From IMG/VR virus record IMGVR_UViG_3300021403_000556, positions 1 to 38,103 of that record: a stretch of DNA of 38,103 bases, one strand, 5' to 3'. The notes below the pieces were generated by a model. That model was not told the origin of the DNA. It worked only from the letters and a program-made list of their open reading frames with translations, and made no database searches. The stretch is from a virus. Of this stretch, positions 1-38,103 are shown piece after piece. Within the stretch, counting starts at the first letter, position 1. Each line of letters starts with the position of its first letter. A program made the translations under genes and the position numbers.

Positions 1-3000
1 ATCTGTCCCTCGCGCTGCATCTGGTTAAGCGTGGTGCGCAGGTCCTTTTTAAAACCGTTCGGATCATTCATGTAGGCGCGATCAAGCCTGGTTGGGTGAA
101 TGTGAATGTCGCCAAACTGGTTTCCGCCACCGCCGCCAGAATTCATCTGCATCAATGCCGGCAGGTTCTTTTTCGTCGCCTGCGGATTCACAACAAACTC
201 GCCATCGTGCAACACGGCGAGTCCTGCATTGCCACTGCCGCGCATCACTGAAAACATGCCGCCAGTATCGAATTGAGGAGGGCCAAAGAGCGTGTTGGCG
301 CGCACATTACGTTCGCCCTGCGTATCGTTGATGTGCTTTTCAGCAGCATCGATGGCAGGGGAAACAGTGTTTTTGAACACATCGTTGCCTTGACTCTTGA
401 GTGTGGAAAGCTGCTTTTGCGAATCAGTACGCAACTGCTCCAGCTGCTGGATCGCGGAGGAGGAGTCGATCTGAAAACCATCAAAGCCCGTCACGATCTG
501 CTGGATATCAGGAAGTACAGTATTGTTCGCGTAATCGTTGGCTTGCTTCTTCCGTTTGCTGCCGCCGAAGATGCCGCCAAATATGCCGCCGATCAATCCG
601 ATGATGCCACCTACGAGCGCGCCGATAGGTCCACCAACCATAAAGCCGCTAAGCGCACCTGACGCCGCGCCAGTTAACGATCCAAGGAGTCCACCGCTGC
701 TCTGGCCAACACCAAAACCGAGTAATCCACCAATTGATCCTCCAACCAGAGCTCCAGTCCCTGCGAGTCCTAAACTTGTGCCAAAGAGAGTACTGATCAC
801 GCCGCCCAGCTTCCCGCTGAGTAAAAGTCCCATCAGAAGGCCACCAACCTGCCCAGTCTTGCCGCCCAACATGCTTCCTGTTAAAGCCAGACCTAGACCA
901 CCCAGAACAGCCAGGTTGCCGCCAGAAAACAAAGCAGACAATCCTGCACCTTTAGAAGCTGACGATTTTGCGGCTGGTGATGAACCACCGATTCCGAACA
1001 ATGCATCCTCGAGCGTACCCGTGTTGAGCGCTGAGCTTGCAGAGCCGAACCCGGATGTGGCGCTTGTGCCGGCTATTGCAGCTCCCAGTCCGCTCCCTGC
1101 TGAAATTCCAGGCAGCGTGAAGCTTTGACCTGCAACGCTGGTGCTCTGCGAGGAAAATCCAGGGATGCTAAATGATCCCGATGAAGAGCCAGCAACCTGG
1201 GTAGCGCTTGAGCCAAAACCCAACCCCAACATGGACAATGGATTCCCGCCACCACCGAATACATTCGCGCCTGTGCTACCTGGGCCAAACACAATCGATC
1301 CGAACAATCCACCAAACGCTGACTTCATCACGCCGAGGCTAAGAATCCATTGCGCCACGATCTGCGCAAAGAGCGCTTCAATATTGCTCAGAATGCGTTT
1401 GCCGATGTTGCCATCCAGGATGTCATCGAAGAGAGACTTGATATCGCTGCCCAGCTGCTGAGTGAGCCGCTGGTTTTCTTCCTCGATCTTTTGATTTGTC
1501 TCAGCCCACACAGCCAGACGTTGAGCTTGCGCAGAGGCGTCGATCTGCACGAGGGCGCCAGCATCGTCCTGATACTTATCGTGCAGCGTGCGTTGATTCT
1601 GATCGATCTGTAAAAGCCGCTTATTCTCTTCATCATTGATCTGCGCATAAGCCCTGAGATATGGAGGAACCATAGCCATCGCCGTTGCCGACTGCGCGTC
1701 CTGTTCCTGCTCCAGGGATTTACTCATCATCAGCGCGCGGGCATCTTGCGTGGCTTTGTCATTCGAGAGGATCTGGGCATTTGCCTGTTGATTGATGGCA
1801 ACGATCTGGCGAATATATTGCGTGACAGTGATGTTGCCCTGGGCAAACGCAGATACGGCTTTGTTGATGGAATCCTGCTTGTCTGCGAGGATCTTCGCGT
1901 CACCTGCTAGACCAGCATCCCGCGCAGCTTTTTCCATCGTCTCGGTTTGTTGCTCTCCAGCAGCATTGATAGCTGCTTCTTTAGCGGCTGTGTCCTGGTG
2001 GATTTTGAGAATCTGCGCCTGGTAAAGAGCTGTCTGCTGAACTTCTGTCTGGCTCAATCCCAACTTGGTAGCGAGCTGCACGCGAAGTTCATTGATGTGA
2101 TCAGTTTCTTCCTGCTTGATTTTCGCCAGGCCAGTGAGATTGTTTTCCGTCACCTGGTCATTGATCGTCATCGTTTCCTGTGCGAGCTGCTTACGAAGCT
2201 GCAGCAGTTCAGCATTCATCCTGTTCTCGGCATCGATTCGCGCAGCCTGCGCCGCCGCTCCGTTTGATGATGTGCCTGTAAACGCCCTATTGATATCGGC
2301 AAGGGCATTTGTATGCTGCTGGGCGATCTGCGAGAAGCCGCTTTTGCCTATCAGTGCTGTCGATTCCTGCGACTGAGCAATAGCATCATTCATCTGCTTG
2401 GTAAGGTCTGCCTGAGCCTGCAGAAGTTGAACGCGTTGCTGGTCTTTTTCTACGGCCTTTGCCTGAAGGCTCGCGCTCGCGGCCTGCTGAATGAGACCGT
2501 TTCCAAGAAAGGCAATGATCTTTCCTTCGAGCGTAGTCTGCGCAGAGACGAGCTGATTGCGCGTTACCTGCGCCGTGGATGCGGCATTTAGTTTAGACAC
2601 TTCCTGGTTAACAAGATCGAGGTGCTGCTGCGCGATCTCAATCGTCTTAGGGTTTATAAACGCTTGCTGCGATGCCTGGACGGTATCCTTGTAGGCCTGC
2701 TGCACCCCTGCGGTGTAGCCGCCCAGATCGTTGGTGACATTGATGATCTCCTCGCCGATCTTCTCGATCATCGGCACCACAGAGGCAAAAATCGCAATAT
2801 TGAAAGCGCTCGCGAGTAAAGGACCGAGCGTGGCGCTGCGCGATAACACCTGATTCAGCGCGCGATTTTGAAGGCCAAAGGTTTGCTCGAGCAGCCTTCC
2901 GGCGACATTGGCGCGCGTCTGCTCGCTCGTGAGGCCCTGGAAGGACGATGTTGCCGCGTTCACAGTGGACGACTGTGCACCCAGCGCCTGGTTAGCCTTG

Positions 3001-3221
3001 GTTACAGCTTCCTGCTCAGCCTCCCACTGCGCCGTGAGAATTGCCACCTGCCCGGCCGCTTTCGATGTTGACGATATCTGATTGTTGAGCGCGAGAGTGG
3101 CCGCCTGCGAAGCGCTGACGATCTTCGCTCCCATCGCGTCGCCGGCATCGCCAATGACCTTAAACCCAGTGACCGCGCCGCCCGGATCGAAAACAATCTG
3201 TAGTTCAACAGGTGTGGCCAT
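1..3221 (-). CDS. Tail tape-measure protein, 3' end cut by the window edge
   Basis: An uninterrupted minus-strand frame of 1,073 codons starts with ATG at 3221 and runs off position 1. The tape measure sets tail length and is ejected into the host envelope. The N-terminal half is Gln/Ala-rich and looks helical. The middle (about residues 620-860) is Gly/Ser-rich with repeated GG(L/I/F) hydrophobic stretches. The C-terminal part has the motif FDTGGM, then VLHDGEFVVNPQATKK, which is typical of the end of tape-measure proteins, so little is probably missing. It begins immediately after the stop of the 129-aa gene. At the usual rule of about 0.15 nm per residue the tail would be about 160 nm, hence siphovirus-like (inference). 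Confidence 0.9.
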   Translation of the reverse strand, partial: MATPVELQIVFDPGGAVTGFKVIGDAGDAMGAKIVSASQAATLALNNQISSTSKAAGQVAILTAQWEAEQEAVTKANQALGAQSSTVNAATSSFQGLTSEQTRANVAGRLLEQTFGLQNRALNQVLSRSATLGPLLASAFNIAIFASVVPMIEKIGEEIINVTNDLGGYTAGVQQAYKDTVQASQQAFINPKTIEIAQQHLDLVNQEVSKLNAASTAQVTRNQLVSAQTTLEGKIIAFLGNGLIQQAASASLQAKAVEKDQQRVQLLQAQADLTKQMNDAIAQSQESTALIGKSGFSQIAQQHTNALADINRAFTGTSSNGAAAQAARIDAENRMNAELLQLRKQLAQETMTINDQVTENNLTGLAKIKQEETDHINELRVQLATKLGLSQTEVQQTALYQAQILKIHQDTAAKEAAINAAGEQQTETMEKAARDAGLAGDAKILADKQDSINKAVSAFAQGNITVTQYIRQIVAINQQANAQILSNDKATQDARALMMSKSLEQEQDAQSATAMAMVPPYLRAYAQINDEENKRLLQIDQNQRTLHDKYQDDAGALVQIDASAQAQRLAVWAETNQKIEEENQRLTQQLGSDIKSLFDDILDGNIGKRILSNIEALFAQIVAQWILSLGVMKSAFGGLFGSIVFGPGSTGANVFGGGGNPLSMLGLGFGSSATQVAGSSSGSFSIPGFSSQSTSVAGQSFTLPGISAGSGLGAAIAGTSATSGFGSASSALNTGTLEDALFGIGGSSPAAKSSASKGAGLSALFSGGNLAVLGGLGLALTGSMLGGKTGQVGGLLMGLLLSGKLGGVISTLFGTSLGLAGTGALVGGSIGGLLGFGVGQSSGGLLGSLTGAASGALSGFMVGGPIGALVGGIIGLIGGIFGGIFGGSKRKKQANDYANNTVLPDIQQIVTGFDGFQIDSSSAIQQLEQLRTDSQKQLSTLKSQGNDVFKNTVSPAIDAAEKHINDTQGERNVRANTLFGPPQFDTGGMFSVMRGSGNAGLAVLHDGEFVVNPQATKKNLPALMQMNSGGGGGNQFGDIHIHPTRLDRAYMNDPNGFKKDLRTTLNQMQREGQ

Positions 3222-3611
3222 TTATTTCTTCCTGAAGCTCATGCCGCATTTGCGGCAGCTGATCGGTGTCTTTGAATACTGGCGCGTCTCACAACGAGGA
3301 CACGCTGGATGCTCGCGTGCGAACTGCTGCGCGGCAGTTTCTATCTCGCGCAGTCCTTCTGCCTCATCCGCGTAAATACTCACGTCTATGTTCGACGCGA
3401 TCATGCCGCGCAGCCACATCAGATATGAGGCATATGGATAAAAACCATCCGCAAGCTTGCGTGCCGGCATCAGCTTGGCAACGGTCTCTGGAGAAGGGTC
3501 CTGCATCAACAGGTTATCCAGCTGGCGGTTTGTATCTTCCTCGCGGAGAGACTCAACCATCAGCTCCAGCGCCGCTGTGCGAATGCCGGCATTGTCCTGC
3601 GTTACGATCAA
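3222..3611 (-). CDS. Small zinc-ribbon protein in the tail-assembly-chaperone slot before the tape measure
   Basis: This 129-aa protein starts with TTG, and its TTGA overlaps the stop of the upstream gene by four bases, so the two are translationally coupled. It ends exactly where the tape measure starts. The N-terminal two thirds are helical and acidic. The C-terminus carries CPRCETRQ...CRKCGMSF, a CxxC-x10-CxxC zinc ribbon. In siphophages two genes between tail tube and tape measure usually encode chaperones that coat the tape measure, often joined by a ribosomal frameshift. No slippery heptamer was seen here. The role is inferred from position; the zinc ribbon is seen directly. Confidence 0.75.
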   Translation of the reverse strand: MIVTQDNAGIRTAALELMVESLREEDTNRQLDNLLMQDPSPETVAKLMPARKLADGFYPYASYLMWLRGMIASNIDVSIYADEAEGLREIETAAQQFAREHPACPRCETRQYSKTPISCRKCGMSFRKK

Positions 3612-4351
3612 GCTGCTGACTCCGCGGCTGCTTCCTGCTGAACGTTGAATATCTGGCTCACAGCTTCAACTTTGTGATACGCGTCCATCTCGCGCTTGAT
3701 CGCTTCCGCGCCTGTTAATGGAGCGCCGTTCACGCCATAACCTTCCACGGATTGAATGAGCTCATCGTAGAGATCGAGCATCACCTTATTGCGCAGGGTG
3801 TAGATCGTGGTGCCGCCGCGCCGCGATCCGCCGATGATCTTGCTCACAGAACCTGTGCGCAGATACTTCTTTTTCTGCTCGATCGACGGAGGAAGGAAGC
3901 GATGCACGAGCCCTTTAAACATCGTGGTCTCATCGCCCGCCTTGGTTTGCGACCACACGGCATCAATGCGCGATTCCACCGTGTCACAGTCAAGAGGGCT
4001 GTCATCTTCCTCGGTCGAAGCAAATACTGAACGCAGAATCCACGAGACGTTGATGGCATGGCGAGGAAACACTTTCTTGAAGTCCTCTGGCGTATTGAGT
4101 TCGCGCCTGTATCCTGTGACCTTACTGACAGTCGATTCAAACAGCTCGATGCCGGCAGTCTGCAGGTCCATGGTGTTTGTCTGTCCCTGGCCATCATTCC
4201 TGCTCGCGACATAAAGACCGTTGAAGTACCGCTCCCAGTCCTGCTGCGTAATGCGACGGAATTCAAAGGTGTAAAGGCGTTTGCCTTCGCGGACGCTGAT
4301 CACGCGAGGCTGGTCAAGCATTAAAAGAGTCGAGGTAGCTGCCGCTTCCAT
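3608..4351 (-). CDS. Probable tail assembly chaperone
   Basis: This 247-aa protein has its start placed at ATG 4351 because CAGGAG lies a proper distance upstream. The frame is open further, to 4456, but that extension reads through the hairpin repeats and has no ribosome site. The sequence is mixed alpha/beta with no signal peptide or membrane segment, and a basic patch near GGSRRGG. It lies directly before the small zinc-ribbon gene and the tape measure, the position of lambda gpG-type chaperones. I do not recognise a diagnostic motif, so the function is from gene order only. Confidence 0.7.
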   Translation of the reverse strand: MEAAATSTLLMLDQPRVISVREGKRLYTFEFRRITQQDWERYFNGLYVASRNDGQGQTNTMDLQTAGIELFESTVSKVTGYRRELNTPEDFKKVFPRHAINVSWILRSVFASTEEDDSPLDCDTVESRIDAVWSQTKAGDETTMFKGLVHRFLPPSIEQKKKYLRTGSVSKIIGGSRRGGTTIYTLRNKVMLDLYDELIQSVEGYGVNGAPLTGAEAIKREMDAYHKVEAVSQIFNVQQEAAAESAA

Positions 4352-4409
4352 GGTGTTTGTCTCCTGATTTGTACAATTTGTGATATTTTGCGATTTTTGC
4401 CAGTTGCCA

Positions 4410-4479
4410 GGAGCGAAGCGGTGCTCCCAAGCAGTGCCGCGAAGTGATGCGGTCACTCATCAGCGAAGTGATGCTGATG
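4410..4479. repeat. Three mini-hairpins with a constant 8-base loop and changing stems
   Basis: Reading the plus strand: GGAGC-GAAGCGGT-GCTCC (4410-4427), CCGC-GAAGTGAT-GCGG (4437-4452) and CATCAGC-GAAGTGAT-GCTGATG (4458-4479). The loop is nearly constant (GAAGYGRT; ATCACTTC in the minus-strand mRNA). The innermost GC/GC pair is constant, while the outer stem bases differ and stay perfectly complementary. The cluster lies 59-128 nt upstream of the chaperone start, in the only sizeable non-coding gap of the tail module. Its function is unknown; a repeated RNA-binding site or a small mobile palindromic element are both possible. Confidence 0.7.
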
Positions 4480-4501
4480 TCTTGCAGATAACTACTATGT
4501 A

Positions 4502-4828
4502 TCACACGAGCGCCAGCGCTGAACAACTTTTTATTTGCCGCGTTGTGATCAGTGCGCCGACAGCAGCAACGTGCAATGCCGGATGGTCGATCACAAACAC
4601 TGCCAGTTCCAGCCTGGTGCTCATGCCTGTTACATCAAAGATTGCCTTAAAGCGTTTCTTCACCGCGTCAATGCCGATTGCAAGGATCTCCGCGATGTCC
4701 TTATTCTGCTTGCCCTGGACCAGAAGAGCCAGCATGCTGAGATCACGAGGCTTGAGCGTGGATGCCACGCGCAAGCCTACGTCATCTCCAATGACCATCA
4801 CTGAGTCTTCTGTATAGACAGGAATCAA
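4502..4828 (-). CDS. LuxR/GerE-type helix-turn-helix protein inside the tail module
   Basis: This 108-aa protein starts at TTG 4828 with GGAG seven bases upstream; its TTGA overlaps the tail tube stop. Residues about 26-76 (LKPRDLSMLALLVQGKQNKD, then IAEILAIGIDAVKKRFKAIF) fit the four-helix GerE/LuxR DNA-binding domain, including the S/T-x-R-x-E-L tail. There is no receiver or autoinducer domain, so this is a stand-alone HTH. ATG at 4798 is an alternative start. A LuxR-type regulator is unexpected between tail tube and chaperones; it may be a moron, or a regulator acting on late or host genes. The domain call is firm, the role unknown. Confidence 0.8.
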   Translation of the reverse strand: MIPVYTEDSVMVIGDDVGLRVASTLKPRDLSMLALLVQGKQNKDIAEILAIGIDAVKKRFKAIFDVTGMSTRLELAVFVIDHPALHVAAVGALITTRQIKSCSALALV

Positions 4829-6216
4829 GCACCAACTCCGTACGCGGACTGGTTATTGATGACCGTGGCCACAAACACTTCCTGCGTCGCTGGCTTGAGC
4901 ACAGCGTTGTCGCCGGCATTCAGCGCCCACATCATTTCCTCGCCAGTTGTGCCGACCTGGAATACATCGGGCATGCTGTAAGGAAAATCGAATGTTGCCT
5001 GCTGCGCCGCGCCAGAGTTGATGGAAATCAGCACTTCTTTCTGCGTGTCATTCTCTGAAATGGTCCGCATGTCATCAGCGCTGGTTGCCTTCACGTTGAG
5101 CGAGTAGTTAGCCCGCTGCTTCAGCACCTTCATCATCGTTGCCCAGAGTCCGCCGCCAGGCGCGCGGTTTGGAGTCATCTCTGCGGTGATGTGAACCTGC
5201 CAATCAGTAACGCGCTCTTTGATGCTGCTGAGCGCCGTGGTTGCGGTTGGAAGCGCTGCGCCGGCTACAAACCCAGTGGCAGGTTCCGTAAACGTAGCTG
5301 CAGCCGCGAATGGACCGCCAGCCTGCTTTGTTTCCGTGCCTGTTGTTATGGACGCATACACATTCACTCCTGTTACTCCAGGAGGAAGTGTGGCCGGCAT
5401 CGTCACCTTGGAAACGCTGTTGGCGGGCACAGCGATAGAAACTTCAAGGCTGCCCAATGTCTCGCCGGCCGCGTCCACGTAAGTGAATTTATAAAATGCA
5501 GTGCGAGCGGCCTGAGCGCCCAGCACTGTGGTTGCCAGCGTGAATGGAAAGCGCGCGTCTGTCACGTCCGGAGCGGATGGACCGATCTTAATATCGGCAT
5601 CAGAGCCAAAGAGAAAGAGCGGCGCGCTCAGCTGAGGAAACGCGACAGCGCCATCAACTTTTTTGCCGCTGCCCTGCATCTTCCATTGCAGCGAGATGGG
5701 TCCTGATTCTTTTCCGCTGATGACCAGGTCGAGAATGGCCATATCAGGAAATTGATAGATCACATCATTGGTTTCCTGAAGCAGAAGCGTGGTTACAGGC
5801 GCTTGATTTGTCGCCTGAAGGAACTTCATCGTATGGGTGAACGGTCCAGAGCCTGTCACGGTCTCGCTGCCCAGGATGAAGAAGAGACACCAGCCGATCA
5901 GGAAAGCATCTGCATCCATCGTTGCATCGAACGAGGTGTCTTCCATCTGACGCAACTTCACAGCGCCGAACTGATGGCCTTTGTTAGCCATCTGCTCATC
6001 CGTATAAAACGTCGGTGTGTGCACAGCGTTGTAATTGCCCTGGTTGCGCGGGCGCTGCGTATAGCTGGCGGCCGCCACAGGAGTGAGAAAGGTATTTTGT
6101 TTGTTCGGCGCGATCGCAAGATTGCGAATATCGAGCACGTCCTGCGGCTCGTAAGCAAAGCGCAGGACGAAGAAGCGCAGAATCCAGTTAAAGAGACAGA
6201 TGACTAATCTATCCAA
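4825..6216 (-). CDS. Major tail tube protein with an Fn3/Ig-like insertion
   Basis: This 463-aa protein starts at TTG 6216, chosen because a perfect AGGAGG (complement at 6222-6227) lies six to seven bases upstream. Position between head-tail connector genes and chaperone/tape measure genes, and the overall beta-rich sequence, indicate the tail tube. Residues about 238-330 form a separate Fn3/Ig-like module (FYKFTYVDAAGETLGS ... PPGVTGVNVYASI ... AGGPFA), a common decoration on siphophage tube proteins. The first 20 residues are unusually hydrophobic (LVICLFNWILRFFVLRF), odd for a cytoplasmically assembled tube subunit. No sheath gene accompanies it, so the tail is probably non-contractile. 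Confidence 0.8.
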   Translation of the reverse strand: MDRLVICLFNWILRFFVLRFAYEPQDVLDIRNLAIAPNKQNTFLTPVAAASYTQRPRNQGNYNAVHTPTFYTDEQMANKGHQFGAVKLRQMEDTSFDATMDADAFLIGWCLFFILGSETVTGSGPFTHTMKFLQATNQAPVTTLLLQETNDVIYQFPDMAILDLVISGKESGPISLQWKMQGSGKKVDGAVAFPQLSAPLFLFGSDADIKIGPSAPDVTDARFPFTLATTVLGAQAARTAFYKFTYVDAAGETLGSLEVSIAVPANSVSKVTMPATLPPGVTGVNVYASITTGTETKQAGGPFAAAATFTEPATGFVAGAALPTATTALSSIKERVTDWQVHITAEMTPNRAPGGGLWATMMKVLKQRANYSLNVKATSADDMRTISENDTQKEVLISINSGAAQQATFDFPYSMPDVFQVGTTGEEMMWALNAGDNAVLKPATQEVFVATVINNQSAYGVGA

Positions 6217-6511
6217 GTTTCACCTCCTGTGTTTCGACATCGATTTCATGCTTGCCGGCCGTCGCCTGGATGCCTAGGTCCTGCAGCTCCTCAACGCCCT
6301 GCGCCTCGGCGTCCGGCACGAGCTCAAACAAAGAGTGCCCATTGACGTGCTGATGCTTCAGGACGCGATTCCAATCGAAGGCGCGCGTTACACGCTGGAT
6401 CTCTCCAGCCTTGAAATAAAAAGAATGCTGGCCTTCATGCACCTGCAGCACGCTGCCGGCCGCGCGATCCGCGCCGAATTTACTCAGCTGAACATTTACA
6501 AAATCGCTCAT
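6209..6511 (-). CDS. Small hypothetical protein upstream of the tail tube
   Basis: This 100-aa protein ends eight bases inside the start of the tail tube gene. No family recognised. It begins MSDFVNVQLSKFGADR, has a His-rich middle (HQHVNGHS) and an acidic C-terminus, with no membrane segment or signal peptide. Tight coupling to the tube gene suggests a tail or neck component. Confidence 0.65.
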   Translation of the reverse strand: MSDFVNVQLSKFGADRAAGSVLQVHEGQHSFYFKAGEIQRVTRAFDWNRVLKHQHVNGHSLFELVPDAEAQGVEELQDLGIQATAGKHEIDVETQEVKLG

Positions 6512-6516
6512 GTAAT

Positions 6517-6687
6517 TTACCTGCCCTTCCTTGGGGTACGTTTCACCAGGCGGCGCAGCGGAGCTACAGCAGCCATGGTGTGATTTCTTATGCGCGGCAC
6601 ACTTCCAACCGTCACAAATTGCAGCGGTGGAGGAGGCGGCGGCGGAGGCGCTGCGCTGATGGCTTTATTGAGAATTGGAATCAGCAT
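6517..6687 (-). CDS. 56-aa polyproline micro-protein
   Basis: The ATG at 6687 directly follows the TAA of the 577-aa gene (TAAATG), and the frame ends at TAA 6517-6519, six bases before the next start. The protein has a short hydrophobic N-terminus, eight consecutive prolines (residues 14-21) and a very basic C-terminus ending KRTPRKGR. It fills an otherwise empty gap and keeps the tight spacing of its neighbours. No Shine-Dalgarno is seen, so it would depend on coupled re-initiation. An eight-proline run would stall ribosomes without EF-P. Confidence 0.55.
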   Translation of the reverse strand: MLIPILNKAISAAPPPPPPPPLQFVTVGSVPRIRNHTMAAVAPLRRLVKRTPRKGR

Positions 6688-8421
6688 TTAGTTAAAACTC
6701 GGTGCCTCACACCATTCAATAGTTCCTGTTGTCTGCTGGACCGCTGAAGATGGCATTGCATCTTTACCGATCGTGATACGTATGCCTTCGTTCTGAGCCA
6801 GCACAATCGGCCACTCCTGACCGTTTGTCGCATTGAGCAAATCGACAGCGCCCACGCCACCAGCGCAAGACCACACAGCGCCTGTTGCGGATGCTCCACC
6901 GCAGCCGATATCGACGCCGGTGAAATTCAGCGGAAGCCACGCCACAACAGAAGAAACGGCATTCGCATCGGCAGTACCAGTGCCTGCCGTGAGTGGCTGG
7001 CCAAAGCGCATATCACCCACAGCTGAAGTCGGAAAGCTGGTTTTCAGCTTGGCATTGTTGCCTGTAAGCGTGACAGCGGTACCGCCTGTATCCGATGCCG
7101 TAAAGCTCCGCACGATGTGCAGCTCGCGCTCGGCCTCGCCAGCTGTCGTGGCCGCAGTGCTGGTGATTACATTTACCTTGACGCGTTGAATAATTGCGAC
7201 AGACGTGCTGGATGTCCAGCGCATCGAGAAAAGAATCGCGCCAGCTGAGAGCGCTGAATAAGTCCCAGTGCGGTTGTTAATGACATAGCAGCCAGTCGCG
7301 TTTACCGGATGACCATAAACATTGAGCGGCACAGTGAGCTGAGGCTGATTCGGAGATAGCTGAACCACGGTACTCGTGTCCGTGCTTACTGCAGCTGTCG
7401 AAGCAGCTTTCACAGTGGATTGATTCGCCGCTGTTGCCGCGCCAGTTGGAAGTGGAAGAGAGGACGCGCTCACCGGCTGTACCACGCCAGAGCCGTCTGT
7501 CTTTACGGCCGTTCCTGAACTCGCTCCCTGGATGGTGATGACATCAGCGCTGGGAGTTCCTGCTGTGCCAGGTGCAGGTTGCTTCGCTGACGTGGCAGCT
7601 CCCGAAGGAAGCGGGAGAGAGGACGCGCTGACCGGCTGGACCACGCCAGAGCCGTCCGTCTTTACTGCCGTTCCTGAGCTCGCTCCCTGGATGGTGATGA
7701 CATCAGCGCTGGGAGTTCCTGCCGTGCCAGGCGCAGGTTGCTTCGCTGCGGTGGCAGCTCCCGAAGGAAGTGGGAGAGAGGACGCGCTCACCGGCTGTAC
7801 CACGCCAGAGCCATCTGTCTTTACTGGCGTGCCGGCAGTCGCGCCTTGAACTGTGATGACGTCAGCACTCGGAGTGCCTGCCGTGCCAGGCGCAGGCTGC
7901 TTCGCTGAAGTCGCAGCGCCGGTCGGCAAAGGAACACTCGTCAGCGATACGGGCTGAGTCCCTGGGAAGTTGAGAACATTGACAGGCTGCGTGGTGTTTC
8001 CTGTCGGATCGACGCGAAACGGGTTAGACGAAGTTCCCAGCTCCACTCCGGAGCTGTTGCGGATATTTACATGGAATGCTCTGTTTGCCGTGATTCGCAC
8101 GCCTGCAGCAGATCCACTTGCCAGCGCGCTGAGCGCATCATTGAACACGCCGCCGATGTTCGCGATAGCGGATACGCTCTGTGTGAAAGAAGAGTTATCT
8201 AGAAACGACGGCGTAGCCGAGCAGCCAACGATGCAGTTCACCTTGAAGGCGTGGTTAGCGCTGTCGACAACATCAGCTCCGCTTTGATTTGCTCCTCCGA
8301 TTTGATTGACGTTCACGCTCGCATTGGGCGCAGGAGTATTTCCAACCGCAGGAGTCTGCCCGATCGCAGCCAGCGACAAAAGCCAGAACGTAAAGATATA
8401 AAGCAGCGCTTTACTTTTCAT
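6688..8421 (-). CDS. Secreted-type repeat protein in the head-tail operon (possible fibre or decoration)
   Basis: This 577-aa protein overlaps the upstream gene by ATGA. Residues 1-21 form a clear export signal: MKSK, a hydrophobic core LLYIFTFWLLSLAAIG, then Q-TP. A linker follows, then three 53-residue tandem repeats (166-324) each containing KQPAPGTAGTPSADVIT and KTDGSGVVQPVSASSLPLP, plus a partial fourth. A beta-rich C-terminal domain (about 360-577) contains paired cysteines. The repeat type occurs in phage fibre-like and surface proteins. A Sec signal on a virion protein is unusual, because virions assemble in the cytoplasm. It may be a fibre that inherited the signal, or an exported prophage protein. 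Confidence 0.75.
   Translation of the reverse strand: MKSKALLYIFTFWLLSLAAIGQTPAVGNTPAPNASVNVNQIGGANQSGADVVDSANHAFKVNCIVGCSATPSFLDNSSFTQSVSAIANIGGVFNDALSALASGSAAGVRITANRAFHVNIRNSSGVELGTSSNPFRVDPTGNTTQPVNVLNFPGTQPVSLTSVPLPTGAATSAKQPAPGTAGTPSADVITVQGATAGTPVKTDGSGVVQPVSASSLPLPSGAATAAKQPAPGTAGTPSADVITIQGASSGTAVKTDGSGVVQPVSASSLPLPSGAATSAKQPAPGTAGTPSADVITIQGASSGTAVKTDGSGVVQPVSASSLPLPTGAATAANQSTVKAASTAAVSTDTSTVVQLSPNQPQLTVPLNVYGHPVNATGCYVINNRTGTYSALSAGAILFSMRWTSSTSVAIIQRVKVNVITSTAATTAGEAERELHIVRSFTASDTGGTAVTLTGNNAKLKTSFPTSAVGDMRFGQPLTAGTGTADANAVSSVVAWLPLNFTGVDIGCGGASATGAVWSCAGGVGAVDLLNATNGQEWPIVLAQNEGIRITIGKDAMPSSAVQQTTGTIEWCEAPSFN
7450..7926 (-). repeat. Three tandem 159-bp coding repeats
   Basis: The units encode residues 166-218, 219-271 and 272-324 of the 577-aa protein, with a degenerate fourth copy trailing off after residue 325. 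Units two and three differ by about one amino acid (A/S) and are nearly identical at DNA level. Unit one is more diverged (VQGATAGTPV against IQGASSGTAV). This indicates recent duplication or homogenisation and potential for copy-number change by recombination. Confidence 0.9.
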
Positions 8422-8915
8422 GCGACTCCCAAATAGGTCGGAGTGACAGTTGCTTCAGCTCCCTGGATATCAATCAGATTCACGCGCACTTCATCCACGG
8501 GGCGTCCGTCGACGCTGACCATGTCAGGCACAGCACCCTGGATATCGCGGCGGCCGCTCAGACTGAAAAAGTTTCCATCGATCGCACCTTCGAGCTCATA
8601 GCTATAGCTGGTCGTATTCTGCGGAGCGATCGCAATTGTGTGCATGCTTGGACTCACGCTGCTTACATCGAGCGTTTCTGAAATCAAGGGCGCGGTCATT
8701 GCTTCGAATGCTGCCTTGATCCGACGCGGACGAGCATCACGAACGACAAGCCCCATCTCAGTGCCGGCAGGTTCGCTATTGATTACGTCAGCCAACTGCA
8801 GAAGCCCATCGGCATCAGGAGATCCAATGGCCACTACTTCGCGCTGAGCGTTGTCGCTCATCGTGACGGTCTCCATCAGATCATCACCCACCGGTACTGT
8901 AGTGCGATTGATCAT
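8418..8915 (-). CDS. Hypothetical head-tail joining protein
   Basis: This 165-aa protein starts at ATG 8915, which overlaps the upstream stop as ATGA and has GAGG five bases before it; the frame is open to 8975 but that extension is not needed. The C-terminal half is beta-rich (HTIAIAPQNTTSYSYELEG). No motif recognised. Its place between the neck genes and the repeat protein suggests a connector or minor tail role. Confidence 0.65.
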   Translation of the reverse strand: MINRTTVPVGDDLMETVTMSDNAQREVVAIGSPDADGLLQLADVINSEPAGTEMGLVVRDARPRRIKAAFEAMTAPLISETLDVSSVSPSMHTIAIAPQNTTSYSYELEGAIDGNFFSLSGRRDIQGAVPDMVSVDGRPVDEVRVNLIDIQGAEATVTPTYLGVA

Positions 8916-9397
8916 GCAGACCTCGTCGCGTTCGGGCCGTCCTTTGTGACAACAGCCAGCTCGGCATAGTGGCAAAGCACGTTCTGAAAAGTCACATAGC
9001 CAACCGCACGCGCGTCCATGACCTTATTCCAGACCGAATTGTGCACGCCGTTAACAGTGAGCTTCCGGTTTGTATTGAATGCAGTCCTGACCGCTTCAAC
9101 GTCATCTTGAAAACCATCTTCCGTATTCGTGGAATCGTCATCTGAGCGAGAGACGCTGCGGTACCAGCTCAGCGAGATCGTGTGCCTGTCGTACTCATTG
9201 TCAGGACCTTCGTCATCGCCAGCCGTTTGCTCACGCGTAATAAAGGCCACATCAATGCGCGCCGAGTTTGGGTCTTTGAAGAAGGCGACCATGTCCTGCT
9301 CGTTGTTGGCATAGACCAGGTGTTTGAATACCTTGCTGATTTTTTGCGTCGCCACGGCGATTGCAAGGACGGCGTCGATTTGTGCGCGTAGTGACAT
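8912..9397 (-). CDS. Possible tail terminator-like protein
   Basis: This 161-aa protein starts at ATG 9397, sharing one base with the stop of the gp10-like gene upstream. Its composition is alpha/beta with an acidic middle (GDDEGPDNEYDR). Gene order connector, gp10-like, this gene, then tube matches the place where siphophages encode the tail terminator or completion protein. The assignment is positional only. Confidence 0.55.
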   Translation of the reverse strand: MSLRAQIDAVLAIAVATQKISKVFKHLVYANNEQDMVAFFKDPNSARIDVAFITREQTAGDDEGPDNEYDRHTISLSWYRSVSRSDDDSTNTEDGFQDDVEAVRTAFNTNRKLTVNGVHNSVWNKVMDARAVGYVTFQNVLCHYAELAVVTKDGPNATRSA

Positions 9398-9903
9398 TAG
9401 CCTTTGATCCCCGCTCCGGAGAGAGCAACTGCAATTTCTTTCTCCATGATCCCTGGCGCTTCGTTTTGCAGCTGCTGGAGTGCCTTGCCGAACATCTGCG
9501 CGCCCTGCGTGCCACGCTTCGCGATTGTCTTCGCAATTGCAAATGCGATCGACATTGCCTGTTTTTCATTGTCGACGTGCAATTTTTGCTTCACCCAGAG
9601 AATCAGCGCCGATGGTGGCGGCATGTGCGGCCGCGTTCCGGATTCCACGGCAGCAGCGTACACATCAGCGGGAGGCCCAACAGCTATCGTTTCGTACATC
9701 AACGGGCCTTCCTGATGAAATTGAGAAAAGATGCCGGCATGAAGATTTCCAGTCGCACCAACAGGCGTGTGCATGGCGACGAGCTGCTCGCCGCGAATAC
9801 CAACCTTCTCAAGCCCGATTTCAGCTCCAGCAAGAATGGCAGCGCGCAGCTGCCCGGTGGCTTGAGCAAGCCCGTTGATCCGAAATGTGAAAGTAGCCGA
9901 CAA
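9397..9903 (-). CDS. HK97 gp10-like neck/tail completion protein
   Basis: This 168-aa protein contains family features: an N-terminal amphipathic helix, HTPVGATGNLHAGI, then YAAAVESGTRPHMPPPSAL and IAKTIAKRGTQGAQMF. The E-x-GT and I-x-RGT-x-G-x-x-x-F pattern is characteristic of HK97-gp10-type proteins, which sit at the head-tail junction. Length is typical. It abuts the connector gene at 9904 without a gap. Confidence 0.8.
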   Translation of the reverse strand: MSATFTFRINGLAQATGQLRAAILAGAEIGLEKVGIRGEQLVAMHTPVGATGNLHAGIFSQFHQEGPLMYETIAVGPPADVYAAAVESGTRPHMPPPSALILWVKQKLHVDNEKQAMSIAFAIAKTIAKRGTQGAQMFGKALQQLQNEAPGIMEKEIAVALSGAGIKG

Positions 9904-10614
9904 CTAACGTCTCCTGTGTGTGAGTCTGTCGACTCCAGAGCCCTGCGTGAGGTCCATGTCTCCGATCGCGATCGCACCCTTGCCCTGGTTTGCATCCTCG
10001 TTCGATCCAACCTGGTTGTCATAGCGCTTGCGCAGATCGCCGGCCAACGTCCTGTATTCCTGCACTTTGCTCAAGTTGTTTACCGAGTCAGCTCCGATCG
10101 ATGCATCCCGGCTCTGCGCATATGCCGCAGCAAGCTTGAGCGCGCAGATGGACGCCGCCAGGTCGCACACAGCTTCAAAGTCAGAGTCTGGGACGCTCGT
10201 CGCGATCGCCCCCTGTGTTGGCGGCTGAATGTTGTTTCCTGTGATGTGGCGCTGTGTCCATACCACGCGAAGCTCATCGCCATTGGTCGGCACGTCGATT
10301 AGAAGCATGATTTTTTTCGCTGCAGGTGTGTTGTACATCTTCCAATCGTGCTCATCGATATAGCTCGGAGGAATCTCTCCGATAGGCCATTCAATCGACT
10401 TGATCAGAGAGAACCCAATTTCAAAGCCGTTCGGCAGCGGAAGCAGCGACGTGCCGTCCGCAGCAACGTCCGTGACGATTTCATTCGGACGGTCCTGCGA
10501 ATATCGTTGCTTTACAGCCTGGTTGATCGCGTCATCAATATCGGCGGGCTTCAGCCTGCCGGCTGTGTCCTGGATGCGTGTCGCGACATATGTTTCAAAA
10601 TCAGCGAGGTTCAT
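9904..10614 (-). CDS. Probable head-tail connector (adaptor) protein
   Basis: This 236-aa protein starts at ATG 10614. The helical N-terminus (MNLADFETYVATRIQDTAGR) and a second helical block near 150-200 (FEAVCDLAASICALKLAAAYAQ, with SVNNLSKVQEYRTLA) resemble connector/adaptor proteins that bind the portal. It lies directly before the gp10-like gene. Exact family not recognised; position and fold impression support the call. Confidence 0.65.
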   Translation of the reverse strand: MNLADFETYVATRIQDTAGRLKPADIDDAINQAVKQRYSQDRPNEIVTDVAADGTSLLPLPNGFEIGFSLIKSIEWPIGEIPPSYIDEHDWKMYNTPAAKKIMLLIDVPTNGDELRVVWTQRHITGNNIQPPTQGAIATSVPDSDFEAVCDLAASICALKLAAAYAQSRDASIGADSVNNLSKVQEYRTLAGDLRKRYDNQVGSNEDANQGKGAIAIGDMDLTQGSGVDRLTHRRR

Positions 10615-10623
10615 AGTTTCTCT

Positions 10624-10932
10624 TTACTTCACCAGGCGCAGCTGGGATTTATCCCGGCTGCGCACTGATTGCTCTGGCACCCGCGCTCCTTTAACGACCT
10701 CGGAACGCTGCCTCCGTTGCTCGCGCATGCGCTGGCGCAAGCGATAGTCAGTAGTCATGATGTCCTCAATCAGCTCGTCATCTTCCTCTGTCAACGCCGG
10801 GCCGCCAGCGCGAGCCAGGCGATAACTCGCTTCACACAATAGCCGCGCCGCCATGCTTGCATCTCCGCAGTTCAGAGCGCCCATCATCTGGGCGATATCG
10901 CGATCCGAGAATTTAGAGAGCTTCGCATCCAT
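10624..10932 (-). CDS. Small basic/acidic phage protein
   Basis: This 102-aa helical protein has an acidic stretch (LTEEDDELIEDIM) and a very basic C-terminus with many Arg/Lys residues. No family recognised. It sits nine bases upstream of the connector gene and downstream of the secreted 162-aa gene, so a head-completion role is possible. Confidence 0.6.
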   Translation of the reverse strand: MDAKLSKFSDRDIAQMMGALNCGDASMAARLLCEASYRLARAGGPALTEEDDELIEDIMTTDYRLRQRMREQRRQRSEVVKGARVPEQSVRSRDKSQLRLVK

Positions 10933-10953
10933 AGTTTCCAGCCTGGTTAAAAA

Positions 10954-10994
10954 CGCGCCGCCGAAACTCCATCCCCCAGGAAATCAGCGGCGCG
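10954..10994. terminator. GC-rich hairpin after the 162-aa gene (weak terminator or mRNA structure)
   Basis: CGCGCCGC (10954-10961) pairs perfectly with GCGGCGCG (10987-10994) across a 25-base loop. It follows the stop of the 162-aa gene on the minus strand. No T-run follows, so it may be a processing or stability structure rather than a terminator. Confidence 0.35.
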
Positions 10995-11029
10995 CTAGCG
11001 TGACGCGCCGATGTGTTGCGGTCACTTTC

Positions 11030-11518
11030 TTAAGACGTCGGTTTGAAATATCCGAGGATCTGCATCGTGAACGATGGCGTGGTACCCGTAATCGTTGTCG
11101 AGACCGTGTTCCATCTCGCAAAGTTTGCGAGAGGCTTGATCAGGAATACTCCCGTCGTCGTGATCGCAGACGATGCCGTATGCAGCGTGCACGCCGTGGT
11201 CGCAGGCGGTGTCGTCTGCCCTGGAGAGCTTGCACATGTCTGAAAGTTAACCGTGAGCGATGGCGACGTGCCTGAAACGGCCGTGACCTGGATCACAATC
11301 AAGCCAGACGAATACGCACCGAGATCCACCGGCGTGATCGACGTGTTGCTCGTGGTATACGCCGCCGATGGCAGGAACGTTGTCTCGTTCAGGAATCCGC
11401 CAGTGGCATCGCGATAAGTCTTCTGCGCCTGTGCCGGCATCGGCGGAAGCACCATGCACACAGCCAGCAAAGCGCACGTCAAGACTTTCAGGAATTGGAA
11501 TCGATTTGTTGTTTTCAC
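11030..11518 (-). CDS. Signal-peptide protein following the major capsid gene
   Basis: The protein is 162 aa from GTG 11518. This start is chosen because GGAGG (complement at 11525-11529) lies six bases upstream; ATG 11524 is adjacent to the GGAGG and is less likely. A Sec signal is evident: basic N-terminus, hydrophobic core FLKVLTCALLAVCMVLPP and an AQA-Q cleavage site. The mature part is a Thr/Ser-rich beta sandwich-like sequence with two or three cysteines (FQTCASSPG, TACTLH). Its place directly after the capsid gene is where decoration or cement proteins are encoded. It is flanked by hairpins on both sides. An export signal here is puzzling; compare the 577-aa protein. Confidence 0.75.
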   Translation of the reverse strand: MKTTNRFQFLKVLTCALLAVCMVLPPMPAQAQKTYRDATGGFLNETTFLPSAAYTTSNTSITPVDLGAYSSGLIVIQVTAVSGTSPSLTVNFQTCASSPGQTTPPATTACTLHTASSAITTTGVFLIKPLANFARWNTVSTTITGTTPSFTMQILGYFKPTS

Positions 11519-11546
11519 TTTCATCCTCCGCTTTTTCAGATTTTGC

Positions 11547-11604
11547 AAACCGTTCTCACACGAGAGCGGTTTGGAAAATCCCCTGGAGCTGGTTGACTCC
11601 AGGG
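11547..11604. terminator. Tandem hairpins after the capsid gene
   Basis: AAACCGTTCTC (11547-11557) pairs with GAGAGCGGTTT (11562-11572) around ACAC, with one G-U. CCCTGGAG (11581-11588) pairs with CTCCAGGG (11597-11604) around eight bases. On the minus strand the second stem is read first and is followed by GATTTTCC, a partial U-tract. They separate the capsid gene (stop at 11651) from the secreted 162-aa gene and could attenuate transcription or protect the abundant capsid mRNA end. Confidence 0.5.
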
Positions 11605-11650
11605 AATCTCAACACTGGACGCAGCTAACAGCTGTGCCAGCAGCCACTCG

Positions 11651-13258
11651 TTAGTTCACGCTCTTGCCGACGCCACGGAAATCAAGGATGCCGCCGCCAA
11701 AGGGAAACTTGGCCTTGTACTGAATCTGGTCATTGGTGAACTGCGTACCCTGTGTCTGCAGATCGGCCATAAATATCTGCGGCGTGGAAATGCCGTCGAT
11801 ATAGGCGACCTCCAGCGTTGGCACCTGTGAAGTGTCGACACCGTAGTACCAGTCGTTCGGATCAGTCAGAAGCTCATTGACGATGACGCGGGGAGGCGCA
11901 GCCTGGCCAGGCGACACAGGACCAAAGCGCTGATAAAACGGGTTACCCACTTTCAGTCCAGGACCAGGGTTATATTCCTCGCTGTTGTTGATGCCCCATG
12001 CGATCGCAGCCAGATCCACAGGCACCATGATCCAGGAGATCCGCATGCCCAGCCGGTTGCCCGAATCTTTCTCGGTCTGCTTCATCAGCACGATTTCCTG
12101 GGCGTTGAGTGAATCCACTGACAAGGGCACAGCTCCGAGATTGTTATGTGCCGCGTTGAACCATGAGACGCCATCAGGGACATAGTTGGGATTGTTAACG
12201 AAGAAGTTCGTGACAAACGTCTTCAATGTGTGGCGCCCTGCACGCGCAAGGCGATTGGGAAATTGCTTGATCTTCCCGAGATCGTCGGCGCGGATCGTTT
12301 CTTCAGATACCGTCAGCAAGCCGCCGCGTTTCGCTGGTGCATACGTGATCCGCTCATCTGTCGGCTTCGTCAGCTCTGTGTACGGGCCTGCTTCAGCGAC
12401 GATCGGAAAATCGCCCATGTAACCTTCGCGCACGCGAGATTGCGTTCTGTAATCGGTCAATGGAGGACCTTCGGTGATGAGCTGATCAAGGCCGTTCATG
12501 CCCACCTCGGCATAGTCCTGAATCAGCTTTTTGAACATTGAGTCGAGCAGCAGATTCGGGAAATCGGTTGTGGCCACAGCTTCCGTCACCTTCGTGAATC
12601 CGCCTTCTCCGTTGCGGCCGAACGTGAGATCACGATCACCAGTGACAATCATGTACGCTTGCTTAGGCCCTCTGAAGGCAGCGATGCCGGCTTCGCCAGC
12701 CAGAAGCTGTTTCTGTACTCCTGCTTTCGCCATAACATCGACATACGCTTTTTGCCCTGCTTCTGTGACGCCGAGCATGCGATCCATCGCCAGCTGGACC
12801 TTGTCGCGAGAATCCAGTCCCATTTCCACGCGCCCGCCTGACTTCACGCGACCGATATCAGAAAAAGCGGCAAAGCTTTCACGTACCAGCTTGATCTCCT
12901 CATCCACCTCAGCTTCAGCCACTACGCGATCCTTCAAATGCTGGCGCACGAGATTCATGGCCGGCACGGGCAGCTTCGATGCGGTCAGCTTGGTCTCCAC
13001 CAGGTTGTTGCTCTGGATGAGCTTTACAGCCGCAAGAGTCGCTTTCGATTCGGTTACGAGAGCGGTCATATCAGCTGTCGCCGAAGTGCTCTGCTGCATG
13101 GCTTTATCGACGGTCTGAGTTGCTGCCTCCGTCACCTTCAGCATGAATTCAGGAAGCTGTTCGTCTTTCAATGCTTCGCATTCAGTGGTGAGTGCGTCGG
13201 CGCGTCCGGCATCGTGCTTCCGGAGCGAGTCTAGAAGTTTTTTGATTCTGTCTTTCAT
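11651..13258 (-). CDS. Internal in-frame start: free scaffold-capsid product
   Basis: ATG at 13258 (Met298 of the fusion; MKDRIKKLL) is preceded by AAAGGAG (complement at 13264-13270) with five bases between. This is an ideal ribosome site and better than the one at the fusion start. Translation here would give a 535-aa scaffold plus major capsid protein without the protease, probably the main product. The arrangement recalls lambda gpC/Nu3, where a protease frame contains the scaffold start, but here the shared frame includes the capsid itself. Confidence 0.75.
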   Translation of the reverse strand: MKDRIKKLLDSLRKHDAGRADALTTECEALKDEQLPEFMLKVTEAATQTVDKAMQQSTSATADMTALVTESKATLAAVKLIQSNNLVETKLTASKLPVPAMNLVRQHLKDRVVAEAEVDEEIKLVRESFAAFSDIGRVKSGGRVEMGLDSRDKVQLAMDRMLGVTEAGQKAYVDVMAKAGVQKQLLAGEAGIAAFRGPKQAYMIVTGDRDLTFGRNGEGGFTKVTEAVATTDFPNLLLDSMFKKLIQDYAEVGMNGLDQLITEGPPLTDYRTQSRVREGYMGDFPIVAEAGPYTELTKPTDERITYAPAKRGGLLTVSEETIRADDLGKIKQFPNRLARAGRHTLKTFVTNFFVNNPNYVPDGVSWFNAAHNNLGAVPLSVDSLNAQEIVLMKQTEKDSGNRLGMRISWIMVPVDLAAIAWGINNSEEYNPGPGLKVGNPFYQRFGPVSPGQAAPPRVIVNELLTDPNDWYYGVDTSQVPTLEVAYIDGISTPQIFMADLQTQGTQFTNDQIQYKAKFPFGGGILDFRGVGKSVN

Positions 13259-14149
13259 CAATGCTCCTTTTAGTCGGCCCGCGTCACCGCTGCCGTGTTG
13301 TGCACTGGCTTTCACCAGCGATTCCTTTTGCCGTTCAGCGATCTCGGCGAGTACTTCGCGCGAAGCCGCATATGGCAGAAACTTTCCGCCAGCTCCAGCC
13401 TCAGCGCAGAGATCCACGCTGATGAGCTTGCCTAGCGACTGCGAGATCAAACAATTCTTTCCTTCAACCGTACCGGTTTTGAACTTGACAAACCCAAGCA
13501 TGGAGACTCCGAACAGGTCCAGCTTGCCAGCTTTTCTTGCGGCTGAAAGCGTGGATTGCAGCGCTGTCTCACTTGCGAGAAGGTGAACGTTGCCGGTGGC
13601 AGATTCGCTTACATAACGGCCATTGCTCATCCAGCCGGCTATTCTCCCTGGATCGTTCGCGCCGGTACCGTTCGCGGGATGCTGGCGGCCGAACTTTGCC
13701 TCGTTGAGTGCCTGCGCTACCTGGGCAACAACTTCAGGCGTGAAGTAGTGAGGCACGTTGCCCAGACCACCGATATCTCCATGCGCCCAACCAGTTTTCA
13801 TCACCTGCACAGGAAACACCCAATCATCTGCGTCCGAGCCTGCTTCCGAGGCAATGAACATTCCCGACTGAGAGACTGGAACAAAGGCGGTCTCAACTTC
13901 CTGAGCATCGCCGATTGTTACGCCGTCCTGCCCATCAATGCTGTAGCTGATTTGAAACAGCTTGCCGTCAGGACCACGCGCGATCAGATAATCAGGGAAC
14001 GACTCAACCAGCACGTATAGAGGCGTTCCAAATGCGTCGGTGCCGTACTTATCCACCAACGCATCCTGCAGTCCGCATTCAATGTCATCGAACGACATAT
14101 CAGCTTCACGAACTGAGTGCTTGCCTGTGATCGTTTTTTTCTTCTTCAT
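11651..14149 (-). CDS. Prohead protease-scaffold-major capsid fusion
   Basis: This 832-aa frame has three parts. Residues 1-260 resemble prohead proteases, with H157 (GRQHPANG), S216 (LFGVSMLGF) and the end motif SVDLCAEAGAGGKF that mirrors the usual SVD-x-V-x-x-PAAGG. Residues about 265-430 are helical and charged, like a scaffold or delta domain. Residues about 530-832 resemble the Mu T-type capsid: TDFPNLLLDSMFKKL, YAEVG, then FPNRLARAGRHTLKTFVTNF. Protease and capsid are separate genes in Mu. Here no stop lies between them, but a strong internal start exists at 13258 (separate entry). Catalytic residue assignments are inferred. Confidence 0.85.
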   Translation of the reverse strand: MKKKKTITGKHSVREADMSFDDIECGLQDALVDKYGTDAFGTPLYVLVESFPDYLIARGPDGKLFQISYSIDGQDGVTIGDAQEVETAFVPVSQSGMFIASEAGSDADDWVFPVQVMKTGWAHGDIGGLGNVPHYFTPEVVAQVAQALNEAKFGRQHPANGTGANDPGRIAGWMSNGRYVSESATGNVHLLASETALQSTLSAARKAGKLDLFGVSMLGFVKFKTGTVEGKNCLISQSLGKLISVDLCAEAGAGGKFLPYAASREVLAEIAERQKESLVKASAQHGSGDAGRLKGALMKDRIKKLLDSLRKHDAGRADALTTECEALKDEQLPEFMLKVTEAATQTVDKAMQQSTSATADMTALVTESKATLAAVKLIQSNNLVETKLTASKLPVPAMNLVRQHLKDRVVAEAEVDEEIKLVRESFAAFSDIGRVKSGGRVEMGLDSRDKVQLAMDRMLGVTEAGQKAYVDVMAKAGVQKQLLAGEAGIAAFRGPKQAYMIVTGDRDLTFGRNGEGGFTKVTEAVATTDFPNLLLDSMFKKLIQDYAEVGMNGLDQLITEGPPLTDYRTQSRVREGYMGDFPIVAEAGPYTELTKPTDERITYAPAKRGGLLTVSEETIRADDLGKIKQFPNRLARAGRHTLKTFVTNFFVNNPNYVPDGVSWFNAAHNNLGAVPLSVDSLNAQEIVLMKQTEKDSGNRLGMRISWIMVPVDLAAIAWGINNSEEYNPGPGLKVGNPFYQRFGPVSPGQAAPPRVIVNELLTDPNDWYYGVDTSQVPTLEVAYIDGISTPQIFMADLQTQGTQFTNDQIQYKAKFPFGGGILDFRGVGKSVN

Positions 14150-14176
14150 CGTTTCAGCCTTTCAGCGGGAATCGAG

Positions 14177-14545
14177 TTAGTTCGTTGCTTCAGAAGTTGC
14201 GGGCGCGCCAGTTGCGTCAGCAATAGCTTTCTGTGTCTTGGCCGGCACATCAAAGTAAAATTTCTTGCCGTGCCTGGTTGTGACGCGCAGCGTCTTGCCG
14301 TCCTTATCGTGCTCGCGACGCACGAAATGCCAATCATCGAGCGACATGGCCTGCGAGTAGCTGGTGAGCTCCGGCGTCTTCAGGATGCGGTTGGCATCAC
14401 GGAGAGCCATTTCTTTCTGCGTGATCGTGTCGTCGGGAAAATCGTTCTGCGCTTCTTTGAACGATGCCTCGTAAGTCTTCTTCCACTCCTTTGCTACCTT
14501 GTCAGGGAGTCCCGCAGGTGCGTCCGGAATCTCTATTTTTGCCAT
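14177..14545 (-). CDS. ChaB-like small phage protein
   Basis: This 122-aa protein has an N-terminal segment (PAGLPDKVAKEWKKTYEASF, then KEAQNDF ... ALRDANRILK) that resembles the ChaB fold: L-P-x-x-V, Y-x-x-x-F-x-x-A and a terminal A-x-x-x-A-x-x-x-hydrophobic helix. The C-terminus is basic and beta-like (GKTLRVTTRHGKKFYFDV). It sits between the Mu F-like and protease genes. ChaB-like domains are found in phage head regions, but the match is by eye. Confidence 0.55.
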   Translation of the reverse strand: MAKIEIPDAPAGLPDKVAKEWKKTYEASFKEAQNDFPDDTITQKEMALRDANRILKTPELTSYSQAMSLDDWHFVRREHDKDGKTLRVTTRHGKKFYFDVPAKTQKAIADATGAPATSEATN

Positions 14546-14564
14546 TTGTGTTTCCTCTCTGCCG

Positions 14565-15452
14565 CTATGCGGCTTGAACTGAAATTCCTAAACTGTCTAA
14601 CAAACCTTTTTGTGACGGCGAGGGCTTCAGCGCGTCAGCGGCGAAGTAAGGCACCATCTGACAGTGGCAGTTGATGGTGTTCTCAGGAGATCCGTTGGGA
14701 TCGCGCGGATACTTCAACTCCTCGCCTTCCACCATGAATGATTGCTTCACGTCCACAACCTGGCCGTCAGCAGCGATGTGACCAGGACGAGGCACGAGCG
14801 CAAGATTTAAATGCTTCCACTGTTTCTGCAGATCGGGCTGCCGCGACGATAGGTCTTCCAATCGCGCCTGCGCAGCGATTGATTGCACGCGCAGTATCTC
14901 GTTGATCGCAATCATGCTGGCGCGGCGTCCGATCGGTGAAAACAATCCTGTGAAATCGGCACTGCCGGCGAGCGCTTTCCCGATCTGCGCAATGATGTCT
15001 GTTATCTGCTGGCCGCCGAGGAATGCGCGCTGTATCGCAGCGTTGACCTTCGCGGCTGCATCTTTGGAGAGACCTGTGATCAAGTCCGCCGTATAGCCCT
15101 GGGCGATTGCAAGAGCGGACTGAGATATCTGGCCGAGCGCCTGCGATCCGAGCACAGCAACAGGCTGCGCTATTAACTGCGATCCAAGATTGAAGCCCTG
15201 TGCTTCATAGCCATCCAGAAGCTTTGTAGCTTGTCCGCTGAATTTGTCGAAGAGTTGATTGATCTGCGTTTTCAGCACCTGAAGTTGCGCATAGGTAAAG
15301 CTGGACGAATCGAGGTCCGCTAGCCTGGTGATAATTTCTTTCCGAACGGCATCCAGCATCTCCAGAATTTTTTTCTGGGCGTCGACGGACAAATTAGCCG
15401 ACTGCGCAATAAGCTGATTTACCTTCGCGGAGAACTGTTGCTGCAGACTCAT
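14565..15452 (-). CDS. Mu F-like (SPP1 gp7-type) minor head protein
   Basis: This 295-aa protein starts at ATG 15452, overlapping the portal stop by four bases. It is mostly helical, with the conserved C-terminal block GRRASMIAINEILRVQSI, HIAADGQVVDV and finally YPRDPNGSPENTINCHCQM, the hallmark of the Mu F/SPP1 gp7 head-morphogenesis family (YP-x-D-x-x-G...-x-x-INC-x-C). It probably sits inside the procapsid near the portal. Confidence 0.88.
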   Translation of the reverse strand: MSLQQQFSAKVNQLIAQSANLSVDAQKKILEMLDAVRKEIITRLADLDSSSFTYAQLQVLKTQINQLFDKFSGQATKLLDGYEAQGFNLGSQLIAQPVAVLGSQALGQISQSALAIAQGYTADLITGLSKDAAAKVNAAIQRAFLGGQQITDIIAQIGKALAGSADFTGLFSPIGRRASMIAINEILRVQSIAAQARLEDLSSRQPDLQKQWKHLNLALVPRPGHIAADGQVVDVKQSFMVEGEELKYPRDPNGSPENTINCHCQMVPYFAADALKPSPSQKGLLDSLGISVQAA

Positions 15453-16933
15453 TGCACGCTCCCTGGCTCAGTCTGCTGTCCTGGCTGCTGCGGCGTTTCA
15501 AGTTGCTTCAGCGCGAGCGCGAGCGTGTTCTGCTCAGGCACCAATTGAGCCTGGCGCGTTTTCTTTTCCTGTTGCGCTTTTTCAAATTCATCGGCGTCCA
15601 CTTCCACACCGATCTGGGTGAGTACTGCATGCGAGGCGCGCGCGGCCGTCTTCGACTGGATGTATCCGTTTTCCTCCATGATGGAAACGGCATTCACGAC
15701 AGCAGCCATCGTGGAAGCAGCTTTATCCAGGTCCTTGATCATGAGATCAGGCGTCTGAATGGTGACAGTGGTATCAATGCCTTCAGGCAGTACGCCGTGA
15801 TAAATGCCCTGCTGAATCACGAACACCACAACCTTCTGCATGAGAGCGCGCAAGTGATTCTGCCGATCCGTAAGTTTCTTTCCGGTAGGACCTGTCATCT
15901 CGTCGGCAGTGGAACGGTTACTGTCAACCGGATCGGCAAAGAACCATGCCGGCAGGCCAGCTCCGCCCAGGCCATAGAGCTTGATCGCGCGCGTGGCTTC
16001 CGACATATCAGCGCCCTGGAAGCTCGGCGTTTGCGCTTCAATCTTTACGTTTTCATTTGTGACCTGGACGCTGCCCTGTTTGGGAGGATTCTTTGTTACT
16101 TTGTCTGTCCAGCGTTTAAGTTCAGGCTCACCAGCGCCGGTAATGGTGTAGTGCCAGACGAATGCATTGAGGAAGCGCACACGGTCCGCAAAGTCAAACA
16201 TCATCTGGTCGAAGACGTCGATCCAATCAGCCAGGCTGAACAATTCAGAGAGTCCGCGGCTCGCGCCTTTTGCCTTGTTGATTGCGGAATAAAAGCAATC
16301 GCCCTTGAGCTGCCCGAATGTCTCAGAAGACGGATCTTCATCCATGCTGATGATCTCGAGACGCTGGCCAATAGTCTCGCCCTGCTTGCGCTTCAATATC
16401 ACAGCGACAGGAATCAAGATCGGCTGCAACCCATTACCTGTTTCGATCGCGCCATATTCGACGGAATCAATCTGCATGGGATCGATATATCCCAGGCGCA
16501 CTTTGCCGCTGACTGGATTTACCGCAACAGGGATGCATAGTTCACCAAACGTCGTCAGCTCATCGCACCAATCGCGAGAAGATGCGCCCATATTGTTGAC
16601 TGTGTCTTCCCAGAATTGCTGCAGAACTTCCTGCACGGTTGCGTCTGTGGCGGCCGGCTTAAATCCTTCGCCGACAACATAGCTCGTGATCACTTCGACG
16701 ATGCGCTTACCGAAAGGCGTGGTCGATTTGAGATAGAACGCGACGGCTTGCATTCTCTCGTGCATGAGAGGATTCAGGTCGCGAATCGTGTTGGGCGAAG
16801 TGATGCGGCGGAATTTCGCGTCCTCACCGTCTGCAGCGGTAAGACCAAAGAGGAATGGCGTGACAGCCTCAGCAGTGAGCTTGCCAATCGTGTTTTTGAT
16901 TTTCGTTGCGACGGTCTTAACTAGCGATCCCAC
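15449..16933 (-). CDS. Phage portal protein
   Basis: This 494-aa protein lies between large terminase and Mu F-like genes, overlapping both slightly. Portal-like features are the N-terminal ERMQAVAFYLKSTTPFGKRI, a central stem-type helical region and GLPAWFFADPVDSNRSTADEM, followed by a helical Gln-rich C-terminus. The dodecameric ring would form the DNA entry vertex. It may belong to the lambda B-like or the Mu gp29-like portal group; I cannot decide by eye. Confidence 0.88.
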   Translation of the reverse strand: MGSLVKTVATKIKNTIGKLTAEAVTPFLFGLTAADGEDAKFRRITSPNTIRDLNPLMHERMQAVAFYLKSTTPFGKRIVEVITSYVVGEGFKPAATDATVQEVLQQFWEDTVNNMGASSRDWCDELTTFGELCIPVAVNPVSGKVRLGYIDPMQIDSVEYGAIETGNGLQPILIPVAVILKRKQGETIGQRLEIISMDEDPSSETFGQLKGDCFYSAINKAKGASRGLSELFSLADWIDVFDQMMFDFADRVRFLNAFVWHYTITGAGEPELKRWTDKVTKNPPKQGSVQVTNENVKIEAQTPSFQGADMSEATRAIKLYGLGGAGLPAWFFADPVDSNRSTADEMTGPTGKKLTDRQNHLRALMQKVVVFVIQQGIYHGVLPEGIDTTVTIQTPDLMIKDLDKAASTMAAVVNAVSIMEENGYIQSKTAARASHAVLTQIGVEVDADEFEKAQQEKKTRQAQLVPEQNTLALALKQLETPQQPGQQTEPGSVQ

Positions 16934-18441
16934 ACAGACCTCCTCGCCATGGAAGGAAGCTGCTGTTCATCGTTGTCACGTCCGGCAATCTGCTGAGCCT
17001 GGCGCGTCATGATGCCGCGCTGCTGATTCTGGTACCAGGATTTCTCTGCTTCGACAGAATCACCAACTGCAGGGCCGATGCTTTCCGCAGCCAGGTCCGC
17101 CAGGGCTTTTGCCCAGAATGATTCGGCGTGACTGTACACCTTGCGCCGCGTGCCGCCAGCCACTGCAGAATCCAGCTCTATGCGTGGAGCGTCGAACGTA
17201 ACGCCAGAGGCCGTGGCCTCGCGCTTAATGGCCATCAACTCCTGGCGTACATCGCGATCGCGCGGAATACGATTGCGGCCTTTTTCAAAATTTCTCTTGA
17301 GACGGACAGCAAGGTCCGTTTTCATCTTGACGCCGTTGTCATTCGTGCCGGCGAAGCTAACGCCCATCACTTTCCCAGGGCAGCTTTTGTTGAGGTAGTC
17401 ATAGAGCGCAATGCCCATGCCGGTTGAATCGATAGCTCCGCGCGTGCACATCTCAACAAAGGGCTGCAAGATATCGTGCTGCTGTGGGAAAGGAGTGTTG
17501 TGCAGGCGCAGGACCATGCGCGTCCAGGCAACGTCGCCGATCTTCTCATCCATCCAGAAAAGCGTGGTGTCGCGAACGCGGCCGACGTCAATGCCGAAGT
17601 AGAGCGGTCCGCTCGGCTTGAATCCGCTGGGCAGATCCACAGTAGCGCCATCATGCTCCGCTGTCGCAAGCAACTCCAGCGGTAGCCATGCGCCGCGCGC
17701 CTGAAGGAATACGCAGAGAAATTCCTGAGAGAAGGTATCGTCGTCTTTGATCAGGTCGCGCATCGCCTCAATATCAATCGGGCAACCTTCAGCGACGGCA
17801 ATATTCACGTCTACCCAATGAGATGACCACATGCCTGACTGTCTGGGATTCGGCGAGGGAGCCACTCCATCGGTCAACCCAAGCTCTTTCGCCAGGTCGA
17901 AATATTTTCCCTGCTCGCCATTCGGCGTGGAGAGAACATCGATCTCGTTGCCCAGCGCGATCTGGCGGATGATCGCAGCCCAGATTGAATAGCTGTCCTC
18001 GTGGTGAGCAAACTCGTCAAGGACCGCATCTCCTGGATATCCGCGAGCGGTGCGCGGATTGGCTGGAAGAGCGATGAAACGTGAACCATTCGGCAACTGC
18101 ACGCGCGATTGCGTGATACTGGAAAGACCTTCGATGTCCGCGAATGGTTCTTCAAACAATTGAGCTGTCGCGCCGACGAGCTGAATGTTTTTCTGAACCG
18201 TCTCCACAAACTCAATCGATTGCGCCTTTGAAGCGCTGAGCACGGTGCACGTTCTGTTTTCGCGTTCCAGCAATTTAAAAAACCTTCTCAGTCCTGTGGC
18301 AAAAGAAAATCCGATTCGTGCCGACTTAGCGCCAAACAAACCGCGCGACGGATCATCTATCCAGCGCTGTTGGTATGGTCTAAGCTGCAGTACTGCTGGC
18401 AGCTCCGCGCTGAACTGGCGGGAGTCCAAAGGTCCGCTCAC
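16921..18441 (-). CDS. Large terminase (Mu gp28-type) packaging ATPase/nuclease
   Basis: Residues from GTG 18441: LRPYQQRW at 20, Walker A-like GAKSARIGFSFA at 37, RTARGYPGDAVLDEF with the Walker B acidic pair at about 142, and a RuvC-like nuclease starting YFGIDVGRVRDTTL at about 281, then AIDSTGMG. This matches the Mu gp28 branch, where the P-loop reads KS-x-R-I-G. The protein would cut and pump DNA at the portal. The start is uncertain: the frame is open to TTG 18540 (no ribosome site, long overlap), GTG 18441 overlaps the small terminase by 62 bases, and TTG 18429 is also possible. Confidence 0.9.
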   Translation of the reverse strand: MSGPLDSRQFSAELPAVLQLRPYQQRWIDDPSRGLFGAKSARIGFSFATGLRRFFKLLERENRTCTVLSASKAQSIEFVETVQKNIQLVGATAQLFEEPFADIEGLSSITQSRVQLPNGSRFIALPANPRTARGYPGDAVLDEFAHHEDSYSIWAAIIRQIALGNEIDVLSTPNGEQGKYFDLAKELGLTDGVAPSPNPRQSGMWSSHWVDVNIAVAEGCPIDIEAMRDLIKDDDTFSQEFLCVFLQARGAWLPLELLATAEHDGATVDLPSGFKPSGPLYFGIDVGRVRDTTLFWMDEKIGDVAWTRMVLRLHNTPFPQQHDILQPFVEMCTRGAIDSTGMGIALYDYLNKSCPGKVMGVSFAGTNDNGVKMKTDLAVRLKRNFEKGRNRIPRDRDVRQELMAIKREATASGVTFDAPRIELDSAVAGGTRRKVYSHAESFWAKALADLAAESIGPAVGDSVEAEKSWYQNQQRGIMTRQAQQIAGRDNDEQQLPSMARRSVWDR

Positions 18442-19060
18442 GGATACGGTTGATGTCTTCCGTGGTGATGGCTTTACCCTTGCCGAGCTTGCGCGCCGCT
18501 TTGTCTGTCTCTTCTTCAAACTTCCTCTTCCTGATTTCAAAATCGCGTTCCAAGAGTGCTATGCGCCGTTCGTCGGTAGCTACCTGCTTTTGTTTCAACC
18601 GGACCTTGTTGCGGTCATTCACCAACTCGCCCAGGGCAAGAAGAAACGCAATCGACTTTTTCTTGTCTCCAGAATTCGAGCTTTGCATCAGCCCGAATAT
18701 CTGATCTCCCAGGGCATTAAAGACCTGCTGGTCTTCAAATGACTTATTGCTGAACATCGCCGCAATCTCTCGCGCTCTCACCTGGTCGGCCAGCATTTCG
18801 CGCTTTACCTGCTCTACGCGAATGTCATACCAGCGCTGCAGCGTCACGCGCGGCAGACGAAGACCAGGAAACTGTGCGCGTATTGCCTCCGAGGTTTTGT
18901 CCCATTCCTCAAAACGTGGCGACAGCTCCTCCATCTCTTCCCACGTCCTGCCGGCAGCGCGCTCTGCGATCACGCGGTCCAGGAGCTCGGCCGGAAGCTT
19001 GTCCATCTTGAGCGGCTGCCGCGTGCGCCGTTTCTCACCCGTCTTTGGTCTATTTGCCAT
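18380..19060 (-). CDS. Small terminase, Mu gp27 (DUF3486) type
   Basis: This 226-aa protein begins ANRPKTGEKRRTRQPLKMDKL, then PAELLDRVIAERAAGRTWEEM and PRVTLQRWYDIR. This is the DNA-binding N-terminal signature of the gp27/DUF3486 family found directly before the gp28-type terminase in Mu-like phages. A charged coiled-coil follows (RIALLERDFEIRKRKFEEE). The gene overlaps both neighbours, indicating one transcript. Confidence 0.85.
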   Translation of the reverse strand: MANRPKTGEKRRTRQPLKMDKLPAELLDRVIAERAAGRTWEEMEELSPRFEEWDKTSEAIRAQFPGLRLPRVTLQRWYDIRVEQVKREMLADQVRAREIAAMFSNKSFEDQQVFNALGDQIFGLMQSSNSGDKKKSIAFLLALGELVNDRNKVRLKQKQVATDERRIALLERDFEIRKRKFEEETDKAARKLGKGKAITTEDINRIRERTFGLPPVQRGAASSTAA

Positions 19061-19205
19061 TCGCGATTGACATCACCTTTCCTTCATCCTCGCGACATTT
19101 CGCGCAGTTCAAATCCCTGTGTCCTGCGTCCCTGCATTTCGCACAGGTGAAACCAGTCATCACCGGAGCGCTGCAAACGTGGCAGCGTTGAATGCTGGCT
19201 CTCAT
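19050..19205 (-). CDS. 51-aa zinc-ribbon micro-protein before the terminase genes
   Basis: ATG 19205 overlaps the stop of the upstream gene as ATGA, and the end overlaps the small terminase start by 11 bases, so spacing strongly supports a real gene. The peptide has three CxxC pairs: CHVC, CAKC and CAKC, separated by 9-13 residues with a His between, enough to bind one or two zinc ions. It is short enough to be missed by length cut-offs. It may assist DNA recognition for packaging (inference from position). Confidence 0.75.
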   Translation of the reverse strand: MRASIQRCHVCSAPVMTGFTCAKCRDAGHRDLNCAKCREDEGKVMSIANGK

Positions 19206-19528
19206 CCCAGAACGTGCACCGCTGGATCAGACAGAGTGCCTTCCAGGAGATCCCGGCCGCGCGGCGTAATCTGAATCATGGAGATCGTTACGTGCCGCGT
19301 GCGACGGTCCCTTTGTTCGTCAAACGTGAGATAGGCGCGATCCTTCAGGTCCTGCAGTAGCGTGATCACGTCGTTCTCACCCACGTCGTATTTCAAGCGC
19401 TGCAGCACGCCCCACAGAATCACGTTGTTCAATCGCGACCGCTGATCCTTGTGGCCTTCGTCAACGAGTTCCAGAATGTGGCCGCGCAAACGTTTAAACG
19501 TTTCGACGGCAAGTGGCGATGGCGTCAT
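19202..19528 (-). CDS. Winged-helix phage protein (VpaChn25_0724-like)
   Basis: This 108-aa protein looks like a winged helix: helices RLRGHILELVDEG and NNVILWGVLQRLKYDVGENDV, recognition-type helix LLQDLKDRAYLTF, and wing ending ITPRGRDLLEGTLSDPAV. Mu-like phages carry a similar small winged-helix gene just before gp27, with a comparable T-x-R-G-x-D-x-x-x-G-x-x-x-x-P-x-V tail. The ATGA overlaps on both sides show a compact operon. Confidence 0.65.
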   Translation of the reverse strand: MTPSPLAVETFKRLRGHILELVDEGHKDQRSRLNNVILWGVLQRLKYDVGENDVITLLQDLKDRAYLTFDEQRDRRTRHVTISMIQITPRGRDLLEGTLSDPAVHVLG

Positions 19529-19959
19529 GCGCTTGCTCCGTGTGCTCTCTCTCTGTCGCGATCGTTGATTCGTCTTTCGAGATCATCAAACCGCGTCAAT
19601 ATTTTTTCTGTCTGCGTGGCTATGTGTCCCGTCAACACGCGCTGCTCATACGCTTCCTGGTTGTCTTTGTTTGCGATCGCATTCACCGCGTCAGCCAAAC
19701 GTTGCTGCGAAACTGCGTTGTCCTTGGCGACGCCAATCAGCCGCTCGCCGATATCGAGTACTCGCGATCCTGCCTGGCTGGCAAAAGCAAGCGCCACGAC
19801 GCCGAGAATCGCTGGCGTTCCTAAATGCTGCACGGTATCAATCAGCGCCTTTGGTTCACGCGTTGCGAGCACATAGGCGATAGTTCCAGCCGCGCCCATG
19901 CTGCCGCCGAGCAAAATGCCCGGTACCTTCGACAGCAACTCTTTAGGCGAAAGGTTCAC
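19525..19959 (-). CDS. Membrane-anchored coiled-coil protein (Mu DUF2730-like position)
   Basis: This 144-aa protein has two hydrophobic segments (about 14-32, GILLGGSMGAAGTIAYVLA, and 47-62) followed by a charged helix that should form a coiled coil (EKILTRFDDLERRINDRDRE). It sits between the holin-like and winged-helix genes, as the DUF2730-type gene does in Mu-like phages. A spanin or lysis accessory role is possible. Confidence 0.65.
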   Translation of the reverse strand: MNLSPKELLSKVPGILLGGSMGAAGTIAYVLATREPKALIDTVQHLGTPAILGVVALAFASQAGSRVLDIGERLIGVAKDNAVSQQRLADAVNAIANKDNQEAYEQRVLTGHIATQTEKILTRFDDLERRINDRDRERAHGASA

Positions 19960-20303
19960 TTCGGCTGCACTCCGTTTTTACTGAGAGGCGCAACACCACC
20001 GCTCGCAAGCTGTGCCAGCATTCCCTTGGCTACATCAACCGCCAGCTGCTTCGGATCGATCTTGGCGTTGACTGCAGCTACAGCCTGCGCCTGCTTCACT
20101 TCAGCCACGCCAGCCAGTAACGCTTCCGCGATTCGTTCAGCTTTTGCTCCCAGGCCTGCGGCAGCTCCGGCCGCAGTCAAGATGGCCAGGGCCTCCGTGT
20201 TGCTGATGGCGTTCAAATACCAGCCGGTAAGCGCAACGATTGCCATCGCGATAGCCGAGAAATACGTCTTCTTTCCCTTCAGAAATTCTCTGATCTTCGC
20301 CAC
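19956..20303 (-). CDS. Holin-like small membrane protein
   Basis: This 115-aa protein starts at GTG 20303, set by AGGAGG (complement 20310-20315) six bases upstream; the frame is open to 20369 but the extra residues run into the inverted repeat. After a basic head (VAKIREFLKGKKTYF) come two hydrophobic stretches, IAMAIVALTGWYL and ALAILTAAGAAAGLG, then an Ala-rich helix. K-x-x-Y-x-x-A-x-A near the first segment is typical of phage holins. It would form the membrane lesion that releases or activates the lysozyme. Confidence 0.7.
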   Translation of the reverse strand: MAKIREFLKGKKTYFSAIAMAIVALTGWYLNAISNTEALAILTAAGAAAGLGAKAERIAEALLAGVAEVKQAQAVAAVNAKIDPKQLAVDVAKGMLAQLASGGVAPLSKNGVQPK

Positions 20304-20355
20304 CAACCACCTCCTGCAGTGCAGTGCCAGGTCAGACCATGCTCGAAACTTGGCC

Positions 20356-20393
20356 GTGTGAAACGTCACAAGGGGGGTTGTGACGTTTCACAC
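20356..20393. repeat. Perfect 16-bp inverted repeat with a G6 loop
   Basis: GTGTGAAACGTCACAA (20356-20371), six G, then TTGTGACGTTTCACAC (20378-20393) form a perfect 16-bp stem. Each arm is itself near-palindromic (TGTGA-N4-TCACA), so the DNA holds two such half-site pairs. No T-run flanks it, so a simple intrinsic terminator is unlikely. It lies in the 170-base gap between lipoprotein and holin genes. It could be a regulator-binding site or a blocking RNA hairpin. Confidence 0.85.
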
Positions 20394-20396
20394 AGG

Positions 20397-20460
20397 CTCG
20401 GACGCCCAAGGGTTGCTCCAGCCCGTTTGCGTAAGGTGGAAACCCTAGGTTTCGTCCGAG
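20397..20460. other. Second structured intergenic element beside the inverted repeat
   Basis: CTCGGACG (20397-20404) pairs with CGTCCGAG (20453-20460), enclosing AGGGTT (20409-20414) with AACCCT (20441-20446). An alternative local stem GAAACC/GGTTTC (20439-20444/20448-20453) competes with these. Nested closing and inner stems with mutually exclusive pairing suggest a switchable RNA in the minus-strand lysis transcript. No known riboswitch or ribozyme consensus recognised. Confidence 0.5.
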
Positions 20461-20473
20461 CGGATTTTTATCG

Positions 20474-21289
20474 TCAATGACCGGTAAATGGAATCGGGAT
20501 TCCCAGGACTCGCGCTCGCGGAACCTTCACTTTTGAATTTGGGTGATCTTTCGCCAGCACGTTCCAAGTCTTGGCAACCGAGCGCACGCTGTGAATTGGG
20601 TGCTTTGCTTTGGTGGTCTGTGTAGGAGTTTCACTAAGACTTCCCATTGCCTGCGTATCTGCAGTTTCGATCGCTCCCATTTCACTCAGAACAATGTCCG
20701 CTTCTGCATCGCCAGTAGTGAAGGCAATTGCGTGCATTCCGATGATCGAGCCGCCGAATACATGAGGCATCTGCAAACGGATGAACTGCGCTGTGGCTGC
20801 AGGCTGCTTGGCTGTTAAGTCCTGAACGAATTGAAGAATCTCACCCACCGCGCCGGCAAAGATGTTAACCACCGCAGTTGTTTTCGGGTCTTTTACGCCG
20901 ACCGCCTGGATGATTCCATTCAAGTGAGAGGTAATGTCCTGATAGTAGCCGTCGATTTTGGCGAGCACCGTCGCATCCGTTGGATTCTGAGGCAGGCCAT
21001 CGACCAGGCTTTTGATCAAGTTCGCATCCGTAGCGATGACAGATGCACCTGGTGAAATCAGCGGCGCATATTCAGGCGCAACCAGCGCGCTGATGCCGGT
21101 GGCCATCTCCGCGATCTGCGGAAGATGGGATTCAATTGTGCTAACGGTGTTATCGAAAGTTGCGACCTGCTGCGGCGTGCACCCAGACATAACTACTGCC
21201 GGCAGCGCGACCAGCAAGCAACACATAACCACCGCAAGGCCAGACATCAAGCCACTAAAGCAAGATTTCCAGAACGACTGTTTCTTCAT
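20474..21289 (-). CDS. Putative lipoprotein in the lysis cassette
   Basis: This 271-aa protein starts at ATG 21289 with AAGGAGG four bases upstream; the frame runs open to 21466 but that part overlaps the lysozyme gene. The N-terminus is a lipoprotein signal: KKQSFWKS, hydrophobic LAVVMCCLLVALPAVV, then MSGC with Cys as the acylated residue. The body is helical (FDNTVSTIESHLPQIAEMAT). It lies between lysozyme and holin-like genes, where outer-membrane spanin components are found, but it is far longer than Rz1. Role unknown. Confidence 0.7.
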   Translation of the reverse strand: MKKQSFWKSCFSGLMSGLAVVMCCLLVALPAVVMSGCTPQQVATFDNTVSTIESHLPQIAEMATGISALVAPEYAPLISPGASVIATDANLIKSLVDGLPQNPTDATVLAKIDGYYQDITSHLNGIIQAVGVKDPKTTAVVNIFAGAVGEILQFVQDLTAKQPAATAQFIRLQMPHVFGGSIIGMHAIAFTTGDAEADIVLSEMGAIETADTQAMGSLSETPTQTTKAKHPIHSVRSVAKTWNVLAKDHPNSKVKVPRARVLGIPIPFTGH

Positions 21290-21311
21290 CCTTCCTCCTT
21301 CAAAAAATTGT

Positions 21312-21881
21312 TTAAGCATCCGCAGCCAGCGCGCGCGCAGGGCGCGCCTCATGCGGCGGCACGGATTCAGCGCGACGCATCCAGCCGGCCAGGTCCTTTT
21401 GTTTCTCGGGATGCTTCGCCGCATCCTCGGCAAAGAAAATTTTCGAGAGATTGCAAAGCGCTTCAACCAGGTTGTCAGGCGGGCACGCGTTTATGGCCGA
21501 TATCGTCTTGTCGCCGACGAATCCATCAATGGCCGGTGCCCTGGAGCTGCCGAGCAGGAGACCGTTGGCTGCGCGCTGCGCGAGCGTTGTGGCCTCAGGC
21601 ACTCCCATCACGATGGACATGTCGAAGAACTTTGAGGCCACAGCCTGGTCAACGATCATGTTGCCGAGAATGCGATTCCAATAGAGCTGCTCAAAGATGC
21701 GAGCGGCAGTTGCCATCTCTTCCGTGGCAGGTCCATTCCAGAATTCTTCAGGCAGATTTTTATGGAAGCGCTCACAGACGCCAAACCGCGTGCGGCCGTC
21801 TCCGTCGCGCGTAACCACTCCGGACCGCGCAGCGTCTTCGTGGTCCATCGTGAATTCAAATGCTGGTTGAAAATCGGCCAT
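21312..21881 (-). CDS. GH108-type endolysin (N-acetylmuramidase)
   Basis: This 189-aa protein starts at ATG 21881; the frame extends to 21914. FEFTMDHEDAARSGVVTRDG carries the presumed catalytic Glu (residue 15), then DGRTRFGV, IFEQLYWNRILGNMIVDQ, and AIDGFVGDKTISAIN, the peptidoglycan-binding-like end of the GH108 family. It cleaves the murein backbone during lysis. No signal peptide, so it depends on the holin. A three-codon mini-ORF with its own strong ribosome site precedes it (see findings). Confidence 0.88.
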   Translation of the reverse strand: MADFQPAFEFTMDHEDAARSGVVTRDGDGRTRFGVCERFHKNLPEEFWNGPATEEMATAARIFEQLYWNRILGNMIVDQAVASKFFDMSIVMGVPEATTLAQRAANGLLLGSSRAPAIDGFVGDKTISAINACPPDNLVEALCNLSKIFFAEDAAKHPEKQKDLAGWMRRAESVPPHEARPARALAADA

Positions 21882-21924
21882 TGATTTTTCTAGGAGCGCA
21901 TTTTTCCTCCTCATTATGAAAACA

Positions 21925-21947
21925 GGCGACGTTTCCGGGGCGTCACC
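21925..21947 (-). terminator. Terminator-like hairpin ahead of the lysozyme gene
   Basis: On the minus strand GGTGACG (21947-21941) pairs with CGTCGCC (21931-21925) around nine bases and is followed by TGTTTTCAT. The stem has one G-T pair and a modest U-tract. It lies just upstream of the lysis genes, so it could hold back read-through from the methylase region until antitermination, or be fortuitous. Confidence 0.4.
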
Positions 21948-21977
21948 GGTTTCCTAGTTCACACCAGATAAGGAGAA

Positions 21978-22127
21978 TTGAGTGGACTGTACAGCAGAGT
22001 TCCTGAATTAGAGATCGACGGAGGGAGCGTTCTGAATGTATTTATTGCTGCAGGCAGTGAAGACCGTGAAGAAGTTTTCCCTTTTTACGGAGGGCCTTAC
22101 CATAACACATCAGGTGAATTTGTCTAG
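21978..22127 (+). CDS. Possible plus-strand 49-aa ORF in the gap upstream of lysozyme
   Basis: TTG 21978 follows AAGGAG closely (two bases). The peptide (LSGLYSRVPELEIDGGS, then VLNVFIAAGSEDREEVF, ending GEFV) has balanced, protein-like composition. It opposes all neighbours and lies in the 264-base gap between minus-strand genes. Spacing to the ribosome site is short and no promoter is evident, so this may be chance. Confidence 0.3.
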   Translation: MSGLYSRVPELEIDGGSVLNVFIAAGSEDREEVFPFYGGPYHNTSGEFV

Positions 22128-22145
22128 CGATGTAAGGTCAATGAA

Positions 22146-22436
22146 CTACGTGGCCGGCCATTTGGAGTGGCCGTTGACGATGGAGGGCTTGCGCTCGCGA
22201 TTCCACTGCGCCAGCATCTTAAGGATTTCTTCGTCGCAGAGTGTATCAGTCCAGGAGCCGATGGTGGCAAGTAACTCTCTCGGCGCATTCGTGTTTTCAA
22301 AAGCTGAGTAGATATCTGTGAGCAGTTCTTTTGATGGCGCGGATTTTCCCCACGCTTCCATCGACTGAATGACGCGCGGATCGCCCTTCAGGTTTTTCAG
22401 AGCTGTGATCAGCTCGTTCAAGATGTGCTCCGTCAT
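22146..22436 (-). CDS. Hypothetical small helical protein
   Basis: This 96-aa protein starts at ATG 22436 (GTG 22442 possible), 10 bases after the methylase stop. It is helical with repeated Leu spacing (HILNELITALKNLKG, REERKP-like tail) and a Trp-rich pattern (MEAWGKS, IGSWTD, LAQWNRE). No family recognised. It shares the methylase transcript. Confidence 0.6.
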   Translation of the reverse strand: MTEHILNELITALKNLKGDPRVIQSMEAWGKSAPSKELLTDIYSAFENTNAPRELLATIGSWTDTLCDEEILKMLAQWNRERKPSIVNGHSKWPAT

Positions 22437-22446
22437 TGCCACGTTT

Positions 22447-23262
22447 TTATTTTACGCTCTTCTCTCTGTCTTTGATGCGGACGCGGTAGTTGGAGATCAA
22501 TACTTCGTTTGCGATTACTGGCTTGCTTCTACCGCCGAGCGTGTAAGGAACTGTCACCTTTGTTACGCGGAAGGAAAACTCGCGCGCCAGCTGGCGCACC
22601 GTAGCAGAGTCATCGAAGCTGAGCAGAAACTTGCCGTCAATCGAGGAAAGCAATTTGAAGAGCTCGCGATTTCTATCACCCAGAGGTTTGTAGCGCCCAT
22701 TCGATCCAAAGTCCGTGTAAGGCGGATCGCAGTAAAAGAATGTGTCACGCGAATCATAGCGGCGGATGCACTCAGCGAAGTCGCGGTTTTCCACGAGCAC
22801 GTTGCGCAGCCTCTCAGCGACGTCCGCAAGAAGAGTTCTCACTTTGATGAGTGATCGCTTCACAGGATGCGCTGCTTTCCCGAGGTGCTTGATTTGCAGG
22901 CTCGCGAAGTGTTCACCTTTGCAGCCGAATGAGTACCAGGTCAGATAGGCAAAACGTAGAGCGCGTTCGATCTCGCCTTCCTGTTTATTCTCTTGCTTCA
23001 ACTCAGTGAAGCGGCCGGCTGCAATAAGATCGTGCTCCAGGCGTTCAGACAACTCCGCTGGCCTATGTTTGGCGACGCGGAAGAAGTTGACCAGGTCATC
23101 GTTGATGTCGTTCAGGATTTCCCATGGGCTTGGGGTTTTGGCGAAGAGCAGCTTCGCAGATCCGGCAAATACTTCCACGTAGGCCTTGTGTTGCGGAATG
23201 GCGTCGAGCAGGACCTTTTTTAGATTTCTTTTTCCACCAGGCCAGCCGAAGGGTGACTCCAT
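22447..23262 (-). CDS. Dam-type (D12 class) adenine-N6 DNA methyltransferase
   Basis: This 271-aa protein has all D12 motifs in order: PFGWPGGK at residues 4-11 (AdoMet binding), YVEVFAGSAKLLFAK at 28-42, NDINDDLVNFFRV at 51-63 and catalytic DPPY at 179-182 followed by TDFGSNGRY. Length is typical. No partner endonuclease is encoded nearby, so it is an orphan phage methylase, probably for protection against host restriction or for timing, as seen in many temperate phages. The target site cannot be read from sequence. Confidence 0.92.
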   Translation of the reverse strand: MESPFGWPGGKRNLKKVLLDAIPQHKAYVEVFAGSAKLLFAKTPSPWEILNDINDDLVNFFRVAKHRPAELSERLEHDLIAAGRFTELKQENKQEGEIERALRFAYLTWYSFGCKGEHFASLQIKHLGKAAHPVKRSLIKVRTLLADVAERLRNVLVENRDFAECIRRYDSRDTFFYCDPPYTDFGSNGRYKPLGDRNRELFKLLSSIDGKFLLSFDDSATVRQLAREFSFRVTKVTVPYTLGGRSKPVIANEVLISNYRVRIKDREKSVK

Positions 23263-23343
23263 GCGGCAATTTGTAACTCTGAGTAGCTGGATTTGCCTGT
23301 GGAAATTTTCATCGACTGATAATCAACTAGATCACAGCAGGAA

Positions 23344-23709
23344 CTATTCGCACATAATGAACTTCAATTTATTGTGCAGCTTGACCTCATAGGTTCCCTG
23401 TTGATCTATCGGCAAATCCCGAATAGCTTCTTCAGCAGCGACAATCCTTGAAGCAAGCAAATCCTTATTGTGTGTTCCGCACGCGTCAGCTGCTGCATCG
23501 ATTGCTCTGTCAACAGTGGAACGCGAGGAGAGGCCAGAGCTGGCATATACGATCAGGCCACAGAAGACAATGCCAATGAAAACCATAAATAAATTGCTCG
23601 GGCGCTTCTTTTTTGCTGCGGTCGCGCCTTCCTGATGAAGAAACTTTCCACAAGAACTGCAAAAAGCGCCTTCAGCTTCTTTGCCGCAGTTACTGCAAAA
23701 AATGGCCAT
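23344..23709 (-). CDS. Zinc-ribbon plus single-TM protein
   Basis: This 121-aa protein starts at ATG 23709 with GGAG upstream; the frame extends to 23760. The N-terminus is a double-CxxC ribbon, FCSNCGKEAEGAFCSSCGKF, then a basic linker (AAKKKRPSN), one transmembrane segment (LFMVFIGIVFCGLIVYA) and an 80-residue helical extracytoplasmic domain. This domain order occurs in many bacterial zinc-ribbon membrane proteins. It lies in the accessory region and faces away from the 41-aa peptide gene. Confidence 0.75.
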   Translation of the reverse strand: MAIFCSNCGKEAEGAFCSSCGKFLHQEGATAAKKKRPSNLFMVFIGIVFCGLIVYASSGLSSRSTVDRAIDAAADACGTHNKDLLASRIVAAEEAIRDLPIDQQGTYEVKLHNKLKFIMCE

Positions 23710-23815
23710 AAAACCTTGCTCCTCCGTACAAGGACTAACGAGGTAGTTCCAATCCGACAAAATCGGGCTATCCTTTTAGGGCGTGTTTCCACCACGCATT
23801 AGAAGGAGATTACCC

Positions 23816-23941
23816 ATGAAACGAATTGCAGTCCGTCTTTTCATCTTTGCAGCTTTAGTACTGTCATCGGCTTCAGGCTTCTGCGATGGAACGCCAGTGC
23901 CGTGGTGCCCTCCAGGGAAAGTCTGCCAGCCCGTCCTTTAG
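23816..23941 (+). CDS. 41-aa secreted cysteine peptide (moron candidate)
   Basis: ATG 23816 has an excellent ribosome site, AGAAGGAGATTACCC. The peptide has a Sec signal: MKRIAVR, core LFIFAALVLSSASG, then a short mature part with three Cys and several Pro (CDGTPVPWCPPGKVC). It is the only plus-strand gene among minus-strand neighbours from 1 to 26 kb, the hallmark of a moron with its own promoter. A weak TTCCAA-N16-TATCCT lies at 23747-23774, and a GCGTG/CACGC hairpin precedes the ribosome site. Too short for routine gene calling. Confidence 0.7.
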   Translation: MKRIAVRLFIFAALVLSSASGFCDGTPVPWCPPGKVCQPVL

Positions 23942-23953
23942 CGCAAATCAATC

Positions 23954-24544
23954 TCACAGCGCGGCGAGGAGCTGCTCGTATTCTCGATCGCCATAGACGA
24001 GACCGAGCTGGCCGGCCGCGCTGGTGAGAGATTCGTAAGTTTCAAGAAGATCGTAGCCTAACAATTCACGCAGGTCCGCAAGGCGAGGGACTGGCATGAA
24101 CGCGATCCGCGCGGTCAGCATCACACGCCACACAAATATTTTGCTCATCATCAAAAGGGTCTGTCTTCTGATCTCATCTGCATTTTGAATGACGCGCAGC
24201 ACCGCATGATCTGCCGAGTCAAAGTTAGATCGACTTTTAAATATCAGCTTCTTCGTGAACTCCTGATTCGCCCATGTCTCCAGAATCGCTGCATTGTGCG
24301 CGAGTCTTTTTGCCTGCTCCATAGCGAACCCCAGGCGGCTGAGCTGCGTGCGCCTGAACGCGCGGTGCGACATGGTTTTGCGGAGATTGGCTTCCTCGGC
24401 GGGATCGAGGAGTTTTTCCAGTTGCTCCAGGTTAACGGCGCGCAACACAAGAGGAAGATCTTCGATCCTGTAGCTACGCGTCATCTTCCTTGCGGAAAAG
24501 GCATAGAGCAGCAAAAGGACAGCAAGGGGGACTGCAACCATCAT
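23954..24544 (-). CDS. Single-TM membrane protein at the end of the repressor operon
   Basis: This 196-aa protein starts at ATG 24544, forming ATGA with the stop of the 7-TM gene; ATG 24553 is an alternative. One N-terminal membrane segment (MMVAVPLAVLLLLYAFS) is followed by a long helical, probably cytoplasmic domain (NLEQLEKLLDPAEEANLRKT; RLAHNAAILETWANQEF). No family recognised. Co-transcription with repressor and 7-TM protein implies expression in the lysogen. Confidence 0.7.
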   Translation of the reverse strand: MMVAVPLAVLLLLYAFSARKMTRSYRIEDLPLVLRAVNLEQLEKLLDPAEEANLRKTMSHRAFRRTQLSRLGFAMEQAKRLAHNAAILETWANQEFTKKLIFKSRSNFDSADHAVLRVIQNADEIRRQTLLMMSKIFVWRVMLTARIAFMPVPRLADLRELLGYDLLETYESLTSAAGQLGLVYGDREYEQLLAAL

Positions 24545-25299
24545 GATTCCCATCGGCCAGTGTTCCTTAAAGTATTCTTATATTCATCGAGCGCTCGTTC
24601 AGCCGATGACGCCGTGATGCCTGCGTCCACCAGCTGAGCATCCTTCAAGGGGGTAAAGAATGCGGACAGCCAGATTACGAGAGCTAATAGATATGCCACT
24701 GTGGGAGCGTACTTTGAGAACTCAATGAATCTTGTTCCGAATTCAGAACGGACAAGAGTTCCTAGTAGCATGCCCAAAGAAGCTATACCAAACCCTGAAA
24801 CAATTTCCAAATGATATTTTGTGCGCGATCCCTTCAACCATGCCATGCCACCTATAAAAAGAATGAACGACGCAGAGATCAAATATTGCGCGCCGATCTC
24901 TATTCCTATAGCTACATTTGTGATGGGGTAGCCATTTAGCGGAGGCCTGATCGCAGCTTTTACCCACGCATAAGCGATGACAATGGCGCAGAGCGATGGA
25001 TAAAGGTATCTGACGATTGGAAGAAGCAGCAGCCCTTTGAAACAAGCGGAAAGACTTTTATATACACACGTCGCGGCGAGAACAATGTAGATAAGTTCAG
25101 TGGCCCAGAACACGTAAAAGAAAACAAAATAGTTTGATGACGTGAGCATTCTTGCGGCAGCTGCAACCGTCGAATACACGATATAAATTCCGAAAAACGG
25201 AACAATCGCGAATGCTCGTCTCTTTATAAAGACAATGAGCAGCGCCACAGTGAGGCACTCGGAAAGAACCATCGGGATAAAGTCGTACCATGGCGTCAT
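24541..25299 (-). CDS. Seven-TM membrane protein coupled to the repressor
   Basis: This 252-aa protein starts at ATG 25299, chosen because it overlaps the repressor stop as ATGA; the frame extends to 25344. About seven hydrophobic helices are visible: FIPMVLSECLTVALLIVFI, AIVPFFGIYIVYSTVA, FFYVFWATELIYIVLAAT, YPSLCAIVIAYAWV, YLISASFILFIGGMAWL, IASLGMLLGTLV and APTVAYLLALVIWLSAFF. It then has a short charged tail. This is a plausible superinfection-exclusion or lysogenic-conversion protein. Function unknown. Confidence 0.75.
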   Translation of the reverse strand: MTPWYDFIPMVLSECLTVALLIVFIKRRAFAIVPFFGIYIVYSTVAAAARMLTSSNYFVFFYVFWATELIYIVLAATCVYKSLSACFKGLLLLPIVRYLYPSLCAIVIAYAWVKAAIRPPLNGYPITNVAIGIEIGAQYLISASFILFIGGMAWLKGSRTKYHLEIVSGFGIASLGMLLGTLVRSEFGTRFIEFSKYAPTVAYLLALVIWLSAFFTPLKDAQLVDAGITASSAERALDEYKNTLRNTGRWES

Positions 25300-26033
25300 A
25301 TTGCCATTCCTACCCACCAGAGAATCTTCCCTGCAATGCGCCATCCGTCTGAGTTGGTTCCATTTGCTTCAACGACAAGAGGTACGCTCTCGCGCGTAGT
25401 GTTGTTGGAAATTAGATAGTTGATCCCGGATGAGCGCCTTACCCAGCGAGCAGTGAATTCGCCGTGCGGACCATAAAGAGCGGCCATCTCGTTTTTGAAC
25501 ATTTTTACTTCCGTTTGGCTTAGATCGACACCCAACAGATAGCCTCTATCGATCAACGGGCTCATCGCATCATCCTGAGCCTTGAAACATACGAGCGCGC
25601 CATGAGCATTGTCTGCAAACGAACGGGGAAAATAAAGGCTTCGCTCAACGTCGTGATTCCCCGGCACGGCAATAGGCAACGCGGTCTCTTTCATCAGTGG
25701 AATTTCTATCGCAGATGAGGGAGAAGCGCCGCTCGCTGCATCACGCTTTTCTGGCCACCCTGCGATAGCGCCTCTGGAAAGAATTCGTGCTCGTTCTGCG
25801 AGAGCCCTTGATTCAGGAAGCGCCTGGTCCAGCCTCGCCATCCGGTAATAGTTCTCTGCCGAAGGCTCCTTTTTGCCATTCACCCATTGATTTACCGCCG
25901 CCTGGGAAACATTCAGTTTGGCGGCAAGGGCCTGCTGCGATAGGCGTAAAGCTTTCATAAACAAAGAGATGTCCGCAGCCCACTGTGTCAGCCCAGATTC
26001 GCCGCCAATTTTAAGAGATTTTTGCTTTGACAT
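25296..26033 (-). CDS. CI-type repressor: XRE HTH plus S24-like domain lacking the catalytic Ser
   Basis: This 245-aa protein starts at ATG 26033 (frame open to 26309 but that runs through the operators and the divergent gene). Residues about 25-75 form an XRE HTH (LRLSQQALAAKLNVSQAAVN, QWVNGKKEPS). The C-terminal domain resembles S24/LexA: FKAQDDAMSPLIDRGYLLGV aligns with the usual (G/D)-S-M-x-P-x-x-x-x-G, but the Ser before Met is Ala. The Lys motif (V-x-V-K-R) is replaced near ARWVRR. Dimerisation is likely retained but self-cleavage is not expected. Regulates the divergent early promoter. Confidence 0.85.
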   Translation of the reverse strand: MSKQKSLKIGGESGLTQWAADISLFMKALRLSQQALAAKLNVSQAAVNQWVNGKKEPSAENYYRMARLDQALPESRALAERARILSRGAIAGWPEKRDAASGASPSSAIEIPLMKETALPIAVPGNHDVERSLYFPRSFADNAHGALVCFKAQDDAMSPLIDRGYLLGVDLSQTEVKMFKNEMAALYGPHGEFTARWVRRSSGINYLISNNTTRESVPLVVEANGTNSDGWRIAGKILWWVGMAI

Positions 26034-26056
26034 TGGTAAACCTAGGTTGTTATAAC
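26027..26056 (+). promoter_or_regulatory. Early promoter (sigma70-type)
   Basis: TTGACA at 26027-26032 and TATAAC at 26051-26056 are 18 bases apart, a near-consensus promoter reading right into the early operon. The -35 box overlaps the repressor start codon region, and the operators cover the spacer and the -10. Transcription would start near 26062. Confidence 0.7.
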
Positions 26057-26067
26057 CTTGGTTATAA
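26039..26067. promoter_or_regulatory. Two tandem operators, AACC-NN-GGTT
   Basis: AACC-TA-GGTT (26039-26048) and TTATAACC-TT-GGTTATAA (26050-26067) are perfect palindromes with the same AACC-NN-GGTT core, centres 15 bases apart. They sit on the early promoter between divergent repressor and Cro/Ner-like genes, as expected for repressor operators. Confidence 0.75.
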
Positions 26068-26086
26068 AGAGCCACGTTGTGGCTCT
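26068..26086 (+). promoter_or_regulatory. Leader hairpin in front of the Cro/Ner-like gene
   Basis: AGAGCCAC (26068-26075) and GTGGCTCT (26079-26086) form a perfect 8-bp stem with a GTT loop. It ends seven bases before the ATG at 26094, taking the place where a Shine-Dalgarno should be; none is visible. It may control translation or stability of the first early gene. Confidence 0.6.
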
Positions 26087-26093
26087 CATCTTT

Positions 26094-26303
26094 ATGGCTA
26101 ACAAAGATACCACGGTTGACAAGAACATCCTGATCGCTGCGATGCAGACCAGGATTTTCTCCCGCGTTGCCCGGAAGCTGAACTTGGATCGGTCTCATGT
26201 TCGGCGCGTGGCGCTCGGACTCAGAAAATCGCGACGCGTGACGGCGGCCATAAAGAGAGAGCTGGCTCGAATTGAACGCAATGTGACGCGCTCTGCAGCG
26301 TGA
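26094..26303 (+). CDS. Cro/Ner-like small DNA-binding protein
   Basis: This 69-aa protein starts at ATG 26094; the frame is open from 26058. The HTH-like core is VARKLNLDRSHVRRVALGLR, followed by a basic helix (VTAAIKRELARIERN). First gene of the early operon and divergent from the repressor, the place of Mu ner or lambda cro. It would bind the same operators to turn down repressor and early transcription. Confidence 0.7.
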   Translation: MANKDTTVDKNILIAAMQTRIFSRVARKLNLDRSHVRRVALGLRKSRRVTAAIKRELARIERNVTRSAA

Positions 26304-26338
26304 TCTCATTCAGAAATTTTGAGGTCGCGCAGTAGCTG

Positions 26339-26788
26339 ATGTCTATGCCTGATTCAGAAGAAAAAAACGGCAAAGCCCCCGAGCAGGAATCGTTCGGCGA
26401 TGTCGTGCCTGGATCTGCAGATGACGATGCGGTCACGCGCGGAATTTTGGCTGATGCGATCAAGAGATCGGGTTTCAGCCGCGAACAGGTTGCCGAACGC
26501 ATGTCTTTCCTAACATCTCGCCCGATATCGGCAAGCATGCTCTTTGACTACACGGCTGGATCAAAGGCGGCACACAGATTTCCTTTTGCCTGGGCGCGCG
26601 CGTTTTGTCAGGCAGTAGGCGATTGGCGATTGATCGAGCACCTGTCTGAACTCGCTGGATTCATTCTTCTGCCAAAAAGCGATGCCGACGTGCTGAGCCT
26701 TGGCGAACTCGTGATTGAGCAAAAGCGTGTCGAGGGTGAGATGGCACGCCATGCCGAGAATGTGCTGCGCAGGAGGTCATCGCTCTAA
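26339..26788 (+). CDS. CII-like early regulator
   Basis: This 149-aa protein has an acidic N-terminus followed by an HTH-like region, LADAIKRSGFSREQVAERMS and then PISASMLFDYTAG. A helical part follows: RFPFAWARAFCQAVGDWRLI, with a C-terminal helix. It resembles phage CII-type and transposable-phage regulators in which a divergent HTH is followed by a conserved FPFAWA-like block. Position immediately after the Cro/Ner-like gene supports regulation. TAATG couples it to the next gene. Confidence 0.6.
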   Translation: MSMPDSEEKNGKAPEQESFGDVVPGSADDDAVTRGILADAIKRSGFSREQVAERMSFLTSRPISASMLFDYTAGSKAAHRFPFAWARAFCQAVGDWRLIEHLSELAGFILLPKSDADVLSLGELVIEQKRVEGEMARHAENVLRRRSSL

Positions 26789-27006
26789 TGGCCTCCTCTT
26801 TTTCTATTCCTGCACCGGCTCGGCTATCCAGAGTCTCTCAATCTAAGCGCCTCTGGTGCGATCGGCTTTTCTGTGGACGCATTGTCGCCGTGCTAGCTGA
26901 TGGAACGATGCTGCTTTGCACGCGTAGAAATCGGCACACGCAAGGTTGTAGCTTCGCCCCCCCCGCAAGTCATTTTCCAAAGCTGGAGGGCCGCGTAAAT
27001 GAGTAA
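26788..27006 (+). CDS. Hypothetical early protein
   Basis: This 72-aa protein starts one base inside the upstream stop (TAATG). Basic, with Cys residues (LWCDRLFCG, LLCTRRNRH); no recognised domain. A run of eight C at 26959-26966 lies inside it, so a length error would change its C-terminus. Confidence 0.5.
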   Translation: MASSFSIPAPARLSRVSQSKRLWCDRLFCGRIVAVLADGTMLLCTRRNRHTQGCSFAPPASHFPKLEGRVNE

Positions 27007-27196
27007 GCAAAAACAGCTGACTCTTGCTGACTGCAATCCAGACCGGAAGCCTGACTGCTTTCACTGCGGCAAACGCCTTCCCAAGTCCGCGCGTATTCAA
27101 GTTGAGCCAGAGTACATCATCGTGCATTGTGCCGGTTGCTGCTGTATGACTCCGTTCAAAAGAACGGGAACAAAAGATCACCGGAGGAGAGCATGA
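26999..27196 (+). CDS. Zinc-ribbon early protein
   Basis: This 65-aa protein carries CFHCGKRLP and, 24 residues later, HCAGCCC, a plausible four-Cys zinc site. It overlaps the upstream gene by eight bases and the downstream one by ATGA. No family recognised. Confidence 0.6.
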   Translation: MSKQKQLTLADCNPDRKPDCFHCGKRLPKSARIQVEPEYIIVHCAGCCCMTPFKRTGTKDHRRRA

Positions 27197-27447
27197 CGCG
27201 CTCCGCCCCGATCGTTTCAGTCGGTACGTCTCGCAGGGCAAAACATGCCACCCAGTATGCGCTCGCAGCTGCTGGCGCGAAGTGGAACAGGATGAACAGC
27301 GATCAGCGGCACGAGCTTTTGCTGAAAGCGTTCTTTCCCTGCGAAGCAACATCCAAGCTCACCCTTCAGCCTTGGCAGCTGCTCTTGAGAGGCCACAAAG
27401 TTTTGATTGCGCTCATCATGCGCGATGAAAAACGGAGGAGCGCATGA
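27193..27447 (+). CDS. Hypothetical protein upstream of the transposase
   Basis: This 84-aa protein starts at ATG 27193 with GGAGGAG upstream. It is basic and helical, with repeated Arg/Lys. Its ATGA junction to the transposase gene suggests a coupled role in transposition or regulation. No domain recognised. Confidence 0.6.
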   Translation: MTRSAPIVSVGTSRRAKHATQYALAAAGAKWNRMNSDQRHELLLKAFFPCEATSKLTLQPWQLLLRGHKVLIALIMRDEKRRSA

Positions 27448-29501
27448 CGCACTCCGTTTGGATCTCGCGCAAAGAAGTCGAACAGCTCACCGGATGGACC
27501 GAGCGCACCATTTTCCGCAAGCAATCTTCTGGCGAATTGAAATGGCGTACCACACAGGAGACTGGGCGCAACGGCAAGCCTGTCCTGGAATATGCCGCCT
27601 CGTCATTACCCACAGAAGCTCAGCTGAAGTTGATGAAGAAGAAGATGGCCAGTGAAGCGCTTGTGCCTGTCCGTCATTCCGGCACGGCAATCGCCACGCT
27701 CCCAGCTCCGGAGAGCGACCAGGTCACAATGGCGCTCACTGCATTCAGCAAAGAAGACCAGGCCATCGCCATGCAGCGCCTCGAAGCCATCAAGCACATG
27801 GTCGATTTCAAAAATAAGACCAATGGCCACAAACCTCTTTTCCAGGGGAGCAAAGGCGGCGAGTTCACGAGCCTGAGCGCAATCGCGAAACACATCGCGA
27901 AAGTAAGCGGCTACGGAGAGCGCAGCATCTGGGACTGGTGGAAGCGGTACACCGCGCCTGGCGGCGTTTCAAATCTTGTCGATCGCACGCGCAAGGACAA
28001 AGGGAAGTCAGCTTTCTTCCAGCTGCATCGCGAAGCCGCGGCATTCGCACAGAACAAATATCTGAACGAAAAACGGATCAGTGTGCGCCTGATCTATGAA
28101 GAGATGGTGCGCGAGTGGCCACGGCTGCGCGCGAACAATGATGCCCAACCTCCGGATTACAAAACTCTTCGCATCTACCTGCAGCGTGAAATCTCCCCGC
28201 TGGTGAAGATGGTGGCGAGAGAAGGCGAGCGGGCCTACAACGAGAAGGCAGCGCCTTTCCTGATCCGCGACATTGAAGCAAAGCGCGTCAATGAATATTG
28301 GATCTCCGACCACATGTTGCATGACGTGTGGGTGCGCAATGATGGAGTGTTCGGCGAGCTGGACCGCAATGCCGCGTTCCGTCCTTATCTGACATGCATC
28401 GTCGATATGAAATCGCGCCGCGTGGTTGGAACTGCATGGTGCGTGAATCCCAGCTCCAACACAATCAGTTCAGCGCTGCAGGTTGCGCTCCGTAATTTTG
28501 GCCGGCCAAAGTGCTTTTACGTTGATAACGGAAAAGACTTCAAGCGGCTGGCGAAAGACGCGCCAGCTCTGGCAGCGCCATCAGAGGATGCCAATAAAGT
28601 CCTCTTTGATCTTGGCGTCCTGGTCCGCCTGGGCATCCATCCGCAGCACTGCCTCCCGCTTCATCCACAGAGCAAGCAGATTGAAAGTTTCTTCCGCACG
28701 CTGCATCAGCGCTTTGATGTGACGTGGGGTGATGCGTATGCCGGCATCTCTCCGAAGGACCGTCCGGAAGAATGCGATGCGCTTCTGGCGCAGCATAAGC
28801 AGCTGATGAAAGAAGGACGCGGCGACGAATCACCGCTACCGCCAGCCAGCGAATTTATTCGCAATGCCTGTTTCTGGCTGGATGAGTTCAATCGCACGCA
28901 TCGTCACACAGGGCAGGGCATGCGCGGCCGGACACCGCAGCAGGTATTCGATGCGGAGCTTCCAGTTGATAAACGCCAGCGAGTCGACATCCGCTCCATA
29001 GCGCCGCTGTTCTGGAATTACCAGAAGCGCACCGTGCGCGAAGGCGGCTGCATCGAGCTCTACAACACACGCTATGAGCCTGTGGATGGCGAATCTTCTG
29101 CAGCCATGATGCTGCGCGTTACAGCCGAGGTCAGAATCGCGTGCGATCCGCTGAACCTGGGCGAAGCGATTGCGTTCGATGAGAACGGTCTCTTTCTTGG
29201 ACACATGCGCTCGCAGGAAATGATGGTGCATGGCGCTACCACCGAGGAAGACATAAGAGCTTCAATGCGCGTGCGGCGCACATATTTCCGCGCAGTCAAG
29301 CAGTACCAATCCACGCTGGAACGTTCTCGCGCACTTGCCGGCGACATCACCGTGCTCGAAAGCATGGAACGCCGCGCGCTTGCTCAGTCCGTTCCAAAAC
29401 CAAACGTCTACGCCTTGTCTGTCCCCAAGGCGGTCAATGCGCCTACGCCTTCGCGTATGCACGCTGATGACATTGCGGACAGCTTTTTAGAGGAAAACTG
29501 A
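27444..29501 (+). CDS. MuA-like DDE transposase
   Basis: This 685-aa protein has a good GGAGG ribosome site. The N-terminus has a Mu-type winged HTH (WISRKEVEQLTGWTERTIFR) followed by a longer DNA-binding region (SIWDWWKRYTAPGGVSNL at about 162-179). The catalytic core shows D289 (WISDHMLHDVWV), D361 (CFYVDNGKDF) and E414 (HPQSKQIESFFRTLH), spaced as in MuA. The C-terminus is helical (LERSRALAGDITVLE) and may bind the partner ATPase. It integrates and replicates the phage by transposition, so no att site is needed. Slightly longer than MuA (663). Confidence 0.95.
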   Translation: MTHSVWISRKEVEQLTGWTERTIFRKQSSGELKWRTTQETGRNGKPVLEYAASSLPTEAQLKLMKKKMASEALVPVRHSGTAIATLPAPESDQVTMALTAFSKEDQAIAMQRLEAIKHMVDFKNKTNGHKPLFQGSKGGEFTSLSAIAKHIAKVSGYGERSIWDWWKRYTAPGGVSNLVDRTRKDKGKSAFFQLHREAAAFAQNKYLNEKRISVRLIYEEMVREWPRLRANNDAQPPDYKTLRIYLQREISPLVKMVAREGERAYNEKAAPFLIRDIEAKRVNEYWISDHMLHDVWVRNDGVFGELDRNAAFRPYLTCIVDMKSRRVVGTAWCVNPSSNTISSALQVALRNFGRPKCFYVDNGKDFKRLAKDAPALAAPSEDANKVLFDLGVLVRLGIHPQHCLPLHPQSKQIESFFRTLHQRFDVTWGDAYAGISPKDRPEECDALLAQHKQLMKEGRGDESPLPPASEFIRNACFWLDEFNRTHRHTGQGMRGRTPQQVFDAELPVDKRQRVDIRSIAPLFWNYQKRTVREGGCIELYNTRYEPVDGESSAAMMLRVTAEVRIACDPLNLGEAIAFDENGLFLGHMRSQEMMVHGATTEEDIRASMRVRRTYFRAVKQYQSTLERSRALAGDITVLESMERRALAQSVPKPNVYALSVPKAVNAPTPSRMHADDIADSFLEEN

Positions 29502-29502
29502 A

Positions 29503-30498
29503 ATGGCTTTTTCAAACGAGCAGCGCAAAGAACTCCTTAAGCCTACGGCCGCGCTCCGTCACCAGATAATCCGCCAAGCCAGGGAATACATGGCGCGCAC
29601 AGGCCTCAACGAAACCGATTTTGCATACCGGCTGCGCTCCAAGGGAGGAAGCTCGTATTCACGCACTACGGTCAATCTTTTTTTAAATGATCGTTACCAC
29701 ATCATTTCAAGCGACGATTCGGCCATCTGCGACGCGATCAGGGACTTCATGGAGAAAAACCCGATCGCACTCTTGCAGGAGAACAATGGAAAGCTCTACG
29801 AGACACAAAACGTCAAGCTTGTCCGGAAATGCTTTTACGAGGCGCTTGATGGGAGACGGGCTTGCTACTTTCGCGGCGCGCCTGGCTCGCAGAAAACATT
29901 TGTCCTGCAGCATCTCATCGCAGAGTTAAATCGCTCCGAGATATCAAAGAACGGCCACGGACGCCGCGCCTTCTACGTTCGCGCGCGTAACGGCATCACG
30001 CCCAACCAAATGATGAAGCGCGTCGCCGAAGCTGCAGGTGGACTCATGGCCGGCGACATCGATCACATCCTGCGCAACCTGCGCTTCGATCTTGGCAGGC
30101 GCAAAGTGCTTTTTGTAATTGATGAGGCGCAGGCCCTCGACATTCCTTGCCTGGAAACTTTGCGCGAGCTGCATGACATGCCTCCTCACTGCGGATTGCT
30201 GTTTGCCGGATCGCACGAGCTGGAAAAAACCTTCAATCGTCTGGACATGGAGCAGTGGCACTCACGGCTCCGCCAGGGCGCGGAGCTGCCTGGAGTTTCT
30301 GAAGAAGAGGCTGAGTTCATTATCCGCGCCGAACTGGGCGAGCAGCCCAAGGAAAAAATTCAGGGACTCATCAAGAAATGCTACGCCACGGACATGCGTA
30401 AGGGCCGCGAGGTGAAATACATCTCCGCTCGAACGCTTTTCTGGTCGATCCAGACCATCCAGGAGCGGCAGCAGCAAGCAAAAGGAGCAAAGGCATGA
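29503..30498 (+). CDS. MuB-like AAA ATPase, transposition target selector
   Basis: This 331-aa protein starts one base after the transposase stop. Residues 1-90 include a Cro-like HTH segment; Walker A is GAPGSQKT at 125-132, Walker B VLFVIDEAQ at 202-210, then sensor-like GLLFAGSHELEK. MuB-type proteins coat target DNA and deliver it to the transposase. Length and domain order match MuB (312) closely. ATGA overlaps the following mini-gene. Confidence 0.92.
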   Translation: MAFSNEQRKELLKPTAALRHQIIRQAREYMARTGLNETDFAYRLRSKGGSSYSRTTVNLFLNDRYHIISSDDSAICDAIRDFMEKNPIALLQENNGKLYETQNVKLVRKCFYEALDGRRACYFRGAPGSQKTFVLQHLIAELNRSEISKNGHGRRAFYVRARNGITPNQMMKRVAEAAGGLMAGDIDHILRNLRFDLGRRKVLFVIDEAQALDIPCLETLRELHDMPPHCGLLFAGSHELEKTFNRLDMEQWHSRLRQGAELPGVSEEEAEFIIRAELGEQPKEKIQGLIKKCYATDMRKGREVKYISARTLFWSIQTIQERQQQAKGAKA

Positions 30499-30626
30499 AT
30501 AAAACCTTGCCGGAAAGATTGGCCGAGCTGATAGCGGCCGCAGTTTTTATCTCCACGGTCCTCTACTTCGCGGGACATGTAGTAGCCGCGTGGCTGCGTG
30601 GATCGTTTATGGCGGTGACTCGATGA
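30495..30626 (+). CDS. 43-aa single-TM micro-protein after the MuB-like gene
   Basis: ATG 30495 and the stop at 30624-30626 overlap both neighbours as ATGA, a strong sign of a true gene. The peptide has a short charged head (NKTLPERLAEL) and one hydrophobic segment (IAAAVFISTVLYFAGHVVAAWL). The position recalls the small kil-type genes after Mu B, but no similarity is claimed. Confidence 0.65.
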   Translation: MNKTLPERLAELIAAAVFISTVLYFAGHVVAAWLRGSFMAVTR

Positions 30627-30892
30627 AGCAACCTGAATCTTTCGTATGCGACGTCTGTGGCCTGCAAAAGGTTGAATCTAGCGAGTGGTTCATTGTGCTC
30701 ATCGGAAATTTCTCGAGGCAGTTAATGGGAGAGCAGCCAGAGAAAGTAACGCAGTGCTGCATCGAGTCATGGTCAAACGCGCTGTCTCAGGAAGACGGTG
30801 CAAAACACACCTGTGGCTACAGTTGCACGCAAATACTCGTTGAGCGATTCATGCATAAAGCAGTCGCTGCCGGCACAGGAGTATCCGCATGA
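30623..30892 (+). CDS. Cysteine-rich early protein
   Basis: This 89-aa protein starts at ATG 30623 in ATGA overlap. It has CDVCGLQK, QCCIES and HTCGYSC, a likely zinc-binding arrangement, in an early phage protein that also carries SEWFIVLIGNFSR. No family recognised. The frame is open to 30590 upstream. Confidence 0.6.
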   Translation: MKQPESFVCDVCGLQKVESSEWFIVLIGNFSRQLMGEQPEKVTQCCIESWSNALSQEDGAKHTCGYSCTQILVERFMHKAVAAGTGVSA

Positions 30893-31104
30893 AATATTGC
30901 GACCTTCTTGATGCTGAAATCACGCTGTCGAACGCGAGCCGTCACTTGTCGAACCGCATCGCGTACCTGACCAGCGAAGGGCTGGCGCTTCCACCAGGAC
31001 CTGAAACAGACGCCATCCAGATGCTCACGGTGCTGCACGCTCGCACGGTGATGGAGCGGGAAGAAAAGAAGCTGCGGGATTCCCGGAGAAAGAAGACGGC
31101 ATGA
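30889..31104 (+). CDS. Hypothetical early helical protein
   Basis: This 71-aa protein, coupled by ATGA on both sides, is helical with a basic C-terminal stretch (REEKKLRDSRRKKTA). No recognised domain. Confidence 0.55.
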   Translation: MKYCDLLDAEITLSNASRHLSNRIAYLTSEGLALPPGPETDAIQMLTVLHARTVMEREEKKLRDSRRKKTA

Positions 31105-31385
31105 ATCTGCACACAACATTTCTGCTCAACAATCGCCTTAAAGAGCTGCTTTGCGCTCTCTGGGATGAATACAGGCAGCAGGGATTGAACACAGCTTTAA
31201 TCCTTTTCCAGTTGCGCGACGAGCTGGGTAAGCAGGAGTTTGCTCTATTCCAGGCGGACCTCGTTCATTTGATGAAGTCCGGTTTCTGCGCGCGCCGCGC
31301 CGTTTATTACATCGCTGTTTCTGCTGTGCAACGCACGGAATGGCGTCCAGCAAAAAGACTCAGACAGATTTACGAGCCGGCATAG
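31101..31385 (+). CDS. Hypothetical early protein
   Basis: This 94-aa protein starts in ATGA overlap at 31101. It is helical (RLKELLCALWDEYRQQGLNT) with a basic C-terminus. No family recognised. Its last 46 bases lie within the longest reading of the next gene. Confidence 0.55.
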   Translation: MNLHTTFLLNNRLKELLCALWDEYRQQGLNTALILFQLRDELGKQEFALFQADLVHLMKSGFCARRAVYYIAVSAVQRTEWRPAKRLRQIYEPA

Positions 31386-31921
31386 TCCGGCAAAAAGCCA
31401 GCGGCGAGATAAGGCCGCTTGAGGAAATCTCATTGGAAAACGAAATCAAAAGCGCTCCCACTGCCTCAGAGATCGACACGCTACTGCAGCTTTACATCGA
31501 TGCAGACAAGAACGTGGAGTCCGCGATCGAAAAGAGGAAGGTTTTCGAAGAGCAGATTGAATCGCTGATAGAAGAACACGGGTTTCTTCCTCCTCGCTCA
31601 AAGAAGTCAATGCGCATACAGGGCCTGGATTGGAAGGCCTCTCTCAGCCGCAGCCACAGTGTGGAAGTGGATACGCCATCAGTCCTGAACCTGCACACCA
31701 GGCTTAAAGAGTGGGGAATGGCGCGCGTGTTCCGCAAGCTGTTCCGCCGCGAGATCGTCTTCGTCCTCAATGACGGCGCTCAGGAGCTGATTGCAACTCT
31801 TGCGGCGAAGATGCCTGGCATTGCCGCGAATCTGCAGCTTGCGTTTTCCGGAACGCTGCGGATCGAAAGCAGGTCAACCACACTGAAGGTGGAATCACTG
31901 AAGGAAAAAACAAAGAAGTAA
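31340..31921 (+). CDS. Coiled-coil early protein, possible Gam-like host-nuclease inhibitor
   Basis: This 193-aa protein has, after about 40 polar residues, a coiled coil (LQLYIDADKNVESAIEKRKV), then a beta-type region (MRIQGLDWKASLSRSHSVEV) and a helix-beta block with FRKLFRREIVFVLND. Mu Gam has the same overall plan, a coiled coil followed by a small alpha/beta part, similar length and a similar place in the early operon. No sequence match is claimed. ATG 31340 lacks a ribosome site; TTG 31433 has GAGG eight bases upstream, avoids the 46-base overlap and would give 162 aa. Confidence 0.55.
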   Translation: MASSKKTQTDLRAGIVRQKASGEIRPLEEISLENEIKSAPTASEIDTLLQLYIDADKNVESAIEKRKVFEEQIESLIEEHGFLPPRSKKSMRIQGLDWKASLSRSHSVEVDTPSVLNLHTRLKEWGMARVFRKLFRREIVFVLNDGAQELIATLAAKMPGIAANLQLAFSGTLRIESRSTTLKVESLKEKTKK

Positions 31922-31952
31922 ACCGGGTCCCCAAGCACCAAGGAGAAGGACT

Positions 31953-32141
31953 ATGACCGAAAAACGCGAAAACCTAAGCCCACAGAGACTATTGGGTCTG
32001 GCAGAGATATATCTGCTCGATGGCGCACCAATTACTGCGCTCAGTCTCGTGCGCGAAGCAATGAACAAATTGGATACTGACCTTGCCGAATCGGAAGATC
32101 TCGGCGACGTAAGCGATCACCTGCTCAGGAGGCCGTCATGA
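31953..32141 (+). CDS. Hypothetical small early protein
   Basis: This 62-aa protein has AAGGAG upstream of ATG 31953. It is helical with repeated Leu (LLGLAEIYLLDGAPITALSL), looking like one short TPR-type helix pair. No family recognised. ATGA joins it to the next gene. Confidence 0.6.
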   Translation: MTEKRENLSPQRLLGLAEIYLLDGAPITALSLVREAMNKLDTDLAESEDLGDVSDHLLRRPS

Positions 32142-32473
32142 TACGCGACCTCCTCTTAATCGCAGCTTCAGTAGCTGCGCGCGACCTGTGGGTTTATTCA
32201 GCCGGCCGCATTTACATGTGGCACCGCGTCCGTGTGACGCGCAAGCGCGTGGAAGCTGAACGGCTGCAGATGCAGCGCGAACGGGATGAACGCGCTGCGC
32301 GGATCGCGCCAGCCAAGACTTACAGCGATACGCTTCGCAAATATCCCTTTGAAATCGCCGTAGAGAACAATCACCAGTTCATTCTCGCCACAAGAGAGAT
32401 CGTCTGCATGCTTCGCGCCCAGGACAAGCGGAGATTCTTTACCTGCGAGCACACAGAGGAGGGAGTGAACTGA
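32138..32473 (+). CDS. Hypothetical early protein with hydrophobic N-terminus
   Basis: This 111-aa protein starts IRDLLLIAASVAARDLWVYS and continues with a strongly basic helix (RVRVTRKRVEAERLQMQRE) and a Cys-containing end. The N-terminal hydrophobic stretch may be a membrane anchor. No domain recognised. Confidence 0.55.
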   Translation: MIRDLLLIAASVAARDLWVYSAGRIYMWHRVRVTRKRVEAERLQMQRERDERAARIAPAKTYSDTLRKYPFEIAVENNHQFILATREIVCMLRAQDKRRFFTCEHTEEGVN

Positions 32474-32697
32474 TGATCACCTCAGGAACAAACACCTTCA
32501 TGTTCGGCGATGGCGCTGTGTTCATCGTTTCGGCGAAGCCTGGTCGGTGCGGGTGCTCGAGATCGGCATTTCTTTTCATCTCGCGCAATGGATCGACTCA
32601 CTGCCTCTTCTGTGAACACTTCATGTTCGCTCCCTCGGAAGAAGCAACAGATTCAAGTCCGGACGCGTTCGGCGCGTTCGATAAAGCGATTGTGTAG
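32473..32697 (+). CDS. Hypothetical cysteine-containing early protein
   Basis: This 74-aa protein starts one base inside the previous stop (TGATG) with GAGGGAG upstream. It contains CGC and, further on, CLFCEHFMF, possibly a metal site. No family recognised. Confidence 0.55.
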   Translation: MITSGTNTFMFGDGAVFIVSAKPGRCGCSRSAFLFISRNGSTHCLFCEHFMFAPSEEATDSSPDAFGAFDKAIV

Positions 32698-32707
32698 AGG
32701 AAGCGAT

Positions 32708-33577
32708 ATGGCCAACTGCGCACCCTGCTTAAAACTCGGTCTTCAACTGGTAGCCCACTACGGCGCGGATAAGGCTAGCGCGAAAGAGCCTGAGTGCTAT
32801 TACCACCATTTCAATCTGCCGCTGCCGGCGTCAATCCAACAGAAGATCTCCATGCCTAAATCCGTTGAATCAGCATTCCCAGAGATGTCAGCCATTACGG
32901 ATATTGGCAGCGTTGCGCCAACGCCGGTGAAGGAGAAAAAGCGCAGCGAAACTACCCCGGCAGGACGCGCGGGACTGCAGCCTGACGTGTGCGAGCAATG
33001 TTGGGCTGAAGGCCACACCTGCAAGGCATATTGCACCGTTGACGGGAAGCGCCTCTGTATCGACTGCACGGACGGCGAGCCATGCGTTTACGTTCGCAAA
33101 AAGCAAACCGACACACGCACGCCAGTACATGAGCGTTACCACGTCACCATACGAGGGGTGAAAAAACGGAAGCCAGCGCTTGCGTTGAATCTTGAAAGCA
33201 AAGGAAATGTTGCCTCATTAAATCATGTCGTGGCAGAGCCACTTCAGGATGAAGTAGCGCCACAGAAAGAAGAGGAAAACGGGATGAATAAAGAAAACAC
33301 TCAGGTTGGCTCATCGCGGAAACGTTGTGCTTGTGGATGCGGTCAGCAGACAACGACAAATAGGTCGCCCTTTGTGCGAGGCCACAATCCTGATGCCAAG
33401 AATTTCTCAGGCAAATCAAAGTCTACGCCCCCCCGCAAAATAGTTGCCACTCCAGTAGCGCAGCCCAGCGGCATCGCCACGATCTGCGTGACGGAAGCCA
33501 ACCTCGACAGTTTCTGGTCGCGACTCTCTTTGGAAGAGAAGGCCAATTTATTCCAGCGTCAGCTTGAAGGAGCGTGA
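32708..33577 (+). CDS. Multi-zinc-cluster early protein with an internal start
   Basis: This 289-aa protein starts at ATG 32708 with GAGGAAG upstream; the frame is open to 32510. Cysteine clusters: CAPC at the start; then CEQCWAEGHTCKAYC with LCIDC and CVY in the middle; and CACGCGQQTTTNRSPFVRGH, a C-x-CGCG ... F-x-x-GHN motif seen in small phage zinc proteins, near 200-220. ATG 33284 (residue 193) has GAGG eight bases upstream, so the last 97 residues could also be made alone. The first two thirds look like a zinc scaffold; function unknown. Confidence 0.65.
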   Translation: MANCAPCLKLGLQLVAHYGADKASAKEPECYYHHFNLPLPASIQQKISMPKSVESAFPEMSAITDIGSVAPTPVKEKKRSETTPAGRAGLQPDVCEQCWAEGHTCKAYCTVDGKRLCIDCTDGEPCVYVRKKQTDTRTPVHERYHVTIRGVKKRKPALALNLESKGNVASLNHVVAEPLQDEVAPQKEEENGMNKENTQVGSSRKRCACGCGQQTTTNRSPFVRGHNPDAKNFSGKSKSTPPRKIVATPVAQPSGIATICVTEANLDSFWSRLSLEEKANLFQRQLEGA

Positions 33578-33580
33578 TCC

Positions 33581-33787
33581 ATGCCTGGAAAAAGAAAAAA
33601 AGATGAGCATCTCTGGCTCGTAAAGGCTTACGGCCTCGATAGCGCGTACTGGATTCTCGCAGGAGCGAATATCTCGTCAGCGGTGAAAAAAGCTGAAAAG
33701 TTATTCGCACAAATGGCCAGAAGAAGAGGAGTCTCGCCGTTCCGGATTCTCAGCGTAAAAGCCAGAGGAACGATCGACATTTTTTAA
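33581..33787 (+). CDS. Hypothetical basic protein
   Basis: This 68-aa protein, three bases after the previous gene, is basic with a likely beta-alpha-beta pattern (WLVKAYGLDSAYWILAGA; FRILSVKARGTIDIF). No family recognised. Confidence 0.55.
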   Translation: MPGKRKKDEHLWLVKAYGLDSAYWILAGANISSAVKKAEKLFAQMARRRGVSPFRILSVKARGTIDIF

Positions 33788-33789
33788 AT

Positions 33790-34047
33790 ATGAGACCGGA
33801 CTTCATCATCACCGTGAAAGGCGCACATGAAGACATGGTCTACATCGTGCTGCCCACGCACACAACCGCGCTGAATTGGATGTTCGCTCACGTCCAGGAA
33901 TCGGAGCGGCGCAACATGTCGGCTCATCTCGGGCATGAAAGCTTTATGCAATTCAAGAGCGATATGCGCGCGGCCGGCATGAGCTTATCGCAACCAAGTT
34001 CCCCGCAACCAGCGGGAGGAGAAAGCACCAATGGAAGAAGCGCTTAA
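33790..34047 (+). CDS. Hypothetical early protein
   Basis: This 85-aa protein starts two bases after the previous stop without a clear ribosome site. It has a beta-rich N-terminus (DFIITVKGAHEDMVYIVL) and a Ser/Pro-rich C-terminus. It overlaps the next gene by 17 bases. No family recognised. Confidence 0.5.
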   Translation: MRPDFIITVKGAHEDMVYIVLPTHTTALNWMFAHVQESERRNMSAHLGHESFMQFKSDMRAAGMSLSQPSSPQPAGGESTNGRSA

Positions 34048-34213
34048 AAACTACTCACTCGCAAAGAGCAACCTTTCCACTGCCGCATCGGGCGTCAGTT
34101 CGGCCAACAGCACGCTGTCGTCCGCAGCCAGCGCGCTCAAAGAAGCGATCGACAAGGAAGTCGCGAGTGTTCGCTCATCCGCCGCAACCACAACCGGAGT
34201 CTCAGCAGCCTAA
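34031..34213 (+). CDS. Ser/Ala-rich low-complexity small protein
   Basis: This 60-aa protein is about half Ser and Ala and looks helical (NLSTAASGVSSANSTLSSAA). GGGAGGAG precedes ATG 34031. It is a heptad-like amphipathic helix rather than a folded domain. Function unknown. Confidence 0.55.
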   Translation: MEEALKNYSLAKSNLSTAASGVSSANSTLSSAASALKEAIDKEVASVRSSAATTTGVSAA

Positions 34214-34699
34214 ATGGGCGAAGAGCAACAACTCGGTTTTGCCGGTATGGGACTGGAGCAAACGCCAGACGCGCACGCACGCAACGTGCTCTATGGCCGC
34301 TCCGGTCCCTGGCAGCCGACGAACCTGCAGCGCGAGCTGCTGCGTATTCTGCTTTTCCATCCAGGCGCGCAACGTGCCATTCCTTTGCGCGATTTGATGG
34401 TGAAGCTGGACCGCGTATGCAAACCCGCTCCGACCGAGCGCGAAATCAAGGATGCAGCACGCTCCCTGGTTGTCGACTTTCGAGTCCGAATCGGCGCATC
34501 ACGGAAAGAGCCTGTCGGCTATTTCCTTGTTACTACCGCAGAGGAAGCACGGGATGCAGCTCACCCTTATATATCGGAGATCCGCCAGCTGGCGAAGCGA
34601 GTGCGCGTGCTGCTCGATCCGCATGACCTCGGAGACCTGGCCGGCCAGCGCTGGCTTGAGGATCTGCTGACGGAGCCTGAGAAAAAGGAGACTGCATGA
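34214..34699 (+). CDS. Possible winged-helix early protein
   Basis: This 161-aa protein abuts the previous stop. Residues about 36-105 (LQRELLRILLFHPGAQRAIP, then TEREIKDAARSLVVDF and GYFLVTTAEEA) fit a winged-helix pattern in which the wing ends in GYFLV. Related small phage proteins follow this layout. DNA binding is plausible but unproven. Confidence 0.6.
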   Translation: MGEEQQLGFAGMGLEQTPDAHARNVLYGRSGPWQPTNLQRELLRILLFHPGAQRAIPLRDLMVKLDRVCKPAPTEREIKDAARSLVVDFRVRIGASRKEPVGYFLVTTAEEARDAAHPYISEIRQLAKRVRVLLDPHDLGDLAGQRWLEDLLTEPEKKETA

Positions 34700-34926
34700 C
34701 GCTCGTTACTGAGCCAATGAACGTACATCAGGCGATTCGCAGGAGCAAGAACGGCCTTGCGGTCCGCTGGAATCGCAAAAGCAAAAAGACTGAATATGCG
34801 CGGAAGACAGTGAACGGCGTGCGCATCGTCAGCAGCGTGACTGATCCGACCGTTGTTAGATCGCTGTCACCAGAACAGGAGCTAACCAGAGGCTGGACTC
34901 CTTACGATCCAAAGGTGGGCCGATGA
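34696..34926 (+). CDS. Hypothetical basic protein
   Basis: This 76-aa basic protein begins at an ATGA overlap. RRSKNGLAVRWNRKSKKTEY gives it a strong positive charge, which would suit nucleic-acid binding. No family recognised. Confidence 0.55.
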   Translation: MTLVTEPMNVHQAIRRSKNGLAVRWNRKSKKTEYARKTVNGVRIVSSVTDPTVVRSLSPEQELTRGWTPYDPKVGR

Positions 34927-35309
34927 GCGTAGAACGGAATCACCGGCAGAAGGAAGTCGCTGAATGGTGTGCAGCGGCGTTCGGAGATGAACACGCTCGC
35001 TGCGTTCCACATCGCGGTATTCGAATGCTTGAAGAAGCGCTGGAAACAGCGCAGGCTGCAGGTTGTCATCGCGATATGGTGCATAAGCTTGTCGACTATG
35101 TTTTCGATCGTCCACCAGGAGAGCTGCGCCAGGAGATTGGCGGTCTCGGCTTAACCATATTGGCGCTAGCCGAAGCAGCCGGCATCAGCGCAGATATTGA
35201 GGAGCGCCGCGAGCTCGAGCGGGTTGAGAGCAAACCCCTGGAACACTTCAGAAAACGCAATCAAGTCAAGAATTCCGCTGCCTTTGATGTGACAAAGGAG
35301 AACAGATGA
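34923..35309 (+). CDS. MazG-like NTP pyrophosphohydrolase
   Basis: This 128-aa protein has RMLEEALETAQAAG, giving the EExxE metal-binding motif, and later RPPGELRQEIGGLGLTILAL, the second acidic helix with G-E-x-x-x-E-I-G-G. The C-terminus (ERRELERVESKPLEHFRKRN) is the usual MazG-family extension. These enzymes hydrolyse (d)NTPs to monophosphates; phage copies are thought to shape nucleotide pools or alarmones. It is coupled by ATGA to its neighbours in the early operon. Confidence 0.82.
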   Translation: MSVERNHRQKEVAEWCAAAFGDEHARCVPHRGIRMLEEALETAQAAGCHRDMVHKLVDYVFDRPPGELRQEIGGLGLTILALAEAAGISADIEERRELERVESKPLEHFRKRNQVKNSAAFDVTKENR

Positions 35310-35545
35310 ACTCTTTCTCCATGAACGCATCCATCCGAGCGAAGTTTCCCACGCCGCAAAACGATCGCGAGCGACTACTCCAAGTCGACACGATCAATGC
35401 GCTTTCCAATCTGCTGGTTGAAGTTGCTGCGCGCCTGGAATCGACAAATCAAATTGTGACGCCGGCAGACCTGCGCCGAGAAGCACAAGCGCTGCGCGAT
35501 TACACGGAGACGCTGGCGCCTGACACGGAGGTCATCACGCGATGA
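35306..35545 (+). CDS. Hypothetical helical protein
   Basis: This 79-aa helical protein (INALSNLLVEVAARLESTNQ; ADLRREAQALRDYTETLA) is coupled by ATGA to both neighbours. No family recognised. Confidence 0.55.
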   Translation: MNSFSMNASIRAKFPTPQNDRERLLQVDTINALSNLLVEVAARLESTNQIVTPADLRREAQALRDYTETLAPDTEVITR

Positions 35546-35820
35546 GCCGTGGAACTGTCAGAGAGAGGATCGAGCGCCATCTTACAGGGCTGATTGCTGC
35601 AGCCACTCTCGGCGGCGTGTCTTATAAAGACCTGGAAGATATCCTTCGCCGTCGCATCATCCGCGCTGCGCTGCGTGAATACAAATGCATGTCGCGTGCG
35701 GCCGCTGAGCTTGGCATTGGCCGTGACACGCTCCGCGAACGGATGCTTACGCTCAATATCCCTCTCAGCTCGCGCTCCATACAGAAGGCTGCAGCCAACA
35801 GGAAACGGAGGGCCGCGTAG
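35542..35820 (+). CDS. Fis-type HTH protein, candidate late activator
   Basis: This 92-aa protein has residues about 29-72, LEDILRRRIIRAALREYKCM and SRAAAELGIGRDTLRERML, which match the Fis/NtrC-C-terminal HTH (A-x-x-L-G-x-x-R-x-T-L). There is no AAA+ or receiver domain, so it is a stand-alone DNA-binding protein. Mu uses Mor/C to turn on late genes from the end of its early region; no Mor-like gene was seen here, so this protein at a similar place is a candidate, by inference. Confidence 0.72.
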   Translation: MSRGTVRERIERHLTGLIAAATLGGVSYKDLEDILRRRIIRAALREYKCMSRAAAELGIGRDTLRERMLTLNIPLSSRSIQKAAANRKRRAA

Positions 35821-36137
35821 TGATCGGCTTCTGCAAAAACGGCCACAACCTGGAACTCCCAGGGGCATTCGTGAACCTGTATGTTGCCAGCGGTAAAAAG
35901 CCGCATAAGAAATATTTAGTCCGTCGTTGCAAACAGTGCATGCAAAAAGCCCAGACGAAGCACTACAAGAAGCGGATTGCCGAAGGGAAATGTTGGTGCG
36001 GCCGGATCAAAGATCAAGGCAAAACCAGTTGCAACTTCTGCATTCGTAAGCGTCCTCGGCTGGCCAAAGCATGGTACGAAAAACATAAAGCTGAAGTCCT
36101 GGCGAAACAAAAACTCCGTAGAAGGAGAGCAGCATGA
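35820..36137 (+). CDS. Zinc-finger protein, HNH-like without the HNH core
   Basis: This 105-aa protein starts GTG 35820 (TAGTG overlap). It has FCKNGHNLELPG, RRCKQCMQKA and later CWCGRIKD and CNFC, giving several Cys/His sites as in phage HNH nuclease N-termini, but I see no H-N-H catalytic block. A very basic C-terminus ends KLRRRRAA. Likely binds nucleic acid. Confidence 0.6.
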   Translation: MIGFCKNGHNLELPGAFVNLYVASGKKPHKKYLVRRCKQCMQKAQTKHYKKRIAEGKCWCGRIKDQGKTSCNFCIRKRPRLAKAWYEKHKAEVLAKQKLRRRRAA

Positions 36138-36460
36138 CACAAGGTTCATTCCGTGGATTCAATGGATTCGTCCAGGACGTCTCTCCCAGAGAAGCTTCAG
36201 CGCCGAAGCCAGAGTTGGAGCTGGATGAAAAAGTTCTCGTGGTTGCAAGGAGCACGAGTTGCAAATGCGTCGTTACGGCCGTCGCCTACTCGCCTGACAA
36301 TGTTCGCTCATTCGTGCCAAACAAATGCCGCAGAGACCATGACGCAATCATCAAGAAACTCACAGCAGCCGCGACGTTCCGCGCGCTCGTGATGGCTGAT
36401 AGCGTCGCCTGCACTCCACAAGTTCTGAAGAATGCAACATCCACAAAGGAGACGAAATGA
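36134..36460 (+). CDS. Hypothetical early protein
   Basis: This 108-aa protein, ATGA-coupled on both sides, has two short Cys sites (TSCKCVVTAV; NKCRRDH) and a helical C-terminus. No family recognised. Confidence 0.5.
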   Translation: MTQGSFRGFNGFVQDVSPREASAPKPELELDEKVLVVARSTSCKCVVTAVAYSPDNVRSFVPNKCRRDHDAIIKKLTAAATFRALVMADSVACTPQVLKNATSTKETK

Positions 36461-37140
36461 AACGAGTCGCAAGATTAACCCTGCTGTCATTGACTGTTTT
36501 GATAGCAGCCATCATCACCATCACCGCCTGCGGCGGAAATAAAACACCTGGTGCGCCCGGTGTTTCCGCTGCAGTCCGCTCTTTCATCTTTAACGCCAAT
36601 CCAACCGGCTTTCACATCACGCATGGGTTCGGAGCGTCACGCGCTTCAATCGCCAGCCCATTTGTCGTGAATGCGCAGAGTCCTTCGCCTGGCGGCGGGA
36701 ACTTTGCCGGCTTCTGCGAGGCAGTTCCTCTGGCCAGCGCACGCGGCGCGACAGTGATCTATGGAATCGGCCGCTGGTCAACAGGCTCCTGCGATGACGC
36801 TGCAACTCCTGATAGTGATGTGGGAGTCAGCATTCCTCAGAACGGACAGATCGGCAACCTCACTGTGGACGCCATCGCTGTCTCTGGCGGTACCGGAAAT
36901 GATTCCGGATCGATGGAGGTCAAGGTTATCCACACTGACGGTACGCAAACCGTTACACAGATCACCTGTGCTCTAGGACCATCAACCGCAGGGCAGAAGC
37001 TTCACTGCGAAGACAAGAACGCCACCGATCATGCCGATGTAGTAGCCGGCGACCAGGTCAGCGCGCGCTTCTTCTTCAACGCAGGAGAGCAGTACCGTGC
37101 GATCCGCGTCAACGTTGAATATGCAACACCAACGTTTTAA
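36457..37140 (+). CDS. Exported lipoprotein of the early operon
   Basis: This 227-aa protein begins with a lipoprotein signal: KRVARLT, hydrophobic LLSLTVLIAAIITI, then TACGG with Cys as the lipid site. The mature protein is Gly/Ser/Thr-rich and beta-like (STGSCDDAATPDSDVGVSI) with four to five Cys. ATGA links it to the early operon. An early, exported lipoprotein is unusual; it might alter the host surface soon after infection. Function unknown. Confidence 0.75.
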   Translation: MKRVARLTLLSLTVLIAAIITITACGGNKTPGAPGVSAAVRSFIFNANPTGFHITHGFGASRASIASPFVVNAQSPSPGGGNFAGFCEAVPLASARGATVIYGIGRWSTGSCDDAATPDSDVGVSIPQNGQIGNLTVDAIAVSGGTGNDSGSMEVKVIHTDGTQTVTQITCALGPSTAGQKLHCEDKNATDHADVVAGDQVSARFFFNAGEQYRAIRVNVEYATPTF

Positions 37141-37149
37141 CGTTTGCCG

Positions 37150-37215
37150 CGCGGCCGCATTCCGTCGCGCCGCGTGACACCCCGAGCGAGGCCGGATGCC
37201 AGGTTCCGGCTTCGC
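37150..37215. other. GC-rich leader hairpins before the deoxyribosyltransferase-like gene
   Basis: CGCGGC (37150-37155) pairs with GCCGCG (37169-37174). A longer stem, GCGAGGCCGGA (37186-37196), pairs with TCCGGCTTCGC (37205-37215) around TGCCAGGT with one G-T. No T-run follows, so the second is more likely a leader structure than a terminator. This is the main break in the right half of the early operon (101 bases). Confidence 0.55.
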
Positions 37216-37241
37216 AATAACAAGAGGAAGGAAAATAACCA

Positions 37242-37709
37242 ATGAAAATTTACGTTGCCAGCTCATGGCGCAATACATATCAGAAGGAAGTTGTTGAACG
37301 CCTTCGAGTGCTTGGGCATGAAGTCTACGATTTTAGAGGAACAGGCGACGGTTGGGGCAATGGCGAAAAAGGGCCAGGAGGATTCGGATGGCATGAAATC
37401 GAACCAAGCTGGAAAGAACTTTGGACAGCGGATATCGCCAGCTACATCGCCGCATTAGATCATCCACGAGCGAAAGAAGGATTCAAGAGAGACATGGATG
37501 CTCTCGAACAATGTGACGCGTGCATTATGGTCAACCCTTGTGGACAAAGTGCGCATGCAGAAATGGGGTGGGCTGCAGGTGCAGGCAAGCTTGTCGCTGT
37601 TTACTGCCCTGAAGTGAGAGAGCCTGACCTGATGGTGAAGATGGCCAATCTTGTAACCAACCAATGGAGTTCGATTGAGTTGTGGCTCCGCGTTCCACTT
37701 GAGGTCTGA
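37242..37709 (+). CDS. Nucleoside 2-deoxyribosyltransferase-like protein
   Basis: This 155-aa protein starts at ATG 37242 with AGAGGAAGG upstream. KIYVASSWRNTYQKEVVERL then LGHEVYDFR, a Gly-rich stretch (GPGGFGWHEIEPSW) and CDACIMVNPCGQSAHAEMGW with GAGKLVAVY match the family that moves deoxyribose between bases and its phage relatives. The S-A-H-x-E motif corresponds to the usual catalytic-Glu region. Works with the MazG-like and methylase genes in nucleotide or DNA-modification roles (inference). Confidence 0.8.
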   Translation: MKIYVASSWRNTYQKEVVERLRVLGHEVYDFRGTGDGWGNGEKGPGGFGWHEIEPSWKELWTADIASYIAALDHPRAKEGFKRDMDALEQCDACIMVNPCGQSAHAEMGWAAGAGKLVAVYCPEVREPDLMVKMANLVTNQWSSIELWLRVPLEV

Positions 37710-37716
37710 CGGCGAA

Positions 37717-38103
37717 ATGCGTGAAGAGCTGCAAAAACGAGAGGGCAAGCGGGGCACGTTCACAGGTACAGTAAAGCGCTTCGGCTCGAAGCCTGCGTAT
37801 CGCGGTCCCGCGCTGGTCACCATGTTGCTCGTCGACGTATGCGACGAGAGCGGCGCGGTCGTGACTGATCACCTGTGGTTTGTCGTTCGTAAGCAGCTTG
37901 CCGAGCTGAATCTGCAGCCTGGAGATAAGATTCACTTCACAGCGCGTGTGCGCAGATACATCAAAGGCTATCGCGGCCGGCGAGATGATTACGATCTGCC
38001 TCCAGTGAGCCGCGACTTCAAGTTGTCACACCCAGCGCAAATAAAAAAAGTCAGCAGCGTGCCTCCCGATGTGGTTGGACTCCCGCTGTTTAGAAATCTT
38101 TGA
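37717..38103 (+). CDS. OB-fold-like phage protein
   Basis: This 128-aa protein ends exactly at the window edge with TGA. GTFTGTVKRFGSKPAYRG, then TMLLVDVCDESGAVVTDHLW, LQPGDKIHFTARVRRYIKGY and DFKLSHP give alternating beta strands with conserved Gly, an OB-fold-like pattern found in many phage proteins of unknown role. The frame is open from 37675; ATG 37717 follows the previous stop by seven bases. Confidence 0.65.
   Translation: MREELQKREGKRGTFTGTVKRFGSKPAYRGPALVTMLLVDVCDESGAVVTDHLWFVVRKQLAELNLQPGDKIHFTARVRRYIKGYRGRRDDYDLPPVSRDFKLSHPAQIKKVSSVPPDVVGLPLFRNL

Follow-up and report, generated by a model that had tools for sequence, protein, structure and literature searches.

A single operon of a tailed phage has to supply many tail-tube subunits but few chaperones and tape measures, for which frameshifting is the textbook solution. 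A tail protein followed by two small genes and then the tape measure is the canonical place of the tail assembly chaperones. Control can also lie in a phage mRNA leader, and at gene 32 of T4, gp32 recognizes a pseudoknot together with an unstructured leader. The translational operator of the T4/RB69 DNA polymerase (gp43) is a phage mRNA leader hairpin that is recognized through its loop (UAAC core) and mediates autogenous repression; it is a single hairpin ~40 nt from the start codon of a replication gene, and the operator overlaps the ribosome site (PMC3014915).

Here, we describe a tandem hairpin array in a tail operon of the window, by which we mean the whole 38,103-nucleotide stretch of viral DNA that was analyzed. 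Phage autogenous operators such as that of T4 gp43 would be its nearest working analogues. As in the gp43 operator, a leader hairpin lies 5′ of a phage gene and is a candidate for recognition through its loop, whereas the present element has two to three tandem hairpins, the loop AYCNCUUC, tail genes downstream, and a putative factor. Membership in the gp43-type operators was rejected on account of the different loop and gene, though the two may still work alike. The locus shares with the T4 gene 32 leader a structured phage mRNA leader 5′ of the ribosome site (PMC3014915), and differs from it in its tandem hairpins and in showing pairing between loop and Shine-Dalgarno (SD) sequence in a sister clade only. 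That sister clade resembles the SD/anti-SD switches of riboswitches and ribosomal protein leaders, as two alternatives are open to its hairpin 3: self-closure, or pairing of the SD with the loop and 5′ arm. Unlike those leaders, the element is without a ligand-binding core of a known class, has no Rfam match, and shows no such switch in the window's clade. Finally, the lambda G/GT system occupies the same gene position and faces the same need for few chaperones per many tail-tube subunits. Unlike the G/GT frameshift, control at this locus would be exerted ahead of initiation, through the leader, and the second small gene, which has a possible start of its own, shares 4 nt with the first.

Structure and strand of the hairpin array

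The first-pass annotation, made from the sequence of the window, had reported three hairpins with a common octaloop at 4410-4479, and the sequence confirms this exactly (Table 1). Dinucleotide shuffling of the window, repeated 200 times, never yielded a comparable triple of octaloop hairpins. The window holds four copies of GCGAAGYGRTGC, the fourth of which, at 16795, is intragenic and without a stem. The minus-strand fold consists of exactly the three hairpins (-39.3 kcal/mol, z -2.4), whereas the plus-strand fold differs from the array (z -0.7). The RNA is the minus strand, in the sense of the tail operon. Read on this strand, hairpin 2 comprises a 4-bp stem and four further pairs beyond a 1-nt bulge (4433-4457), with GCGG(CACU) forming its 3′ side, and hairpin 3 has the core GGGAGC-ACCGCUUC-GCUCCU, with a G.U extension that is absent from the plus strand. 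As the G.U pairs favor the minus strand, the loop is AYCRCUUC and not GAAGYGRT, the plus-strand form in which it had been annotated. In the window, the hairpins stop at least 55 nt 5′ of the start codon, a distance at which they do not obviously occlude the ribosome directly.

Table 1. Coordinates of the leader, its hairpins, and the neighboring genes in the window.
Feature	Position	Strand	Details
Hairpin 1 (first on mRNA)	4458..4479	-	CAUCAGC-AUCACUUC-GCUGAUG, 7 bp, octaloop
Hairpin 2	4433..4457	-	AGUG(A)CCGC-AUCACUUC-GCGGCACU, 4+4 bp, one bulged A, octaloop
Hairpin 3	4407..4430	-	UUGGGAGC-ACCGCUUC-GCUCCUGG, 5 Watson-Crick and 3 G.U pairs on minus strand
Plus-strand reading	4410-4427	+	GGAGC-GAAGCGGT-GCTCC
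Plus-strand reading	4437-4452	+	CCGC-GAAGTGAT-GCGG
Plus-strand reading	4458-4479	+	CATCAGC-GAAGTGAT-GCTGATG
Whole leader element	4393..4488	-	Match to covariance model R2, E=0.0042 (4.1e-4, window record alone)
Shine-Dalgarno AGGAG of downstream gene	4361..4365	-	Read directly; aligned starts
247-aa gene, tail-assembly-chaperone position, preceded by leader	3608..4351	-	Function by synteny
129-aa gene, second chaperone-like position	3222..3611	-	4-nt overlap with 247-aa gene
Tape-measure-like ORF, runs off left end	3..3221	-	PHROG match here to unknown function only
463-aa tail protein, 5′ of leader	4825..6216	-	
LuxR-type HTH gene, between tail gene and leader	4502..4828	-	GerE, E=3.9e-6

Neighboring genes

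The predicted structure of the 247-aa protein (pLDDT 82) had no match in the PDB and only weak viral fold matches, several of them named tail assembly chaperone; because the fold is without a solid match, the chaperone name rests on synteny. At the homologous locus L185, the counterpart of the tape-measure-like ORF matches tape measure (E=4e-4), and a 337-aa protein in the place of the 463-aa protein matches the tail family phrog_290 (E=1.7e-11). The predicted fold of the 463-aa protein itself was of low confidence and was discarded. Because the left end of the record truncates the tape-measure-like ORF, the sequence is either incomplete or permuted.

The GerE match upholds the annotated placement of the array between a LuxR-type gene and the gene in the tail-chaperone position. 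The LuxR-type HTH gene overlaps the end of the 463-aa tail gene. None of the other leader copies tested had a homologue of it alongside, and it is thus possibly a recent insertion. A comparison of 15 leader-bearing with 15 other contigs yielded no accessory gene family common to all leader phages and absent elsewhere, so no cognate regulator was identified.

Covariation and loop conservation across relatives

Across 46 distinct hairpins, 91.0% of cells were paired compared with 63.6% (sd 1.8) after shuffling, and the covariation score was 0.70 compared with 0.19, relatedness being uncorrected in both comparisons. Two-sided changes were seen in seven of the eight stem pairs, and the covariation score of slid versions dropped to 0.08-0.15. 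Selection on both structure and loop, as annotated from the three window copies, is borne out. With both pair types admitted alike, the sense strand carried 30 G.U against 9 A.C (p=0.001, relatedness uncorrected). Loop positions C5, U6, and C8 were invariant, A1 and U7 nearly so, and the closing pair was C-G, all under a strict search pattern; since looser loops exist, part of this invariance is imposed by that pattern. Stems varying freely around a constant loop point to a putative recognition of the loop.

Distribution and specificity

Homologous arrays were found in ~40 related phages and prophages, located in the gap 5′ of the homologue of the 247-aa gene, with the exceptions L260 and L261. 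A DNA pattern scan for two copies of GCGAAGYGRTGC across 2.9 million viral contigs returned 20 contigs, in 17 of which the array adjoins homologues of the window's tail genes (some of these contigs being near-identical to each other, and protein identity extending down to ~30%), and a search with the 247-aa protein returned 59 loci. The two-copy pattern was also applied to bacterial genomes, where the matches checked were GC-rich tandem repeats with mostly 2-4 bp stems and were rejected as arrays.

Covariance-model searches, which the first-pass annotation had proposed, produced many further copies. Among 60 loci, the single-hairpin model, R1, matched this gap only, bar a few marginal matches at E of at least 0.15. 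The leader model, R2, was built from 20 leaders of the sister clade (group 2) with the window's clade kept out of training, and it recovered group 1 and the window unseen (window E=0.0042). In 36 viral records, R2 found one significant copy each in 21, always in this gap, with the next match at E=0.029. Since no phage record contained more than one significant copy, the element is not a dispersed palindromic repeat, and the annotated alternative of miniature palindromic elements does not hold. A REP/MITE-like dispersed element was rejected likewise, as R1 and R2 match this gap only in phage records, marginal matches aside. R2 gave 15 matches in 397 genomes. One of these, L262, comes from the split end of a prophage that was already represented by L235, and a weak match in L263 (E=0.006) was not judged real. 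Two of the 15, at L260:1116-1208 (+) and L261:8613-8703 (-), stand before a short gene of a different kind, and the large ORF behind that gene is tape-measure-like in L261; the leader type is thus usable for another gene.

The element belongs to transposable (B3-like terminase) phages of Acidobacteriota. The window encodes a Mu-type transposase, and its phage terminase is similar to that of B3-like transposable siphophages (~30-35% identity). Such phages are prophages of Acidobacteriota, with the 247-aa gene present in 2 of 396 genomes across the phylum and in 18 of 397 in one order; the gene was found in none of 145 genomes in the phylum of a Verrucomicrobia genome, a result uninformative alone.

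The first-pass annotation had recognized no described family. In agreement, Rfam 15 gave no match at or above the gathering score for the window and 18 homologous loci, the sub-threshold matches at the site being to unrelated lncRNA and snoRNA models, and a literature search found no description of such an element within the searched set, beyond which other publications are possible. The array represents a previously undescribed RNA element family, adding one that is absent from Rfam 15. A CsrA/RsmA site, with GGA in a hairpin loop, was rejected as the loops here are AYCNCUUC. Lambda boxB/nut sites have a GNRA-like pentaloop and lie upstream of the terminators that are overridden; the loop here is an octaloop, and the group 2 array is downstream of a terminator-like hairpin.

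Clades of the leader and pairing with the Shine-Dalgarno sequence

Group 1, the window's own, is built of two or three octaloop hairpins. In group 2, hairpin 1 has the loop ACCNCUUC or similar, hairpin 2 has a loop A...CUNC of varying length, and hairpin 3 has a 5-6 bp stem with a 5-nt pyrimidine loop, ~45-63 nt 5′ of the start codon. Many group 2 loci carry a G+C hairpin and T run 5′ of hairpin 1, mainly identified by inspection; a simple terminator scan reported a site there in L185 and not in L238. A third set of homologues (L161, L164, L168, and relatives) has no hairpins and an ordinary intrinsic terminator in the gap. Leader-bearing rows clustered strongly on the chaperone tree, with five changes compared with 31.7 when shuffled, group 2 falling mainly in one 24-row clade and group 1 in another. 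L234 and L241, labeled leaderless on this tree, show A...CUUC loops of 6-8 nt by eye, so the labeling errs on the conservative side. In more distant homologues (L183, L198, L199, L327, L330, L331, and L334), two or three hairpins occupy this gap, ~60-250 nt 5′ of the homologue of the 247-aa gene, with varying stems and with CCUUGCUY in place of AYCNCUUC as their constant octaloop. That the layout is kept while the octaloop is clade-specific points to a specific recognizer.

In 25 group 2 leaders, hairpin 3 was complementary to the SD over a mean of 6.7 nt of uninterrupted Watson-Crick pairing, compared with 5.0 nt when partners were permuted; 0 of 20,000 permutations, which ignore relatedness, reached 6.7 nt. 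Control stretches gave 3.4 nt. The partners change together, CCCUC with GAGGG and CCUUC with GAAGG, and the pairing extends through GGGU or GGUU with ACCC or AACC downstream. By eye, the same complementarity is present in L323, L325, L260, and L261, which were outside the 25-leader test. The extended match is incompatible with a closed upper stem of hairpin 3, suggesting a two-state switch. In the window's clade, neither sequestration of the SD by its longest complement (5.7 nt compared with 5.2 expected) nor a duplex of the upstream region with the SD (p=0.95) was above chance.

Proposed function and alternative explanations

Taking these observations together, we think it probable that the array is a cis-acting mRNA leader in which tandem loop-recognition hairpins tune translation of the tail chaperone/tape-measure module. 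The two to three tandem hairpins would present the same octaloop repeatedly, forming a multivalent site for one trans factor, most likely a protein, and the leader would reduce, or gate, chaperone-module translation compared with that of the tail protein encoded upstream. In group 2, pairing of the loop and 5′ arm of hairpin 3 with the SD would switch the ribosome site between open and sequestered states. A third octaloop hairpin occupies the position of the SD-matching hairpin in the window's clade, so repression there would depend on the bound factor. More tentatively, that factor may be a phage tail protein, either the chaperone or the neighboring tail protein, which would bind its own leader via the multivalent octaloops and so set how much tail protein is made per chaperone and tape measure; loop and protein would then co-evolve, so that clades differ (AYCNCUUC versus CCUUGCUY). 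If translational tuning holds true, the tail-stoichiometry step would be served by a dedicated RNA control element in a poorly studied host phylum. The two constant-loop classes at one place would form a natural experiment, and would point to a specific, searchable recognizer.

The main rival, which we regard as unlikely, is an mRNA processing or stability element, in which an RNase cuts or protects the array and so separates abundant tail-protein mRNA from chaperone/tape-measure mRNA. In favor of this, the array separates a tail structural gene precisely from two genes whose expected copy is low, its hairpins are tandem and stable, and an intrinsic terminator occupies the gap in homologues without it. 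However, double-strand RNases mostly read the stem, whereas a constant loop on freely changing stems argues for loop recognition, and translation is indicated by the hairpin 3/SD covariation of the sister clade. The same covariation favors a translational role over a transcription element (an attenuator, a terminator, or a nut/put-like antitermination site) that would control read-through into the chaperone genes. Sister phages do have terminator-like hairpins with T runs in the same gap, and by inspection, such hairpins lie 5′ of the array in many group 2 loci. Yet no T runs follow the hairpins of the array, no intrinsic terminator (G+C hairpin with T run) was found in window 4300-4900, nor any promoter consensus in the window gap, and the group 2 array, being downstream of the terminator, is on the wrong side for antitermination there. 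We consider termination or antitermination improbable, and less likely than RNA processing.

It is very doubtful that the octaloop pairs in cis with the gene start region (AUGGAAGCGG, complementary to CCGCUUC; 4341-4351, minus strand). In most of the window's clade, codons 2-4 do match loop ACCGCUUC over 6-7 nt, but related MEA starts explain this match, the loop remains ACCGCUUC where the start differs (L151, L153, L154, and L230), and AUCACUUC, the loop of two of the window's three hairpins, does not match the start. Chance, or a DNA-level palindromic or mobile miniature repeat, is scarcely credible: although the arms are palindromic, each phage has the array at one fixed location, and the sense-strand G.U excess, the stem covariation, and the shuffled windows, devoid of triples, all argue against it.

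Elsewhere in the window, GTGTGAAACGTCACA...TGTGACGTTTCACAC at 20356-20393 forms a perfect inverted repeat of 15 bp around an 8-nt loop. The gene at 19956-20369 (minus strand) starts there, and the repeat may be an operator or a terminator.
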